Part shown: piece after piece, positions 1 to 64,000 of the stretch
Position numbering within the stretch: position 1 is the first letter of the stretch
How the letters are laid out: each line of letters starts with the position of its first letter
DNA from: Latilactobacillus sakei
GTDB taxonomy: Bacteria; Bacillota; Bacilli; Lactobacillales; Lactobacillaceae
Direction of reading: 5' to 3'
Assembly: GCA_002953655.1 (NCBI GenBank)
Contig: CP025839.1
Location: 1-64,000, forward strand
Length of the DNA stretch: 64,000 nt
Program-made: the position numbers and the translations under genes
The notes under the pieces: generated by a model
Databases searched by the model: none
Told to the model about the DNA's origin: nothing
Seen by the model: only the letters and a program-made list of their open reading frames with translations

Positions 1-1347
1 ATGCCTGATCTTCAGGAACTTTGGAATTATCTGCAAGAAAAATTCCAAACCGATCTAACCACGGTTGGCTTTAACGCTTGGATTAAAACCGCTAAGCCGC
101 TTGCTTTTAGAGCTAACGAACTACTAATTGAAGTGCCTTCTGTCTTGCACAAAGAATACTGGGAAAATAATTTGGCGACTAAAGTCGTTGAAGGGGCCTA
201 TGAGTTTGCGGAAATCGAGCTGACCCCTATTTTTGTGTTACCTGGTGAATCTGACAACCTAACACCGCTTGAACCAGAAGAAGAACACGTCTTAACGAAG
301 GCTGAAACGCCAACCTTTTTACGCGAAACGCATTTAAATAGTAAATATACATTTGATACGTTTGTCACTGGGAAAGGTAATCAAATGGCCCATGCTGCGG
401 CCTTGGTGGTTTCCGAAGAACCTGGTGTCTTATACAATCCCCTCTTCTTATATGGTGGGGTCGGTTTAGGTAAAACCCATTTGATGCAGGCAATTGGTCA
501 CCAATTACTCGAATCAAAACCCGAAACAAACGTTAAATACGTGACGAGTGAGGCTTTTGCCAACGATTTTATCAATTCGATTCAAACAAAGAATCAAGAG
601 AAATTTAGACAAGAATACCGCAATGTCGACCTTTTATTAGTGGATGATATTCAATTTTTCGCTGATAAAGAAGGGACACAGGAAGAATTCTTCCATACGT
701 TTAATGATCTCTATAATGATAAAAAACAAATTGTGTTGACCTCTGATCGCCTCCCAAACGAGATTCCCAAGCTGCAAGAACGCTTAGTTTCTCGGTTTAA
801 ATGGGGGTTACCAGTCGATATCACGCCACCTGATCTTGAGACACGAATTGCGATTTTAAGAAATAAAGCCGATGCAGAACATCTGGAAATTCCAGAAGAT
901 ACGCTCAGTTATATTGCTGGCCAAATCGATTCCAACGTCCGGGAATTAGAAGGGGCACTCGTCCGGGTCCAAGCCTACGCAACAATGCAAAACGCCGAGA
1001 TTACCACCAGTCTAGCCGCTGATGCACTCAAAGGCTTGAAACTCAACGGTAAATCTAGTCAGCTTTCGATTGCCAAGATTCAATCGGTCGTTGCTAAGTA
1101 TTACAGTTTAACCGTTGCCGATCTTAAGGGCCGTAAGCGGGTCAAAGAGATTGTCTTACCGCGCCAAATCGCAATGTACCTTGCCCGCGAGATGACCGAC
1201 AGCTCTTTACCTAAAATCGGCCAAGAATTTGGTGGAAAAGATCATACAACCGTTATGCACGCTCATGAACGAATTAGTCAAAGTTTGACAACCGATCAAA
1301 ATCTAAAAGATGCTATTTTGGATTTAAAGAACACGATGAAATCTTAA
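1..1347 (+). CDS. dnaA: Chromosomal replication initiator DnaA
   Basis: DnaA is the AAA+ ATPase that binds oriC boxes and opens the duplex. The 448-residue protein has the full family layout: an N-terminal interaction domain (about 1-85), a short acidic linker, an AAA+ domain with Walker [10 protein letters not shown] at 152-160 and Walker B LLLVDD at 211-216, and a C-terminal helix-turn-helix with the box-binding signature [10 protein letters not shown] at 411-420. It starts at base 1, so its promoter lies outside the window. The origin follows directly and dnaN comes next, the usual Firmicutes arrangement. Confidence 0.98.
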
Positions 1348-1526
1348 AAATGGGTTGTGGATAAAGCCAGCAGTTATCCTAAGGATTCCCCACATTTTAT
1401 CCACAGGTGGAAAACTATGAGATTCTTAGCTTTTATTACTTATCCACAGGTTCCACAGGCCCTACTACTATTACTTTAAAATCTTTTAATATATATATAT
1501 AATATTCATCCTCGGAGGTAGCACCT
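1348..1526. other. oriC: Replication origin oriC (dnaA-dnaN intergenic)
   Basis: The dnaA-dnaN spacer holds three exact DnaA boxes (TTATCCACA) at 1356-1364 (minus), 1397-1405 (plus) and 1440-1448 (plus). A weaker box ends in TTCCACA at 1449-1457, directly next to the third. These are followed by a short GC-rich step (1458-1462), a run of CTA-type triplets at 1462-1476 and an AT tract at 1477-1506 with (AT)n at 1489-1500. The order boxes, GC step, triplets, AT tract is that of the unwinding region known from Bacillus subtilis incC. The last part also contains the dnaN leader. Identification as oriC rests on this architecture and on the dnaA/dnaN context. Confidence 0.93.
1462..1476 (+). other. 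DnaA-trio element of the unwinding region
   Basis: Five consecutive triplets CTA CTA CTA TTA CTT start 5 bases after the weak DnaA box ending at 1457. Read 3' to 5' on the other strand they are GAT GAT GAT AAT GAA, the DnaA-trio pattern on which DnaA forms a filament on single-stranded DNA. The AT tract follows at once. Confidence 0.8.
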
Positions 1527-2666
1527 ATGAAATTTTCAATTAACCGCGCCCTATTTATCAAAACACTCAACGATGTGCAACGGGCCATTTCAGCTAAAAC
1601 AACGATTCCAATCCTAACCGGTCTTAAACTGGTCCTATCGCAAGAAGGCTTGACGTTAACCGGTAGTGATGCCGATATCTCCATTGAAGCCACTTTGTCA
1701 GCCACAGATGAAAAAAATCAATTAGTTGTCGAAGAAGTTGGCGAAATTGTATTACCAGCACGTTTCTTTAGTGAAATTGTTAAAAAATTACCTGAAGATC
1801 AAATGCGAATTACAGTTGGAAATAATTTCCAAACAACGATTCGCTCCGGTAAATCAGAATTTACCATCAATGGTTTAGATGCTAATAGTTATCCACACCT
1901 TCCTGAAATTGCAGGTCAAAATACCTTTAGTATCAGCACCGATGTTTTGAAACAACTCATTCACCAAACCGTCATTGCGGTTTCTAATCAAGAAAGTCGC
2001 CCAATCTTGACTGGGGTGCACTTGGTCTTAGCCAATGGCGAAATGTTAGCTGTTGCGACAGATAGCCATCGTTTAGCCCAACGGAAACTAACAGTTGCCC
2101 TTCCAAGCGATGCCAATTACGACGTCATCATTCCTGGTAAGAGTTTGGTAGAACTTTCAAGAACGCTTGCAGATGATGCTGAAGACGTTGAAATTCGGAT
2201 TGCTGAAAACCAAGTCCTCTTCAAAGCTGGCAACTTAGCCTTTTATTCACGCTTGTTAGAAGGTAACTATCCTGATACAGCGCGCTTAATTCCAACTTCA
2301 TCAAGTACCCAAATCGAATTCAACGCGCCAGTCTTATTGGCCGCTATCGAACGGGCGTCATTGTTATCCCACGAAAGTCGCAACAACGTTGTCCGTTTAA
2401 CGCTCGATACAGAGGCGAACACCGCGATTATCTATGGTAATTCACCAGATGTGGGGAATGTTGAAGAAGCGCTTCAATTTGAAAACCTCACGGGTGAATC
2501 GCTTGAAATTTCATTTAACCCAGATTATATGAAGGATGCTTTACGGTCATTTGGCCAAACAACAATCGTGATTAACTTTACGGCTGCTTTACGACCATTT
2601 ACCTTGGTCCCAAGTGAAGATCAAGAACACTACATTCAATTGATCACACCGGTCCGGACATTCTAA
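1527..2666 (+). CDS. dnaN: DNA polymerase III beta sliding clamp
   Basis: The beta clamp encircles DNA as a dimer and tethers the replicative polymerase. The 379-residue length and three-fold domain repeat fit the family. It opens MKFSINRALFIKTLNDVQRA and ends in the conserved ITPVRTF tail that forms part of the protein-binding groove. A Shine-Dalgarno GGAGGT sits 8 bases before the ATG. It is separated from dnaA by oriC and has its own terminator, so it may be transcribed with dnaA or alone. A perfect DnaA box lies inside the coding region at 1889-1897. Confidence 0.98.
   Translation: MKFSINRALFIKTLNDVQRAISAKTTIPILTGLKLVLSQEGLTLTGSDADISIEATLSATDEKNQLVVEEVGEIVLPARFFSEIVKKLPEDQMRITVGNNFQTTIRSGKSEFTINGLDANSYPHLPEIAGQNTFSISTDVLKQLIHQTVIAVSNQESRPILTGVHLVLANGEMLAVATDSHRLAQRKLTVALPSDANYDVIIPGKSLVELSRTLADDAEDVEIRIAENQVLFKAGNLAFYSRLLEGNYPDTARLIPTSSSTQIEFNAPVLLAAIERASLLSHESRNNVVRLTLDTEANTAIIYGNSPDVGNVEEALQFENLTGESLEISFNPDYMKDALRSFGQTTIVINFTAALRPFTLVPSEDQEHYIQLITPVRTF
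1889..1897 (+). other. Perfect DnaA box inside dnaN
   Basis: TTATCCACA, the strict DnaA-box consensus, occurs once in the dnaN coding region about 360 bp beyond the AT tract. It may be a chance match or an auxiliary site for DnaA. Confidence 0.5.
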
Positions 2667-2682
2667 AATTAAATAACAATTC

Positions 2683-2711
2683 AAAAACGCCTCGATGAGA
2701 GGCGTTTTTTT
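2683..2711 (+). terminator. Terminator after dnaN
   Basis: An AACGCCTC / GAGGCGTT stem with a 5-base loop is followed by a run of seven T, directly downstream of the dnaN stop. Confidence 0.9.
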
Positions 2712-2817
2712 GTGGACTAGAATTAAAATAAATTCGGTTACAGCGGTTTAAGATATTTCTAGTAGGAGAGGGGTAATTTTGTTAAAAACGCTGAGAAAGC
2801 ATTTTAACCATGTTTAT

Positions 2818-2846
2818 TTGTTTTTAGCGCTAAAAAAGTCTATAAT
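2818..2846 (+). promoter_or_regulatory. Promoter of the yaaA-recF-gyrBA operon, with palindrome
   Basis: TTGTTT (2818-2823), a 17-base spacer and TATAAT (2841-2846) form a sigma-A promoter 63 bp before yaaA. A perfect 16-base palindrome TTTTTAGCGCTAAAAA (2821-2836) overlaps the -35 and fills the spacer. That is a position where a bound protein would block polymerase. Confidence 0.7.
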
Positions 2847-2908
2847 TACTAGGTATAACGGATCGTTATTTTACCAGTAATTAATATCGTTAAGAATGGT
2901 GGGTTAAT

Positions 2909-3136
2909 ATGACACAAGAAATTAAACTTGAGGCTGAATTCGTCACATTAGGACAACTCCTAAAAGAAGCCGGCATTATTGAAACAGGTGGCAAAGCCAA
3001 ATGGTTCCTAAGAGAAAATACGGTTTTAGTCAACGGCGAACCTGATGACCGACGTGGCCGGAAGTTATATCCAGAGGATGTCATTGAAGTCCCCGATAAC
3101 GGCCAATTCATCGTTAAACAACAAGAAAGATTGTAG
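2909..3136 (+). CDS. yaaA: S4-domain RNA-binding protein YaaA
   Basis: This is a 75-residue S4-like protein, the small RNA-binding fold that sits between dnaN and recF in Firmicutes. Conserved features are the N-terminal EFVTLGQLLKEAGIIETGG and the central WFLRENTVLVNGE followed by RRGRKLYPED, which make the S4 alpha-L hairpin. Its role is not firmly known; RNA or ribosome binding is inferred from the fold. The gene is only 6 bp upstream of recF, so the two are surely co-transcribed. The start follows a GGTGG Shine-Dalgarno. Confidence 0.93.
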   Translation: MTQEIKLEAEFVTLGQLLKEAGIIETGGKAKWFLRENTVLVNGEPDDRRGRKLYPEDVIEVPDNGQFIVKQQERL

Positions 3137-3142
3137 GTAGCC

Positions 3143-4270
3143 ATGTATCTAAGCGAACTGCAGCTGAATCATTATCGTAATTATGAATCAGTTGATGTGC
3201 ACTTTTCACCGGATACGAACGTCTTGATTGGTGAAAATGCGCAGGGGAAAACGAACTTACTAGAAGCAATCTACGTTTTAGCCTTGGCCCGCTCACATCG
3301 CACGAATACGGATCGTGAATTAATTCAATGGCATGAAGACTTCGCTAAAATTACCGGGCTGGTCCAGCGTGCGGCAGGGAAAACCCCGCTAGAGCTTGTT
3401 TTAAGCCAAAAAGGTAAAAAGGCGAAGGTCAATCATTTAGAACAGGCCAAATTATCACAATATATTGGTCAGCTAAACGTTGTGTTATTTGCACCGGAGG
3501 ATTTAAACATCGTTAAAGGGTCGCCTGCTGTGAGACGGCATTTCATTGATATGGAATTTGGGCAGATGAGTAGCAAGTATCTCTATAATATTTCGCAATA
3601 CAAATCAATTCTGAAACAACGTAATCAATATCTAAAACAGCTCCAACGGCGCCAAGCCAAGGACCTTGTTTATTTAGGTGTTTTATCTGATCAATTAGCG
3701 GCTTACGGGGCGGAAGTGACCGTGGCCCGGCGCCAGTTTCTCCAACAAATGGAAAAATGGGCCCAAAAATTGCACCAGGAGATTACCAAGGATCGGGAAG
3801 TCTTGACGTTTAAATATCAAAGTCAAATTCCAGAAGAGCAGTTAGATCAAAGTGTCGAAGAACTCTATCAACAATTTCAAACCTTGTATGAGAAACAACA
3901 AACCCGTGAGGTTGAACAAGGCACGACGTTGATTGGACCCCACCGCGATGATGTTCAATTTTTGGTCAACGATAAGGATGTGCAGGCCTTTGGTTCCCAA
4001 GGGCAACAACGGACAACCGCGTTGAGTGTCAAATTGGCTGAAATTGACTTGATGAAGGCCCAAACCGGGGAATACCCGATTTTATTACTGGACGATGTGT
4101 TGTCGGAATTAGACGATTTACGCCAAACACATTTGTTGAAGACGTTCCAAAATAAAGTCCAAACATTTCTCACGACAACTAGTTTAGAGAATGTAAAAAA
4201 AGAAATAATTGCGACGCCGCGCGTGTTTACAGTTACTAACGGGGTCGTTACAGAAGAACAGGCAGAATAG
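3143..4270 (+). CDS. recF: DNA repair and replication protein RecF
   Basis: RecF is an SMC-like ATPase that works with RecO and RecR to load RecA at single-strand gaps and stalled forks. The 375 residues match the family. Walker A is GENAQGKTN at 30-38, the ABC-type signature lies in FGSQGQQRT, and Walker B is [14 protein letters not shown], followed by the D-loop. It lies between yaaA and gyrB in one operon, with a 36-bp gap to the gyrB start. Its own start follows the Shine-Dalgarno-like AGGTAG just after the yaaA stop. Confidence 0.97.
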
Positions 4271-4282
4271 TTGGCATAATAA

Positions 4283-6283
<2,001 letters not shown>

Positions 6284-6330
6284 AAATCTACTGATCAATG
6301 AAGACTGACTGAGAGGGGTTTAATAGATTA

Positions 6331-8904
6331 ATGGCAAACGAAAATGGCCAAGATGGTCGGATTGAAAACGTCAATTTATCTAAAACAATGCGTAAATCAT
6401 TCCTTGAATACGCAATGAGTGTCATTGTTGCCCGTGCTTTACCAGACGTTCGTGATGGTTTAAAGCCCGTACAACGCCGTATTTTATACGGGATGAGTGA
6501 ATTAGGGGTTACCCCTGAAAAACCTTATAAGAAGTCCGCCAGAATCGTTGGGGACGTTATGGGGAAGTACCATCCACATGGTGATTCAGCGATTTATGAA
6601 GCAATGGTGCGGATGGCGCAAGAATTTAGTTATCGTTACATGTTAGTTGATGGTCATGGGAACTTCGGGTCTGTCGATGGTGATGGCGCGGCTGCGATGC
6701 GTTATACCGAAGCCCGGATGAGTAAAATGGCTGTTGAAATGTTACGCGATATCAATAAAAATACAATCGATTATGTGCCTAACTATGATGAATCAGAACG
6801 CGAACCCGCTGTCTTACCAGCGCGCTTCCCGAACCTGTTAGTCAATGGGGCCACCGGGATTGCGGTCGGGATGACGACCAATATTCCACCGCATAACTTG
6901 GCTGAAGTGATCAGTGCCATCCATATTTTGATGGATAATCCTGATGCCACAACCGCTGACTTGATGGATGCTCTACCAGGACCTGACTTCCCAACTGGCG
7001 GGTTAGTAATGGGTAAATCTGGCATTCGCCATGCGTATGAATCCGGTAAAGGTACGATTACGTTGCGGGCCAAAGTCGATGTTGAAGTTAAGAAAAACGG
7101 CCGCGAACGGATTATCGTGACTGAAATTCCTTACATGGTCAACAAAGCAAAATTGGTCGAAAGAATTGCCGAATTAGCACGGGACAAGCGTCTTGAAGGG
7201 ATCACCGATTTAAACGATGAATCCGATCGTGATGGGATGCGGATTGTGATTGATGTTCGCCGTGATATGAGTGCTTCAGTGATTTTAAATAATCTCTACA
7301 AACTCACACCATTACAAACCTCATTCTCATTCAACATGGTGGCCATCGTTAACGGTGCACCAAAAGTCTTAAGCTTAAAATCAATTCTTGAACACTACTT
7401 AGTGCATCAAGAAGAAGTGATTCGTCGTCGGACTGAATTTGATTTGAAAAAGGCTGAAGCAAGAGCCCATATCTTGGCTGGTTTGCGAATTGCATTAGAT
7501 CATATCGATGCTATTATTCAAATCATTCGGAGTTCAAAGACAGGCGATACTGCGAAAGTCTTGTTAATGGAACGCTATGAGTTATCAGACAAACAAGCCC
7601 AAGCTATTTTGGATATGCGCCTCGTTCGTTTAACCGGTTTGGAACGTGACAAAGTTGAAAATGAATACAATAATTTGATGGCGTTGATCACTGATTTGAA
7701 AGATATCTTAGCCAAACCAGAACGGATTAAGAAAATTATTTATGATGAATTGTTAGAAATTCAAAGTAAATTTGGCGACAAACGTCGGACTGAATTATTG
7801 GTCGGCGAAGTCCTCAGTATCGAAGATGAAGACTTAATCGAAGAAGAAGACGTCGTGATTGCCTTAACGCATAATGGCTACATCAAACGCTTGCCAGCGA
7901 GTGAATTTAAAGTTCAAAATCGTGGCGGCCGTGGGATTCAAGGGATGGGTGTCCACGATGATGATTTCATCGAACATTTAATCTCAACTTCAACGCATGA
8001 AGTGCTGCTCTTCTTTACCAACACTGGGAAAGTCTACCGCGCTAAAGGGTATGAAATTCCCGAATACGGTCGCACAGCTAAAGGGATTCCAATTATTAAT
8101 CTCTTAGGGATTAATTCGGATGAACGTGTTCAAACCGTGGTTAATATCGGTAAGGAAGTCAAGCCTGAACAAGCCTTGTTCTTCATTACCCGCTTAGGGA
8201 CGGTTAAACGGACGGCCGTTGGCGAATTCGCCAATATCCGGAGCAATGGTCTAAAAGCATTGACCTTGCATGAAGATGATGAGTTGAGCAACGTCTTAAT
8301 GACTGATGGGCAACAAAACATCTTTATCGGGACGCATAATGGTTACGCTGTTTCCTTCAGCGAAACAGCCGTGCGTTCAATGGGCCGGACAGCAGCCGGC
8401 GTTCGTGGGATTCGTTTACGCGAAGGCGACTATGTGGTTGGTTCTGACTTATTGATTCCGGGCCAAGAAATTTTAGTGATTTCTGAAAAAGGTTACGGGA
8501 AACGAACAGCCGTTAGCGATTACCCAATCAAGGGTCGTGGTGGTAAAGGGATTAAGACTGCCAATATCACTGAAAAGAATGGCCCATTAGCCGGGATTGC
8601 AGCAGTAACCGGTGAAGAAGACATTCTCTTGATTACTGATACCGGCGTCTTGATTCGTTTCAAGGTGGCTAACGTGTCACAAACTGGTCGGGCAACACTT
8701 GGTGTGCGCTTGATCCGCGTGGATGATGAAGCCAAGGTGGCAACCATGGCCAAAGTCGAAGCTGAACCAGATGAACCTGACACACAAAATGCAACGACTG
8801 AACCAACAGTGCCAACTGAAAACGTGACGGACGCTGGCTTAGCACAAGTTGATGATTTATTAGCCCGTGCTGAAGCGGATCAAAACGAACCAAATAACGA
8901 CTAA
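6331..8904 (+). CDS. gyrA: DNA gyrase subunit A
   Basis: GyrA breaks and rejoins DNA through a tyrosyl linkage. The catalytic Tyr is Y125 in [11 protein letters not shown]. The quinolone-determining region reads [10 protein letters not shown] at 81-90, with Ser86 and Glu90 in the positions of E. coli Ser83 and Asp87, so no classical resistance change is seen. The C-terminal half has six beta-pinwheel blades, with the GyrA box as RGGRGIQGM (about 531-539). A long acidic, low-complexity tail (after about residue 810) is typical of lactobacilli. It follows gyrB by 47 bp. Confidence 0.98.
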
Positions 8905-8915
8905 TTTAAAAAAAT

Positions 8916-8981
8916 AAAAATCGTTTTTGCGTAATTACACTTGTAAGGATTAACAAGCGTGTTAGCAAAAACGATTTTTTT
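8916..8981 (+). terminator. Long hairpin terminator after gyrA
   Basis: AAAAATCGTTTTTGC at 8916-8930 pairs with GCAAAAACGATTTTT at 8965-8979, ending in a T run. The roughly 34-base loop can itself pair imperfectly. This ends the yaaA-recF-gyrB-gyrA operon. Confidence 0.85.
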
Positions 8982-9034
8982 AAGTTTGTATTTACGTGCT
9001 ATTTATGATAGACTTTTATCTTGTGAGTATCTGT

Positions 9035-9112
9035 GATTTAGGCACAGGGTCTAAATCGTGAGGCTAATAGTCATATTAGTCAGTTACTCCTTGTTCTTAC
9101 ACAGGTAAGAAC
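9035..9112 (+). promoter_or_regulatory. Structured leader of rpsF-ssb-rpsR (three hairpins)
   Basis: The 130-base region before rpsF holds three successive hairpins: GATTTAG/CTAAATC (9035-9057), CTAATA/TATTAG (9064-9079) and GTTCTTAC/GTAAGAAC (9093-9112). A TATGAT -10 box lies at 9004-9009, but no convincing -35 was found. A structured RNA that binds the S6-S18 complex is known ahead of rpsF in many bacteria. Here the location and structure fit, but I could not match its consensus base by base. Confidence 0.5.
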
Positions 9113-9139
9113 CTAAAGTCCATAAGGAGGTGAACAGTC

Positions 9140-9436
9140 ATGGCTCAATCAAAATACGAAGTTACTTATATCATCTCAACAACACTTGATGAAGAAAGTA
9201 AAACAGCCCTTGTCAACCGTTTCGACGGCATCTTAAAAGACAACGGTGCTGAAGTGGTTGATTCAAAAGACTGGTCAAAACGTCGTTTAGCTTATGAAAT
9301 CAACAATCAACACGAAGGCATTTACCATATCGTAAATGTTTTAGCTGATAATGATGAAGCTTTAAACGAATTTGATCGTCTAGCTAAGATTGATGGCGCA
9401 ATTTTACGTCATATGATCGTTAAACGCGAAGACTAA
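9140..9436 (+). CDS. rpsF: 30S ribosomal protein S6
   Basis: S6 is a 98-residue platform protein of the small subunit that binds with S18. It begins [20 protein letters not shown] and contains the family motif [11 protein letters not shown] near residue 42. It has a strong AAGGAGGTGA Shine-Dalgarno. It is first in the rpsF-ssb-rpsR operon, the standard bacterial grouping, which couples ribosome assembly proteins to single-strand binding protein. Confidence 0.98.
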
Positions 9437-9474
9437 TTTTGAATTGTAATATTGAATAGAGGGGAGCTGACAGA

Positions 9475-9987
9475 ATGATTAATCGAGTTGTACTCGTTGG
9501 TCGGCTAACACGCGATGTTGACTTACGTTACACTTCTAGTGGTGCTGCAGTTGGGACTTTCTCAATGGCAGTTAACCGGCAATTCACGAACGCTAATGGT
9601 GATCGTGAAGCGGACTTTATTAATTGTGTCATTTGGCGTAAATCAGCGGAAAATTTCGCTAACTTTACTAAAAAGGGCTCATTAGTAGGGGTTGATGGCC
9701 GTCTACAAACTAGAAATTATGAAAATCAACAAGGTCAACGGGTTTACGTGACTGAAGTGGTTGTCGATAATTTCTCATTGTTAGAATCACGGACAACAAC
9801 AGAGCAACGGCAAGGTGATGGCGCAAGTCAGAACTTTAATAGTAATCAAAGCAATGGTAGCCAACAATCTGGATTTACCAGCCCTCAACAAACGGGTAAC
9901 GCACCAGCTGCAAATAACACTCAAGCCGATCCATTTGCAAATAATGGTCAAGCGATTGATATTTCGGATGATGACTTACCTTTCTAA
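9475..9987 (+). CDS. ssb: Single-stranded DNA-binding protein
   Basis: SSB coats single-stranded DNA during replication and repair and recruits partner enzymes. The OB fold fills residues 1-105 (start [14 protein letters not shown], then [17 protein letters not shown]). It is followed by a Gln/Asn-rich flexible linker and the acidic tip DISDDDLPF, the docking peptide for partner proteins. The 170-residue length is normal. It sits between rpsF and rpsR in one operon. A second reading frame that overlaps the linker is a compositional shadow. Confidence 0.98.
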
Positions 9988-10017
9988 AATAAACTGTTTT
10001 GGAAGGAGGAACTTTCA

Positions 10018-10257
10018 ATGGCTCAACAAAGAAGAGGCGGCAACCGTCGTCGTCGTAAGGTTGATTTTATCGCTGCTAACCACATCGAATATATCGACTA
10101 CAAAGACACTGATTTATTGAAACGTTTTATCTCAGAACGTGGTAAGATTTTACCTCGTCGGGTATCTGGTACAAGTGCTAAGAACCAACGTCGTTTGACA
10201 ATTGCAATCAAACGCGCACGGATCATGGGCTTATTACCATTCGTTACAGAAGACTAA
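10018..10257 (+). CDS. rpsR: 30S ribosomal protein S18
   Basis: S18 is a 79-residue basic protein that binds the platform together with S6. The basic N-terminus [16 protein letters not shown] is followed by the core [21 protein letters not shown] and the C-terminal [18 protein letters not shown], all characteristic. It has a GGAAGGAGGA Shine-Dalgarno and is the last gene before a strong terminator. Confidence 0.98.
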
Positions 10258-10270
10258 AAATTAATTTTAG

Positions 10271-10307
10271 AGTCATCAACCAAGTTCACTTGGTTGGTGG
10301 CTTTTTT
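10271..10307 (+). terminator. Terminator after rpsR
   Basis: A 14-bp stem, AGTCATCAACCAAG against CTTGGTTGGTGGCT with a four-base loop and two G-U pairs, is followed by a T run. Confidence 0.92.
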
Positions 10308-10474
10308 AGTTTCCAAGAGGCGAACATGGGATTAAATTGCGGGCTGAGAGCGGTTTTTAATCGGCATTTGTGCTAGAATGAAGTATGATTCTTTAAGATT
10401 TAGTAAAGAACCAAGTTGTTCAAATCAAGATGTACTGCCTAAAATACTTGTTTCTTTAGAGTTAAGGAGTTTAC

Positions 10475-12508
10475 ATGAAAAATAAAATTAAGCAATTAAA
10501 ATTACCGCAGTTTTTAGATGATGCGCGCTTGCGGACAGTAGCCCTAGTCTTGTTGGGACTCACTGTTGTCAGCCTGATTTTTGCAGCGATGTTAAATTGG
10601 CTGATCGCTTTGATTTTGTTCGTACTCTTAATTGGGACTTTAATCACCGTCTTATACGCGATTGAGACGGTCACGGAAAATACTGCCAAGTATGTCTCAG
10701 ATTTGTCCTACCGGATTAAACGGGGCGAACAAGAGGCTTTAATTAAGATGCCCATCGGAATTTTGCTTTATAATGAAAAAGGTGAAATTCAATGGACTAA
10801 TCCATTTTTGCAACAGTATTTAGGTAATAAGGAAGTACTGGGCAAGACAATTAAAGAAGTCGATCCAGAATTGGCTGAGTTAGTTGTTCAAAATGAAGAT
10901 TCCAATGAAACCAAGCTGGTTCATTGGGGCGATAACCAATTCCAGATTATCATCCAAGAAAGTATCGGGGTGGTTTACCTCCTCGATATCACGCGTTATG
11001 CAGCGATTGAAGATCGTTATGAAGACGAACAAGTTGCAATCGGCCAAGTCTTTTTAGATAATTATGACGAAATCACTCAAACAATGGATGATCAGGCTAT
11101 TTCTAATCTGAATAATTATGTTACTAACGAACTATCTCGTTGGGCTAATCAGTTCCAGATGTTCTTAAAACGGGTTGATGACGATCATTTCTTCGTCCTC
11201 GCCTACGCCAAGTCGCTCCACGCGGCTGAAAAAGAGAAGTTTAAGATTCTCGATGAGATCCGTGAAGAAACTTCAAAACAAAACTTCCCGTTAACCTTGA
11301 GTGTTGGCTTTGCCTATGGGGAATCTGATTTAGCCGTTTTAGCAACGACTTCTCAGAGTAATCTAGACTTAGCCCTGGGCCGTGGCGGTGATCAGGTGGT
11401 CGTTAAGGCCAACGATGGTCAAGCCCGGTTCTACGGTGGTAAAACCAACCCGATGGAAAAACGGACCCGCGTGCGTGCACGCATGATTTCGCAAGCCTTG
11501 CAGGAAGTTTTCAAGCAGGTCGATTCAATCTTTGTCATGGGGCATATTCGGCCTGATATGGATGCACTCGGTGCGTCCTTTGGGATTCGCCGGATTGCTG
11601 AAATGAATGGCAAGAAGTGTTATGTCGTGGTTGATCAAAATAATATTCACACCGATATTCAACGCTTGTTGGAAGAAGTTAAAGGCTATCCGGAAATTGC
11701 GGTCGAAGTGCTTTCTCCTGAAGAAGCAGTGGAAAAAGCAACAGCTAATAGCTTATTAGTAATGGTCGATCATTCTAAACCATCAATTACGATGGCACCT
11801 AAATTGTATGAGAAATTAGCGCAGCGGACGATTGTGCTTGATCACCATCGTCGTGGCGAAGAGTTCCCAGAAAACCCAATGTTGGTTTATATCGAACCCT
11901 ACGCTTCTTCAACGTGTGAGTTAGTGACGGAAATGTTTGAATACCAACCACAAAACGTGGCCAATATTAATAAGTTTGAAGCAACCACGATGTTAGCCGG
12001 GATTACGGTTGATACGCAGTCGTTTTCAATGCGGACCGGGACGCGGACGTTTGATGCCGCTAGTTATTTGCGGTCTGTCGGGGCGGACGCATCAATGGTC
12101 CAACATCTGTTAAAAGAAAACGTCGATAATTATATTCAAAAGAATCATTTGATTGAAACCATTGAAATGGTTGAGGACAATATGGCATTATGTATGGGGG
12201 AAGACAATCGCAGTTATGATCCCGTTATTGCAGCCCAAGCAGCCGATACCCTCTTGTCGTTATCCGGCATTGAAGCGGCCTTCGTTATTGTGAAACGCCC
12301 AGACGGCATGATTGCCATCTCGGCCCGTAGTTTAGGGGACGTCAATGTTCAAGTGATTATGGAAAAATTGGGTGGCGGTGGTCATTTATCTAACGCAGCA
12401 ACCCAATTGAAGGATGCGACGGTTTCAGAAGCCAAAGCTAAGTTATTAGCCGTTCTGGCCGAATTATTCGATCCAGAAGAAGCGGAAGAAAACGCAACTA
12501 ACGATTAA
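10475..12508 (+). CDS. gdpP: Cyclic-di-AMP phosphodiesterase GdpP
   Basis: GdpP is a membrane enzyme that degrades c-di-AMP and so sets cell-wall and potassium homeostasis. The 677 residues show two transmembrane helices (about 22-60), a PAS-like domain (about 85-150) and a degenerate GGDEF domain (about 170-305). The DHH/DHHA1 catalytic part follows, with GHIRPDMDA at 356-364, DHH at 456-458 and the late motif [10 protein letters not shown]. Position upstream of rplI is conserved in Firmicutes. The stop is 20 bp from the rplI start. Confidence 0.96.
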
Positions 12509-12528
12509 TTAAAAAGGTGGTAAACGTA

Positions 12529-12981
12529 ATGAAAGTTATTTTTTTAGAAGACGTACGCGGTAAAGGTAAAAAAGGCCAAGTGAAAGACGTGCCAGATGGT
12601 TACGCACAAAACTTCTTAATTAAAAATGGTAAGGCTAAACCAGCCACCACAGCTGCTGTCAGTGCTTTAAAAGGCCAACAACACGCTGAAGCTAAGAATG
12701 CCGCTGCTGAATTAGCAGAAGCTAAAGTTTTAAAGACGAAGATTGAAGACGATAAAACAATTGTTGAAGTGAAGTCTAAAGCTGGCGAAGACAGCCGTTT
12801 ATTCGGTTCAATCCCAAGCAAACAAATCGCACAAGCCTTAGAACAACAATACAAAATCAAAGTTGATAAACGTAAAATTGATTTACCAGAACCAATCAAA
12901 GCACTTGGTTATCGCAATGTTGACGTGCGGATTCACCCAGATGTAACAGCGACAATTCGGGTGCACATCGTCGCAGAATAA
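12529..12981 (+). CDS. rplI: 50S ribosomal protein L9
   Basis: L9 is a two-domain protein with a long connecting helix at the base of the L1 stalk. It starts [20 protein letters not shown] and has the signature region [14 protein letters not shown]; the C-terminal domain ends in VHIVAE. I use ATG 12529 (150 residues) because the GTG at 12517 lies inside the Shine-Dalgarno AAAGGTGG. It is closely linked to gdpP upstream and followed by a terminator. Confidence 0.97.
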
Positions 12982-12996
12982 ATTTTTCAATTGTCC

Positions 12997-13033
12997 AAAA
13001 GACCGTGATTGCAATCAAAGTCACGGTCTTTTA
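12997..13033 (+). terminator. Terminator after rplI
   Basis: The perfect stem AAAAGACCGTGA / TCACGGTCTTTT encloses a 12-base loop just after the rplI stop. Confidence 0.9.
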
Positions 13034-13045
13034 TTATGGTGATAG

Positions 13046-13074
13046 TTGTATCCTGAGCAAAATTTAAGTAAACT
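13046..13074 (+). promoter_or_regulatory. Promoter of dnaB
   Basis: TTGTAT (13046-13051), a 17-base spacer and TAAACT (13069-13074) lie 37 bp before the dnaB start, between the rplI terminator and the gene. Confidence 0.6.
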
Positions 13075-13110
13075 AGATGCAATAACGCAAACGATCTAAA
13101 AGGAGATAAA

Positions 13111-14508
13111 ATGGTGAATAATGAACTAATCGAACATACGCCACCGCAGAATAATGAAGCGGAACAGGCGGTTTTAGGCGCGGTTTTCATTAGTAGCGAC
13201 GCATTAGTTGAAGCGATGGAATACGTGACTGCCGATGATTTCTATCGTAAGGCGCACCGCCTAATCTTCGAAACGATGGTCGAACTGAATGAACGGGGCG
13301 AAGGCATTGATGCGGTGACGATTAAGAGTGAACTTGACGCCCGCAACCAATTGGAAGATATTGGTGGGATTGGTTATTTGGCTGAATTAGCCGACGCAGT
13401 TCCCACCGCCGCTAACGTGGTTTATTACGCGAAGATTGTCTCTGAAAAAGCGATGCTTAGACGCTTAATTCAAACGGCACAAAATATTGTCGCCAAGGGT
13501 TACGCGCAAGATGAAGACGTAACCGATATCTTGGATACGGCTGAACAAGAAATCATGGCGGTTTCTGAACAGCAAAACAAAGCCGGTTTTAAATCGATTT
13601 CAGACGTTTTAACCACGTCGATCGAACATATCGATAAGCTCTATCAAGAAGAAGAAAGTATTACCGGCCTTTCAACCGGCTATCCCGATCTCGATAAGAT
13701 TACAGCTGGTTTACATGAAGATGAATTGATTATCTTAGCAGCCCGTCCCGGGGTTGGGAAGACCGCCTTTGTCTTGAATATCGCACAAAATATCGGCAAA
13801 ATGACCAACGAAAACGTCGCTATTTTTAGTTTGGAAATGGGTGCCGAACAATTGGTTAACCGGATGTTGTGTGCAGAAGGTAGTATTGATGCCAACCATT
13901 TAAGAACTGGTCAACTTGAAGAATCAGAATGGCAAAATCTGATTATTGCGATGGGCAGTTTGTCAAAAGCCAATATTTATATCGATGATACACCCGGCGT
14001 GAAAATGGCTGAAATTCGGGCTAAATGTCGGCGCTTAGCAAAAGAAAAAGATGGCATCGGCCTGATTGTCATTGATTATTTGCAGCTGATTGAAGGTTCT
14101 GGTCAAGAAAATCGGCAACAAGAAGTCTCAGCAATCTCACGGCAATTGAAAAAGTTAGCGAAGGAATTACGGGTTCCCGTGATTGCCTTATCTCAACTTT
14201 CTCGTGGCGTGGAACAACGTCAGGATAAACGACCAGTATTATCGGATATTCGTGAATCAGGTTCAATCGAACAAGATGCCGATATCGTGGCTTTCTTGTA
14301 TCGTGATGATTATTATCGCGATGAACCAGGTGAAGACGGCGAAGATGGTGGCAGTCAACCAGCACCAGATCCGGAAAACGCGGATGTCGGTGAGGTTGAA
14401 GTGATTATCGAAAAAAACCGGGCCGGCGCGCGGGGCACGGTTAAGCTGTTATTTGTTAAAACCTATAATAAGTTCTCGTCGATATCGTACTCGCAAGGTG
14501 AATATTAA
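13111..14508 (+). CDS. dnaB: Replicative DNA helicase (DnaB family)
   Basis: This is the hexameric 5'-3' helicase that drives the fork (called DnaC in Bacillus). The N-terminal primase-interaction domain (PPQNNEAEQAVLGAV, about 10-24) is followed by a RecA-like motor with Walker A ARPGVGKT at 211-218, Walker B LIVIDYLQLIEG, and RESGSIEQDADIVAFLYRD. The 465 residues match the family. An acidic insertion (residues about 406-428) lies just before the final ATPase strand. It is transcribed from its own promoter, and its end faces pbuX across a shared terminator. Confidence 0.97.
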   Translation: MVNNELIEHTPPQNNEAEQAVLGAVFISSDALVEAMEYVTADDFYRKAHRLIFETMVELNERGEGIDAVTIKSELDARNQLEDIGGIGYLAELADAVPTAANVVYYAKIVSEKAMLRRLIQTAQNIVAKGYAQDEDVTDILDTAEQEIMAVSEQQNKAGFKSISDVLTTSIEHIDKLYQEEESITGLSTGYPDLDKITAGLHEDELIILAARPGVGKTAFVLNIAQNIGKMTNENVAIFSLEMGAEQLVNRMLCAEGSIDANHLRTGQLEESEWQNLIIAMGSLSKANIYIDDTPGVKMAEIRAKCRRLAKEKDGIGLIVIDYLQLIEGSGQENRQQEVSAISRQLKKLAKELRVPVIALSQLSRGVEQRQDKRPVLSDIRESGSIEQDADIVAFLYRDDYYRDEPGEDGEDGGSQPAPDPENADVGEVEVIIEKNRAGARGTVKLLFVKTYNKFSSISYSQGEY

Positions 14509-14692
14509 AAAGAGAGAGTATGTTTGAAACGGTTTGACTTTGAGCATTAGTACAGCTCGGTGAATAAGCGACGCAGTCGATTGTTTGCGGGACGTAGTTA
14601 ACCGCAACAATATGCCTGAAAAAGCACGTTTAGATCAAGAGTGCGTCGTAACCTTCAGGATATGGGTTACAGAACACATTTTAAATAGGACG
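14509..14692. repeat. Intergenic repeat-like sequence, copy A
   Basis: No gene is seen here. Bases 14517-14552 align with 50440-50475 at about three quarters identity (shared core GTTTGAAA-GGTTT-CTTTG-GCATTA). A downstream AAAAAGCACG segment at 14619-14628 also recurs near copy B. AACCTTCAGGATAT at 14650-14663 resembles a sequence at 37663-37676. This suggests a degenerate dispersed element, not a coding region. Confidence 0.45.
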
Positions 14693-14734
14693 AAAAAAGC
14701 GTCAGACAAAAATTAATTTGTCTGACGCTTTTTT
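14693..14734. terminator. Bidirectional terminator between dnaB and pbuX
   Basis: AAAAAAGCGTCAGACAAA pairs with TTTGTCTGACGCTTTTTT. There is an A run on one side and a T run on the other, so it can serve both convergent genes. Confidence 0.92.
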
Positions 14735-14740
14735 ATGTGC

Positions 14741-16081
14741 TTATTGTTGCTGTTTTGCTGCAATTAATGAGCGATAGTTAACGAGGAGGTTTAAGATCAC
14801 TGCTGTTAAACTACCGACAACTAAGCCGTTACCCAGAATGGTTTGCACACTAGCTGGTAAAGCTTGTAGTAAGGTTGGGTGAATAGCAATCCCAAGGCCC
14901 ATACCGATTGAAAGGGTTGCAACTAAGAGGTTACGGTTGTCTTCAAGATCAACCTTGTGGAGCATTTTAATCCCTTGAATCCCAACAATCCCAAACATAA
15001 CGACCATTGCGCCCCCTAAAACTGAGGTTGGAATAATCGTGGCAACCGCACCAATCTTAGGCAAGAGCCCTAAGAAGATGAGGAAGAAAGCTGAATAGTA
15101 AACAGGTTTCTTTGTTTTGATGCCTGATAATTGCACAATCCCAACGTTTTGAGAGAAGGTTGAATAAGGGAAGGTATTGAACAAGCCACCTAAGATTGCG
15201 GCTAACCCTTCAGCGCGGAAGCCGCGCTTTAAGTCATTACTTGTGATGTTACGACCGACGATTTCGCCAAGCGCGAAGAACACACCGATTGATTCGATCA
15301 TCGTGGTTAAAGCTGCCAATGACATTGATGCGATTGACGTCCATTCAAACCGTGGCGTACCGAAGTAGAAGAGTTCTGGTAGTTTAAACCAGCTAGCTTG
15401 CCCAACTGGATCAAGTGAAACTAAGCCGACAGCAGCGCCGACTAATGTCCCACCGATAATCCCAATTAAAATCGCAATTTGTTGAATAAAGCCGCGGCCC
15501 CAGATACTAAAAATTAAAATCAGGACAATCGTTGAAAAGCCAGCGATTAAGTTTGGGACGCTCCCGAATGACTTAGCAGTAATATCGCCACCACCAAGAT
15601 TTTGGAAGGCAACGGGAATTAAGGTGAAGCCGATTAAAGTAATCAATGAACCAGTAACGATTGGTGGGAATAGCCAGCGTAAGCGGGCAACCACCCCAGA
15701 GATTAAGAGGATGAAGACCCCCGCACCAATGATACTACCGTACATCACGTCAATCCCTAATTGACTGTTAGTCCCAATAGCCGTTAGTGGCCCGACGTAT
15801 TCGACCGCACAGCCTAAGACGACGGGTAAAGCAATCCCGGTTAAAGGTGTTCGTTTTAATTGGAGTAACGTGGCAATCCCACACATGAAAATATCGACAG
15901 AGACAAGGTAAGTCATCTGTGCGGCGTTAAAGTGAAGTGCTGCGCCGACTAATAATGGAATTAGGACGTCACCAGAATACATTGCTAGAAGATGTTGCAG
16001 GCCTAAGATGGCCGCTTTAATATGAGAAAGCTTTGGAGCTGGTTCAATAGTACGTGCTGAGTCGGACTGGAAATCTGCCAC
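14741..16081 (-). CDS. pbuX: Xanthine/uracil-type nucleobase permease (NCS2 family)
   Basis: This is a 446-residue membrane protein of the nucleobase-cation symporter-2 family with about 12-14 hydrophobic helices. The N-terminal GLQHLLAMYSGDVLIPLLVG and the SIGVFFALGEIVGR stretch are typical of the xanthine/urate branch, so a purine such as xanthine is the likely cargo; substrate is inferred. The start is GTG, 6 bp after GGAGGG. No xpt gene is adjacent. The promoter lies at 16125-16153. I looked for a guanine riboswitch upstream and did not find its conserved core. Confidence 0.85.
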   Translation of the reverse strand: MADFQSDSARTIEPAPKLSHIKAAILGLQHLLAMYSGDVLIPLLVGAALHFNAAQMTYLVSVDIFMCGIATLLQLKRTPLTGIALPVVLGCAVEYVGPLTAIGTNSQLGIDVMYGSIIGAGVFILLISGVVARLRWLFPPIVTGSLITLIGFTLIPVAFQNLGGGDITAKSFGSVPNLIAGFSTIVLILIFSIWGRGFIQQIAILIGIIGGTLVGAAVGLVSLDPVGQASWFKLPELFYFGTPRFEWTSIASMSLAALTTMIESIGVFFALGEIVGRNITSNDLKRGFRAEGLAAILGGLFNTFPYSTFSQNVGIVQLSGIKTKKPVYYSAFFLIFLGLLPKIGAVATIIPTSVLGGAMVVMFGIVGIQGIKMLHKVDLEDNRNLLVATLSIGMGLGIAIHPTLLQALPASVQTILGNGLVVGSLTAVILNLLVNYRSLIAAKQQQ

Positions 16082-16124
16082 AGGTGTCCCTCCATATCTA
16101 TAGGTTAAAATTTATTTAATATCC

Positions 16125-16153
16125 AGTTTAGCACACGCTTTGGGTGACTTCAA
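16125..16153 (-). promoter_or_regulatory. Promoter of pbuX
   Basis: On the minus strand, TTGAAG (16153-16148), a 17-base spacer and TAAACT (16130-16125) lie 44 bp before the GTG start. Confidence 0.6.
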
Positions 16154-16449
16154 TTAGAATATGACTAAAAAACGAATATAATAATCGCATAAACTGGCGA
16201 TAGTTCGCCTTTAATCAATATGGTAGGCGCCACATTTTGATAAAACTGCTTACTTACTGAATGTTAAAACGAATAACGCTATAAAATGTTCTTAATATTC
16301 GGAAAAAAGTTGTTCCACATGAAACGGAATCGATTGGTAGCCGTCCCTTGTTTTTTAGACTTACTTACGTTAAACTGAATTGTATACGTGAAACAATGAA
16401 TGTTCCACGGATTCAGCACATAATTAGGTTAGTAATAAGAGGAGAAGCA
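16154..16449. other. pbuX-rsmG intergenic region with parS-like motifs
   Basis: The remaining 296 bp between the divergent genes hold a small hairpin GGCGA/TCGCC (16177-16190), a parS-like site (16311-16326) and two opposed parS half-sites (16387-16395 and 16401-16409). An open frame from 16348 continues into rsmG but lacks a ribosome-binding site. Confidence 0.5.
16311..16326. promoter_or_regulatory. parS: parS-like site near rsmG-noc-parAB
   Basis: TGTTCCACATGAAACG matches the ParB site TGTTCCACGTGAAACA at 14 of 16 bases. It lies just upstream of the operon that encodes ParA, ParB and the ParB paralogue Noc. Confidence 0.55.
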
Positions 16450-17190
16450 ATGACACCAAAGACATTTGTCGCGACATTGAAAGAACATCAAATTGATGTT
16501 TCACAAAAACAATTAGACCAGTTTGAAATTTATTTCGAACGGTTAGTGGCTACCAATCAAAACGTTAATCTAACGGCGATTACAGAAAAAGAAGCCGTTT
16601 ATTTAAAACACTTCTTTGATTCGATTGCCCCAACCTTATATTTGGAATCATTGAGAACGATGCCCCTCAATATTTGTGATATCGGTGCCGGTGCCGGGTT
16701 CCCATCATTACCGATGAAAATTCTGTTCCCTCAATTAAAGGTGACGATTGTTGATTCATTAAATAAACGGATTCACTTCCTAGAAGAATTAGTGGCCGAA
16801 TTAGGGTTAACTGATGTGACACTCGTGCATGATCGGGCTGAATTATTCAGCCAAGTCAAGCGGCCATATCGCGAACAATTTGATATGGTGACAGCTCGGG
16901 CGGTCGCACCGATGAATGTTTTAGCGGAATTCTGTTTACCAGCTGTTAAAGTGGGCGGCCAGTTTGTCGCTTTAAAGGCGAGTCAAAGTGATACCGAATT
17001 AGCGGAAGCTGCTTTTGCAATTGAGGCGTTAGGTGGTCAGTTAAAAGAAGATATCGCGTTTAACTTACCCGAAACTAACGATCCCAGACATTTAGTGATT
17101 ATCGACAAGGTTCAATCAACCCCCGATAAATATCCACGGCGCGCGGGTGTGCCGGTTAAAAAACCATTAAGGGCTAAGGAGGAAAAATAA
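16450..17190 (+). CDS. rsmG: 16S rRNA (guanine-N7) methyltransferase RsmG
   Basis: RsmG (GidB) methylates G527 of 16S rRNA using S-adenosylmethionine. The 246-residue protein starts [14 protein letters not shown]. It contains the family motif NLTAITE, the SAM-binding loop [15 protein letters not shown] and the downstream [11 protein letters not shown] chose ATG 16450, 5-6 bp after AGAGGAGA, over an upstream ATG at 16348 that lacks a ribosome-binding site. The stop overlaps the noc start by one base, the conserved rsmG-noc arrangement. Confidence 0.96.
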
Positions 17191-18089
17191 TGGCAATTTC
17201 ATTTTTTGGTAAGAAAAAAGAAGAGACAAGTACAAGTATTAATCAGGTGGTAATGGTGCCAGTTGCTGCGATTGTACCGAACCGGTTCCAACCACGGAAG
17301 GTTTTCAATACCGATCATATTAGTGAATTGGCAAGTACCATTGAACAACACGGCTTATTACAACCAATTGTTTTAAGAGAATATGAAGATCAAAAGTTTG
17401 AAATCATCGCTGGTGAACGGCGTTTTAGAGCTATTCAAACCTTAAAATGGGCGGAATTACCAGCAATCGTTCAAAAGATGGATGATCACGAAACAGCTTC
17501 AATGGCCTTGATTGAAAACCTCCAACGGGAAGAATTAACGGCAGTTGAAGAAGCAGATGCTTACCAAAACCTCATGAAGTTAAATGGCTTCACCCAAGCT
17601 AGTTTGGCTGAAAAAATGGGTAAGAGCCAATCATTTGTCGCTAATAAATTACGACTATTGAAACTCTCACAACCAGTTCAAGAAGCCATCATGAATCATG
17701 AAATTTCAGAACGTCATGGTCGGAGTTTGTTGAAATTAGATGAATTCAACCAACAAATGGTCCTACACCAAATCCTAGCGGAACAATTAACGGTTAAGGA
17801 TACAGAAGCGCTAGTCGCTTCAATCATTAACCCAGAACCAGCCGTTGAAGAAGAAGCGACGGTTGTCGAAGAAGAAACAGCAACCACTGAAGAATCAACA
17901 GAAACACCTAAGAAGGCTGGCAAGAAGAAGGCGCCTAAGAAAGAAATGACGACAGGTGACACGAAAGTGGCTGTTAATACCATCAAAAAATCAATTGAAT
18001 TGATTGAACAAAGTGGGATTCCAGTTTCAGCAGTCGAAGACGATCAAAAAGACGTTTATCGGATTACAATCGAAATTCCTAAGAAATAG
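17190..18089 (+). CDS. noc: Nucleoid occlusion protein Noc (ParB family)
   Basis: Noc binds specific DNA sites and the membrane to stop division over the chromosome. Its N-terminus [12 protein letters not shown] resembles the short amphipathic membrane-targeting helix of Noc rather than that of ParB. The CTP-binding motif GERRFRA (about 73-79) and the helix-turn-helix FTQASLAEKMGKSQSFVANKL follow. A lysine-rich linker precedes a C-terminal dimerisation domain. Position next to rsmG, apart from parAB, is the Bacillus arrangement. Noc rather than ParB is a judgement from position and N-terminus. Confidence 0.88.
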   Translation: MAISFFGKKKEETSTSINQVVMVPVAAIVPNRFQPRKVFNTDHISELASTIEQHGLLQPIVLREYEDQKFEIIAGERRFRAIQTLKWAELPAIVQKMDDHETASMALIENLQREELTAVEEADAYQNLMKLNGFTQASLAEKMGKSQSFVANKLRLLKLSQPVQEAIMNHEISERHGRSLLKLDEFNQQMVLHQILAEQLTVKDTEALVASIINPEPAVEEEATVVEEETATTEESTETPKKAGKKKAPKKEMTTGDTKVAVNTIKKSIELIEQSGIPVSAVEDDQKDVYRITIEIPKK

Positions 18090-18100
18090 GGAGGCACATT

Positions 18101-18868
18101 ATGGCGCATGTTATTTCAATTGCAAACCAAAAAGGCGGGGTTGGTAAAACAACAACGACTATTAATTTAGCGGTTTGTTTAGCAGATGCGGGTCACCGAG
18201 TGTTAATCATTGATTCTGATGCACAAGGTAACGCAACGAGCGGTATCGGGATTCAAAAGTCACAAGTTGAAAAAGATATTTATGATGTTTTAGTCGATGA
18301 AATTCCCATTAAAGAAGCGATTTTGAAAACAAATCATCAGCACGTTGATATTGTACCGGCGACGATTCAATTAGCCGGTGCAGAAATTGAACTAACGGCC
18401 CAAATGGCCCGTGAAATGCGTTTAAAACTTGGTTTAGAAGCCGTTTTAAATGACTACGATTACGTTTTGATTGATTGTCCGCCTTCATTAGGACAACTAT
18501 CAATCAACGCCTTTACGGCTAGCAATTCAATTTTGATTCCAGTCCAAAGCGAATACTATGCGCTAGAAGGCTTGAGCCAATTATTAAATACGGTCCGGTT
18601 AGTACAGAAGCATTTTAATCCGAACCTTGCAATTGAAGGGGTCTTATTAACGATGTATGATGCCCGAACAAACTTAGGGGCCCAAGTGATTGAAGAAGTG
18701 CGCAAGTACTTTGGCGATCGCGTTTACGATACAATTATTCCACGCAATACACGATTAGCGGAAGCACCCAGTCATGGGGTTTCAATCATTGATTATGATC
18801 CTAAATCTCGTGGGGCTGAAGTTTATCAAGAATTAGCCAAGGAGGTGTTAGCAGCTAATGGTCAATAA
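18101..18868 (+). CDS. parA: Chromosome partitioning ATPase ParA (Soj)
   Basis: ParA is a deviant Walker ATPase that moves or regulates origin segregation with ParB and can affect DnaA activity. The P-loop KGGVGKTT at 11-18 with the signature lysine, DSDAQGNATSG, and the DCPPSLGQLSINA switch region are all present. The 255-residue length is normal for the chromosomal type. It overlaps parB by 11 bp, indicating translational coupling. Confidence 0.96.
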   Translation: MAHVISIANQKGGVGKTTTTINLAVCLADAGHRVLIIDSDAQGNATSGIGIQKSQVEKDIYDVLVDEIPIKEAILKTNHQHVDIVPATIQLAGAEIELTAQMAREMRLKLGLEAVLNDYDYVLIDCPPSLGQLSINAFTASNSILIPVQSEYYALEGLSQLLNTVRLVQKHFNPNLAIEGVLLTMYDARTNLGAQVIEEVRKYFGDRVYDTIIPRNTRLAEAPSHGVSIIDYDPKSRGAEVYQELAKEVLAANGQ

Positions 18869-19733
18869 AAATGGTAAAGGACTCGGTCGAGGACTCGAAG
18901 CTGTTTTTTCAGCATTCGAGGGACCCAATAAGAATCGTGCGGATGAACTCGTTGAAGAGCTTGCCCTCGAGGATATTCGTCCCAATCCTTATCAACCACG
19001 TAAAACGTTTGATGAAGCAGCACTAGCAGAACTTGCTGCTTCCATTAAAAAATCTGGCGTTTTCCAACCGATTATTGTGCGTAAAAGCATTAATGGTTAC
19101 GAATTAATCGCTGGTGAACGCCGTTTCCGCGCTTCTAAATTAGCTGGTAAAACTACGATCCCAGCCATTACCCGTCAATTCGATGAAGAAGCGATGATGG
19201 AAATTGCGGTCTTAGAAAATCTTCAACGGGAAGATTTAACACCGCTGGAAGAAGCACAAGCCTACGACACCCTTTTGAAGAAGTTAAACTTAACGCAAGC
19301 TGAAGTGTCAGAACGCTTAGGTAAGAGTCGCCCTTACATTGCCAACTACTTACGTCTATTGGGCTTACCAGCAGATGTTAAGCAATTGTTGCAAGAAGGC
19401 CAACTCTCAATGGGACAAGCGCGGACGCTTTTATCATTGAAGAAAAAGAGTCAAATTAGCGCCCTCGCTAAGCGGACGATTGCCGAAGGCTTAACGGTGC
19501 GCCAATTAGAACAACTCGTCAACCAAATGAATCAAACCAAAGCGGCTAAAGTCGCTAAGACTAAGATTAAATCACCTTACATTCAAGCGAGTGAAAACCA
19601 ATTAGTCGATAAATTCGATACCAAAGTCAATATTGCGATGAACAGTAAAGGCCGGGGTAAAATTGAAATTGACTACGGCACGGTAGAAGATTTAAACCGA
19701 ATCTTGGCTTTACTAGATGTCAATATTGATTAG
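18858..19733 (+). CDS. parB: Chromosome partitioning protein ParB (Spo0J)
   Basis: ParB binds parS, slides as a CTP-dependent clamp and loads SMC. Residues KGLGRGLEAVFSAFEG form the ParA-stimulating N-terminus. GERRFRA marks the CTP pocket, and LTQAEVSERLGKSRPYIANYL is the parS-reading helix-turn-helix. A C-terminal dimer domain completes 291 residues. It is distinct from Noc, encoded two genes earlier, which lacks the LGRGLEA start. It begins inside parA (11-bp overlap). Confidence 0.96.
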   Translation: MVNKNGKGLGRGLEAVFSAFEGPNKNRADELVEELALEDIRPNPYQPRKTFDEAALAELAASIKKSGVFQPIIVRKSINGYELIAGERRFRASKLAGKTTIPAITRQFDEEAMMEIAVLENLQREDLTPLEEAQAYDTLLKKLNLTQAEVSERLGKSRPYIANYLRLLGLPADVKQLLQEGQLSMGQARTLLSLKKKSQISALAKRTIAEGLTVRQLEQLVNQMNQTKAAKVAKTKIKSPYIQASENQLVDKFDTKVNIAMNSKGRGKIEIDYGTVEDLNRILALLDVNID

Positions 19734-19751
19734 ATTAAGGAGACATTTGTA

Positions 19752-20000
19752 ATGTATGCATTAGGCGATCTCGTTCAGATGAAAAAACAGCATGCCTGTG
19801 GGACCAATCGTTTCGAAGTGGTCCGTTTAGGGATGGATATTCGAATTAAATGTATGGGCTGCGGGCACGCGGTCTTATTGCCCCGCCGGGAATTTGAAAA
19901 GAAGCAAAAGAAAGTGTTGGTAGTAGCAGCCGATGTTGATGTAACAACGGAACCACATTATCAATTGTTGTCAAAAGGTCCCAATCAAACTAATTTTTAA
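19752..20000 (+). CDS. yyzM: DUF951 zinc-ribbon-like protein (YyzM)
   Basis: This is an 82-residue DUF951 protein of unknown function, found beside ychF or parB in many Firmicutes. It shows HACG near residue 15 and CMGCGH near 37-42, which could bind a metal, followed by LLPRREFEKKQKKVL. It sits 18 bp after parB and 23 bp before ychF, so it belongs to the same transcript. A nucleic-acid or ribosome-related role is only a guess from its neighbours. Confidence 0.85.
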   Translation: MYALGDLVQMKKQHACGTNRFEVVRLGMDIRIKCMGCGHAVLLPRREFEKKQKKVLVVAADVDVTTEPHYQLLSKGPNQTNF

Positions 20001-20023
20001 CGTAAAGGAAAGTGTAAAAAACT

Positions 20024-21124
20024 ATGTCATTAACTGCAGGAATTGTTGGGTTACCCAACGTCGGAAAATCAACTTTATTTAACGCCATTACTAAGGCCGG
20101 TGCCGAAATGGCGAACTACCCATTTGCGACTATCGATCCTAACGTTGGGATGGTTGAAGTACCCGACAAACGTTTAGACCGGATTCAAGAAATTATTCCC
20201 GCTAAGAAGATTGTTCCAACGACTTTTGAATTTACCGATATCGCCGGAATTGTTAAAGGCGCTAGCAAGGGTGAAGGTTTAGGAAATAAATTCTTGGAAA
20301 ATATTCGTCAAGTGGATGCCATCGTACATGTTGTCCGGGCTTTTGACGATGATAATATCACGTCGGTAACAGGGACTGTGGATCCGTTAGATGATATCGA
20401 TACAATTAACCTAGAACTTAGTTTAGCTGACTTAGAAAGCGTCACAAAGCGTTATGCGCGGGTTGAAAAGATTGCTCGTACTAAGGACAAAGAAGCTTTG
20501 GCTGAATTCGAAGTTTTAAAGAAAATCAAACCCGTTCTTGAAGAAGGCGGCTCAGTTCGTTCAATCGAATTTAACGAAGACGAAGCTAAGATCGTTAAAG
20601 GTTTCTTCCTATTAACATCAAAACCCGTCCTATACGTTGCCAACATCGCTGAAGATGCGATGGCCGATCCTGATAGTGTTGATTACGTTAAACAAATTCA
20701 AGATTTTGCAGCTAAAGAAGGCGCAGAAGTAATTGCGATTTCAGCAAGAACTGAAGAAGAAATCGCCTCATTAGATGACGCTGATAAAGCTGAATTCCTA
20801 GAAGCAGAAGGCGTTACTGAATCAGGTTTGGATAAATTAATCCGTGCTTCATACCACTTATTAGGTCTTGCAACTTTCTTTACCGCTGGTGGCAAGGAAA
20901 CCCGTGCTTGGACTTTCCGTCAAGGCATGAAAGCCCCACAAACAGCCGGTGTGATTCATTCCGACTTCGAACGGGGCTTCATCCGGGCCGAAACAGTCTC
21001 ATTTGCTGACCTTGATCAATACGGTTCAATGCAAGCTGTTAAAGAAGCTGGTCGTTTACGGCTTGAAGGTAAAGAATACATGGTCGAAGACGGCGATATT
21101 ATCGAATTCAGATTCAACGTTTAA
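20024..21124 (+). CDS. ychF: Ribosome-binding ATPase YchF
   Basis: YchF is an Obg-family P-loop protein that prefers ATP and binds ribosomes. G1 is GLPNVGKST at 9-17, G3 DIAGIVKGAS, and the base-recognition motif is NIAE instead of the usual NKxD, which explains ATP use. A TGS domain ends the 366-residue protein (KEYMVEDGDIIEFRFNV). It is co-oriented with parB and DUF951. Confidence 0.96.
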   Translation: MSLTAGIVGLPNVGKSTLFNAITKAGAEMANYPFATIDPNVGMVEVPDKRLDRIQEIIPAKKIVPTTFEFTDIAGIVKGASKGEGLGNKFLENIRQVDAIVHVVRAFDDDNITSVTGTVDPLDDIDTINLELSLADLESVTKRYARVEKIARTKDKEALAEFEVLKKIKPVLEEGGSVRSIEFNEDEAKIVKGFFLLTSKPVLYVANIAEDAMADPDSVDYVKQIQDFAAKEGAEVIAISARTEEEIASLDDADKAEFLEAEGVTESGLDKLIRASYHLLGLATFFTAGGKETRAWTFRQGMKAPQTAGVIHSDFERGFIRAETVSFADLDQYGSMQAVKEAGRLRLEGKEYMVEDGDIIEFRFNV

Positions 21125-21141
21125 TTTGAGGAGGAGAACAA

Positions 21142-21816
21142 TTGGCTAAGACAGAACCAGCAGTAGAAACAGAGCAAGTCGATGTTGATGCGCTCAGCAA
21201 ACAATTAAGTAAGAAAAACGCGGACTATTTATTTAAATTCAAGCGTGCTTTAAAAGAAGAAGATGTTTCAGCCGAAAAACAAGCCGAAATGCTTGCTGAG
21301 ATGTTACCGGAAATGCTTGAAGCACAGCACAAAGGACAACCCGCAACGCAAATTTACGGGCCAGTTAGCACAAAGATTAATCAACTGTTACATGCCCCAA
21401 AAGCACCCGTTAAAACGAGTTTAAAATTACAAATGCTGGATAATGCGTTGATTTTCTTAATTATGTATTTAGCTTTCAACGGGATTGCCGCGCAATTTTC
21501 AAGTAAGAACTCAAATGCAATGATTGGGATTACCTCAATCGTGATTACCGCTGCGATGGCCGGCGTTATCATGACCTATCCAATGCGCTATACACAAATG
21601 CCTAAAGAACAACGCCCACCATTTTGGAAGATGGCATTAATCGTTGTCGGTTTAACCTTGGCCTTTGTCGCTGCTTATGGGGTGACAATCTTAATTCCGG
21701 CCTTCATGAACCCCGTCTTACCAGCCTGGATTCAAATCGTGATTGCGGCATTATTAATCGTAGTCCGGATCTATATCAAACGTCGTTATAAGATTACCGG
21801 CACTTTCTTTGGGTAG
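21142..21816 (+). CDS. DUF1129 membrane protein (TTG start)
   Basis: This is a 224-residue DUF1129-type protein typical of lactobacilli, function unknown. A charged N-terminal half (about 1-100), rich in Lys/Glu, precedes four hydrophobic helices at about 103-120, 125-145, 165-185 and 190-212, with a basic tail. The start is TTG, 6 bp after GGAGGAGA. It follows ychF by 17 bp and probably ends the noc-par-ychF transcript with the next gene. A Noc-site-like motif lies just beyond its stop. Confidence 0.82.
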   Translation: MAKTEPAVETEQVDVDALSKQLSKKNADYLFKFKRALKEEDVSAEKQAEMLAEMLPEMLEAQHKGQPATQIYGPVSTKINQLLHAPKAPVKTSLKLQMLDNALIFLIMYLAFNGIAAQFSSKNSNAMIGITSIVITAAMAGVIMTYPMRYTQMPKEQRPPFWKMALIVVGLTLAFVAAYGVTILIPAFMNPVLPAWIQIVIAALLIVVRIYIKRRYKITGTFFG

Positions 21817-21852
21817 TATTGCCCGGGAAATTAAAAAGAGGGAGACAGATGA

Positions 21853-22617
21853 ATGATTAGTATCGAAGAACGCCAATTTGGCGCCGTTAGCACATTAATT
21901 GTGACGCCAAGTGGGCAAGAACAAACCTTGTTACCAACGGTATTTGTCTATCACGGTTGGACGCATCGTAAGGAATCTGAATTGATGTTGGCTAACTTTC
22001 TCGCTAAAGCAGGTTTTCGGGTTGTTTTACCAGATGCCAAATGTCATGGTAAACGCCACGGTAGCCAAATGTTTTCAGAGTTGATGTTTGAATTCTGGCA
22101 GATTGTGATGCAATCAGTCGATGAATTCGGGCCATTAGTTACCGCCTTACAAGCAGAAGGCTTAGTTGACCCAGAACGCCTGGGCGTCACTGGCACATCA
22201 ATGGGGGGGATTACAACGGATGCCATTTTAGCCCGTTATCCCAACGTTAAAGTCGGTGTTGACAAGATTGGCTCACCAATGCCAGTAGCGTTTGCTAAAT
22301 GGCAAACCAGTCAACTACCACAATCGATTCAAGAACGGTACCAAGATCAAATTGAAACGACACTCGCAGATTTGGCAGATTATGATTTAGCATTGAATGC
22401 CAGTCGTTTAGCGGGTCGCCCACTCCATTTTTATCACGGAACAGCTGATCCAATGGTGCCTTATCAATTTACTGCTGATTTCATCACGCAGATTACAGAA
22501 GATGAAACCCCAGCAACAAAACAAGTTACATTAACGACTGAAAATAACGGTCAACATAAAGTATCTGACGAGGCACAACTGGACACCGTCACATTTATGC
22601 AGGCTCATCTGAAATAA
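21853..22617 (+). CDS. Alpha/beta hydrolase (YitV-like esterase)
   Basis: This is a 254-residue serine hydrolase of the dienelactone hydrolase/prolyl oligopeptidase type. The HGW oxyanion segment (VFVYHGWTHRKES) and nucleophile elbow GTSMGG near residues 115-120 are visible. The acid is probably in HGTADPMVPY and the catalytic His in NGQHKVSDE near the end. The closest family I recall is Bacillus YitV, a predicted esterase with unknown natural substrate. It is preceded by GAGGGAGA and ends at a terminator. Confidence 0.8.
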   Translation: MISIEERQFGAVSTLIVTPSGQEQTLLPTVFVYHGWTHRKESELMLANFLAKAGFRVVLPDAKCHGKRHGSQMFSELMFEFWQIVMQSVDEFGPLVTALQAEGLVDPERLGVTGTSMGGITTDAILARYPNVKVGVDKIGSPMPVAFAKWQTSQLPQSIQERYQDQIETTLADLADYDLALNASRLAGRPLHFYHGTADPMVPYQFTADFITQITEDETPATKQVTLTTENNGQHKVSDEAQLDTVTFMQAHLK

Positions 22618-22665
22618 AAAATAGCTAGCGATTGAACCGATATTGGTCAACTGCTAGCTATTTTT
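22617..22665 (+). terminator. Terminator after the esterase gene
   Basis: AAAATAGCTAGC pairs with GCTAGCTATTTT around a 23-base loop, followed by T residues. Confidence 0.85.
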
Positions 22666-22667
22666 AT

Positions 22668-22706
22668 GCAAACAAAAAGCCGGTCTTGGGGGGACCGACT
22701 TTTTGC
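22668..22706 (+). ncRNA. Hairpin 1 with loop TTGGGGG
   Basis: GCAAA..AAAAAG.CGGTC pairs with GACCG.CTTTTTGC, leaving the 7-base loop TTGGGGG (22686-22692). It is the first of three hairpins with G-rich loops in a gene-free stretch of 378 bp. Confidence 0.55.
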
Positions 22707-22739
22707 AGATCCGAAGATCTAAAAAGGAGTAAGGGTTCT

Positions 22740-22766
22740 ACAGATTATTTTGGGGGGATAATCTGT
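22740..22766 (+). ncRNA. Hairpin 2 with loop TTTGGGGGG
   Basis: The perfect 9-bp stem ACAGATTAT / ATAATCTGT carries the loop TTTGGGGGG (22749-22757). It resembles hairpins 1 and 3 in loop sequence but not in stem sequence, which points to a conserved loop function. Confidence 0.55.
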
Positions 22767-22769
22767 ACG

Positions 22770-22785
22770 GTGAAGCGCGCTTCAC
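22770..22785. promoter_or_regulatory. Palindrome GTGAAGCGCGCTTCAC
   Basis: This is a perfect 16-base palindrome between hairpins 2 and 3. Its first 13 bases recur at 22891-22903 upstream of the HAD phosphatase gene. It could be a protein-binding site or another RNA stem. Confidence 0.5.
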
Positions 22786-22789
22786 CAGT

Positions 22790-22812
22790 ATTTTACTTTG
22801 GAGGAGTAAAAT
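22790..22812 (+). promoter_or_regulatory. Hairpin 3 presenting a Shine-Dalgarno in its loop
   Basis: The perfect 8-bp stem ATTTTACT / AGTAAAAT holds the loop TTGGAGG (22798-22804). The GGAGG is a Shine-Dalgarno, and the ATG at 22811 starts in the last stem bases. Confidence 0.55.
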
Positions 22813-22837
22813 GAAAAAGTTAAGTAGTATGAAATAG
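22811..22837 (+). CDS. Putative 8-codon peptide MKKLSSMK
   Basis: ATG at 22811 has GGAGG 6 bp upstream and is followed by seven codons and TAG. A strong hairpin ATAGAAAAG/CTTTTCTAT (22834-22856) begins at the stop codon. The peptide is too short to classify. It could be a leader peptide that controls downstream RNA, or an accidental frame. The ribosome-binding site quality and its place in hairpin 3 are the only support. Confidence 0.3.
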   Translation: MKKLSSMK

Positions 22838-22856
22838 AAAAGTATCGCTTTTCTAT
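22834..22856 (+). ncRNA. Hairpin 4 after the short ORF
   Basis: ATAGAAAAG / CTTTTCTAT is a 9-bp perfect stem with loop TATCG. It is not followed by a T run, so it is not a standard terminator. Confidence 0.5.
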
Positions 22857-22890
22857 ACTTGTAACTATAAGGGGTAAATGTGAAGATTTT

Positions 22891-22903
22891 GTGAAGCGCG
22901 CTT
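22891..22903. repeat. Second copy of GTGAAGCGCGCTT
   Basis: This is a direct repeat of 22770-22782, 121 bp further on and 92 bp before the HAD phosphatase gene. Here the palindrome is incomplete. Confidence 0.5.
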
Positions 22904-22995
22904 TATAGATTTATGAAAAAAAGGATAAGGAAAGTTTAAGGCTAAAATAGTATGCTAAAATAAAGTATATTCAAAGAGATTGAGGATGAAAACTG

Positions 22996-23664
22996 ATGAC
23001 AAAAGGAACCGTTTTATTTGATTTAGATGGTACGATTGCTGACTCACAAAAAGGGATTATTAATGCCTTAGAGTATATGATTGAGGAACTGGCTTTGCCA
23101 ACGCAAACGACAGCCCAATTAATTAGTTTTATTGGGCCACCCCTTAACGAAACGATTATGAAGGTCTTTGGTTTGGATGAAGCGGCCACACAACAGGCGA
23201 TTAAAACGTTCCAAGCATATTATGCGCCTAAAGGCTTATATGAAAATGAGCTTTATCCAGGGATGCACGAAACATTAGCCGCCTTGCAAGCCCAAGATTT
23301 ACAATTAGCGATTGCAACGTCTAAACCGGAACCCTTTGCTAAGAAGATTATCGATCACTTAGAATTAACGCCTTATTTTAGCGGTGTTTACGGTGCCAGT
23401 GTTGATGAAACAACGCGGGTTAAAAAAGCGGACGTCATTACTTATGCGTTGGCAGAACTCGGTTTATCAACGAAGACCGAACCACTCTTGATGGTTGGTG
23501 ATCGCCAAAATGATATCCTTGGTGCCAAACAAAATGAAATGGCAGCTGTTGGTGTCAGTTATGGTTTCGGGAGTATCGCTGAACTAAAAAAAGCCGGTGC
23601 GGTCCAAATTGTGACCCAACCGACTGATTTAATTACGACGTTACCCGCTAATTTGAAACTTTAG
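22996..23664 (+). CDS. HAD-family phosphatase (Gph/PpaX-like)
   Basis: This is a 222-residue haloacid dehalogenase hydrolase of the phosphoglycolate phosphatase type. Motif I is FDLDGTIADS at 8-17, motif II ATSKPEPFAKK with its Thr/Ser, and motif IV MVGDRQNDILGAK. The helical cap domain lies at about 17-90. The true substrate is not predictable from sequence; small phosphate esters or pyrophosphate are likely. The start follows GAGGAT. The 3' end overlaps the convergent nrdI by four bases with no terminator between. Confidence 0.82.
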   Translation: MTKGTVLFDLDGTIADSQKGIINALEYMIEELALPTQTTAQLISFIGPPLNETIMKVFGLDEAATQQAIKTFQAYYAPKGLYENELYPGMHETLAALQAQDLQLAIATSKPEPFAKKIIDHLELTPYFSGVYGASVDETTRVKKADVITYALAELGLSTKTEPLLMVGDRQNDILGAKQNEMAAVGVSYGFGSIAELKKAGAVQIVTQPTDLITTLPANLKL

Positions 23665-24128
23665 GCGTGTTTTTGCGCATTAGCGACTAATAACATGTAG
23701 ATCCGACCAACATCGCGTGAGTTACCACGAAGTTCGTAATCCGCGATGAAGGGTGCGTTAAATTGTTCGGCATAGCGTTTGGCGGTTAAGCAGTATTGTT
23801 CGTTGAAATTACGATTACCGCTGCCAATCACGCCGTAACATAAATCAGCATTATGCCCATAAGCGATATATTCGCCTAAGCTGTTGGTCATCAATTCTTT
23901 GACGCCGTTGTCGATACCGTTACCACCATCCAAATAGGTGGGCACAAAAGCATAAAAGGGTGCTGTTTCATCTTTAAGAGGTGTGGCGTCTGAAATTTCG
24001 GTCAACTTAATCGTTGGTAGGGCCGGATTAGTGGTATGTTGTTGTTGGGCGTAGTCTTGCAAATCGGTAACAAATGAACGGGTATTACCGGCCAGCGAAA
24101 TATATAAAATGGATAGATTAGTGATCAT
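23661..24128 (-). CDS. nrdI: Flavodoxin-like NrdI protein
   Basis: NrdI is a flavodoxin that supplies the oxidant for the dimanganese-tyrosyl cofactor of class Ib ribonucleotide reductase. The N-terminal LSILYISLAGNTRSFV forms the FMN phosphate loop, and VIGSGNRNFNEQYCLTAKRYA is the NrdI signature. The 155-residue length fits. It stands alone: no nrdE, nrdF or nrdH gene lies next to it in this window. The start follows a GGAGGCACTTCA spacer on the minus strand. Confidence 0.88.
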   Translation of the reverse strand: MITNLSILYISLAGNTRSFVTDLQDYAQQQHTTNPALPTIKLTEISDATPLKDETAPFYAFVPTYLDGGNGIDNGVKELMTNSLGEYIAYGHNADLCYGVIGSGNRNFNEQYCLTAKRYAEQFNAPFIADYELRGNSRDVGRIYMLLVANAQKHA

Positions 24129-24234
24129 TGAAGTGCCTCCTGTGAACGATACTATATACTCACTGTAGCATTTAATAATTGATATGCCTAGTCTTAAAAT
24201 TTAAGGATAACTGTAAAATCGAAAGGAAAATATA

Positions 24235-25092
24235 ATGACCAATATGAGTCGACTGGACCAAACAACAAGGACGACAAGACCGAATAAGGGTCTTAGTCGC
24301 TTTCTGACTTTTTTAATTTTTTGCTGCGCTTTCTTTGGGATTGGCGGCATTATTTTAAATCAAACCGTCTTAAAAGAATCGTTTACCCAAGAACAACTTA
24401 ATCAGCCGAAGACCTTGAAACTCGTGACAAACGAATTCAATACAGTTTTATTAGATGCGGCGCAAAAAAATGGTTTACCGCAATCGGTTCAAGTCCAATT
24501 GCTCTCAACCGCGGATGTTAAAACGGATATGACCAAGACCGTTAAGAATATCTATGCATTCAAGGATCGGCCATTAGACAGTGATCAAATGGTTGAACAA
24601 ATGGCCGGGAATTTAACGGCAGCTATTCCTAGCAACCCCATTGAACAAGCGTTAGTCAAAACGGCGGTCGCCGCGGTTCAACCACCATTGAAGACGTATT
24701 TAAATGATCAAATTCAAACGCCGTATCTAACCCCAATGGTTTCTGAACTGGCCGTTATGACGAGTGTTGTTAACATCGGGATGTGGATTGCGATTATTAT
24801 GGGAATCGTCTTATTAATCGTCCAATACGCGGTCAGTGGGAAGTTCCGCTACCTATTCGGGAGTTTAGGCGCAGCACTTGCTTGGAGTGGCTTATTCCTC
24901 CTCTTAGGGACTGAAACAGCTAAATTCAGTGGTTTGATTGAAGAAGTTGCCCAACGTGCCGGTGAGTTCAATACAGTGATTATTAACTACGCCACAAGCG
25001 TCTTGGATTATGCTTGGCAAGTCAGTTTGATCGCTTTGATTAGCGGCGTTGTTTTGTGGATTCTAGCGAAGATTTTCCAAAAGGTTCGTTAA
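24235..25092 (+). CDS. Conserved membrane protein of unknown function
   Basis: I do not recognise this 285-residue protein. It has one hydrophobic helix near the N-terminus (about 22-44), an extracellular-looking polar domain (about 45-175), then three more helices (about 183-203, 208-225 and 257-280). A SLGAALAWSGLFLLLGTE segment is conspicuous. The layout suggests a membrane protein with a large external loop. An in-frame ATG at 24244 could also start translation, but AAAGGAAA suits 24235. A strong terminator follows. Confidence 0.7.
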   Translation: MTNMSRLDQTTRTTRPNKGLSRFLTFLIFCCAFFGIGGIILNQTVLKESFTQEQLNQPKTLKLVTNEFNTVLLDAAQKNGLPQSVQVQLLSTADVKTDMTKTVKNIYAFKDRPLDSDQMVEQMAGNLTAAIPSNPIEQALVKTAVAAVQPPLKTYLNDQIQTPYLTPMVSELAVMTSVVNIGMWIAIIMGIVLLIVQYAVSGKFRYLFGSLGAALAWSGLFLLLGTETAKFSGLIEEVAQRAGEFNTVIINYATSVLDYAWQVSLIALISGVVLWILAKIFQKVR

Positions 25093-25094
25093 CC

Positions 25095-25142
25095 AAAAAG
25101 GGTGTGAGGACGAAAGTGACTTTCGTTCCCACATCCTTTTTT
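25095..25142. terminator. Bidirectional terminator
   Basis: The long stem AAAAAGG.TGTG.GGACGAAAG pairs with CTTTCGT.CCCACA.CCTTTTTT. It separates the convergent membrane-protein and DUF421 genes. Confidence 0.9.
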
Positions 25143-25145
25143 GCT

Positions 25146-25772
25146 TTAATAAGCCGTAATGATAATTTGGTGGTTGAGATAATTGGCCATGTAGATTTGT
25201 TGTAGTTCGTACCCTTGTTGGGCAATATCAGCGAGTAGCCAGTCTTCATCTTTGTCGATTAAACTTAATGCATCGGCGTTGATTTGCCCATCCATAATTA
25301 GTGGGTATTTAATCGTCGCGTCGCCTTTTTGAGTAATGGTCAGTTGGCCGTTTTGCTCTAGAATCGCCCGTTGAACGGTTCGAATATCACTAATCCCGGC
25401 AATTCTGAGTTTAAAAGCAAGGTCTTGGGCTGACAGGCTATTTTTGGCGGCGGTGCGGGCATCGATGCGGCCGTTAGTGATAATCGTTTGGGGCACACCA
25501 ATCACCCAGCGTTTAATCCATTGATTGTGGGTGGTTAAAAATTTCATGGTGAAAACAATTAGTGTCCAGATTAAGAGTACCAAGAAAAATTGGATAAACG
25601 AGATATCGGCGTTATAAATCATACCGCCGACGATGCCGCCGAGGACGTAATTTTGAAGTTGATCGATGCCGCTAGAAGGGGCTAAGTTGCCCTTACCAGA
25701 GAGGTTAATTTGTAAAACGAGGCAAAAAAAGCCGAAGATTAATTTGATGGTAATATCTAAATAAGATGGCAT
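25146..25772 (-). CDS. DUF421/YetF-family membrane protein
   Basis: This is a 208-residue protein with three N-terminal helices (about 5-22, 40-58 and 60-80) and a cytoplasmic DUF421 domain carrying ARTAAKNSLSAQDLAFKLRIAGI, the YetF signature. Function is not established for the family. The gene is 11 bp from the DUF3290 gene, the usual partner in lactobacilli, so the two probably work as a membrane pair. The start follows AAGGAGT. Confidence 0.85.
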   Translation of the reverse strand: MPSYLDITIKLIFGFFCLVLQINLSGKGNLAPSSGIDQLQNYVLGGIVGGMIYNADISFIQFFLVLLIWTLIVFTMKFLTTHNQWIKRWVIGVPQTIITNGRIDARTAAKNSLSAQDLAFKLRIAGISDIRTVQRAILEQNGQLTITQKGDATIKYPLIMDGQINADALSLIDKDEDWLLADIAQQGYELQQIYMANYLNHQIIITAY

Positions 25773-25783
25773 GTGCTGACTCC

Positions 25784-26227
25784 TTATTGTTGGTAGGTTA
25801 TTTTCGGGTTGATGAGCTGTGCTTTTTGGAGTTGATAACTGGTGAAGTTATTGTCGAAGACTACTTGATAGTAGTGCTGATGGACTTTGACGACCATGTT
25901 TTGTTGGAGCGAAGTGGCATTGACGGAGACCGATTTGACCGGGACTTTTTGTGCCTGAGCGATACTCTTCATAAACTGTGTCATCTGTGCTTGTTGCGAG
26001 CGCGCCGTATTGAGCTGCTCAACCCGCGTATATTGAATACCACCGAGCAAGACGCCGACTAAGACGAAGATAATCAAGAGATCTCGATATTTTGAATCGG
26101 ATCGGTGTCGAAGGTATTGGACGAAGAAAATGAGAATTAGACTCCCAACGAGTAGTGAGAGTAAAATTTTAAAATAGAATTCGAAATCGTTTTGATTGAT
26201 GAAATAAGAATAACGATAAAAAAGCAT
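25784..26227 (-). CDS. DUF3290 membrane protein
   Basis: This 147-residue protein has two hydrophobic helices (about 19-38 and 50-65) and a small soluble C-terminal domain. It fits the DUF3290 family, almost always encoded directly before a DUF421 gene as here (11-bp gap). No enzymatic motif is visible. The role is unknown; a partner or folding aid for the DUF421 protein is inferred from the pairing. The start follows GGAGGCACTTTGA. Confidence 0.8.
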   Translation of the reverse strand: MLFYRYSYFINQNDFEFYFKILLSLLVGSLILIFFVQYLRHRSDSKYRDLLIIFVLVGVLLGGIQYTRVEQLNTARSQQAQMTQFMKSIAQAQKVPVKSVSVNATSLQQNMVVKVHQHYYQVVFDNNFTSYQLQKAQLINPKITYQQ

Positions 26228-26341
26228 TCAAAGTGCCTCCTGGATAAATTTACTGACTTTAATTGTAGCATAGTCCTCAAGCATATAAATTGTGTAAAAT
26301 CTAAATGGTGGTAAGCTAAATATATGAAAGGGATGATTAAT

Positions 26342-26707
26342 ATGGTATTAAAAATAACAGCAGCAGCTCAAGAGAAGATTCAAAAACAAATGACGACTAA
26401 TCAAACATTATTACTTGATTTAAATGATGGCGTCGGTCCATTCTCAAAGGTTGGTTTTTGTTCATTAGATACTGATTTCCGGTTATTAATTGTACCAAAT
26501 GATGCGGACTTAAAGAGCTATCCAGAAACGTTTGATTCAGAGATGGGCCCGATTCACTACAAAGCTTATACAGCTGACTATTTTGATGGTCATGAGGTTC
26601 TCGATTTAGATGAAAAACGCCAAGTATTAACCTTAGTTAATAATAGCGGTGTGGTTGATAACCGTGTGCCAATTATCGTTTTTGATCATGAAAAAATAAC
26701 AGAATAA
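26342..26707 (+). CDS. HesB-like iron-sulfur biosynthesis family protein
   Basis: This is a 121-residue member of the Fe-S_biosyn (HesB/YneR-like) family: MVLKITAAAQEKIQKQMTTN and GVGPFSKVGFCSLDTDFRLL resemble the fold. However, it lacks the CxC motif of true A-type scaffold proteins, so cluster binding is doubtful. Lactobacilli often carry such degenerate copies. ATG 26342 is preferred over ATG 26324 because of AAAGGGATGATTAAT spacing; the alternative would add six residues. Confidence 0.65.
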   Translation: MVLKITAAAQEKIQKQMTTNQTLLLDLNDGVGPFSKVGFCSLDTDFRLLIVPNDADLKSYPETFDSEMGPIHYKAYTADYFDGHEVLDLDEKRQVLTLVNNSGVVDNRVPIIVFDHEKITE

Positions 26708-26717
26708 GGGTCATTTT

Positions 26718-26750
26718 AAAAAGCAGTGTCCAGAGGCGACACTGCTTTTT
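26718..26750 (+). terminator. Terminator after the HesB-like gene
   Basis: AAAAAGCAGTGTC pairs with GACACTGCTTTTT around a 7-base loop. Confidence 0.92.
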
Positions 26751-26816
26751 GCTTGCTTGTTATTTCAGGATTAAGGTGGGATAATGGCAAGAAATAGTGT
26801 TACAAAGGAGTCCTAC

Positions 26817-27677
26817 ATGAAAACGGCAATTGTAACGGATAGTGCTGCTTACCTTGATCCTGAGGTTGCGCAGGCCAACAAAATCATCGTTGTGCCAATC
26901 ACAGTGATTTTTGGGCAACAAACTTATTTAGAAAATATTGAAATTTCAACCACTGAATTTTATGAAAAGATGCGCACGACCGATAAATTACCGACTACTT
27001 CTCAAATTACGATGGGTCAAATGCAGATGGTCTTTGATCAACTGATTGCAGATGGTTTCGACGAAGTCATCTGTATTCATTTATCGAGCGGAATTACGAG
27101 TTTTATCGATAATCTGCAAGCCTATGCTTGCCAAGTCGAAGGGATTACGGTTTATCCGTTTGATTCGAAAGTCACGAGTGCCGGCGAAGCTTTCCTAGCA
27201 TTAGAAGCAGCGCGGCTAGTGGCCCAAGGCGAACACGCTGAAACCATCATGCCTAAATTAGCTACTTTACGAGAGACAATCGGTGTTTACTTCGTCGTTG
27301 ATGATTTGAGTCATTTGATGCGGACTGGGCGGATTTCTAACGGGGCCGCTTTTGTCGGAAACTTATTACGAATCAAACCAATTTTAAGTTTCGACACAGC
27401 TGGTAAAATTGTGGCGTTGACCAAGGAACGAACGAAAAAACGGGCCTTTCAAAAAGTGTTAACCGATTTTGAAGCAGCCGTGGCCGCCGCTGATTATCCG
27501 ATTCGCGCGTGCGTGATCGACGGGAATAACCCAGAAGAAAGTGCACAGTGGGTTGAAACCCTGACGGCTAAATTTCCCGGGATGCCAATTGAAACCAGTC
27601 ATATCGGACCAGTTGTGGGGGTTCATACTGGTGAAAAGGTGATGGGCATTATATGGGGCCGCGATTATCTAATTTAA
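26817..27677 (+). CDS. DegV family fatty-acid-binding protein
   Basis: DegV-family proteins bind fatty acids and in Firmicutes act as FakB partners of fatty acid kinase FakA. The 286-residue protein begins MKTAIVTDSAAYLDPEV, has PTTSQITMGQM (fatty-acid phosphate loop) and ICIHLSSGITSF, and ends in GPVVGVHTGEKVMGIIW, all typical. ATG 26817 with AAAGGAGT at 7 bp is clearly the start; an earlier ATG (26784) lacks one. Which lipid it prefers cannot be told. Confidence 0.9.
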   Translation: MKTAIVTDSAAYLDPEVAQANKIIVVPITVIFGQQTYLENIEISTTEFYEKMRTTDKLPTTSQITMGQMQMVFDQLIADGFDEVICIHLSSGITSFIDNLQAYACQVEGITVYPFDSKVTSAGEAFLALEAARLVAQGEHAETIMPKLATLRETIGVYFVVDDLSHLMRTGRISNGAAFVGNLLRIKPILSFDTAGKIVALTKERTKKRAFQKVLTDFEAAVAAADYPIRACVIDGNNPEESAQWVETLTAKFPGMPIETSHIGPVVGVHTGEKVMGIIWGRDYLI

Positions 27678-27683
27678 AGCGAT

Positions 27684-27719
27684 TAAAAAGGCGTCGACAA
27701 TTATGTCGACGCCTTTTTT
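27684..27719. terminator. Terminator between degV and the CorC-like gene
   Basis: AAAAAGGCGTCGACA pairs with TGTCGACGCCTTTTT (15-bp stem, loop ATTA), followed by T. It serves the convergent genes on both sides. Confidence 0.93.
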
Positions 27720-27725
27720 TGACTT

Positions 27726-29069
27726 TTAAAGTGTTGTATCTGCACGTTGTGGATTGACGGAAACTTCAAACCAATCAATGTAGCCGCGGTTAAATTCGGC
27801 GACTGTTAAATCGAAGCGGTCAATTGAAACAACGAAATCTTGATGTAAGTCAGTGAAGTTTTCTAAGACATAACCGGCAACAGTTACGCTATCTGAGGCT
27901 TCAAAGGCTTCAATGTCTGCCTTGAAAAAGCGTTCAAAATCGTAAAGCGTGGTTTTACCACTAACGCGATAACGGTTGTCATCTTCTTTGATGATATATT
28001 CATCCGAAACGTCGTCGATTTCATCTTTGACAGTCCCGAATAATTCTTCGTAAATATCTTTATCGGTGACAATCCCACTCGTCCCACCGTATTCATCAAC
28101 AACGACCACAATCGGTGTTTGTTTATTAATCATTTGGGTTAATAAACTATGAATGGGTGTTGTTTCAGGAACAGAGATGATTGAACGGAGTAATTTGCTA
28201 ACGCGGATTGAATCATCAACTTGTGCTTGGCGCACCAGGTCGTAAGCGTAGACGTAACCGAGAATTTTATCTTTATCATTTTCAGCAACGACTGGAAAGC
28301 GACTAAAGCCTTGTTGGAGATAGTCTTTAACAACGTCTTTGACAGTATCGGTAATGTCGACGACGTATAAACTAGTTCGATCAACCATGACGTCTTTGGC
28401 AATTCGATCGTTAAAATCAAAGGCCCGTTGCATGTAAACTAAATCATTGCGATCCAATTCACCACCGCTGACGGCATTTTTAGAAAGGCTGATGATTTCA
28501 GCTTGTGATAAAACATCACTACTTTCGTCGGCAGGTGCAAAGCCAATTAATTTAACCACCCCGTTTGCCGAAACATTTAATAACCAGACGAATGGGTAGA
28601 AAATGATGTGACAGTAATGAAGCGGCTTAGCCACGGCCATTAGCATCTGCATTGGGATATCGATACTGATGTTCTTCGGTACAATTTCAGTGAAGACAAC
28701 TTCTAAATAGGTTAGGACTAAAACCCCGGCGACTGCGCCGATAATGTGCAAGCCGCTCTCAGAGACAAGATGCGTCAAGCCCAATAAGTCAACTAACACT
28801 GTTTCGACAGTTGATTCACCAATCCACCCTAAGATAATCCCGGCAACACTGACCCCAACTTGCGTGGTTGAAAGATACTCATTGAGATTTTGAGTCATCT
28901 TAAGGGCGAGCTTCAATTTTTTAGGACTACCATTTCCGGAATGAATCGCATCTTCGAGGGCACTGGGACGTGTTTGAACGAGTGCGAATTCAGCAGCCAC
29001 GAAAAAGGCTGCTAGAAAGAAGGTAACGAACATCACGAACAGATTGGTAAATATCTGACCACTTGACAA
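27726..29069 (-). CDS. CorC/HlyC-type CNNM transporter with CBS domains
   Basis: This 447-residue protein has an N-terminal CNNM/DUF21 membrane domain (four helices within 1-180), two CBS domains (about 215-335, with VMVDRTSLYVVD and TPIVVVVDEYGGTSGIVT) and a C-terminal CorC_HlyC domain. The family includes magnesium efflux proteins such as Bacillus MpfA and proteins once called haemolysins. Magnesium or cobalt transport is the best guess. Another Mg-type transporter (CorA) lies 6 kb away. Confidence 0.88.
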   Translation of the reverse strand: MSSGQIFTNLFVMFVTFFLAAFFVAAEFALVQTRPSALEDAIHSGNGSPKKLKLALKMTQNLNEYLSTTQVGVSVAGIILGWIGESTVETVLVDLLGLTHLVSESGLHIIGAVAGVLVLTYLEVVFTEIVPKNISIDIPMQMLMAVAKPLHYCHIIFYPFVWLLNVSANGVVKLIGFAPADESSDVLSQAEIISLSKNAVSGGELDRNDLVYMQRAFDFNDRIAKDVMVDRTSLYVVDITDTVKDVVKDYLQQGFSRFPVVAENDKDKILGYVYAYDLVRQAQVDDSIRVSKLLRSIISVPETTPIHSLLTQMINKQTPIVVVVDEYGGTSGIVTDKDIYEELFGTVKDEIDDVSDEYIIKEDDNRYRVSGKTTLYDFERFFKADIEAFEASDSVTVAGYVLENFTDLHQDFVVSIDRFDLTVAEFNRGYIDWFEVSVNPQRADTTL

Positions 29070-29245
29070 TATAATTCCCCATTTCTTAAATCATTAATGC
29101 TATCTTACCATTTTCAGACCTGCAACGGTAAATAACGTCGGTCATAAGTCTGATTTTCTGATATATCATAATGAAAATACCATAATTAATGGTGGAGGTA
29201 AACTAAATTTTGTAAACTACTTTTTAAATTCGTTGTTGTTCATAC

Positions 29246-29286
29246 AAAAAGAGCAAACAGCGTGTTGATTCACGCAGCTGCTCTTG
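29246..29286 (-). terminator. Terminator of the aldo/keto reductase gene
   Basis: On the minus strand AGAGCA.CTGCGTG pairs imperfectly with CACGC.G.TGCTCT, followed by TTTTTGT. Confidence 0.75.
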
Positions 29287-29299
29287 AGCGAGGTTATCT

Positions 29300-30151
29300 T
29301 TAGAATGTTGTTGTATCAGGGTCTTTAGCTTTACCAACCACCCCATCGAGCTGATCAATGGTTTGCATGTCAGCGGGTGTTAGTTCAAAGTCAAATAGGT
29401 GCGTATTTTCTTGAATATAGTTGGCGTGAACTGATTTTGGTAATGGTAAGAAGCCATGTTGCAATGACCAACGCAGTGCGATTTGTGGAATTGAGCGTTG
29501 GTATTTAGCAGCGAGCGTCTTCATTTCTGGCACATCAAAAATCTTACCAGTCCCAAGAGGACTATAAGCTTCTAATAACAGACCGTTATCGCGCGAATAT
29601 TGAACCGTTTCAGCTTCTAATTCACCAGGCGCTAAGAAGATTTGGTTGACCATTGGTTGCACTTTAGCAGTCTTTTTCAAGGCTTCTAAGTGGTGGGGCC
29701 GGAAGTTGCTGACACCAATCGCCTTGGCCTTACCAGCCTGATAAAGTTCTTCCATTGCTCGCCAAGTTTCAGCGTTAGCTGCTTCCCAGTTATCACGGAA
29801 ATCAATTGGGTTGGGCCAGTGAATTAATAATAAATCAACATAATCAGTTTGCAATTTTTGGAGTGATTCTTCAAAAGATTGCATTGTTAAATCATAACTG
29901 TGATTAGCATTCCAAATTTTAGTTGTTAGAAAGAGGTCTTGCCGGGCAACACCACTTTCTTGGATAGCAGTACCGACACTGGCTTCGTTTTGGTAAGCTT
30001 GGGCCGTATCGATGTGGCGGTAACCCGCGTCAAGTGCGGCCTTAACGGCTTTAATGGCTGTATCGCCATCTGGTGTTTGCCAAGTTCCAAAACCAAGTAC
30101 GGGAATCTGAACGCCGTTTGTTAACGTATAAGTCGTTGTTAATGTCGTCAT
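29300..30151 (-). CDS. Aldo/keto reductase (2,5-diketo-gluconate reductase-like)
   Basis: This is an NADPH-dependent reductase of the AKR superfamily, 283 residues, (beta/alpha)8 barrel. The catalytic tetrad is visible: Asp and Tyr in GYRHIDTAQAYQNE, Lys in TTKIWNANH, and His in LLIHWPNP. The cofactor part carries LPKSVHANYIQENTHLFDFEL. The substrate is unknown; small aldehydes, glyoxals or diketo sugars are usual. It has its own terminator. Confidence 0.9.
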   Translation of the reverse strand: MTTLTTTYTLTNGVQIPVLGFGTWQTPDGDTAIKAVKAALDAGYRHIDTAQAYQNEASVGTAIQESGVARQDLFLTTKIWNANHSYDLTMQSFEESLQKLQTDYVDLLLIHWPNPIDFRDNWEAANAETWRAMEELYQAGKAKAIGVSNFRPHHLEALKKTAKVQPMVNQIFLAPGELEAETVQYSRDNGLLLEAYSPLGTGKIFDVPEMKTLAAKYQRSIPQIALRWSLQHGFLPLPKSVHANYIQENTHLFDFELTPADMQTIDQLDGVVGKAKDPDTTTF

Positions 30152-30234
30152 TTAAAAGACACTCCTTTTTGAACTGAATTGATTACAAGGTCAATTTTAC
30201 ACTTTTGGCTTGTTTTTGAGTAGGAAAGTGTCTT

Positions 30235-31467
30235 TTATTGCCCGGGAAATGTGGCCGTTTGTAATGCTAATAATCGTTTTTGCAAGGCTGGGTCGAGCGC
30301 GTAGAGGTAAAGCCCGTTGCGCGCCCGGCTCATCAAGACGTAGAGACTATTGAGAATGATTTGGGTCTTAATCTGGTTTGGATTATCAAAGCGATTGGCC
30401 CCGGCAAAAGCCGCTTGATCCTCGTAGTATTCTGGTTTAATCAGTAGGCAATCTTGCGCTGGGTCATAACCAATTGAAGGGCCTAAAATGACGCCGGCAT
30501 AGTTTAAATCGAAGCCCTGAATCGTATAAACCGAACCAACTTCATCAATGCTGTCTTCACGTTCCGCCCAGTAAGTCTTGGCGGTGGGTTGATACCGATC
30601 CCAGCGTAATTTGAAATGGGGAGCGGTCACGTAATGGTCGTGCGGATCATTGAGGGTGGCTGGAAAATCATAGGTCGCCAGTAACCGGGCCAAACCACTG
30701 TCTTGATTACGTTGACGAATAGCGGCATATAGTTGGGCTGCGTCTGCAAAAATTTTGAATTCAAAATGCGGATCTTGGGGTAAGGGCTTGATTTGCCGTT
30801 TGTGAAAGGCTTGTAACCACTGTTCGACCGAAGAGGTTGCCTGTATCCGAAACTGATGGTGCAGCTGTGCTAGTTGATAAGGCCCAGCTTGGAGTTTAGC
30901 GAGTAGCTGTTGTTGTTGCCAATAACTTTTGACCTTGAGGACTTGTTGTTCATCAAAAATGAGAATCGTAATCCGACTGTGCTTGCGAATCTCGTCTAAC
31001 TGATTATCCTGTCTGAAGTGGTTATAAGGATCACTATGCGTCAACAAGAGGTGCGCTTCATCCACTAAAACGATATCGGCGCGGGTCGCTTGTTTGCTGG
31101 TTTGGTTGATAAAAGTTGTCGGCCGTTGAAAATCTTTTTTCAAGAGTGCGTTAGTTGGTTGAACGTTATTTTGGTAGAGTTTCAACATTTCTGGATGATT
31201 AACCAATAATTTGTTGTTGGTTTGGTACAACGGGGAAGTCGGTGTTTTGCGTGCAAGTTCTTGGAGCGTCGAGAAGACGCTGTTTAAAATCACACTTTTA
31301 CCGGTTCCGGCGGCACCTTGAATCAAGAAAGTGGCATGATCTGCATTACGATTTTGTTCGCAAAAATTAATAATCGCGGTTTTGAGTTGCTGTTGCTCGG
31401 CAGTGAGTTGATTATCCGGGCGTGTCAATTTGTAGAGGGCGCTGTTTTGGCGCTGAGCATTAGGCAA
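30235..31467 (-). CDS. DUF2075 P-loop helicase-like protein (TTG start)
   Basis: This is a 410-residue DUF2075 protein, predicted superfamily 1 helicase or ATPase. Walker A is IQGAAGTGKS near 48-57, Walker B VLVDEAHLLL, then FDEQQVL, HQFR and the SF1-like motifs VYTIQGFDLNYAGVI and YVLMSRARNGLYLYA. The only plausible start is TTG at 31467; no ATG occurs before the Walker B region, and the ribosome-binding site is weak. It is chromosomal and lacks a nuclease domain, so a role in defence or recombination is speculative. A Noc-site-like motif covers its stop. Confidence 0.8.
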   Translation of the reverse strand: MPNAQRQNSALYKLTRPDNQLTAEQQQLKTAIINFCEQNRNADHATFLIQGAAGTGKSVILNSVFSTLQELARKTPTSPLYQTNNKLLVNHPEMLKLYQNNVQPTNALLKKDFQRPTTFINQTSKQATRADIVLVDEAHLLLTHSDPYNHFRQDNQLDEIRKHSRITILIFDEQQVLKVKSYWQQQQLLAKLQAGPYQLAQLHHQFRIQATSSVEQWLQAFHKRQIKPLPQDPHFEFKIFADAAQLYAAIRQRNQDSGLARLLATYDFPATLNDPHDHYVTAPHFKLRWDRYQPTAKTYWAEREDSIDEVGSVYTIQGFDLNYAGVILGPSIGYDPAQDCLLIKPEYYEDQAAFAGANRFDNPNQIKTQIILNSLYVLMSRARNGLYLYALDPALQKRLLALQTATFPGQ

Positions 31468-31496
31468 AAATAGGACTTCTTTCTAAATAGCGTGCT

Positions 31497-31533
31497 AAAA
31501 GAACCCCTGACAATGTATGCCAGAGGTTCTTTA
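31497..31533 (-). terminator. Terminator after the 31.5-kb hypothetical gene
   Basis: On the minus strand AAAGAACC.CTG pairs with CAG.GGTTCTTT, ending in TTTT. It lies between this gene and the DUF2075 gene. Confidence 0.75.
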
Positions 31534-31540
31534 GTAGTGA

Positions 31541-31906
31541 TTAATCGACAAAGACTAATTGGAATTCGTGTTTTGCTAAGTCGATATTGACTGAGACGTG
31601 GCGGTTTAAATCGGCCACAATTTGGTGGGCAAGGGTGACGCGTTCTTCGAAGCTCTGGGCATAGGCTTCAAAAACGGTGCCTTTAAAATTAAAGTTTTCA
31701 GTGATAAAAATCGCATCGGTCACAAATAGCAGATTATTTTCATCGTGGCGTGAACCAGCTTTTAAGGTCGTGTCGATGTAATGATACAAGTCGGTTGGAT
31801 CGAAGTTTAATGGTTTTTTCAAGATTGGTTGGATTTGAAAGTCAGGTAAATCGTCAACCATCTGGGCATTGAGCGTCACTTGAGTTAGCGCTTGATATAA
31901 TTTCAT
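31541..31906 (-). CDS. Hypothetical protein
   Basis: A 121-residue soluble protein that I do not recognise. It has no signal peptide, membrane helix or cysteine cluster. It is acidic, with predicted alternating helices and strands; FKGTVFEAYAQSFEERVTLAHQIV and a C-terminal HEFQLVFVD are the most ordered-looking parts. I place the start at ATG 31906, 8 bp after GGAAGG, rather than at the GTG at 31915. It has its own terminator. Confidence 0.65.
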   Translation of the reverse strand: MKLYQALTQVTLNAQMVDDLPDFQIQPILKKPLNFDPTDLYHYIDTTLKAGSRHDENNLLFVTDAIFITENFNFKGTVFEAYAQSFEERVTLAHQIVADLNRHVSVNIDLAKHEFQLVFVD

Positions 31907-31999
31907 AATAGACACCTTCCTTAATGTGAATTAATAAGCCAAAACGAATTGGTTAACTCTAGTATAACATCTTGGGAAACGCTAGCGTGAATCATAACC

Positions 32000-33190
32000 T
32001 TAGCGTGTTGCTTTGGGCCGGTAGAGCACAAAATGAACGAGTAGAGCGGCGATTTGACAGCCAAGTGCTAGGTAACAAACAGCGGCCCATCCGCCGAGAC
32101 TCCAAGCAAGGGCGCCAAAAAATGAGCCGGAAGCCCCACCAATGAAGTAAGCAAACATAAAGACTGTGTTATTACGACTGCTGGTGGCCTCACCTAAGGC
32201 TTGGACCCGGGTTTGGTTGGATACCTGACCACATTGATTACCGACGTCTAATAAAACGATCCCGAGCATCAGAACTGGTAGGTACTGACCCCAGAAAAGG
32301 AATAAGAGGTAGCTGACAGTCATCATTAAGAGGCCCACCGCGATGATAAACCGCGGCGTTTTTTGATCGGCAAAGCGGCCAATCACAGGAGCTGCAAGCG
32401 CACCAGCCGCACCGAGAATGGCTAATAAACCAACGGTGCCACTACCCAGATGATAAGCAGGACTCGCCATGTAAAAGACGAGCGTTGACCAAAAGATGCT
32501 GAGGGTTCCAAACATGAAGAAGCCGTTAATGGCCGCTTCGCGTAAAAGTGGCTGGGCGCGTACTAAACCAGGTAAAGAACTGATGGTTTGCCAGTAGCTA
32601 GGGCCATTTTTAGGGCGTGTATCTTTAGGTAATTTGATGGCTGCTAAGATAATCAGACAGCCAATCGCAATGACGGCTAAAAGGTAAACCCAACGCCAAT
32701 TGACATAACTACTGATAATGCCACTAAAACTCCGAGAGAGTAAAACGCCCATTAAGAGGCCACTTAAAATCGTCCCGAGGACGGCGCCACGTTTTTGGGG
32801 AGCCGCTAGAACGGCCGCATAGGGAATGATAATTTGTGGGACGACTGAGGTTAAGCCAATCAGTAAGCCGGAAAGGGCGAATAAGATGAAGTTCGGCGCT
32901 AAAAAGGCGACTAACAAGGATAGCAACGATAAAATCAGCATCCGAAGGATTAAATGGTAACGACTCATGACATCGCCAAAAGGGACGATTAATAATAAGC
33001 CGAGGGCATAACCGACTTGGGTTAACATCGCGACCGTGCCAATGGCGCCAGTGTTAACGTGGAAAGTTTGGGCTACCAGGGATTGAATCGGTTGAATATA
33101 ATATAAATTAGAAACGGCAACACCCGTGATAAAAGCCATCAAAAGAATCAATGGTTGTGTAAGTTGCGTCTGTTGTTGCTTATTTTGCAT
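32000..33190 (-). CDS. MFS transporter (DHA1-like)
   Basis: This is a 396-residue major facilitator with 12 predicted helices. The loop between helices 2 and 3 has the MFS motif in PFGDVMSRYHLILRM, repeated in the second half as IGRFADQKTPRFI. The layout fits the AraJ/YfhI-like DHA1 exporters, so efflux of small molecules is likely; substrate is unknown. It lies 12 bp after queG, so it is probably the last gene of the phosphatase-queG-MFS transcript. Confidence 0.85.
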   Translation of the reverse strand: MQNKQQQTQLTQPLILLMAFITGVAVSNLYYIQPIQSLVAQTFHVNTGAIGTVAMLTQVGYALGLLLIVPFGDVMSRYHLILRMLILSLLSLLVAFLAPNFILFALSGLLIGLTSVVPQIIIPYAAVLAAPQKRGAVLGTILSGLLMGVLLSRSFSGIISSYVNWRWVYLLAVIAIGCLIILAAIKLPKDTRPKNGPSYWQTISSLPGLVRAQPLLREAAINGFFMFGTLSIFWSTLVFYMASPAYHLGSGTVGLLAILGAAGALAAPVIGRFADQKTPRFIIAVGLLMMTVSYLLFLFWGQYLPVLMLGIVLLDVGNQCGQVSNQTRVQALGEATSSRNNTVFMFAYFIGGASGSFFGALAWSLGGWAAVCYLALGCQIAALLVHFVLYRPKATR

Positions 33191-33202
33191 GTGTGATAGT
33201 GC

Positions 33203-34360
33203 CTACCTCTCTTCAAAACGTTCATTGAGAATTAATAATGCTTTGTGAAACTCGACTTGGGCTTCAGGTTCTTCTTCTTTATCAGCCGCTTGTTGCAAGA
33301 AATCTAACATCTCCGGCGTAACATCTCTGACCAATTGGCCCAATGCCCATGCTGCGGTTCCGCGAATAACCGGTCGGGGATCGTTATCGATTAACTGCAA
33401 CAACTGTGGAATTGCGGTTCGGTCTTTGACGTTGGCCAGCGCGATAATGGCGTTGCGCTGAATTGGCTTTTTGCCCCGCCATGAACCAGATAAGTGGCCG
33501 AATTTAACTTTGAATTCTTTATTGCTGATTGTTAGCAATGGTTGTAACTCCGGCATTACTGCTTCTGGATCGGGTTCCATATCGGGATGGAAATGGAAGT
33601 CTTTGCCTTTATTAAAAGGACAAACTTGTTGGCAAATATCGCAGCCATAAATCACACTCCGAATTTTAGGCCGGTATTCTTCCGGCATAAAGCCTTTTGT
33701 TTGGGTTTGATAAGAAAGGCAGCGGGTCGCATTTAAGCGCCCGTCACCTAATAGGGCCTTAGGCGGACAATAATCGATACAGCGGGTACAGCTGCCACAT
33801 TGATTGGCCATAGGGGTATCAGGTTCAAATGGAATGTTGGTGATGATTTCGCCGAGATAGACGAAGGACCCGAATTCAGGGGTAATCAATAGCCCATTAA
33901 GACCGATAAAGCCAAGACCAGCACGTTGTGCAACGGCGACGTCACTCAATTCACCCGTATCGACCATTGGTTTGAAAGTGACTTCATCATCCTCATCGGC
34001 AAGTGCTTTGATCGCGTCGATTAATTGAGCCATCTTATCGCGTAAGATATCGTGGTAATCAATACCCCAAGAAGCCCGGGCAAAACTACCGCGTTTGGCA
34101 CCTGTTCTGGCGGGTTTGTTGTGAATCTTGGTTGGATAAGCCAGCGCGATGGCAATAATTGATTTGGGTTGGTCGAAAATCAGGTCAGGATAGAGGCGTT
34201 CTGCCAGCACTTTGTGTTCAAAACCGCTGGAATGGCCGTTTTTCTTTTGTTCGATTAAGCTGGCCTCTAAATAGTCAAAAGGCGCCGCTGAGGTAAAGCC
34301 AATTTTATCGATACCAATTTCTCGGCTGGCCGCGATGACTTGTTCTTTTAAAGTGGGCAT
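33203..34360 (-). CDS. queG: Epoxyqueuosine reductase QueG
   Basis: QueG performs the last step of queuosine synthesis on tRNA, reducing epoxyqueuosine with cobalamin and two 4Fe-4S clusters. The cluster ligands appear in [12 protein letters not shown] and in [12 protein letters not shown], with [18 protein letters not shown] in the catalytic half. C-terminal HEAT-like repeats (after about 285: [18 protein letters not shown]) follow. The 385 residues match this extended Firmicutes form. It stands downstream of a phosphatase gene and upstream of an MFS gene. Confidence 0.95.
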
Positions 34361-34384
34361 AGTGGGACTCCTTATTTGTTTCGG

Positions 34385-35173
34385 TTACATTAAGTAAATT
34401 TTTTGTAAGTCGGTTAAATCGTGATCGGTTAATTGTAATTCGGTCTTGAGATAATTTTGAATTGTGCCGGATTCTTGGCGAATCGCCATTTGCGCGGTTT
34501 GGAGATAATCCAAGTGAACGGTCAGTAAGGATTGAACGCTTTGGTAAATACCTTGATCGGCTGTCTTTTGTTGGAGGCGTTGTAAGGACTTCTGCACAAA
34601 ATCAGCCGATGCGAGGTTAGTGAGTAGGTAATCGGCTTGAATCGTCTCTGCGGGCACGTTAAGGGCGCTGAGCAAAAAGACAGCGGCCATGCCGGTCCGA
34701 TCCTTACCAGCGGTACAGTGGAAAAGAGTTGTTTGATGATCTTGATCGTTGGCGAGTAGCAATTCAAAAAAGCGGCGGTAAGCTTGCTTGGAATGGGGTT
34801 GATTGATCAAGTTATCATAAACCTTTTGCATCCGCGTGTGGCCGCTGAGTGGGTCCTTGCTGAAGAGTTGGTAGAGTTCATCCTGACTCGCTGAATTGGC
34901 AGTTTCATCGACGGCAAAAACAGGGAGGAATTCGTAAGTCGCATTAGCGGGCAATCGATCCGGTGCTTTGGCTTGTTCATCTTCAGAACGCAAGTCAATA
35001 TCATAGCGCAAACCGTATTGATCAAGATAATTTAAATCCGCATCGGTCAGGTGGGCTAAGTTGGCTGAGCGCAGTAATTTATGCCATTTAAGCGTGCGGC
35101 CATCAGTCGTTTGATAGCCACCTAATTCTCTAAAGTTATGGCCTTTTTCGAGTGGTAAAATCCGTTGTGTCAT
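34385..35173 (-). CDS. Tyrosine-type protein phosphatase (Y_phosphatase3)
   Basis: This is a 262-residue phosphatase of the LpxA/PtpB-like dual-specificity class. The P-loop HCTAGKDRTG near residue 157 holds the catalytic Cys and Arg. The N-terminal NFRELGGYQTTDGRTLKW and LRSANLAHLTDADLN are typical of this family. Substrates are unknown: phosphoproteins, or phosphoinositide-like lipids as in related Listeria and Mycobacterium enzymes. The start follows GGGAGGTTTT. Confidence 0.88.
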   Translation of the reverse strand: MTQRILPLEKGHNFRELGGYQTTDGRTLKWHKLLRSANLAHLTDADLNYLDQYGLRYDIDLRSEDEQAKAPDRLPANATYEFLPVFAVDETANSASQDELYQLFSKDPLSGHTRMQKVYDNLINQPHSKQAYRRFFELLLANDQDHQTTLFHCTAGKDRTGMAAVFLLSALNVPAETIQADYLLTNLASADFVQKSLQRLQQKTADQGIYQSVQSLLTVHLDYLQTAQMAIRQESGTIQNYLKTELQLTDHDLTDLQKIYLM

Positions 35174-35299
35174 CTCTAAAACCTCCCTATTTTCTCATAG
35201 ATTTATTGTAGCATATTTAATGCTTGGCCGACTTAAACGTGGCAAGCTAGTCGTTAAAACAGTATGATTAAACTGAAAAGTAATTGAGGGGGATAATGC

Positions 35300-36244
35300 A
35301 TGATTGCTTATTACGAAATGACACCGGATGGCCAATTAAAACAAGGCTATTCTGAAAAAAATGCAGATTGGGTTCACTTTGAAACCCCAACTAAGCATGA
35401 AATGCACCACTTTGCAAAGAAGTATCATTTGCCAACGATGTTATTTGAAGTCGCTCAAGATATCGATGAGGTTGCCCGCTATGAAACGTTTACGACTGAT
35501 ACCGGGGAGCAACTGACCCATATTTGCTTATTAGTGCCGGTTAAGACGCAAGATTCTGAGTCACATACGGAATATATCACCAGACCATTTTCAATGATTG
35601 TGAATCAAGATAAGATTTTGACGGTCGGGCATCAGCAAGAAGATTTTTTTAATACCGTATTAAAAATGAAATGGCCAGATACTAAAATTGGAACGGTTGT
35701 TTTGAAAAGTATATCGATGATATATCATCAATATCTACTAGCTTTAGGTATTGTTAAACAACAAATTAATCAGTTAGAAGAAAATGTTCATTTTTCAATG
35801 CGCAATCAATTTTTGTATGCACTCAAAGCCCTGAAGAAGAGTGTGGTTTATTTGGATCTTGGTTTGAAGAGTAACCAGCAAATTTTTCCACAATTGGAAA
35901 AGAGTCCCCTATTTGATGAGGTGCCAGAAGAAGCAACGTTACTTTATCGAATTAACTTACAATTTGCTAAGTCAGATAAGGCGATTACGACTTATAAAGA
36001 ATTATTAGAACAGTTGAGTGATTTATTATCGGATATTATTTCGAATCGCTTAAATTTAATCATGAAAACACTGACGTCAATTTCAATTGTGTTGACCATT
36101 CCAACCATTATTGGTGGTTTCTGGGGGATGAATGTCCCCGTACCGCTAGCCAATAGTAATAAAGGCTTTCTTTTGTTATTGGGGCTTTCAGGAATTGTGA
36201 GTGGCTTAGTCGGTTGGTGGCTAAAGAAAAAGGATTATTTCTGA
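35300..36244 (+). CDS. corA: CorA-family divalent cation transporter
   Basis: CorA proteins are pentameric Mg2+ (or Co2+/Ni2+) channels. This one has 314 residues, a soluble N-terminal funnel, a long helix and two C-terminal helices with the pore motif GMN in GGFWGMNVPVPL at about 276-287. A basic tail follows. The specific metal is inferred only from the family. It is monocistronic, opposite to the phosphatase gene. Confidence 0.9.
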   Translation: MIAYYEMTPDGQLKQGYSEKNADWVHFETPTKHEMHHFAKKYHLPTMLFEVAQDIDEVARYETFTTDTGEQLTHICLLVPVKTQDSESHTEYITRPFSMIVNQDKILTVGHQQEDFFNTVLKMKWPDTKIGTVVLKSISMIYHQYLLALGIVKQQINQLEENVHFSMRNQFLYALKALKKSVVYLDLGLKSNQQIFPQLEKSPLFDEVPEEATLLYRINLQFAKSDKAITTYKELLEQLSDLLSDIISNRLNLIMKTLTSISIVLTIPTIIGGFWGMNVPVPLANSNKGFLLLLGLSGIVSGLVGWWLKKKDYF

Positions 36245-36359
36245 TATTACCGCTTAAGAAAACGCTATTCTTTTTGCTTGAATTGTCTGCGAAAGCGGTA
36301 TATTCTTAAAGTAGTAACATTGCAACATTTGTGCATAAAGAGAAAGTGAGATGAACAGC

Positions 36360-36833
36360 ATGGTTCAAGAATATAAGAGAATATTAGTACCAGTTGATGG
36401 TTCCGAAGAAGCTGAATTAGCCCTTAACAAAGCAGTCCAAGTGGCTAAGATGAATCACGCTCAAGTAGATATTTTAAATGTATTAGATACGAAACAATAT
36501 GCAGGGAGTTATAGTGGCATGCTTTCTGGAGATGCTATTTTCCAAATCTCAGAAGACGCACAAAACTATCTCAATAGTTTGAAATACGATATTCAAACCA
36601 ATGATAATTTGATGGACGTTGAAATCCACGTCCGTTTTGGCAATCCGAAGAATGTCATTGCACGTGATTTCCCATCAGAATACCAAACCGATTTAATTAT
36701 GATGGGCTCAACCGGCTTGAACGCTGTTGAACGGATGTTAATGGGTTCTGTTACAGAATACGTTAACCGGACAGCGGTTTGTGACGTGTTGATTGTGAAG
36801 ACTGACGTTAATAACAATCCCTACAAAAAATAA
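36360..36833 (+). CDS. Universal stress protein (UspA family), copy 1
   Basis: This is a UspA-fold protein of about 157 residues. It starts MVQEYKRILVPVDGSEEAEL and has the nucleotide-binding GSTGLNAVERMLMGSVTEYV near the C-terminus, GxxGxnxxxRxxxGSxxxxV, which implies ATP binding. It is stress- or starvation-linked by family. The start could be ATG 36351 or ATG 36360; AAAGTGAG abuts the first and is well spaced for the second, which I chose. A related gene lies at 38.7 kb. Confidence 0.88.
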   Translation: MVQEYKRILVPVDGSEEAELALNKAVQVAKMNHAQVDILNVLDTKQYAGSYSGMLSGDAIFQISEDAQNYLNSLKYDIQTNDNLMDVEIHVRFGNPKNVIARDFPSEYQTDLIMMGSTGLNAVERMLMGSVTEYVNRTAVCDVLIVKTDVNNNPYKK

Positions 36834-36846
36834 TTTTTAAGTAATC

Positions 36847-36882
36847 AAAAAGCCATGACAGCACAAGTTGTCGTGGCTTTTT
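36847..36882 (+). terminator. Terminator after usp copy 1
   Basis: AAAAAGCCATGACA pairs with TTGTCGTGGCTTTTT, containing two G-U pairs and a short loop. Confidence 0.88.
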
Positions 36883-37066
36883 AACGTACTTTGGTAAAAA
36901 GGGGTTGTTGGTCTAGTCCCGGTTTATTCTTACTTGCAAGGTGCGGGCTTAATTGACGATCATCCCTAGCATCTGCAGGGAGAGACTGTCCCTTAAATCG
37001 CGGATGGTGTATGATGATAAGGAAGATTAAAAGTCTATTTTAGATAATTTAAAGGAGTACACAAAA

Positions 37067-37561
37067 ATGGCACAAGATAACGTTCGCCAATTAGCGGATT
37101 GGTTAGAAGAAAACATGACGGCAATTATTGACCGTAAAGTAAGCCTGAATGTTTCAGAAATTTTTGCAGTATTAGATGGTTTTGGTGTTTTGAATAATCC
37201 AGTTGAAAAATACTTGGATATTACAGAAGAAACTTACTATCAATCCGAATCAGACCATAAATTAACCTTATCAGATGACCGTAAATTATTGATTGATGTT
37301 ACTGACCGAATTATGGTGACTCACGTTGACGGCATTTTAGCCGATAACAAAGTTAACTTTGAATACAGTCACGAAGCAGTTTATGAAGATCAATATTTAG
37401 TGAAACGCGACCTAGAAGTCCTTACTTACGGTTTAGCCGTGATTGGCGCGGTTGCGGCGACTGTTAAACATAACTTAATTCAAGCGGACCTTTCTAAGGA
37501 TGCTGTCTTGAGTCTGGCACTTGCTGCTCAAAATATTGCGAACTGGCAAGCAAATCAATAG
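37067..37561 (+). CDS. Hypothetical cytoplasmic protein
   Basis: This is a 164-residue acidic protein that I do not recognise. The N-terminal half looks mostly helical (NVRQLADWLEENMTAIIDRK), a middle part is charged, and the C-terminal third has a moderately hydrophobic helix VLTYGLAVIGAVAATVKHNL that may be buried rather than membrane-spanning. There is no enzyme motif. It has an AAAGGAG Shine-Dalgarno and its own terminator, so it is monocistronic. High codon regularity suggests decent expression. Confidence 0.7.
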   Translation: MAQDNVRQLADWLEENMTAIIDRKVSLNVSEIFAVLDGFGVLNNPVEKYLDITEETYYQSESDHKLTLSDDRKLLIDVTDRIMVTHVDGILADNKVNFEYSHEAVYEDQYLVKRDLEVLTYGLAVIGAVAATVKHNLIQADLSKDAVLSLALAAQNIANWQANQ

Positions 37562-37572
37562 TATATAAACGG

Positions 37573-37608
37573 AGTTGGGCCCAAAGTCACTTTTGGCCCA
37601 ACTTTTTT
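37573..37608 (+). terminator. Terminator after the 37.1-kb hypothetical gene
   Basis: The AGTTGGGCC..AAA / TTT.GGCCCAACT stem is followed by TTTTTT. Confidence 0.9.
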
Positions 37609-37790
37609 AATACCCGCTAGTTGCTAAAAGTTTGCTGGGGCGATCATTCACCACTCTTTGTTAACCCTCAGGATATACTCGGATGGCACACTCTTTTTTA
37701 TTTACCATCAATTAAGCGGTTTCTAGTGAAAAAAAACAAAAAATATGGCATGATTAAACAGTAAATAAGAGTTGAGGAGCTGTTGAATAA

Positions 37791-38729
37791 ATGACAAAAA
37801 TTGCAATTGCCGGTTCTGGTGCAATGGGCAGCCGTTTTGGCTACATGCTACAAGCAGCCGGGAACGATGTCGTCTTACTAGACAACTGGGGCGAACATGT
37901 TCAGGCAATTAATACCAAGGGTTTAACGGTGGCGATTGCGGGGCAAGACGTGCAACACGTTCAGATTCCAGCAGCCTTACCCACAGCGATTAAAGACGTT
38001 CAAGATGTGATCATCATCTTTACGAAATCGATGCAACTAGGGGCGATGCTCCAATCAATTAAACCGTTGATTGGTGAAAAGACCAAGGTCGTTTGTTTAT
38101 TAAATGGCTTGGGCCATCCCGAAACGATTGAACGCTACTTACCCAAACATAATATCTTCGTCGGGATTACGTTGTGGACTGCTGGGTTAACCGGTCCCGG
38201 TGAAATTAGCCTCAGTGGTTCCGGTAGTGTTGAACTGCAAAATGTGGCGCCAGAAGCTAAGGGGGCGGCTGAAGAATTAGTCGCCATGTTGAGTGCCGCT
38301 GGGTTACAGGCCACTTATAGTGCTGATGTACTATTTTCAATCTGGCGCAAAGCTTGTGTAAATGGGACCTTGAATAGCCTTTGTGCCTTATTGGATTGCA
38401 ATATTGCCCAACTTGGTCGGACGAGTCAGGTCAACGCACTATTAACTTCCATTGTGACTGAATTTTCAACAGTCGCAGCGACTGAAGCGGTTGATTTAGA
38501 TGTGCCAACGACGATTGCGCATATCGATCAATTATTTGATCCGACCCAAGCTGGCGAACATTATCCATCGATGCACCAAGATTTAATCCAGCACCATCGT
38601 TTAACTGAAATTGACTACTTAAACGGCTACGTTGCGCGCAAGGGCCAAGAACGTGGCATCCCAACGCCCGTCAACCAATTGATTACGCAACTCGTGCATA
38701 CTAAAGAAGCACTAGTTATCGAAAAATAA
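37791..38729 (+). CDS. panE: Ketopantoate reductase-like protein (PanE/ApbA family)
   Basis: This is an NADPH-dependent 2-oxo acid reductase of 312 residues. The Rossmann loop GSGAMGSRFG is at 8-17. Catalytic Lys is in FSIWRKACVNGTLNSLCALL, and Glu/Ser in the C-terminal PSMHQDLIQHHRLTEIDYLNGYV. In lactic acid bacteria this family can act on branched-chain 2-keto acids instead of ketopantoate, so the gene name is by family. It ends 13 bp before a Usp gene and is co-transcribed with it. Confidence 0.82.
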   Translation: MTKIAIAGSGAMGSRFGYMLQAAGNDVVLLDNWGEHVQAINTKGLTVAIAGQDVQHVQIPAALPTAIKDVQDVIIIFTKSMQLGAMLQSIKPLIGEKTKVVCLLNGLGHPETIERYLPKHNIFVGITLWTAGLTGPGEISLSGSGSVELQNVAPEAKGAAEELVAMLSAAGLQATYSADVLFSIWRKACVNGTLNSLCALLDCNIAQLGRTSQVNALLTSIVTEFSTVAATEAVDLDVPTTIAHIDQLFDPTQAGEHYPSMHQDLIQHHRLTEIDYLNGYVARKGQERGIPTPVNQLITQLVHTKEALVIEK

Positions 38730-38742
38730 AGGAGACCTTAAA

Positions 38743-39210
38743 ATGACCGAAAAACAACCTTTAAACATTGAAGTTACTTCAATGCACTACCAAAAACTAT
38801 TAATCGCGATTGATGATGATGATCCAACGTCATCAAAACGCGCTTTTAACTATGCTTGTACCGTCGCTAAGATGTACCAAATTCCAATGGGGATTGTCAG
38901 CATCTTAGAAACGGGCGATTTAAATATCTATCAATCACTCTCACCAAACGTGGTCGCTAAACGACGGGAAGAAATTGCCGCGGACCTAGATATCTTCGTT
39001 CAAAAGGCCCAAGAATTCGGGGTGCAAGAAGTGACCCCAATTCTTGGTGAAGGGAATCCAGGTCACGTGATTGTTGAAGAAATCATTCCTGAATTTAAAC
39101 CGGATCTTGTCATCTGTGGTTCAAAAACAAAACCTTCAAAACACCTAATCGGTACGCATGCGAGCTACTTATCTAAATATGCCCCTAGCTCAGTGATGGT
39201 TGTCCGTTAA
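38743..39210 (+). CDS. Universal stress protein (UspA family), copy 2
   Basis: This is a 155-residue UspA-fold protein. It begins with a 15-residue extension, then HYQKLLIAIDDDDPTSSKRAF, a core beta-alpha-beta fold, and a late VICGSKTKPSKHLIGTHASYL. That tail is a weaker form of the ATP-binding motif and differs from copy 1, so nucleotide binding is less certain. It is coupled to the PanE-like gene. Confidence 0.85.
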   Translation: MTEKQPLNIEVTSMHYQKLLIAIDDDDPTSSKRAFNYACTVAKMYQIPMGIVSILETGDLNIYQSLSPNVVAKRREEIAADLDIFVQKAQEFGVQEVTPILGEGNPGHVIVEEIIPEFKPDLVICGSKTKPSKHLIGTHASYLSKYAPSSVMVVR

Positions 39211-39216
39211 AATTTT

Positions 39217-39258
39217 AAAAGCACCCAAACAATTTTTATTTTGTTTTGGGTGCTTTTT
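39217..39258 (+). terminator. Terminator after usp copy 2
   Basis: AAAAGCACCCAAA.CAA pairs with TTG.TTTGGGTGCTTTT, followed by T. Confidence 0.88.
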
Positions 39259-39290
39259 CAATTAGAATAGGATTATCAGGAGGCAAGACT

Positions 39291-40019
39291 ATGGTAGAAT
39301 GTCCACAATGTCATATTAAATACGGTCGTAAACTGCACCAGTGTCCAAATTGCGGTGCGGCTGCAATCAATCACGAGACGACCCAAACAGAAACAACCCA
39401 ACTCAAGTATCACCAATTTTTACAGGCGAGTTGGCGCCAACCACTACAAACACCTTGGCGGTGGGTTAATCCGCAATTTGGCTGGATAACCTTTATCATC
39501 TTATTGTTACTTAATACGGCGACGATTAGTTTATTGATGGCGGGCTGGTCTGAACAAGTGGGGGCCGTGGCCGGTGTTACTGGGACCCAAGTGATTTTAC
39601 GGCAACCAGTAGCACTATGGCCGCTTGAATTACGTTTGTTCTTGATTCAATTGGGTGGATTATTGGTTTTAGTGGGGACTGGGTACTTATTAAAACGGTA
39701 TCTTTTAAAACAAAAAAATTTGCGCTTTGACCGCTATTTAACTGAAATCAGTGCTTACGGGAGCTTCGTCTTACTGCTAACGATGGCGGCCTTGTTGGTT
39801 ACTTTTATGGCTGGTTTGATGGCGCTGTGGTTAGTTGTCATCTTACTGGTGTTGAGTTATCTCTGGTTGAACATGGCAATTGTTGTCAGTTTAATCCGGC
39901 AACCAATGGCGGGCTTTGATCAATTTTACACGGTCATCTTATTTGAAATTATCGTGCACTTGTTATTACTTGTGATGAGTAGTCAAGTGATTATGATGGG
40001 CCTTGCGAACCTTCTCTAA
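39291..40019 (+). CDS. Zinc-ribbon membrane protein of unknown function
   Basis: This 242-residue protein opens with a two-CxxC zinc ribbon (MVECPQCHIKYGRKLHQCPNC). A polar linker and about five hydrophobic helices follow (about 60-80, 115-135, 150-172, 176-196 and 208-230). Such zinc-ribbon plus multi-helix proteins are common in lactobacilli and have no known role. The start is ATG 39291 after AGGAGG; the longer frame from 39246 overlaps the preceding terminator and is not used. Confidence 0.75.
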   Translation: MVECPQCHIKYGRKLHQCPNCGAAAINHETTQTETTQLKYHQFLQASWRQPLQTPWRWVNPQFGWITFIILLLLNTATISLLMAGWSEQVGAVAGVTGTQVILRQPVALWPLELRLFLIQLGGLLVLVGTGYLLKRYLLKQKNLRFDRYLTEISAYGSFVLLLTMAALLVTFMAGLMALWLVVILLVLSYLWLNMAIVVSLIRQPMAGFDQFYTVILFEIIVHLLLLVMSSQVIMMGLANLL

Positions 40020-40104
40020 AAATAAAAGTGCGTATTTTGGTACACTTTTTGAAAAAGGGACTAATATAGAAAGTGTAATAAGAAATATTTAGGAGGCTTT
40101 TGCA

Positions 40105-40320
40105 ATGGCAGTAGGTACAGCAACATTGGTTTTAGATATGAAGATGTCAGAGGCATTTGACTGGAGCGACGATGCAACAATCGTGAGAGACGCATTATGG
40201 GACCACTATATGGAATCAAATGGTCACAATACGGATCAAACCGTTGCCGCAATGAAACCTTACCTCAGCATGAGCGATTCAGAAGTTCGGACTAAAGCTG
40301 AAGCACTTTTAAAAAAATAA
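40105..40320 (+). CDS. Small conserved-looking hypothetical protein
   Basis: A 71-residue protein of unknown function, acidic in the first half and helical overall (AVGTATLVLDMKMSEAFDWS; EVRTKAEALLKK). It has a clear AGGAGG Shine-Dalgarno, strict codon use and its own terminator, so I accept it as a gene. It is not recognised as any family and shows no membrane helix or metal motif. Confidence 0.7.
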   Translation: MAVGTATLVLDMKMSEAFDWSDDATIVRDALWDHYMESNGHNTDQTVAAMKPYLSMSDSEVRTKAEALLKK

Positions 40321-40329
40321 CTGAAGACT

Positions 40330-40372
40330 AAAAAAGTCGCTATGAACAAGCAATTGTTCATAGCGACTTTTT
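40330..40372. terminator. Terminator, probably bidirectional
   Basis: AAAAAGTCGCTATGAACAA pairs with TTGTTCATAGCGACTTTTT (19 bp). It lies between the small + strand gene and the convergent cfa. Confidence 0.95.
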
Positions 40373-40409
40373 GATTAAGTAAAGCGTGCTTATAGCACAC
40401 ACTTTTATT

Positions 40410-41597
40410 TTAGATATTATACATATAAGCGCGGGTCATTGGTAAGTCACGGGCACTAGCACCTTTAGAAACGAGGTATTGAATGACATCGATATTACCA
40501 GATTCAAAAGATGAGGCACAAGCTTGGAGATAAAGATCCCACATTCTCACGAATTCAAGACTCGTTTGTTGTTGGATTTCATCACGGTGTGCGTTGAAAT
40601 TGGCATCCCAAATTTCCAACGTCTTTTGATAGTGGCGACGTAAAGGTTCCATGTCAGCAATTTGTAAGCCGGCATCGACAATGTGTTGCGTATTTTCAAC
40701 CAAGCCTGGCACATAACCACCGGGGAAGATATACTTGTTGATCCAGGCGTTTTTGGCGCCCCCTTGTTGACGCGTAATGCCGTGAATCAGGGCGACGCCA
40801 TCGTCTGTTAAGTAGTCGGCAACATCTTTGAAGTATTCAGCCAAGTTTTCTTGACCAACATGTTCAAACATACCGACACTTGTAATGTAATCAAATGGGG
40901 CGTGTTTTAATTCACGATAATCGACGAGTTCAACAGACGCAACGTCACCGAGCCCTTCTTCATTAATTCGTTGTTGAACAAAATTATATTGTTCTTGGCT
41001 TAAAGTAATGCCGACCACTTTTAAGTGATACTCCTTAGCAGCGGTTAACATCAATGTCCCCCAGCCACAGCCAATATCGAGCAATGTCCGATTAGGTTGT
41101 GGGTTGAGCTTTTGTAAAATATGGTGAACCTTATTGATTTGAGCAGTTTCCAAATCATCGGTTGGTTGTTCAAAATAAGCACAAGAATAAGTCATGGTTT
41201 TATCTAGCCAAAGTTGGTAGAAATCATTACCCAAGTCGTAGTGACTTTGGATATCTTTTTTGCTAGCTTTTTCTGAATGTGATTGTTTAGGTAAGAAGTG
41301 AATGTAACTGTGATTGCGCATAAAACTCTCTGAGCTATTGTAAGCAGCCGTTAGTAGTTTTTGAAGGGGGGCGTCACCTTTGCCTGTGACCTCGATATCG
41401 CCTGCCATATAGGCTTCCCCTAAGGCTAATGAAGCGTTGCTGGTTAATGATTTGATGGGGATGAGTTTTTTAAAAGTAATTGCTATTTCAGGCTCTCCGG
41501 TTCCGTAGACGTCAGTACTACCATCCCAAAAGTGGACAGCGACTGGAAAATCAAAAGAGTGTTGTAGTAGTTTCTTATAAAAAGTTTTTTCTAACAT
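40410..41597 (-). CDS. cfa: Cyclopropane-fatty-acyl-phospholipid synthase
   Basis: Cfa adds a methylene group from S-adenosylmethionine to unsaturated acyl chains of membrane lipids, which gives acid and cold tolerance. The 395-residue protein has an N-terminal lipid-binding part and a SAM-binding domain [18 protein letters not shown]. The catalytic segment [17 protein letters not shown] and [10 protein letters not shown] are also present. The start is ATG 41597 ([11 protein letters not shown]), 8 bp after AAAGGA; the longer frame (41672) has no ribosome-binding site. Confidence 0.95.
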
Positions 41598-41761
41598 TCC
41601 GAAAATCCTTTCTAGGAAAAATTTTTTAATACCAAACCAGTATACGTTTATTTTAAAAATTATGTAAGTCATAACACTTATGTAAGGTTAGGTTTTTCAT
41701 TATTCAATTGACGTGAAGTGTTGTAAAATGATGATATGTTTTTAAACAGGGAGGAAAACGA

Positions 41762-42775
41762 GTGACTTTATACCAACGCTTTGTAGCGAATCAACAATTA
41801 CGGCGCCTAGTCGTTTTAATGGGCATGATTGGCGTTATTTTCGCAGTACGTTCGATGATGAATATTATTTTATTAACGTTCATTTTCACTTTTTTAGTAA
41901 CCCAATTGGTGCGCCACATCCAACGTTATGTGCGGATACCGCCAGCAGCGGTGGTCGTACCGCTGTATATTTTAGTAATTTTACTGGTGTATTTAGGGGT
42001 GACCATTTACGTTCCCCAAATTGCGAAACAAACGATTAAATTAGGTGAAAGTGTCTATAATTTTTACCAGAGTCCATCGTTTGATGCCAATAAATTTATG
42101 CAGCTAATCAGCCAATACATGAAGCAATTTAATTTGACCGATCAGTTAAAACACGGTGTTTCAACCTTGGTTAACTATATTACTGGGATTGGTACGATGG
42201 GCGTCACGATTGTCTTGTCATTTATCCTCAGTTTCTTCTACACGATTGAACTAGATAAGCTACCACAATTTGGGCATCTCTTTTTGAAGAGTACGTATGG
42301 CTGGCTTTTCCAGGATATTGCTTATTTTGCTAAAAAATTTGTGAATACTTTTGGGGTGGTCATTGAGGCTCAAATTTTTATCGCAGTTGTCAACACGCTT
42401 TTAACGACAGTGACGTTAACGGTGATGAAGATGCCTAATATTCCGAGTTTGGCCATTATGATATTCCTATTGTCGATGGTACCAGTCGCGGGCGTCATTT
42501 TATCATGTATTCCGTTATGTATCATTGCCTTTTCAGTGGGTGGCGTGCAGTATGTGGTTTACATTCTGGTGATGATTACCGTCATTCACGCCTTGGAAGC
42601 TTACGTCTTGAATCCGCGTTTTATGTCGAGCAAGACACAACTACCAATTTTCTTCACTTTTGTCGTCCTCTTTGTGGCGGAACGGTTCTTAGGTACGTGG
42701 GGCTTAATTGTTGGGTTACCAATTTTCACGTTCTTCTTGGATGTCTTAGGGGTTAAAACGATTAAAACGAAATAA
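41762..42775 (+). CDS. AI-2E family transporter (GTG start)
   Basis: This is a 337-residue protein with about seven hydrophobic helices and the family core VPVAGVILSCIPLCIIAF and HALEAYVLNPRFMSSK. The family includes TqsA-like and PerM-like exporters; AI-2 transport is a family label, not shown here. The start is GTG, 7 bp after GGGAGGAAA. It is divergent from cfa, with about 160 bp between. Confidence 0.85.
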   Translation: MTLYQRFVANQQLRRLVVLMGMIGVIFAVRSMMNIILLTFIFTFLVTQLVRHIQRYVRIPPAAVVVPLYILVILLVYLGVTIYVPQIAKQTIKLGESVYNFYQSPSFDANKFMQLISQYMKQFNLTDQLKHGVSTLVNYITGIGTMGVTIVLSFILSFFYTIELDKLPQFGHLFLKSTYGWLFQDIAYFAKKFVNTFGVVIEAQIFIAVVNTLLTTVTLTVMKMPNIPSLAIMIFLLSMVPVAGVILSCIPLCIIAFSVGGVQYVVYILVMITVIHALEAYVLNPRFMSSKTQLPIFFTFVVLFVAERFLGTWGLIVGLPIFTFFLDVLGVKTIKTK

Positions 42776-42777
42776 CG

Positions 42778-42811
42778 AAAAAAGGACGCGGTATTAAGCC
42801 GGGTCCTTTTT
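42778..42811. terminator. Terminator after the AI-2E transporter gene
   Basis: AAAAAGGAC.CGG pairs with CCG.GTCCTTTTT, lying between the transporter gene and the convergent HTH gene. Confidence 0.85.
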
Positions 42812-42834
42812 GATTAGTTTAGCGTACTACTGAT

Positions 42835-43080
42835 TTATGAAAGAGATTCGGGGCGGGTTAAGTTACTGTCGGCAATGATGACAGCGAGTTGATTGAGATC
42901 AACTTGTAATTCAGTCGCGATGATGAACAACGCTTTTAATGAAGGGGCAGCGCCTTTTTCCCAGCGGAAAATCATGGAGCTACTGACCTTAATATTGTAT
43001 TTTTGCGTTAATAAATCGGCTAGCTGCCGCATCGTAAGATTCCGTGAAACCCGCTTATCATGTAATAGTTGTCCAAACAT
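42835..43080 (-). CDS. XRE-family HTH protein
   Basis: This is an 81-residue DNA-binding protein, nearly all one Cro/CI-type domain: MFGQLLHDKRVSRNLTMRQLADLL, then SSSMIFRWEKGAAPSLKALFIIATEL, a helix-turn-helix with the family's RWEKG motif. The start is ATG 43080 after GAAGGTG rather than GTG 43089. It is divergent from another small HTH gene (43250), with a strong promoter between. This is similar to a phage CI/Cro switch, but no phage genes are nearby. Confidence 0.8.
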   Translation of the reverse strand: MFGQLLHDKRVSRNLTMRQLADLLTQKYNIKVSSSMIFRWEKGAAPSLKALFIIATELQVDLNQLAVIIADSNLTRPESLS

Positions 43081-43172
43081 TAAATTCACCTTCTTACTCG
43101 CAATAAAAACTATAGTATTAAGTATATGACAAAATACGCTAAAAAGTTAACACTTTCGTACAAAATCGTTAA

Positions 43173-43201
43173 TTGACAAGTTTATCTAGATGACGTAATA
43201 T
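43173..43201 (+). promoter_or_regulatory. Sigma-A promoter of the + strand HTH gene
   Basis: The consensus TTGACA (43173-43178), exactly 17 bases, and TAATAT (43196-43201) form one of the best promoters in the window. They sit between the two divergent HTH genes. Confidence 0.8.
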
Positions 43202-43249
43202 TCCTAATGTGGAGCAAAGTTTGAGAATATTCATTTGGGGGTGCCAAAT

Positions 43250-43447
43250 TTGGCAGAAAAACTTTTTGTGTTATCAGGGTATTTAAAGAGTCATGACATC
43301 AAACAACAGGAAGTCGCTGATGTTTTAAATAAAACGTTAACAACTGCTAACCGTAAGATTCGCGGTAAAATTCCGTTTACCGTCAAGGAAATTCAGTTGC
43401 TACACGATCAGCTAGACGTACCGATTCTAATCTTCTTTGAGTCGTAG
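43250..43447 (+). CDS. Small HTH-like protein (TTG start)
   Basis: This is a protein of about 65 residues with a weak Cro-like helix-turn-helix (KQQEVADVLNKTLTTANRKI) and FTVKEIQLLHDQLDVPILIFF. TTG 43250 is preferred, with GGGGGTG 6 bp upstream; TTG 43235 is part of that same stretch. A minimal partner of the divergent XRE gene, it probably recognises the intergenic region. It lies between that gene and ddl, with no phage structural genes near. Confidence 0.6.
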   Translation: MAEKLFVLSGYLKSHDIKQQEVADVLNKTLTTANRKIRGKIPFTVKEIQLLHDQLDVPILIFFES

Positions 43448-43503
43448 TTCCTAAAGAGGAATGATTAGTATTAAGTGGGGGTACTGTTAGTGCTTAAGGA
43501 TAT

Positions 43504-43541
43504 AAAAAAAACGATAAGCCTTTGGGATTATCGTTTTTTTT
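43504..43541. terminator. Terminator between the HTH gene and ddl
   Basis: AAAAAAACGATAA pairs with TTATCGTTTTTTT. It ends both convergent genes. Confidence 0.9.
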
Positions 43542-43550
43542 GTACACTGA

Positions 43551-44603
43551 TTATTTTTCATTAAGTAAAGCTAATTTACCATTCACAATCATTTCACATA
43601 AATCAGGGTAGCTAATACCGAGGACTTCAGCTTCTTGTGGAATCAATGACAATGGGGTCATACCAGGTAATGTATTACCTTCGATGACGTGTAAGCCATT
43701 TTCAGGACTCCAGAAGAAGTCGATACGCGCATAGTTGGTTAAACCAAGTGCGTGCATAGCATCGAGGGCCATTTGTTTCATGGCTTCGTGAACGTCGTCT
43801 GGTAAGTTATTAGGTGGTGTGACGAATTTCGTTGTATTACCGGTTACGAATTTGTGTTCAAAGTCATACCAACCGTCATTAACTTCAATTTCAATGGCCG
43901 GTAATGGCTGGCCATTAATCACACCAAGTGAAAATTCGCGGCCCTTGATGAATTCTTCAATCAAGGCTTCATTGTCAAAACGTAAGGCATCTTCAACCGC
44001 TGGTTTTAATTCAGCTTCGTTGTGGACGATATGTGTTCCGACACTCGAACCGCCATTACTTGGTTTAACGACTACTGGGTAATCAAATGGGACTTCTGGC
44101 ATTGGTTGCTGGCGATAAGCAGCCACGAAACGAGCTGTTGGGATATTGTTGAAAAGTAAGATTTCTTTAGAAACCTTTTTGCTCATCGTAATACCAGCGG
44201 CTAATGTATCACTACCAGTATAAGGAATTTCAAAGACATCGAGAACCGCTTGGACTTTACCGTTTTCACCATCGCCACCATGTAGTGCGAGGAACACGAT
44301 ATCAGCAGTTTTACAAATCTCTAAGACATTCGGACCAAATAGTTGGGTTGAACCGTCTTGGCGAAGTTTATTGATGGCATCATCTGTTAAGACTTCATCA
44401 TCAATATCGTAATCTTTTTCAACTGGGTCAGATGAATAAAGCGAGTCAATTGTGGCACCGTCTTTTAATTCATTCCCTAAGAAAAGATCAACAAAGGCTA
44501 CTTCATGGCCCTTGGTTTGTAGTGCGTGGGTAATCTTGTGTCCGGACGTTAGTGAAACGTTACGTTCAGTACTACGACCGCCCGCTAAGACAACAATTTT
44601 CAT
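43551..44603 (-). CDS. ddl: D-alanine ligase, Phe-type (probable D-Ala-D-Lac ligase)
   Basis: Ddl joins D-Ala to a second D-residue for the peptidoglycan stem. The 350-residue ATP-grasp enzyme has N-terminal [34 protein letters not shown] and the C-terminal metal-binding [13 protein letters not shown]. At KF (251-252) in [11 protein letters not shown]252 occupies the place of E. coli DdlB Tyr216. Phe there marks D-Ala-D-Lac ligases of vancomycin-resistant lactobacilli and Leuconostoc. Monocistronic, ending at a strong terminator. Confidence 0.93.
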
Positions 44604-44701
44604 ATGAATCGACCTCCGAATATTTTTGGAACCTTAAGTATAGCATAAAACGCTTAAGGCGGGAATTAAAATACTAAACGAGGGTGATTAATTATCCGTT
44701 T

Positions 44702-44728
44702 TTGGCACTCGCTACAATTGAGTGCTAA
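44702..44728. promoter_or_regulatory. CIRCE operator (HrcA site) of hsp20
   Basis: TTGGCACTC, nine bases (GCTACAATT) and GAGTGCTAA match CIRCE TTAGCACTC-N9-GAGTGCTAA at 17 of 18 arm bases. It lies just before the hsp20 promoter (TTGCAA at 44733, TAAAAT at 44755). Confidence 0.88.
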
Positions 44729-44732
44729 ATAC

Positions 44733-44760
44733 TTGCAATAAGCGACTAACACGTTAAAAT
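44733..44760 (+). promoter_or_regulatory. Promoter of hsp20
   Basis: TTGCAA (44733-44738), 16 bases, TAAAAT (44755-44760), directly downstream of CIRCE, 37 bp before the ATG. Confidence 0.65.
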
Positions 44761-44797
44761 AGAATTGTAATCAAGATAAAGAAAGGAAGTTTTAGAG

Positions 44798-45238
44798 ATG
44801 GCAAACGAATTAATGGATCGTCGTCAAGATTGGTTAGATAGCTTGGTAGGGGATGACTTTTTCAAGAACTTCGGCAAACAATTCTTTGCAATGTCACCTG
44901 AAACTGACAACCTGTTGAAGACCGATGTGAAGGAAACTGACAAGGATTATCAATTAACAGTTGACTTACCTGGACTTGAAAAACAAGACATTCACGTTGA
45001 TTATCAAAATAATACGTTAAAAATTAGTGCAAAACGAGATAGCTTTAACGATCATAGTGACTCAGAAGGAAACTTAATTCAAAGTGAACGTCACTACGGT
45101 CGCTTCAGCCGTCAATATTATTTACCAGAAGTTGATCGCCAAGCGATTAGCGCAAAATACGATAACGGTGTTTTACAATTAGTTTTACCAAAAATGGCGG
45201 AAGATACACAAGCTACCAGCCAAATTGAAATTCAATAA
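44798..45238 (+). CDS. hsp20: Small heat-shock protein Hsp20
   Basis: This is an ATP-independent chaperone of 146 residues with an alpha-crystallin domain (about 43-138): DYQLTVDLPGLEKQDIHVDY, ERHYGRFSRQYYLPEVD, and the terminal YDNGVLQLVLPK. A short Asp/Phe-rich N-terminus precedes it. The CIRCE element upstream shows that HrcA controls it, which is unusual for Hsp20 genes, many of which are CtsR-controlled. Own terminator. Confidence 0.94.
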   Translation: MANELMDRRQDWLDSLVGDDFFKNFGKQFFAMSPETDNLLKTDVKETDKDYQLTVDLPGLEKQDIHVDYQNNTLKISAKRDSFNDHSDSEGNLIQSERHYGRFSRQYYLPEVDRQAISAKYDNGVLQLVLPKMAEDTQATSQIEIQ

Positions 45239-45248
45239 TGAGTATTTC

Positions 45249-45282
45249 AGAGTCACCGATTTTAGTTGGTGACTCTTTTTTT
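45249..45282 (+). terminator. Terminator after hsp20
   Basis: AGAGTCACC / GGTGACTCT stem with a 10-base loop, then a run of T. Confidence 0.9.
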
Positions 45283-45361
45283 GTGGTCAATAATAATAAT
45301 GCGTTTTCGTGAGGGATATTGTATAGTTAAAGTAGTTAATAAATGTTGAGGAGGCATTAAT

Positions 45362-46258
45362 ATGCTAACGTTAACGCATCTTGAAAAAAGTTTTGGGGCG
45401 ATGAAAGCTGTTGATGATGTATCGTTTACCGTTCAACCTGGCGAAATATTGGGGCTTATTGGGCAAAACGGGGCTGGCAAGACGACCACTTTTAGAATGA
45501 TATTGAATTTTTTAACACCAGATAGCGGGACGATTTTGTGGCAGGGCCATGCATTTACCAGTCGTGATTACGATCAATTAGGTTACTTGCCAGAAGAACG
45601 GGGTCTTTATCCTAAGATGACCGTGGAACAGCAAATTTTATATTTTGCACAATTGCGCGGCCGAACTGCGGCGGAAATTAAACCACAGATTGACGAGTGG
45701 TTAGCACGCTTTGCTGTTAAGGGCCAACGTACCGATAAGATTAAGGATTTATCTAAGGGTAATCAACAAAAGGTACAACTGATTGCGACCTTAATTCATA
45801 AACCAGCGCTCATTATTTTGGATGAACCATTCAGTGGATTGGATCCTGTAAATGCAGGTTTATTAGAAGATGGTATTTTATGGTTGAAGTCGCAAGGCTC
45901 GGCAATCATTTTTTCAAGTCATGATATGACCAATGTTGCCAAGATTAGTGATCGAATTGTCATGTTGCGTAACGGGCAAGTCGTGTTATCCGGAAGTGTC
46001 GACGAAGTACGGGCGCAGTTCGGCCGCACCAAACTTTTCTTAGAGTCCCCCCTAACACAATCTGAATTGGAACAAATTGATGGTGTTTCACGTGTAACAC
46101 GTCACGGACATCAGTTTGAATTAACCCTAGCTGACGAAGCGGTTGGCAAAGTGATTTTCGAGCGTGCGACACAAGCGGGCTACATACCGGAATTTAGTCA
46201 ACAAGCCCCTAGTTTAGACGAAATATTTAGATTGAAAGTGGGGGAGCAACATGACTAA
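45362..46258 (+). CDS. ABC transporter ATP-binding protein (NatA/YhaQ-like)
   Basis: This is a 298-residue ATPase for an export-type ABC system. Walker A is GQNGAGKTT (about 37-45), then the signature LSKGNQQKVQLIATL, Walker B LIILDEPFSGLDPV, and a C-terminal domain (after about 220) of NatA type. The stop overlaps the permease gene start by 8 bp. The cargo (sodium, a peptide or an antimicrobial) cannot be told. A strong parS-like site occurs in its 3' half (46084-46099). Confidence 0.9.
   Translation: MLTLTHLEKSFGAMKAVDDVSFTVQPGEILGLIGQNGAGKTTTFRMILNFLTPDSGTILWQGHAFTSRDYDQLGYLPEERGLYPKMTVEQQILYFAQLRGRTAAEIKPQIDEWLARFAVKGQRTDKIKDLSKGNQQKVQLIATLIHKPALIILDEPFSGLDPVNAGLLEDGILWLKSQGSAIIFSSHDMTNVAKISDRIVMLRNGQVVLSGSVDEVRAQFGRTKLFLESPLTQSELEQIDGVSRVTRHGHQFELTLADEAVGKVIFERATQAGYIPEFSQQAPSLDEIFRLKVGEQHD
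46084..46099. promoter_or_regulatory. parS: parS-like site inside the ABC ATPase gene
   Basis: TGTTTCACGTGTAACA matches the ParB-binding parS TGTTTCACGTGAAACA at 15 of 16 bases, including the central CACGTG. It is about 46 kb from oriC. Confidence 0.6.
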
Positions 46259-47495
46259 ATTTAAAATTATTTTTAAACAGGTTTTCTTTAAAAATATTAA
46301 AAGCCCGGCCTATATCATCATGATTATCATGCCAATTATTCTATTGGGGGTCATCTTAGGGGTTGGCAAACTGATGGATCAATCTGCTGAACCAGCCAAG
46401 ATTGCGGTGCTCAGTCAACAACCGGCTGAACAAGCAGCCTTGCAACAAATGAGAGGGCAAGATTATGTCATCGATCCGCAAATTAAGACGCAACCGCAAG
46501 CCGCTCAGGCATTAAAACAAGAAAAAATCGATGGTTATTTAGTTATTCAACAAGGTAATAGTCAATATTTCGAACGACAGGATAGCCGTGATTTTGATCC
46601 GAGTGGGATTCAAAATCAACTCAATGAAATGAATATTGTAACCCTTGCGCGGCAAGCGAATGTCCCAGCGGACCAAATTCAAAAGTTAACGACACCGATG
46701 ACCATTAAATCGGTGACCGTTCAGTTTGAAGCGGGCCAACCAAAAATTGATCAGGCCAATCAAAAACAAGTTGGTGAAGGGATTTCATTAGCGATTACCG
46801 TCTTAATGTTTGTCTTCATCGTTAATTACGCGGGGATTATCGCACAAGAAATTGCGACTGAAAAAGGCTCGCGCATTATGGAAATCATTCTCTCGAGTGT
46901 CTCGGCGACCACCCAATTCTTTGCTAAAATTGCCGCAGTCTTAGCATTAGTTTTAACCCAGATTGTCTTTTACATCCTAATTGGAGTGGCGGGTTATCAC
47001 TATTTAAAACAACAATTACCATTATCGGCAATTTTAAAACAAGTCGGGCCCAACCTCTGGACGCCACCGGTTTGGTATGCGATTAGTTTTCTAATTGTCG
47101 GGGTTTTACTCTATACGGTGATTGCAGCAATGCTCGGATCGGTTGTTTCGCGAATGGATCAAGTCCAACAAGCCATTTCACCGCTGTTGATTCTCAGTAC
47201 GATTAGTTACATGTGCGGGTTCATCTTAACGACGCGCTCGGATATCGGCTTTTTAAAAGTCCTGAGCTATGTACCGCTCTTTTCACAAATTATGTTACCG
47301 GTGCGTTTTGCTAGCGGCGATTTAAGTGCGACCGCCGCCACGCTGGGTCTTGGCTTAGCGATTATCACATTGATTGGCCTTACCTACTTGGCGCTGATTA
47401 TCTATCGTATGAACATTTTGGTTTATTCAGACAAAGGCGTGATACGCTCATTTATGCGGTCATTTACAATGCTGAAGGCGGAAAAACAAAAATAA
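46251..47495 (+). CDS. ABC-2 type permease (NatB/YhaP-like)
   Basis: This is a 414-residue partner of the ATPase encoded just before it. One N-terminal helix (about 18-38) and a large external domain (about 40-180) are followed by five or six helices. EKGSRIMEIILSSVSATTQFFAKI is the characteristic NatB motif. An extruded cation or toxic compound is the likely cargo. Translational coupling through the 8-bp overlap. Terminator downstream. Confidence 0.88.
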   Translation: MTKFKIIFKQVFFKNIKSPAYIIMIIMPIILLGVILGVGKLMDQSAEPAKIAVLSQQPAEQAALQQMRGQDYVIDPQIKTQPQAAQALKQEKIDGYLVIQQGNSQYFERQDSRDFDPSGIQNQLNEMNIVTLARQANVPADQIQKLTTPMTIKSVTVQFEAGQPKIDQANQKQVGEGISLAITVLMFVFIVNYAGIIAQEIATEKGSRIMEIILSSVSATTQFFAKIAAVLALVLTQIVFYILIGVAGYHYLKQQLPLSAILKQVGPNLWTPPVWYAISFLIVGVLLYTVIAAMLGSVVSRMDQVQQAISPLLILSTISYMCGFILTTRSDIGFLKVLSYVPLFSQIMLPVRFASGDLSATAATLGLGLAIITLIGLTYLALIIYRMNILVYSDKGVIRSFMRSFTMLKAEKQK

Positions 47496-47547
47496 AAAGG
47501 TGAGAATAGCAACTATGAGAACCTAATTTGGTTATAAAGAGTTAGCT

Positions 47548-47600
47548 AAAAAAAACGGAATTAGGACAAAATTTATTTTTGTCTCAATTCCGTTTTTTTT
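47548..47600. terminator. Bidirectional terminator
   Basis: AAAAAAACGGAATT.GGACAAAA pairs with TTTTGTC..AATTCCGTTTTTTT, between the permease gene and the convergent DUF1048 gene. Confidence 0.92.
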
Positions 47601-47961
47601 AGTGCTGTTGTCGATAATGATTAATTTTTTGATTGAGTTTGTCTTGGCGGGTTGCAAGCCAAGTATTGGCTACTTCGCGGACAATATCATTGGCAAATGC
47701 ACCAACATCATTGCCGGTAATACTGAAGACATTTTGTTGATTAGCAACACCATCTTCAAACATCACTAATAACTCTTGCAAGGCGGCAAGCATGTTAGTA
47801 CCCGCGTAATCTGAGAATTCCCATAAGTAACGTTCAATCTGTTTAAAAACAAATTGATAATCTGGCGGTAATTGAGTAATCCGCTTCTTGAAGGCTTGGT
47901 AATCCGCCTTTTCTTGGCGGTGATTTTTAGAAACACCGAGTAGTTTTAATAAAGTATCCAT
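47599..47961 (-). CDS. DUF1048 protein
   Basis: This is a 120-residue DUF1048-type protein, all helical, with KKRITQLPPDYQFVFKQIERYLW and FANDIVREVANTWLATRQDKL. The family has no known activity but is consistently encoded directly after a PadR regulator, as here (1-bp overlap). So it may modulate that regulator or the membrane proteins it controls. No membrane helices. Confidence 0.82.
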   Translation of the reverse strand: MDTLLKLLGVSKNHRQEKADYQAFKKRITQLPPDYQFVFKQIERYLWEFSDYAGTNMLAALQELLVMFEDGVANQQNVFSITGNDVGAFANDIVREVANTWLATRQDKLNQKINHYRQQH

Positions 47962-48308
47962 TATGATTGTTCCTCCAACTGGGCTTTAATGGTGGTCATT
48001 TTATCGGTTAGAAACAACCAGCGTTGCCAAAAGTCAGCTAGGGCCTGTGTCCCAGCGATATTTAAAGTGTAGAATTTACGAGCTGGTCCTTTTGAGGATG
48101 GCTTTTTTTCAACGTTGACGAGTTGATTTTTTTCAAGGCGCAAAAGAATGGTATAGACTGTCCCTTCAACGACATCATTGAATCCCAACTGATTTAGGGT
48201 TTGCGTGATCTCGTAACCATACGTTTCGCGATGACTAATGATTTCTAAAACGAGTCCTTCAAGCACCCCTTTAAGCATTTCTGTTAATTTATTATTCAAA
48301 TGGCTCAC
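47961..48308 (-). CDS. PadR-family transcriptional regulator
   Basis: This is a 115-residue repressor with a winged helix. GVLEGLVLEIISHRETYGYEI is the PadR start, NDVVEGTVYTILLRLEKNQLV the recognition helix and ARKFYTLNIAGTQAL the wing. The gene has a promoter with a perfect TGTACCGGTACA palindrome just past the -10, so autoregulation is likely. It overlaps DUF1048. The ABC pair upstream on the other strand could be another target, but nothing in its promoter shows that. Confidence 0.9.
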   Translation of the reverse strand: MSHLNNKLTEMLKGVLEGLVLEIISHRETYGYEITQTLNQLGFNDVVEGTVYTILLRLEKNQLVNVEKKPSSKGPARKFYTLNIAGTQALADFWQRWLFLTDKMTTIKAQLEEQS

Positions 48309-48324
48309 CTACTTTGTATAACTT

Positions 48325-48336
48325 TGTACCGGTACA
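48325..48336. promoter_or_regulatory. PadR operator
   Basis: TGTACCGGTACA is a perfect 12-base palindrome, and TTGTATAAC repeats flank it on both sides. PadR proteins bind ATGT-N-ACAT-type palindromes, which fits. It lies between the padR -10 element and its start codon. Confidence 0.7.
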
Positions 48337-48364
48337 TTGTATAACCGATTAGCGATATGGTCAA
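48336..48364 (-). promoter_or_regulatory. Promoter of padR-DUF1048
   Basis: On the minus strand TTGACC (48364-48359), 17 bases, and TACAAT (48341-48336), then the palindromic operator. Confidence 0.7.
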
Positions 48365-48474
48365 TGTTTTTATTGAATTAAGTTGTTAGTCGTCAATAAT
48401 TAAAGCGCTTAGACTACCGAAAAGAGGGGCATCAATGGTAGAATTGAATTAGAATCTGATTGAGGAGGATGACA

Positions 48475-50370
48475 ATGACAAACGTTCGAATGCAAGATGA
48501 TTTTTATGCGGCAGTGAATCAGGAATGGTTAAAAACGGCCGAAATTCCAGCTGATAAACCAGCAACCGGTGGCTTTGTGGCCCTGGTGGATGAGATCGAT
48601 CAACAATTAATGACCGATTTTAAGCAACTTAAACAAACGGATAATGCTTTATTACAACACTTTTTAGATTATTATGCCCTAGCGGCCGACTTTAAAACAC
48701 GGGATGAACTCGGGATTAATCCGATTTTACCGTTCATCGCACGGGTCCGTTCGATTAATAATTTGGCGGAATATAACCAAGGCTTGGCGGACTGGGTATT
48801 ATCAGGGTTACCAACACCGTTTGGATTATCAGTGGATGCTGATATGAAAGATACAGCGCACCACGCTTTATACGCTGAAGCGGGGAGCTTAATCTTACCT
48901 GATAAAACGTACTACGAGGATGGTAACCAAAGTGCTGAACAATTATTAGCAGTCTTTACCGACATGATGGTCCAACTATTACAAAAGGTCGGCTTTGCGC
49001 CGGTTGTCGCGACTAAGACAGTTAAAGACGCGTTGGCTTTTGACCGCTCGCTGGCACCATTTGTGAAGAGCGCCGAAGAAGCTGCGGATTATGCAAAGTT
49101 GTATAATCCTAAACCACTAAGTGATTTTATCGCACAACAACAAACGATTGATTTCCAAAAGCTCTTCAGCCGCATTTTACCAGTGCAACCTGATAAAATT
49201 ATCGTGACTGAACCAGCTTATTTTGAACAGCTCAATCAGTTGGTGAATGATGATCATTTTGACCAATTTAAGGCATGGTTACTCGTGATGACTATTCGTG
49301 ATTGGAGTGGCTACTTGAACGAAGAAATGCGCCAAATTAGCTCGATTTATAGTCGCGCATTATCCGGTAGCAAGGAAGCAAAACCGCAACAAAAGAGTGC
49401 CTATTACTTAGCCCTTGGCATGTTTAACCAAGTCGTTGGGGATTACTATGGTCGCCGCTATTTTGGGGCAACCGCTAAGGCGGATGTCGAAGCCATGGTG
49501 AAAAAGATGATTGGTGTTTATCAAAGCCGTCTCGAACAAAATGATTGGTTAACCGCAGAAACCCGAGAAAAAGCGATTGTGAAGCTCAATCATTTAGGGA
49601 TTCATGTTGGCTATCCTGAAAAGATTGCACCCATCTTTGAAAAATTGGTGACCGTCCCACAAGCCGATGACGGCACGTTATTTGAAAATACGGCTGATTT
49701 TATTCGGACGATTGAAACGGAAAACTTTGCTAAGTTGACGCAACCAGTTGATCGTGCAAAATGGGAAATGGGTGCGGCGACGGTCAACGCCTACTACTCA
49801 CCTTCTAAAAACGTGATTGTGTTCCCAGCAGCTATTCTACAAGCCCCATTTTATAGTTTGCAACAAAGCAGTAGTGCTAATTACGGTGGGATTGGCGCGG
49901 TCATTGCCCACGAAATTTCACATGCTTTTGATAATAATGGTGCGCAGTTCGATGAATTTGGGAACTTGCATAATTGGTGGCAAGCAACTGATTTAGATCA
50001 TTTTAAGGCTTTATCACAGGAAATGATTGCCGAATTTGATGGTCTAGCATTTGCTGATCAAAAGGTGAATGGCAAACTAACCGTTTCGGAAAATATCGCG
50101 GATGCTGGTGGCTTAAGCTGTGCGCTCGAAGCAGCTAAGGGCGAAGATGATGTTGATTTGGAAGCCTTCTTCGTTAACTGGGCCACGATTTGGCGAATGA
50201 AAGCCACACAACAATATCAACAATTACTATTAAATATCGATGTCCACGCACCAAATGCACTACGGGCCAACGTCCAAGTTCAAAATCTAGCGGATTTCTA
50301 CACTACTTTTGATGTTCAATCTGCCGATAAGATGTATTTAGCACCGGATAAACGCGTCACGATTTGGTAA
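48475..50370 (+). CDS. pepO: M13 family metallopeptidase PepO
   Basis: PepO is a neprilysin-type zinc endopeptidase that cleaves oligopeptides, cytoplasmic in lactic acid bacteria. It is 631 residues with no signal peptide. The zinc motif HEISH appears in VIAHEISHAFDNNG, with ENIADAGG supplying the third ligand and NAYYSPSKN the substrate-binding motif. Start is ATG 48475, 6 bp after GAGGAGG; two nearby upstream frame starts overlap the Shine-Dalgarno. An inverted repeat-like catabolite motif is seen near 48400. Confidence 0.93.
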   Translation: MTNVRMQDDFYAAVNQEWLKTAEIPADKPATGGFVALVDEIDQQLMTDFKQLKQTDNALLQHFLDYYALAADFKTRDELGINPILPFIARVRSINNLAEYNQGLADWVLSGLPTPFGLSVDADMKDTAHHALYAEAGSLILPDKTYYEDGNQSAEQLLAVFTDMMVQLLQKVGFAPVVATKTVKDALAFDRSLAPFVKSAEEAADYAKLYNPKPLSDFIAQQQTIDFQKLFSRILPVQPDKIIVTEPAYFEQLNQLVNDDHFDQFKAWLLVMTIRDWSGYLNEEMRQISSIYSRALSGSKEAKPQQKSAYYLALGMFNQVVGDYYGRRYFGATAKADVEAMVKKMIGVYQSRLEQNDWLTAETREKAIVKLNHLGIHVGYPEKIAPIFEKLVTVPQADDGTLFENTADFIRTIETENFAKLTQPVDRAKWEMGAATVNAYYSPSKNVIVFPAAILQAPFYSLQQSSSANYGGIGAVIAHEISHAFDNNGAQFDEFGNLHNWWQATDLDHFKALSQEMIAEFDGLAFADQKVNGKLTVSENIADAGGLSCALEAAKGEDDVDLEAFFVNWATIWRMKATQQYQQLLLNIDVHAPNALRANVQVQNLADFYTTFDVQSADKMYLAPDKRVTIW

Positions 50371-50498
50371 ATTAAAAAAGTACGTTTAACGAGTGACGCT
50401 AAGCGCAGAAGACATTTTCAAAAAGCACGATTAAGAAAAAGTGCGTTTGAAATGGTTTAGCTTTGCGCATTAATGTCGAGTGTCAAAGTTTGGAAATC
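50371..50498. repeat. Intergenic repeat-like sequence, copy B
   Basis: No gene is seen here. 50440-50475 aligns with 14517-14552 (copy A). A potential hairpin pairs TTTCAAA..GCAC (50417-50429) with GTGC.TTTGAAA (50441-50452). AAAAGTACGTTTAA at 50376-50389 and AAAAGCACGATTAA at 50421-50434 are related to AAAAGCACGTTTA in copy A. Probably a degenerate dispersed element. Confidence 0.45.
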
Positions 50499-50541
50499 AA
50501 AAAGAGGCCGGAGACAAAATTACTTTTGTCCCGGCCTCTTT
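50499..50541 (+). terminator. Terminator after pepO
   Basis: AAAGAGGCCGG..ACAAAA pairs with TTTTGT.CCGGCCTCTTT. Confidence 0.9.
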
Positions 50542-50563
50542 CATTGGAAATGGGGGATTTTGA

Positions 50564-51181
50564 ATGACGGAAAAAGAACGAATGATTAATGGCCAGATTT
50601 ACCGCGCGAATGATGCAGAACTGCGAGCAGATATGAAACGGGCCCGGGTTTTAACCCGTCTTTTTAACCAAACAACGGAGGAACAACAGGCTTACCGCCG
50701 CGAATTAACGCAACAATTATTCGCTCAAAGTGGCGCTGATTTATATATTGAACCACCGTTTCGCACGGATTATGGGTGTCAGACGACAATTGGTCAGCGC
50801 GTTTATATGAACTATGATTGTATTATTATTGATGTCGCGCCAGTCACGATCGGGGATAATGTTTTCTTTGGCCCTCGAGTTGGTCTATACACCGCCGGTC
50901 ACCCTATCTCAGCACAAGGCCGGCGTGATGATTTAGAATATGGCAAACGAATCACAATTGGTAATGATGTTTGGATTGGTGGTAATACGGTCGTTAATCC
51001 GGGGGTGACGATTGGCAATAATGTTGTGATTGGTTCCGGCTCAGTGGTCACGAAAGATATTCCCGATAATGTCGTTGCAGTGGGGAATCCCTGCCGTGTA
51101 TTACGACCAATTGATCAAGCCGAAGAGGATTATTGGGCCCGCGAAAAAGAACAGTACTTTTCAGAAATCGCTAATGACTAA
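50564..51181 (+). CDS. Sugar O-acetyltransferase (Maa/LacA family)
   Basis: This is a 205-residue left-handed beta-helix acetyltransferase. The N-terminal Mac domain (ERMINGQIYRANDAELRADM) is followed by hexapeptide repeats such as VTIGDNVFFGPRVGLYTAGHP, with the catalytic His in TAGHP, and VTIGNNVVIGSGSVV. Substrate could be maltose, galactoside or glucose. The end overlaps the convergent cytX gene by 11 bp with no terminator. Confidence 0.9.
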   Translation: MTEKERMINGQIYRANDAELRADMKRARVLTRLFNQTTEEQQAYRRELTQQLFAQSGADLYIEPPFRTDYGCQTTIGQRVYMNYDCIIIDVAPVTIGDNVFFGPRVGLYTAGHPISAQGRRDDLEYGKRITIGNDVWIGGNTVVNPGVTIGNNVVIGSGSVVTKDIPDNVVAVGNPCRVLRPIDQAEEDYWAREKEQYFSEIAND

Positions 51182-52337
51182 TTTTTCGATGGCCTACAAC
51201 TTGAGCGAGACAGTATAAAATTAACCAGAGACAGATCATCAAAAGGACGGTTGTTCCCAGTGGAAAATCAAAGTGCTGCAAGCCATAATAGGCAATTGCC
51301 CCTAAAAGCCAACCACTAAAATTGATGGCAATTGGTAATCGGCGGTAGCAATAATTGAAGAAAACAATCGTATAGAGCGGTGTGAAGGCTGCACTTATTA
51401 GCGTGAGAAAGAATTCGTATTTGAAGAGTTGGTGATTCGCAATTAAGCCCAATCCAATCAGTGTGACGAGGATGCCCAATATATTTTCTGAATAACGTAT
51501 TTTAGGGAACAGGTTTTTGAGATTAACACCAGCAGAATAGGCATCCAAAAAGGTTGTCGTAATGGTCGAGAAGATGATGATAAATAAAATTAAAAAGCCG
51601 AAGCGACTGGTTGCTAAAAATTGATTAAAATCAGCATAGCCAGTTACAATAACCGTTAAAAAGCCTAAGAAAAACATCATTAGACTACCAAGAAAGTAGC
51701 CGCTAGTACTCCATAACGAGAGTGCTAGTGGCTTTTTTGAATCCTTAGTATAATCGGCAATTAGCGGTAACCACGAAAGCGCCATTGCAATACTGAGCTC
51801 AATGGCAGCCCCGAAGCTCAGTGAATTGGTACTCAGATGAGTGGCGGGACCAGTAAATTGGCTAAGTTGCCAAAAAAGGCCCAGACAAGCAAACACTAAG
51901 AACAATACGATGGTGTTATTCAGTTTGAAAAAGAACTGGGTTTTAATTGCCAACCAAAAAATAATTAAGCCAGTCACGATGATGGCATTCATCAGATAGC
52001 TGAGCTGGGTCAGTTTAAGCTGCTGCATCGCTTGGGCGGCATTAGCAATCATAATCCCCGTCCAACCAACTAATTGAATGACGTTTAAAATCGCAAAGAG
52101 GATAAAACCGGCTTTGCCGTAAATCGGGGCCGTCAATTCGATTGCGTTTTGATGGCGCGTGCCACCGAGAAAACTAGCCGGTAATAGCAATAAAAAGGCC
52201 CCAATTAGATGACCGATGATAATGGCGAGACTGCCTTTGACGATCCCCAGGGGCGCAATGAGGGTTCCCGTGATGATTTCCGCAATTGAAATGGCCGCCC
52301 CAAACCAGAGTAGAAATTGATTATGATTAACTTTCAT
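51171..52337 (-). CDS. cytX: Putative hydroxymethylpyrimidine transporter CytX
   Basis: This is an NCS1-type permease of 388 residues with about 12 helices. It is the final gene of the thiM-thiD-thiE-cytX operon, which is under TPP-riboswitch control. Helical core LWFGAAISIAEIITGTLIAPLG and SLSFGAAIELSIAMALSWLPLI are typical of the CytX branch. Uptake of HMP or a related thiamine precursor is inferred from operon context. The start overlaps thiE by 11 bp. Confidence 0.85.
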   Translation of the reverse strand: MKVNHNQFLLWFGAAISIAEIITGTLIAPLGIVKGSLAIIIGHLIGAFLLLLPASFLGGTRHQNAIELTAPIYGKAGFILFAILNVIQLVGWTGIMIANAAQAMQQLKLTQLSYLMNAIIVTGLIIFWLAIKTQFFFKLNNTIVLFLVFACLGLFWQLSQFTGPATHLSTNSLSFGAAIELSIAMALSWLPLIADYTKDSKKPLALSLWSTSGYFLGSLMMFFLGFLTVIVTGYADFNQFLATSRFGFLILFIIIFSTITTTFLDAYSAGVNLKNLFPKIRYSENILGILVTLIGLGLIANHQLFKYEFFLTLISAAFTPLYTIVFFNYCYRRLPIAINFSGWLLGAIAYYGLQHFDFPLGTTVLLMICLWLILYCLAQVVGHRKISH

Positions 52338-53001
52338 GATTATTCCCTTCTGAGATCTGCCAAAATTGGTTTAACGTTTGGACTGCTTGGGGGATATTTT
52401 TAGCTTGTGTAATGGCGGAAATCACAGCTGCCCCCGCGACACCGGTTTCCGCAATTTGCTGGCAATTTTTTAAACTGATGCCGCCAATTGCAACGACCGG
52501 TAATTGGCTAAGTTTTACGAATGCCTTGAGTTGTGCTAAACCGAGTGGTGTTTTGGCATCTTCCTTAGAATTCGTCGGAAAGATGGGGCCTACACCAATA
52601 TAATCAAGCGTTGCTTGTTGATGACTGTTCAGAATTTCTTGAGCGGTATGACAGGATAGTCCGGTAATTAGTCCGTGTTGTTTGGCGACTTCAATTTTAG
52701 GCCAAGGATGATCGGATTGCCCAACGTGGAGTCCGTCTGCTTGCAAATCTAAAGCTAATTCTAAGCGATCATCGATAATAAACGGTACGTGATAAGTGTG
52801 ACAAAGTGCTTGTGCTTTTTGGGCGTATTCGTACCGCATTGCGTCAGTTGGTAAGCTATTAGGCCCCTTATCTCTGAATTGGAAACAAGTAATTCCGGCC
52901 TGTAAAGCCTGTTCAAGTACCGGGAGAAAGTTTTTACGACCGGTATCTTGTGTACCAGCCACTAAATAAGTTTGGAGTATTTCCTGGGCAATATTAGGCA
53001 T
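52327..53001 (-). CDS. thiE: Thiamine-phosphate synthase ThiE
   Basis: ThiE couples HMP pyrophosphate with thiazole phosphate. The 224-residue TIM barrel has FQFRDKG near 38-44, DDRLELALDLQADGLHVGQSD and IGVGPIFPTNSKEDAKTPLG for pyrophosphate binding. ATG 53001 lies 5 bp after AGGAGGTTA; the reading frame extends further upstream but lacks a ribosome-binding site and overlaps thiD. It overlaps thiD by 8 bp, so translation is coupled. Confidence 0.94.
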   Translation of the reverse strand: MPNIAQEILQTYLVAGTQDTGRKNFLPVLEQALQAGITCFQFRDKGPNSLPTDAMRYEYAQKAQALCHTYHVPFIIDDRLELALDLQADGLHVGQSDHPWPKIEVAKQHGLITGLSCHTAQEILNSHQQATLDYIGVGPIFPTNSKEDAKTPLGLAQLKAFVKLSQLPVVAIGGISLKNCQQIAETGVAGAAVISAITQAKNIPQAVQTLNQFWQISEGNNHES

Positions 53002-53806
53002 GGTTAACCTCCTGATAAGCCCAATGATTTGTAGGGCCGTGACCGTGGCCGACCGCAATTGGGTTGGCAATGGCCGCTTGAATGAAGGCTTTACTAATCT
53101 GAATGGCTTTTTTGAGGGGAACTTGTTTAGCAAGTTCGGCGGTTAAACAAGCCGAGAAGGTGTCACCGGTGCCGTGGGTGCGAACGGTCGCAATTCGTGG
53201 TGTGTTTAACCAGTCGTCACTACCGTCAGCGTAGAGAACGTAATCACAGGCTTGGTTATGGTTATCGAGATGGCCCCCTTTAATAATGATATTTTTAGCG
53301 CCCATTTTTTGCAGTTGCGTGGCGGCGCTTTTAAAATCGGCAGTTGTTTGAATTTTTCGACCAGTTAACACTTCTGCCTCGGGTAGGTTAGGCGTTAAGA
53401 CCGTTGCCAAAGGTAAGAGTTCTGACCGCAAAGTGTCAATGGCGGTATCCGCTAGTAGAGAAGCACCACCTTTTGCAATCATAACCGGATCGAGTGTTAA
53501 AGGCCCAAAGTCGAAGCGCCGGAGGTTTTGGGCAACGACGGCGACGTGCTCAGCATCGGCGAGCATACCGGTTTTACAAGCGCGGATCTTAAAATCGGCT
53601 GCGAGCGATTCAAACTGTTTAGTGACTAGTTCGAGCGGTAATGGGAAGCTATCTTGGACGCCAAGCGTATTTTGGGCCGTGATTGCGACGACCACGTTGG
53701 TGGCAAAGACGTGGCGTTCTTGGATGGTTTTAATGTCGGCTTGCATACCGGCGCCGCCGCCACTATCTGAACCGGCGATTGTTAATGCTTGTGGAAAATT
53801 ATTCAT
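52994..53806 (-). CDS. thiD: Hydroxymethylpyrimidine (phosphate) kinase ThiD
   Basis: ThiD phosphorylates HMP and HMP-P, a salvage and synthesis step. The 270 residues are ribokinase-like: TIAGSDSGGGAGMQADIK at 9-26, PVMIAKGGASLL, and THGTGDTFSACL with the catalytic Asp. It overlaps thiM by 8 bp upstream and thiE by 8 bp downstream, so all are translated together. With ThiM and ThiE but without ThiC or ThiG, the operon is a salvage route. Confidence 0.95.
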   Translation of the reverse strand: MNNFPQALTIAGSDSGGGAGMQADIKTIQERHVFATNVVVAITAQNTLGVQDSFPLPLELVTKQFESLAADFKIRACKTGMLADAEHVAVVAQNLRRFDFGPLTLDPVMIAKGGASLLADTAIDTLRSELLPLATVLTPNLPEAEVLTGRKIQTTADFKSAATQLQKMGAKNIIIKGGHLDNHNQACDYVLYADGSDDWLNTPRIATVRTHGTGDTFSACLTAELAKQVPLKKAIQISKAFIQAAIANPIAVGHGHGPTNHWAYQEVNHA

Positions 53807-54608
53807 GAGTTAAAACCTCCGTGACTTGTGCATGGTTTTGAATGTCAGTTGCTGTAATGTTAAATAAACGGTCTAATAATTGCGGGTAAAAAGAACCGGG
53901 TAAAGGCGTTGGCATTGATTCGGCAACTAATTGCCCAGCAACGGCAAAGGTCGTTGCGGCTTCGATAGCAGCCTGATAGGGATTGTCAGGACTGACGGCG
54001 ACAAACGCGGCGCAAAGACCAGTTAGCATATCACCAGAGCCGACGTGGACCTGGAAAAGTGGCGTGCCATTGGCAACTTTAGTTGTGTGTTGACCATCAG
54101 TGATGATATCGATTGGACCGGAAAGTAAGATGGTTGTTTGCTGTTTTCTAGCAGCTGTTTGGGCCACTTGGACGAGGTCAATTTCGCCGGTACCGGCATC
54201 AATACCATTCGCCTGCCAGTCTAAACCAGCTAGATAAGCAATCTCGCCTGCATTTCCGCGGATAATTTTGGGGGTCCCCAGTGCTAAGAGTTCATTGATA
54301 ATTTTCTGACGATAATGAATTGAACCAACTGCGACTGGATCGATGACGACTGGTTTATTTTGGCGATAAGCTTCAGCCATTAAAGCCTTCATTTGGTGAA
54401 TGGGCCCAGCGGATAGCGTTCCGATATTGATGCTGAGTGCCTGAGCAATGGTGACCATTTCAGGGGCTTCTTCAGGATCACTGGACATAATTGGGGACGC
54501 ACCAATAATATTTTGAACATTGGCGACTTGATCGACCGTGACGCCGTTTGCGACGTTGGTGATAATCGGGTTAGCTTGTTTTATCTGATCTAACAGTGTG
54601 TTTGACAT
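53799..54608 (-). CDS. thiM: Hydroxyethylthiazole kinase ThiM
   Basis: ThiM phosphorylates the thiazole moiety for salvage. The 269-residue ribokinase-like protein has NIIGASPIMSSDPEEAPEM, VVIDPVAVGS and VGSGDMLTGLCAAFVAV with the catalytic Asp. ATG 54608, 7 bp after GGGAGG, is the start; a longer frame runs back into the riboswitch expression platform and is not used. First gene of the operon, directly after the TPP riboswitch. Confidence 0.95.
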   Translation of the reverse strand: MSNTLLDQIKQANPIITNVANGVTVDQVANVQNIIGASPIMSSDPEEAPEMVTIAQALSINIGTLSAGPIHQMKALMAEAYRQNKPVVIDPVAVGSIHYRQKIINELLALGTPKIIRGNAGEIAYLAGLDWQANGIDAGTGEIDLVQVAQTAARKQQTTILLSGPIDIITDGQHTTKVANGTPLFQVHVGSGDMLTGLCAAFVAVSPDNPYQAAIEAATTFAVAGQLVAESMPTPLPGSFYPQLLDRLFNITATDIQNHAQVTEVLTHE

Positions 54609-54630
54609 GCAAATAACCTCCCTTAAAATC

Positions 54631-54674
54631 AAAAAAACCACTTTTAGATGCACGAATGCATAGAAAAGTGGTGT
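54631..54674 (-). terminator. Terminator of the TPP riboswitch expression platform
   Basis: On the minus strand ACCACTTTT.TA pairs with TA.AAAAGTGGT and is followed by TTTTTTT, located between the aptamer and thiM. TPP binding would favour it. Confidence 0.85.
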
Positions 54675-54690
54675 TGGTTTAATAGAGAAA

Positions 54691-54781
54691 GGCACTTTCC
54701 TACGCAAGTCTGAACTTACAGGTTCAAAGGGATCAGGTTGTACAAACCTATCTCAGTTCTTCTAAGAACACCCCTAGTGCA
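54691..54781 (-). promoter_or_regulatory. TPP (thiamine pyrophosphate) riboswitch
   Basis: On the minus strand, the THI-box core is visible: ACTAGGGGTG at the 5' end, CTGAGAT, then CCCTTTGAACCTG and TGCGTAGGAAA at the 3' end. The order, spacing and the terminator that follows show a functional aptamer controlling thiM-thiD-thiE-cytX. The 3' arm is somewhat changed between CCTG and GCGTAGG. Confidence 0.95.
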
Positions 54782-54802
54782 AAGCGATTAAATTGTACCT
54801 TC

Positions 54803-54830
54803 AGTATACGGCAAATCGTTATTTTTGCAA
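54803..54830 (-). promoter_or_regulatory. Promoter of the thi operon
   Basis: On the minus strand TTGCAA (54830-54825), 16 bases and TATACT (54808-54803), 22 bp before the riboswitch. Confidence 0.65.
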
Positions 54831-54867
54831 CCGTTTTAATTTTTGGATAATAATTAACACTATTATA

Positions 54868-54879
54868 CGGTATAGACCA
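54868..54879. promoter_or_regulatory. NagR/YvoA-like operator 1
   Basis: CGGTATAGACCA contains GGTATAGACC, the GntR-family N-acetylglucosamine regulator site (TGGTNTAGACCA type). It lies upstream of the GlcNAc PTS gene. Confidence 0.7.
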
Positions 54880-54922
54880 AAATATTTTTGAATTAAGAAA
54901 CCGCTTTACTCCTTAGTTTTAA

Positions 54923-54934
54923 AGGTCTATACCA
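54923..54934. promoter_or_regulatory. NagR/YvoA-like operator 2
   Basis: AGGTCTATACCA contains GGTCTATACC, the exact reverse complement of the core of site 1. The two are about five helical turns apart and just before the nagE promoter. Confidence 0.7.
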
Positions 54935-54946
54935 ACTATTAAGCGC

Positions 54947-54975
54947 TTGCTTATCGTTTATATTAATGATTTAAT
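54947..54975 (+). promoter_or_regulatory. Promoter of nagE
   Basis: TTGCTT (54947-54952), 17 bases, TTTAAT (54970-54975), 38 bp before the ATG and just downstream of operator 2. Confidence 0.5.
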
Positions 54976-55013
54976 ATTGTTAACGAAATAAATGAATGAG
55001 TGGAGGATAACTT

Positions 55014-57032
55014 ATGAAGAATTACTTACAACGAATGGGTCGTTCATTAATGTTGCCCGTTGCTGTATTACCGGCAGCCGCAATTTTGATGGGGATTGCT
55101 AACTGGGTTGGCAATGGCGATTCAAATGCAAACGTCTTTACAATTTTCCTAGCAGCTGGTGGCGGCGCAATTTTAAATAACTTGCCATTATTATTTGCCG
55201 TTGGGCTAGCCCTAGGGATGTCTAAGGATCAAGATGGGGCGGCCGCACTTGCCGGTTTAGTTGCTTTCTTAGTCCCTAAGACCATTTTAGCACCTGCTTC
55301 AATTCAAGCGATGCAAGGTTTATCAGATATTGCTAAGGTAAACCCAGCCTTTGGTAAAATCGAAGGTAATGTTTTAATCGGGATTATCGCCGGTTTAATT
55401 GCAGCTGCAATGTATAATCGTTTCCACAATGTGAAGTTGCCAATGGCGCTTTCCTTCTTTAGTGGAAAACGTTTGGTGCCAATTATGGCCGCAACAGCAA
55501 TGATGGTTGTTTCAGCAATCTTATACTTTGTTTGGCCAGCGGTCTTTACTGTTTTAGTATCATTTGGGGAAGCAATTTCTAAATTAGGCTGGGTTGGTGC
55601 CGGTTTATACGGTTTCTTCAACCGGTTATTGATTCCAACCGGCTTACACCACGCCTTGAATTCAGTATTCTGGTTTGATGTTGCTAATATTAATGATATC
55701 GGTAATTTCTTGGGCGGTGCGAAATCACTTGCTGCCGGAACAGCCGTAATTGGTAAGACAGGGATGTACCAAGCTGGTTTCTTCCCAGTCATGATGTTTG
55801 GGTTACCTGCTGGGGCCTACGCAATTTACAAGAATGCTCGTCCAGAACGTCGTAAAGCAACAGCTTCATTGATGTTAGCGGCTGGCTTTGCGTCATTCTT
55901 TACAGGGGTCACAGAACCACTTGAATTCTCATTCATGTTTGTGGCATGGCCACTTTATGTCTTGCATGCAGTATTCACAGGAATTTCACTAGCCGTTGCT
56001 GCTTTCTTCCATTGGACAGCCGGTTTTGCATTTAGTGCTGGTTTAGTCGATTATGTTTTAAGTTTGAAAAACCCAGTTGCTAACCAACCATTGATGTTAT
56101 TAGTTGAAGGGTTAGTCATGGCCGTTATTTACTACTTCGGTTTCAACTTTGCCATCAAGAAATTCAACTTGATGACACCAGGTCGCGAAGCAGAAGATGT
56201 GGTTGATGAAGATCCTGCTGGTGTTGAAACAGACGCTACTGACGACAAGTTTATGGTCCAAGCCAAACGGATCTACGCTGCAATCGGTGGCAAAGACAAT
56301 ATCAAAGTAATTGATAACTGTACGACACGTTTGCGTCTACAATTAGAAGATACGGCCAACGTTAACCAACCGGCTATTAAGGCCGCTGGGGCTGCTGGGA
56401 TTAACGTCTTAGACAAAACCAATATTCAAATTATTATTGGGACAGAAGTCCAATTTGTCGCTGATGCCTTGAAAGAACTTTATAACCACAACACACCAAT
56501 CGCAACCAGCGCACCAGAACCAGCTGCTGCACCAGTTGAAGCCCCTGTTGATAGTGATATCAACTCCGGTGAGACAGATGTCTTTTACGCAGTTGCCAAC
56601 GGTGAATTGATTGATATTGAAAATGTTGATGATCCAACTTTTGCACAAAAGATGTTAGGTGACGGTTATGCAGTTGTGCCAACTGACGGCAAGATTGTCG
56701 CACCAGTTGATGGGACTGTGATGACAGTTTTCCCAACCAAACATGCGATTGGGATTAAGACGACTAATGGTTTAGAAGTCTTGGTGCACATGGGGATTGA
56801 TACGGTTGAATTAAATGGCGCACCTTTTGAAGTCGCTGTTGAAGCAGGCCAAACAATCAAGCATGGTGACTTATTGGCAACCGTTGATCTTGATCAAATC
56901 GTTGCCGCTGGTAAGCAAACAGCGATGATGGTAATTATTACAAACATGCCAGCAGTTGCTTACATGAAATTCAATAATATGGGTCAATCAGTCCAAGCTG
57001 ATACAGTTGCCGTAAAAGCAACCACTAAATAA
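55014..57032 (+). CDS. nagE: N-acetylglucosamine PTS transporter, EIICBA
   Basis: This is a one-chain PTS permease of 672 residues. It imports and phosphorylates GlcNAc. An N-terminal EIIC (about 1-385, ten or so helices) carries TGVTEPLEFSFMF. EIIB follows with the phosphorylated Cys436 in DNCTTRLRL, and then EIIA with the active His592 in LVHMGIDTVEL. The GlcNAc rather than glucose call rests on the EIIC sequence GLHHALNSVFWFDVANINDI and on the NagR-like operators. Terminator follows. Confidence 0.9.
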   Translation: MKNYLQRMGRSLMLPVAVLPAAAILMGIANWVGNGDSNANVFTIFLAAGGGAILNNLPLLFAVGLALGMSKDQDGAAALAGLVAFLVPKTILAPASIQAMQGLSDIAKVNPAFGKIEGNVLIGIIAGLIAAAMYNRFHNVKLPMALSFFSGKRLVPIMAATAMMVVSAILYFVWPAVFTVLVSFGEAISKLGWVGAGLYGFFNRLLIPTGLHHALNSVFWFDVANINDIGNFLGGAKSLAAGTAVIGKTGMYQAGFFPVMMFGLPAGAYAIYKNARPERRKATASLMLAAGFASFFTGVTEPLEFSFMFVAWPLYVLHAVFTGISLAVAAFFHWTAGFAFSAGLVDYVLSLKNPVANQPLMLLVEGLVMAVIYYFGFNFAIKKFNLMTPGREAEDVVDEDPAGVETDATDDKFMVQAKRIYAAIGGKDNIKVIDNCTTRLRLQLEDTANVNQPAIKAAGAAGINVLDKTNIQIIIGTEVQFVADALKELYNHNTPIATSAPEPAAAPVEAPVDSDINSGETDVFYAVANGELIDIENVDDPTFAQKMLGDGYAVVPTDGKIVAPVDGTVMTVFPTKHAIGIKTTNGLEVLVHMGIDTVELNGAPFEVAVEAGQTIKHGDLLATVDLDQIVAAGKQTAMMVIITNMPAVAYMKFNNMGQSVQADTVAVKATTK

Positions 57033-57038
57033 GCAATC

Positions 57039-57075
57039 AAAAAACGCCTGACGAATTAGTTCGTCAGGCGTTTTT
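57039..57075. terminator. Bidirectional terminator after nagE
   Basis: AAAAAACGCCTGACGAA pairs with TTCGTCAGGCGTTTTT (loop TTAG), between the converging nagE and the DUF1002 gene. Confidence 0.93.
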
Positions 57076-57090
57076 GTGTGGCATTAACCA

Positions 57091-58035
57091 TTAGCCAAAT
57101 AGGTTTTTAAAGAAGTTGCCAATACTATCGAATAGTTTTTGAATAAAGTTGCGGTTACTTTCAGTGTTTAATTTGTCGAAGACATTCTTAGCGTTACTTT
57201 GAATGTTGTCCATTAATTTACCGGCTTGGTTCTTAAAATCATCGGATTTAAGCGCACCAGAATCTTGAATTTTAACGAGTAAGTTGATGATTTGTGTTTT
57301 TTGGTTATTATTGATAATCGTTGTGAGGTTATTTTGTTCCAATTGGTTATTAACGATATTGGTAATTTGGTTAACGGTTAGGTTATCACCTTTGTTAGCC
57401 ATGTCTTTTTTTGCGCCGGTCACGGCGTTATTGAGCTGTGAATCAGTGTAGCCGTCAGTCCCTTTGTTGGCCTGGGTAATATCGCTGAGGGTACTCATTT
57501 CATCTTGGGCGGCGGTGACTTGTGATTGATTTAAGCTTTCGCCATTTTCTGCAAAAGCAGCGTAAACACCGGCGAGCGCACCGGAACCGTCAATTGGAAC
57601 GGCGGAAGTAACATAGATGGTTGCGTTTGTAACACCGGCGGTTAATGCCGCATTTTTATATTGGTTCGCCGTAATTGTTGTGATATTGTTCTTACCATTA
57701 AAATCGATAATTTTAACATTAATCCCGGTATTGCTGTTATTCTTTTGAATCAACGCACTAGAATAAACGTTGGAATTCGCGTTAAAAGTTTGTTGATTTT
57801 GATCAAGATATTTCACGAGGGTCGAACCGGTGACCGTTAATTCATCAGAATCGGTGATGTTAGCGGCGTTTTGAAGGGTCGAGAGGGTTTCTGATTTTTG
57901 CGTACTTGAAAGACTTGTTCCGAGTGTGGCGACGGGTTTATCCCAAGTATTACTGTCGGCAAAAACGCTGTGGGCGCTGAGGCCTAAAATAGCCGTCATG
58001 ACGATTGGGAGAATGTATTTGAGTTTATTAAACAT
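57091..58035 (-). CDS. Secreted DUF1002 protein
   Basis: This 314-residue exported protein has a signal peptide (MFNKLKYILPIVMTAILGLS, with a likely cleavage near SVFA-DS at 26) and no anchor. The body fits DUF1002, with TATIYVTSAVPIDGSGALAG typical of the family, and is rich in Asn, Thr and Gln. A polar repetitive C-terminal half ends in KLFDSIGNFFKNLFG, an amphipathic helix that may bind membrane. Function unknown. Confidence 0.85.
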   Translation of the reverse strand: MFNKLKYILPIVMTAILGLSAHSVFADSNTWDKPVATLGTSLSSTQKSETLSTLQNAANITDSDELTVTGSTLVKYLDQNQQTFNANSNVYSSALIQKNNSNTGINVKIIDFNGKNNITTITANQYKNAALTAGVTNATIYVTSAVPIDGSGALAGVYAAFAENGESLNQSQVTAAQDEMSTLSDITQANKGTDGYTDSQLNNAVTGAKKDMANKGDNLTVNQITNIVNNQLEQNNLTTIINNNQKTQIINLLVKIQDSGALKSDDFKNQAGKLMDNIQSNAKNVFDKLNTESNRNFIQKLFDSIGNFFKNLFG

Positions 58036-58134
58036 AATCGTAAATCCTTTCTCAGATATAAGATAACTTCATTATAGCTAATTTAAGAGGGAAAGTATGT
58101 TAATTTGCTAGACCTTTAGAATTAATCGGTTTTT

Positions 58135-59283
58135 TTAATTATTTTTTAAGGGATGCGTAGCTTGTGGCTGAATCAGACTCATTTCTTGGGTTTTGGTTAA
58201 CTTCTCATAAAAGAGTTGGGGCTTTTTGAAAAGCCACGATAATAGGAAGTTGCCCATAAATAAGACCGGTGGTAAGGCCGCCAGTCCTCCCAGTAAAAGA
58301 TAGATATCTAAATGGGTTTGACCACTAGCAACCAAGGCATCAATGGTGATGCGCCATAGTTGGAAACTAGGGAGGATAATAAAGAACAGTAAAAATTGGC
58401 GACTGAATATCCGCCAAGCAACGGCATTGTCAGCAGTAATTTTTAATCGTAAAATAGCTTTACCAGGTGTTTGACCGCGCCAGAAGACGGGCAGTAAGAC
58501 AAAATAGAGTCCATTTTCTAAGCAGTAGTAGAAAACGTCATTACCAAAAGTTGGTAGTTTTAATAAACGCCAACTCGCTGTGACAATTATGCCAATTAGT
58601 GTTAGGAGACAATAGTCGATTCCCAGTGCTAATAAGCGGCGGAGATAGCCAACTTTTTGCCCATTGATGTAGGCCGCTTGATCAAGTGCATCGCGGGTCG
58701 GCAAGAAATAGGTTAATAAGGGGGCTAAGCCAAAGCCGATGAGCCCACCACTTGTGTTTAGCAGTAAATCATCAACGTCGAATAACCGATAAGGGCGCGG
58801 ATAAATACCGTAGAGTCCTGACAGTTGGGTTAATTCGAAGAACAATGAGAGGCCAAAACTCAATAATAGGGTTTGTTTGAATGACGTCCGGAAGAAGTAA
58901 CGGAGATAAACACCAAAGGGGATGGTTAAAACGATATTAAAGAGCGGTTGAATCGTCGCGGCTTGTTTAAGCGTTGCGAGATAGGTTGCCGGTTGATTCC
59001 AAACCCAGTGTGTCGTGTTAATAAATTCGCGGACAAAAGTAAACGGCACTAGATTATAACGCGGCGTTGTCAAATGAGCGACGACTGATTTTGGTGGTAA
59101 TGGGAGTATAATAAGACAGTAGGCGGCTAATAGATAGAAGATAAAGCTGTAAATAACGAGGCTCCGCCAAAAGGTGATTGCGCCAAAACGCCGGTAATGA
59201 TAGATTAAAACCGGAATTGTGAGGGCGATTGCGACAAACGGAAAAATGGTCGCTGCGGTGATGATATTATCGAGATATAACAT
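58135..59283 (-). CDS. VanZ-RDD fusion membrane protein
   Basis: This 382-residue protein has an N-terminal VanZ-like domain of about five helices (1-205; CLIILPLPPKSVV and FFELTQLSGLYGIYPRPYRLFD VDDLLLNTSGG region). A C-terminal RDD domain follows (about 212-345), with ALGIDYCLLTLIGIIV and WRGQTPGKAILRLKI. VanZ proteins can lower teicoplanin binding; RDD domains are found in transporters. The joint role is unknown. It is monocistronic and divergent to purA. Confidence 0.85.
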   Translation of the reverse strand: MLYLDNIITAATIFPFVAIALTIPVLIYHYRRFGAITFWRSLVIYSFIFYLLAAYCLIILPLPPKSVVAHLTTPRYNLVPFTFVREFINTTHWVWNQPATYLATLKQAATIQPLFNIVLTIPFGVYLRYFFRTSFKQTLLLSFGLSLFFELTQLSGLYGIYPRPYRLFDVDDLLLNTSGGLIGFGLAPLLTYFLPTRDALDQAAYINGQKVGYLRRLLALGIDYCLLTLIGIIVTASWRLLKLPTFGNDVFYYCLENGLYFVLLPVFWRGQTPGKAILRLKITADNAVAWRIFSRQFLLFFIILPSFQLWRITIDALVASGQTHLDIYLLLGGLAALPPVLFMGNFLLSWLFKKPQLFYEKLTKTQEMSLIQPQATHPLKNN

Positions 59284-59354
59284 TAGGCAACTCCTTGAAA
59301 GATTAAGATGGTTTAATTGTAGAGGGACAGTGAATGGATGTCAAAACGATAATT

Positions 59355-59367
59355 ATTGTTCGTATTT
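59355..59367. promoter_or_regulatory. PurBox-like site 1 before purA
   Basis: ATTGTTCGTATTT, read in reverse as AAATACGAACAAT, matches the PurR box AWWWCCGAACWWT at 12 of 13. Confidence 0.5.
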
Positions 59368-59436
59368 AAAGCGCTGTTTTAAGATGGTGTAATCATCATT
59401 AAGATTTAAAACGTTAATTGGGTAGTGTTTATTAAT

Positions 59437-59449
59437 AAAGTTCGTGTTT
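59437..59449. promoter_or_regulatory. PurBox-like site 2 before purA
   Basis: AAAGTTCGTGTTT matches the PurR box in the same orientation with two changes. It lies just upstream of the purA -35. Confidence 0.45.
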
Positions 59450-59453
59450 TAAG

Positions 59454-59482
59454 TTGATTTCAAATAGCTGAGTTGGTACAAT
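59454..59482 (+). promoter_or_regulatory. Promoter of purA
   Basis: TTGATT (59454-59459), exactly 17 bases and TACAAT (59477-59482), 68 bp before the ATG. Confidence 0.7.
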
Positions 59483-59550
59483 AGCTTTTGTGAGTTTAGT
59501 ACTTAAATATCAAGTTAAGTCAATTAACTTGAATAAAGGGGTTTATTCAT

Positions 59551-60831
59551 ATGACATCTGCAGTAGTAGTTGGAACACAATGGGGCGACGAAGGTAAGGG
59601 GAAAATCACCGACTTTTTAGGTCAGAATGCTGACGCAATCGCTCGTTATCAAGGTGGAGACAATGCAGGCCACACCATTAAATTAGGCGAAGATACTTAT
59701 CATTTACAATTAATTCCATCTGGGATTTTTAACAGTGACAAGGTCAGCGTCATCGGTAACGGGGTTGTGGTTAACCCTAAATCACTTGTTGGTGAATTAC
59801 GTGGTTTAGCTGACAAGAATGTGGATACAAGTCAATTGAAATTATCAGATCGGGCCCACGTCATCTTGCCTTATCACATTAAGCTAGATAGCTTACAAGA
59901 AGCTGCTAAGGGTGATCAAAAGATTGGGACGACTAATCGTGGAATCGGCCCAGCTTATATGGATAAAGCTGCCAGAAGCGGCATTCGCGTGGCTGATCTA
60001 TTAGATAAAGAGTTATTTGCAACTAAATTAAAACAAAACTTAGCTGAAAAAAATGCCTTATTTACCAAGATTTATGAAGTTGAAGCTCTAGATTTCGACT
60101 CAATTTTTGAAGAATACTACCAATATGGTCAAGAATTAAAACAATATGTTTGCGATACATCGGTTGTTTTAAATGATGTTTTAGATCAAAAGGGCAACGT
60201 CTTATTCGAAGGGGCCCAAGGTATTTTATTGGATATCGACCAAGGGACTTACCCATTTGTAACTTCTTCAAATCCTGCCGGTGGCGTTTCAACTGGTTCA
60301 GGGGTCGGCGCTTCACGGATTGATGAAGTGGTCGGGGTTGCTAAAGCTTATACATCACGTGTTGGTGATGGTCCGTTCCCAACTGAATTATTCGATGAAA
60401 CGGGCGATTTCATTCGCCAAGCGGGCCACGAATACGGCACTGTTACCGGACGTCCGCGTCGAATTGGTTGGTTTGATACAGTTGTCCTTCGTCATTCTAA
60501 ACGGGTCGCTGGTTTAACCCAACTTTGCTTAAACTGTGTCGATGTTTTAACCGGTTTGAAGACGTTGAAGATTTGTGTCGCTTATGAATTAGATGGTGAA
60601 CGTATCGATCGTTACCCAGCAAGCTTAAGTGAATTAGCACGTTGTACACCAATCTATGAAGAATTACCTGGTTGGGATGAAGATATTACGGGCGTTAAGA
60701 CACTTGAAGAATTACCAGTCAATGCACGGCGGTATGTTGAACGCTTGCAAGAATTGGTTGATTTACCATTAGCCACATTTGCGGTTGGTCCCGATCGTGA
60801 TCAAACCAATATTTTAAAAGCCATCTGGTAA
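59551..60831 (+). CDS. purA: Adenylosuccinate synthetase
   Basis: PurA makes adenylosuccinate from IMP, aspartate and GTP on the way to AMP. The 426-residue protein has the P-loop-like [30 protein letters not shown] and the late [11 protein letters not shown], all diagnostic. It lies next to the purine permease gene. Upstream PurBox-like motifs suggest control by purine level. No clear T-run terminator faces its end, only a hairpin oriented the other way. Confidence 0.97.
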
Positions 60832-60856
60832 GCACAACCTAAAAAAGGGTAAAAAA

Positions 60857-60920
60857 AAGAGAATGCAAAGTTCGTTTTCGAAACGCGTCGTTAAACGCGC
60901 CAACAAACTTTCATTCTCAT
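60857..60920 (-). terminator. Terminator-like hairpin on the minus strand
   Basis: GAGAATG.AAAGTT.G pairs with a matching CGAACTTTGCATTCTC arm. On the minus strand it is followed by TTTTTTTT, on the plus strand by ATGGG. It therefore looks like an intrinsic terminator for a transcript reading into purA from the right, although no minus-strand gene exists there. Confidence 0.5.
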
Positions 60921-61000
60921 GGGTTTGGCACCAGTCAGTATTATACACACATTACCACTAAAAAGATAGTGGGAAAATTAGTTGTTTTAGAGGAGTTATT

Positions 61001-62311
61001 ATGGAAAAAGTAAGTCGGTTCTTCGGTATCGAAGCACAACATTCAACGGTTCAACGGGAAATTCTAGCCGGGTTCACCACGTTTATTTCAATGGTTTACA
61101 TTTTATTTGTTAATCCAAGCGTTTTGGGTGCTTCTGGAATGGATAAAGGCGCCGTTTTCGCGGCAACTGCCTTAGCCAGTGCCATCGGGTGTTTCTTGAT
61201 GGGCTTGTACGCTAAATATCCAATTGCAACAGCCCCCGCACTTGGGATTAACGCGTTCTTCAGTTATTCAGTCGTTATTGGGATGGGTGTTTCATGGCAA
61301 ACAGCACTCGCAGGTGTTTTTGTCGCTTCATTGATTTTCATGGTAATCACCATTTTCAAATTACGTGAAATCATTATTGATGCGATTCCGCGCGATCTCA
61401 AATTAGCAATTTCGGCCGGAATTGGGATGTTTGTGGCCTTTATCGGCTTACATGGTGGTGGTTTAATCGTCGCCAACAAATCAACAGTTGTCGGTCTTGG
61501 GGACTTCTCACAGGGTACGACTTGGTTAACTGTTTTTGGCTTAATTATTACAATTATTTTAATGGTTAAAAAAGTACCGGGTGCGATTTTTATCGGAATG
61601 GTTTTAACGTCTATTTTAGGGGCGGTAACGGGTTTAATTAAATTACCCACTCATTTTGTGGCCGCAGCACCTAGTTTAAAACCAACGTTCTTAGCAGGTT
61701 TGAATCATATCGGGGATATTAATACAGTTCAAATGTGGGTGGTTGTCTTGACCTTCTTATTGGTGACCTTCTTCGATACAGCTGGGACCTTGGTTGGTTT
61801 AGCTGAACAAGCAGGTTTCATGAAGGACAACAAGATGCCACGTGTTGGGAAAGCTTTAATGTCAGATTCTTCAGCAATGTTGGCTGGTTCACTCTTGGGG
61901 ACATCACCGGTGGGGGCCTTTGTTGAATCATCAGCCGGGATTGCCGTTGGTGGCCGGACTGGTTTAACAGCAGTGGTTACTGGGATTTTGTTTGTCTTTA
62001 GTTTATTCTTCTCACCACTGCTAACGGTGGTGACGTCACAAGTGACCGCACCTGCGTTAGTGATTGTTGGGGTCTTAATGGCGCAATCATTGAAGAAAAT
62101 TGATTGGGAAAAATTGGAAATCGCGATTCCAGCCTTCTTAATTGTGTTGGGGATGCCGTTAACTTATAGTATCTCAGATGGGATTGCTTTAGGGTTTATC
62201 GTTTATCCAATCACGATGATTACGGCTGGTCGTCGTAAGGAAATTCATCCGATTATGTATGTGCTCTTTTTCGTATTCGTAATCTTTATGTATATTTTAA
62301 ACGTCGGTTAA
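61001..62311 (+). CDS. pbuG: Guanine/hypoxanthine permease (AzgA family)
   Basis: This is a purine uptake permease of 436 residues with about 13 helices. Start MEKVSRFFGIEAQHSTVQREILAGFTTF and later FDTAGTLVGLAEQAG and SPVGAFVESSAGIAVGGRTG are typical of PbuG/PurP. Guanine and hypoxanthine are the likely substrates. It follows purA, and the leader carries another GTTCG motif (60867-60879) that could be a PurR box. It ends at a terminator. Confidence 0.93.
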   Translation: MEKVSRFFGIEAQHSTVQREILAGFTTFISMVYILFVNPSVLGASGMDKGAVFAATALASAIGCFLMGLYAKYPIATAPALGINAFFSYSVVIGMGVSWQTALAGVFVASLIFMVITIFKLREIIIDAIPRDLKLAISAGIGMFVAFIGLHGGGLIVANKSTVVGLGDFSQGTTWLTVFGLIITIILMVKKVPGAIFIGMVLTSILGAVTGLIKLPTHFVAAAPSLKPTFLAGLNHIGDINTVQMWVVVLTFLLVTFFDTAGTLVGLAEQAGFMKDNKMPRVGKALMSDSSAMLAGSLLGTSPVGAFVESSAGIAVGGRTGLTAVVTGILFVFSLFFSPLLTVVTSQVTAPALVIVGVLMAQSLKKIDWEKLEIAIPAFLIVLGMPLTYSISDGIALGFIVYPITMITAGRRKEIHPIMYVLFFVFVIFMYILNVG

Positions 62312-62319
62312 GCCGACTT

Positions 62320-62351
62320 AGCGGTTGATCCAGTGGATCAGCCGTTTTTTT
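62320..62351 (+). terminator. Terminator after pbuG
   Basis: CGGTTGATCC pairs with GGATCAGCCG, followed by seven T. Confidence 0.92.
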
Positions 62352-62434
62352 GTTTCTTAATTTTTGGATAAAAGCGCGACGATTAAATTGTTTATTTGAG
62401 GTGAATCGCTTAAATTAAAGAGGAGGTGAGTGAC

Positions 62435-62893
62435 ATGAAAATTCAAATCCTATTTTTGAAATTAGTTTGTGGCTTAGCCAGTTTACCGCTAATCTTTATC
62501 GGGCTGATTGGGCCCCGCTTGACGCATAAAATTGCGCAGAACTTCCCCCAAATTCCAGGTGGCTTGTGGTTGGTTGTGATTTTGGTTTATGGGTCTTTGA
62601 TCCTAGCGCTCTGGGGACTATGCCAACTTCAACGGATTTTACGCGAAGTCGATCTAGTCGGTCATTTTGGCCAACAGACACAACGAGCCCTCCGTCAAAT
62701 TCAAAAAGTCGCCAGCATTAATGGTGCGGCTTACCTATTGAGTTTGCCGTTATTTTATTTAATCGCAGTTAAACAAGCGACGCCGGGTGTCATGTTGATT
62801 GACCTAGGATTGGTCGTTGCTTCACTTTCAATCGCAATTACCGCTAATTTATTTCGGAATTTGATGCATCCGGCAATTATTGTGGAAAAATAA
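62435..62893 (+). CDS. DUF2975 membrane protein
   Basis: This is a 152-residue protein with four helices (about 8-28, 43-65, 97-115 and 118-140), matching DUF2975. Between helices 2 and 3 lies a polar loop with LQRILREVDLVGHFGQQTQRAL. Many DUF2975 genes are followed by an XRE regulator, which is missing here. The start is ATG 62435, 5 bp after GAGGAGGTGA, not the GTG inside that Shine-Dalgarno. Confidence 0.82.
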   Translation: MKIQILFLKLVCGLASLPLIFIGLIGPRLTHKIAQNFPQIPGGLWLVVILVYGSLILALWGLCQLQRILREVDLVGHFGQQTQRALRQIQKVASINGAAYLLSLPLFYLIAVKQATPGVMLIDLGLVVASLSIAITANLFRNLMHPAIIVEK

Positions 62894-62967
62894 GGCCTTT
62901 TAAAATGAGCAACCGCTTTGAGATGTGATACAATAAAATAAATCAGTAGTAAAGGGGATAAATTGTT

Positions 62968-63630
62968 GTGCAAAAAAAGACGAAGAACCGGCTCATTAAT
63001 AGTCTACTGGCACTCTTATTGCTCATTGGTTTAATACTTGTTTTTATTGGCCCAATTCGCAATCAAATGGTTAAATCAATGGCTAACCACCGGATGAATA
63101 CGGTGACGGCCGCTCAAATTAAGCAGAATCAACATAAAAAAGCAAATTTTGATTTTAATAGTGTTAAAACACTCGATACGAAGCAAATCGTCAGCGCCGC
63201 CGTTAAGGGTGATGTGATTGTTTTAGGGAAGGTTGCGGTTCCGAGCGTCGGCATTGCGTTGCCAGTCATGAAGGGTGTCTCAGAAGCGACCATGGCCCAA
63301 GGCGGTGGTACGATGAAACCTGACCAGAAAATGGGCGCGGATAATAACTACGCTTTAGCAGGTCATTCTTTTACCAACATCTTTTTACCATTGGAAAATG
63401 TTAAAGTCGGCGATATGGTTTATCTAACCGATTTACAAAATGTCTATTCATACCGGGTAAACGTTAAAAAGTCGATTGCCCCTGAAGAAGTCAAAGTGAT
63501 TGATGATGTCCCGGGACATAAAATGGTCACCTTGATTACTTGTGACAACACAGTGCGTCGGTGGTGTGTCCAAGGCGAATTAGTGAAGACTGAAAAAGCG
63601 AATAAAACCAACTTAAAAGTATTTGGCTAA
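62968..63630 (+). CDS. srtA: Class A sortase (GTG start)
   Basis: SrtA anchors LPxTG proteins to the cell wall. The 220-residue protein has one N-terminal anchor helix (about 9-30) and a sortase barrel. The catalytic His133 lies in ALAGHSF, Cys192 in TLITCDN and Arg198 in RRWCVQGEL. The start is GTG, following AAGGGGAT. The gene is alone, with no LPxTG protein or pilus gene near, so it is the housekeeping type. An NBS-like palindrome lies within the gene at 63516-63529. Confidence 0.92.
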   Translation: MQKKTKNRLINSLLALLLLIGLILVFIGPIRNQMVKSMANHRMNTVTAAQIKQNQHKKANFDFNSVKTLDTKQIVSAAVKGDVIVLGKVAVPSVGIALPVMKGVSEATMAQGGGTMKPDQKMGADNNYALAGHSFTNIFLPLENVKVGDMVYLTDLQNVYSYRVNVKKSIAPEEVKVIDDVPGHKMVTLITCDNTVRRWCVQGELVKTEKANKTNLKVFG

Positions 63631-63633
63631 TTA

Positions 63634-63680
63634 AAAAATAAAGACCTCAGTGCGGTAAATACCGCGACTGGGGTCTTTTT
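63634..63680 (+). terminator. Terminator after srtA
   Basis: AAAGACC..AGT.GCGGTA pairs with TACCGC..ACT..GGTCTTT, followed by T. Confidence 0.88.
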
Positions 63681-63696
63681 GTATGCTGTTAAAAGG

Positions 63697-63731
63697 GTGT
63701 ATTTTGTTCCGCAAAATGGAACAAAATACAC
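63697..63731. promoter_or_regulatory. 14-bp perfect inverted repeat before the PTC gene
   Basis: GTGTATTTTGTTCC and its exact reverse complement GGAACAAAATACAC flank a 7-base spacer. The promoter of the carbamoyltransferase gene is 36 bp downstream, so it is a likely activator-type operator. Confidence 0.65.
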
Positions 63732-63766
63732 AACGATTTCGTCTAAACCGATAGTCGTCAAACCTA

Positions 63767-63795
63767 TTTCAATTTGGCCGTGAAAAAATTATATT
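63767..63795 (+). promoter_or_regulatory. Promoter of the carbamoyltransferase gene
   Basis: TTTCAA (63767-63772), 17 bases and TATATT (63790-63795), 40 bp before the ATG. Confidence 0.5.
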
Positions 63796-63835
63796 GTAAG
63801 CGTAGTCAAAAGAGATTAATTAGGAGATGGCCAAT

Positions 63836-64000
63836 ATGAAAAGAGATTTTATCGATACAAAGGATTATACACAAGCAGAAATTCAATATTTAATTGATTT
63901 AGGTTTACAAATTAAAAAGGATATCAAAGCCGGTGACTATCCACAATTATTAAGCAATCGCACATTAGGGATGTTATTCGAAGAATCATCAACTCGAACA
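63836..64000 (+). CDS. ptcA: Putrescine (or ornithine) carbamoyltransferase, 5' part
   Basis: Only the first 55 residues are inside the window. They start MKRDFIDTKDYTQAEIQYLI and end SSTRT, the carbamoyl-phosphate binding motif. The pattern MKRDF-YT-E-YL-DL-L-IK-IK-G-YPQLL resembles the Enterococcus putrescine carbamoyltransferase, part of the agmatine deiminase pathway. Ornithine transcarbamylase cannot be excluded. RBS AGGAGA, 8 bp before the ATG. Confidence 0.85.
   Translation, partial: MKRDFIDTKDYTQAEIQYLIDLGLQIKKDIKAGDYPQLLSNRTLGMLFEESSTRT

Follow-up and report, generated by a model that had tools for sequence, protein, structure and literature searches.

The stretch from 22668 to 22856 of the window (the whole 64,000 nucleotides of Latilactobacillus sakei DNA analysed here, positions 1 to 64,000 of CP025839.1) carries a cluster of hairpins with similar loops and a short reading frame, raising the question of which strand is transcribed and what its product might do. 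The evidence favours an RNA read from the minus strand, whose C-rich loops would bind the G-rich Shine-Dalgarno (SD) regions of mRNAs, over the plus-strand RNA with G-rich loops. It seems to belong to a family widespread among lactic acid bacteria that is apparently built to cover mRNA start signals. The sequence supports the strand, the structure, the promoter box, the family and a conserved anti-initiation stretch. Taken as a whole, the best explanation, and one that we hold with good confidence, is a trans-acting small RNA (sRNA) covering mRNA start signals under two-component, envelope-stress control.

Strand and architecture of the RNA

Each hairpin described in an earlier note on this DNA was recovered on the plus strand, with loops TTGGGGG (22673-22705), TTTGGGGGG (22739-22767) and TTGGAGG (22790-22812), as was the fourth, over the stop codon of the reading frame (22834-22856). 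That description lacked a GGTGAAG/CTTCACC hairpin, a UUCG hairpin and a promoter box on the minus strand at 22864-22894. The features are as follows.

22669..22856, minus strand: small RNA gene of about 188 nt, both ends predicted, recognised from its fold z and from an architecture common to 7/7 Latilactobacillus sequences
22864..22894, minus strand: promoter box TCACA-N6-TCACA-N9-TATAGT, a direct repeat with 11-bp spacing and a -10 box
22834..22856, minus strand: 5' hairpin ATAGAAAAG/CTTTTCTAT at the predicted transcript start, with 9-nt arms; the stem is invariant and hence carries no covariation evidence
22800..22818, minus strand: anti-initiation stretch UUUUUCAUUUUACUCCUCC, complement of GGAGGAGUAAAAUGAAAAA, that is, of an SD, AUG and Lys-Lys
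22790..22812, minus strand: hairpin with loop CCTCCAA (anti-SD) and 8-nt arms; stem invariant
22769..22786, minus strand: spacer hairpin GGTGAAG-CGCG-CTTCACC; stem and loop vary between species in the seven sequences
22739..22767, minus strand: hairpin with loop CCCCCCAAA and 10-nt arms; covarying stem, C-run retained
22721..22735, minus strand: unpaired linker CCCUUACUCCUUUUU, a second anti-SD stretch, from the minus-strand fold and the alignment
22707..22720, minus strand: UUCG hairpin AGATC-UUCG-GATCT, from the minus-strand fold and the alignment
22673..22705, minus strand: intrinsic terminator with C-rich loop CCCCCAA, T tail and 13-nt arms; compensatory and G-U changes
22811..22837, plus strand: mini-ORF MKKLSSMK, which mirrors the anti-initiation stretch and is not considered a gene

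Several lines of evidence bear on the strand. The minus strand folds with z-scores of -7.44 to -7.59 and the plus strand with -4.13 to -4.68; on either strand none of 200 shuffles was as stable as the native sequence. Folding is stronger on the minus strand in all seven Latilactobacillus sequences that make up the genus alignment, and the sRNA strand also folds more strongly in 21 of the 24 loci fetched from outside the genus. Placed on the minus-strand structure, the seven sequences yield 315 pair cells, not independent of one another, the sequences being related: 294 are Watson-Crick, 15 G-U, 4 A-C and 2 other, and the 15 G-U cells become A-C mismatches on the plus strand. Nine of the 45 pairs predicted on the minus strand have both sides changed yet paired in the seven-sequence alignment, but RNAalifold also gives nine compensated pairs, out of 48, on the plus strand, so that covariation alone cannot set the strand. 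It is the G-U asymmetry and the fold z in 7/7 sequences which favour the minus strand. In the minus fold the C-rich loops remain open, whilst in the plus minimum free energy fold U-G pairs largely close the G-rich ones.

A regulatory RNA or leader transcribed from the plus strand, with G-rich loops and possibly translating MKKLSSMK, is thus a highly improbable reading, and we rejected it in view of its weaker folding, the G-U asymmetry, the direction of the promoter box and the frame's loss outside the genus. The hairpins do form on that strand, the terminator scan scores two sites there, and the SD, ATG and reading frame are well placed: the ATG (22811) lies inside the stem, as the earlier note had it, the stop is at 22837, and the eight codons are invariant in the seven Latilactobacillus sequences. 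Outside the genus the frame is nevertheless lost: in the 24 other loci its equivalent ranges from 2 to 28 codons, reads MKKLT in 12 and differs in the others. Furthermore, the plus strand has no promoter-like site in 22500-23100, and the conserved promoter box points the opposite way. The apparent SD and MKKLSSMK are the mirror image of the anti-initiation stretch. What survives of the earlier proposal of a regulatory RNA binding C-rich partners is therefore the regulatory RNA with repeated loops; its strand and polarity are reversed, the loops of the minus RNA being C-rich. A plus-strand target of a GGA-binding protein and an SD-sequestering leader, also proposed, found no positive support.

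The predicted start lies 7 nt past the -10 box. The 5' hairpin (22856-22834) and the hairpin at 22812-22790 are separated by an unpaired linker in the minus-strand fold, which leaves the CCTCCAA loop and the UUUUUC side of UUUUUCAUUUUACUCCUCC open and holds its middle in the stem of the latter hairpin. In all, four C-rich sites of the RNA are single-stranded, namely the loops of two hairpins, a linker and the loop of the terminator. The terminator was called by the scan on the plus strand only; its arms are 92% complementary, with a single C/A mismatch on the plus strand.

The GTGAAGCGCGCTTCAC palindrome, with a partial copy at 22891-22903, was considered as a protein operator and rejected because in relatives it is simply a variable RNA stem. 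Two neighbouring elements may be recorded. A further block 5' of the box, at 22895-22950 (TTTTTTCATAAATCTATAAA and CTTAAACTTTCCTTAT on the minus strand), is nearly invariant in the seven Latilactobacillus sequences and contains TTCATA, 22 bp from the first repeat. The space separating the sRNA from the esterase-like gene holds a long inverted repeat flanked by A and T (22617-22665), which might terminate transcription bidirectionally.

The RNA family, its promoter box and tRNA-shaped sisters

By DNA search, the region is present in each of the five same-genus genomes (own included) among 60 genomes, and in an L. curvatus record. A covariance-model search across Lactobacillaceae, the check proposed in the earlier note, was made with a model, R1, built from seven close relatives with an invariant 5' half and giving rough E-values. 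At E<=0.1 it matched 138 of 397 genomes, spread over 22 of 40 genera, a single genome having as many as 6 matches; the best E was <=1e-3 in 94 of the 397 and >1e-3 in 44 of the 138, and with the stricter filters and the small seed alignment these counts include some chance matches and leave some members out. Within the seven sequences the C-rich loops are conserved while stems covary, except in the 5' half, which is invariant and so carries no covariation. Sequence was retrieved for the 30 best loci, of which 6 belong to the genus and 24 do not. All 24 of the latter hold the anti-initiation core, having been found with a model that contains it. The terminator loop of L007 lacks a C-run and reads UUUCCAA.

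No Rfam 15 family reaches its gathering cut-off at the sRNA, in keeping with the earlier impression that no known RNA family fits, and nothing is found at E<=1 for the window locus (L066). Sub-threshold matches to Rfam ar14 overlap the sRNAs in L071 and L076 (31.9 and 34 of 58.8 bits). Elsewhere in the window, a TPP riboswitch lies above the gathering cut-off on the minus strand at 54680-54785. We recognised no description of the RNA or the box in the titles and abstract openings of the open-licence PMC literature. A phage origin was set aside, there being no phage match, as was a plasmid origin, the sole match in the plasmid collection being an L. curvatus record that starts with dnaA and looks chromosomal. 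This 592-kb record (CP117684.1, L062) is filed as a plasmid; it begins dnaA, dnaN, yaaA, recF, gyrB.

The promoter repeat lies outside the R1 model. Among the 24 best-scoring loci outside the genus, 23 carry TCAYA-N6-TCAYA-N9-TA...[T/A] no more than 75 nt from the model start, where the remainder of these loci predicts 0.04 repeats; in the twenty-fourth (L091) the repeat is farther upstream. In the own genome, TCAYA-N6-TCAYA-N9-TANNNT has five sites against none for reversed-pattern controls. One belongs to the window sRNA, three more (at 614.15, 614.45 and 1936.0 kb) are sister sites whose loops show CCTCCCAAG, and the fifth heads a membrane-protein-like gene (1365.9 kb). A sigma-70 scan did not report the box, and its two minus-strand matches, at chance level, lie elsewhere.

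The TATNNT form of the box has 88 sites in 39 of the 60 genomes, against 10 for reversed-pattern controls. All 88 were classified by script, the downstream sequence of 33 was also read by eye, and 400 random places, some inside the same loci as the boxes, served for comparison. A C-rich, terminator-ended stretch without an 80-aa ORF follows 50/88 boxes and 23/400 random places; a C-rich stretch lacking a terminator within 260 nt follows 14/88 and 84/400; an ORF of at least 80 aa follows 17/88 and 71/400 (Fisher p 0.76); and neither class applies to 7/88 and 222/400. The C-rich, terminator-ended class is thus strongly enriched after boxes and the ORF class is not. Since ORF-headed boxes are no commoner than at random, the envelope genes found under the box are examples and not an enrichment. 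By Pfam they comprise an HtrA-type trypsin-PDZ protein (L153), a signal peptidase (L147), an M23/PcsB-type hydrolase (L183; whole gene in L235), a MacB-core protein (L221) and FtsX permeases, the FtsX cut-off being reached in two of four permease-type ORFs and missed in L152. The box-headed ORFs of L225 and L160 have no Pfam match.

A UUCAUU..ACUCC core lies 3' of 26/88 boxes against 11/400 random places; some of these boxes come from other families within the order (L139, L140, L142-L144 and L186-L190). This bears on whether the transcript might mainly be a sponge, a protein ligand or a terminator cluster of the neighbouring genes, without start-region pairing. Two terminator-like repeats do stand back to back at the locus, and the parts of PMC4132741 consulted discuss protein-binding sRNAs that have repeated loops. 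The RNA has its own conserved promoter box, however, the complement of SD-AUG-Lys is present in 24/24 fetched, model-selected loci as the core is at 26 of the 88 promoter-selected sites, and the C-rich loops are retained while the stems change. Such a role without start-region pairing therefore appears unlikely, and pairing with start regions is preferred.

Some RNAs under the same box in six Latilactobacillus genomes contain a tRNA-shaped domain with acceptor, D and T arms and compensatory changes. The domain could be parsed in 10 of 12 loci tried, the exceptions being L157, whose T-loop has an additional base, and L103, of which the 3' part alone is kept. All seven acceptor pairs form in nine of the ten domains (four in L155) and all five T-stem pairs in all ten, with pairing-preserving stem changes such as UGAGUUA/UAACUCG versus UGCGUUA/UAACGCG. 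The anticodon arm is replaced by a piece of 48-139 nt with TTGAAATTCCTCCC, invariant in nine aligned sequences; an exact pattern for this insert occurs at 13 places, against none for controls, in 6 of 397 family genomes, all Latilactobacillus. Against the Rfam tRNA model (cut-off 29 bits), two of five loci pass (L211 at 37.2 and L205 at 32.6 bits), two fall below (L156 at 28.3, L155 at 21.2) and L154 gives no match; ARAGORN found no tRNA in 16 sister loci. The own-genome copy (L106, G000:C1 about 1935.7-1936.04 kb) has an insert of 139 nt and scores 14.3 bits over part of the model. It carries the anti-SD loop UUCCUCCCAAG in its anticodon-arm hairpin, as do L211, L208, L156, L205, L154, L204, L202, L206 and L155. 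These sister RNAs are the most novel part of the analysis, and would represent an unusual reuse of the tRNA fold as a regulatory scaffold. At G000:C1:614.0-614.5 kb (L097, L103, L104), two tandem box-driven C-rich sRNA candidates stand beside a repeat-rich, surface-protein-like ORF, and one of them retains only the 3' part of the tRNA-like domain.

Candidate regulator and proposed action

The likeliest regulator of the sRNA is a PieRS-like two-component system. It comprises an OmpR-family regulator (L231:7812-8552; G000:C1:1370314-1371051 in the own genome) and a kinase (L231:6376-7812). PieR (NF041209) is the regulator's best NCBIfam name among 97 families, at 299.3 of 450 bits and thus below the cut-off. 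An ortholog-level match (E<=1e-74) is present in 45 of the 60 genomes, and these hold 84 of the box sites, as against 4 in the 15 genomes without one; in two genomes of another family lacking the ortholog, the box precedes a permease-like ORF (L221, L222).

Gene neighbourhoods point the same way. A box-headed membrane-protein or transporter operon lies beside the regulator pair or about 3 kb from it in four of five regions (own genome, G052, G059 and G043), and in the fifth (G038) the box heads an M23/PcsB-type gene 5.5 kb off. In the own genome this is the site at 1365.9 kb (L099, L231:2197-3457), where a membrane-protein-like ORF and its partner, with no Pfam match, lie about 3 kb from the kinase gene; an FtsX domain is present in the corresponding ORFs of G052 and G043. 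In G043, which is called Listeria-like because it holds LhrC, a box-headed FtsX permease and ABC ATPase adjoin the PieR-like pair, and presumably are the transporter Lmo1505/Lmo1506. The Listeria PieRS system is reported, in the portion of PMC12234432 consulted, to regulate lmo1505/lmo1506, prsA1 and prsA2. A weight matrix of 18 boxes, with background from L. curvatus, places a box above 99% of background at 2/5 prsA-like (PF13145) genes of Listeria-like genomes and 0/7 of others, with L255 above 95%; the prsA-like gene of the own genome is without a box.

That the box of the minus-strand sRNA is read by another OmpR-family regulator is a tenable but less probable alternative. Related regulators number 2 to 9 in 57 of the 60 genomes, Listeria LhrC depends on LisRK (PMC4132741, seen in part), and binding of the PieR-like protein to the box is a prediction. 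The strict repeat stands at the regulator's own promoter in 2/30 loci; confined to the genus there, it led autoregulation to be rejected. Against this alternative stand the linkage with box-headed operons in four of five regions, the boxes at two of five prsA-like genes of Listeria-like genomes and the distribution of R1 among the 31 family genomes outside the genus (G006-G036), where it is present in 8/21 with the regulator and 0/10 without (Fisher p 0.03, confounded by ancestry). The PieR-like system keeps its place as the likeliest regulator.

For this sRNA we infer expression, the activating regulator, pairing in the cell, the targets and the link to stress. A response regulator of the OmpR family, most likely the PieR-like one, would bind the direct repeat over the -35 region and activate the promoter when the envelope or secretion is under stress. 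The RNA would then present its four C-rich sites, and UUUUUCAUUUUACUCCUCC could cover the SD, the start codon and the first Lys codons of a target mRNA. Pairing of this kind may keep ribosomes from entering mRNAs that have a strong SD and begin AUG-AAA-AAR, a set expected to be rich in exported proteins.

The target signal in silico is weak and suggestive only. Three other places in the own genome come within three mismatches of the 19-nt complement, against none for controls; by eye, one belongs to an MFS-type transporter, another to a short protein that looks soluble, and the third to an exported L,D-transpeptidase-like protein, L239 at 1825.2 kb. Over 242 start regions (300 kb of L. curvatus) the mean predicted pairing energy was -11.18 for the real sequence and -10.52 with the 5' half shuffled, four of 40 shuffles being as low. 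By a crude hydrophobicity rule, 12 of the top 40 have a hydrophobic N-terminus compared with 39/242 overall (p 0.012).

A wider proposal would be a PieR-like envelope-stress system of Lactobacillales with an RNA arm, in which several anti-initiation sRNAs per genome damp exported-protein synthesis at SD-AUG-AAA-AAR, including in Latilactobacillus tRNA bodies whose anticodon arm is replaced by the anti-SD hairpin UUCCUCCCAAGAA; we regard its prospects as evenly balanced. If the main explanation holds, an unannotated RNA family is common to a large group of food and gut bacteria, its promoter signature predicts both its members and their regulator, and there is a direct route to test how Gram-positives lower their secretion load under envelope stress. 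In E. coli, the sigma-E sRNAs have such a role.

Comparison with known systems

By analogy, the sRNA would work like the streptococcal csRNAs and Listeria LhrC, and has no Rfam match at cut-off. According to the parts of PMC3091779 and PMC8186281 consulted, the csRNAs of the CiaRH regulon likewise exist in several copies per genome, end in a 3' terminator and are preceded by a two-component direct repeat with N5 spacing just 5' of the -10 box. The repeats differ, however: TTTAAG-N5-TTTAAG, 10 nt from the -10 box, in the csRNAs, and TTCAYA-N5-TTCAYA, 9 nt from it, here. CiaR binds NTTAAG-N5-TTTAAG, whereas the box at this locus is TCACAAAATCTTCACA, and CiaRH is reported only in streptococci in the same portions of those papers. 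In contrast to the csRNAs, anti-SD sites are here also found in hairpin loops.

The PieRS system of Listeria (Lmo1507-Lmo1508) resembles the present one in that it supplies the best NCBIfam name and in that the transporter genes adjoining the pair in G043 are box-headed; it differs in that the own genome's regulator lies below the NF041209 cut-off. The main text of PMC12234432, as accessed, contains none of the terms 'Small RNA', 'consensus', 'binding site' and 'htrA'.

The UCCC-motif sRNAs of low-GC bacteria (RNAIII, RsaE, SprD and FsrA; PMC4132741, in part) share a C-rich, SD-binding motif. The present RNA resembles this class in that C-rich motifs in loops and single strands are conserved while stems vary, with the terminator loop of L007 as an exception; it differs in having no Rfam match and in that its pairing with SDs is a weak prediction in silico.

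LhrC (RF00616), as described in the same portion of PMC4132741, is also multicopy and two-component-dependent, with three redundant CU-rich loop or linker sites that bind SDs. By eye, the LhrC copies read here also carry UUUUCAUUU..CCC. RF00616 has no match in the own genome at E<=0.1, and matches three of the six genomes searched, all of one genus. A TCAYR-N6-TCAYR repeat stands upstream of 4/10 LhrC copies, at two different distances. LhrC depends on LisRK (PMC4132741), whilst for the sRNA described here a PieR-like regulator is the likeliest. Should the present reading be right, csRNA, LhrC and this family would represent three separate solutions to one task.
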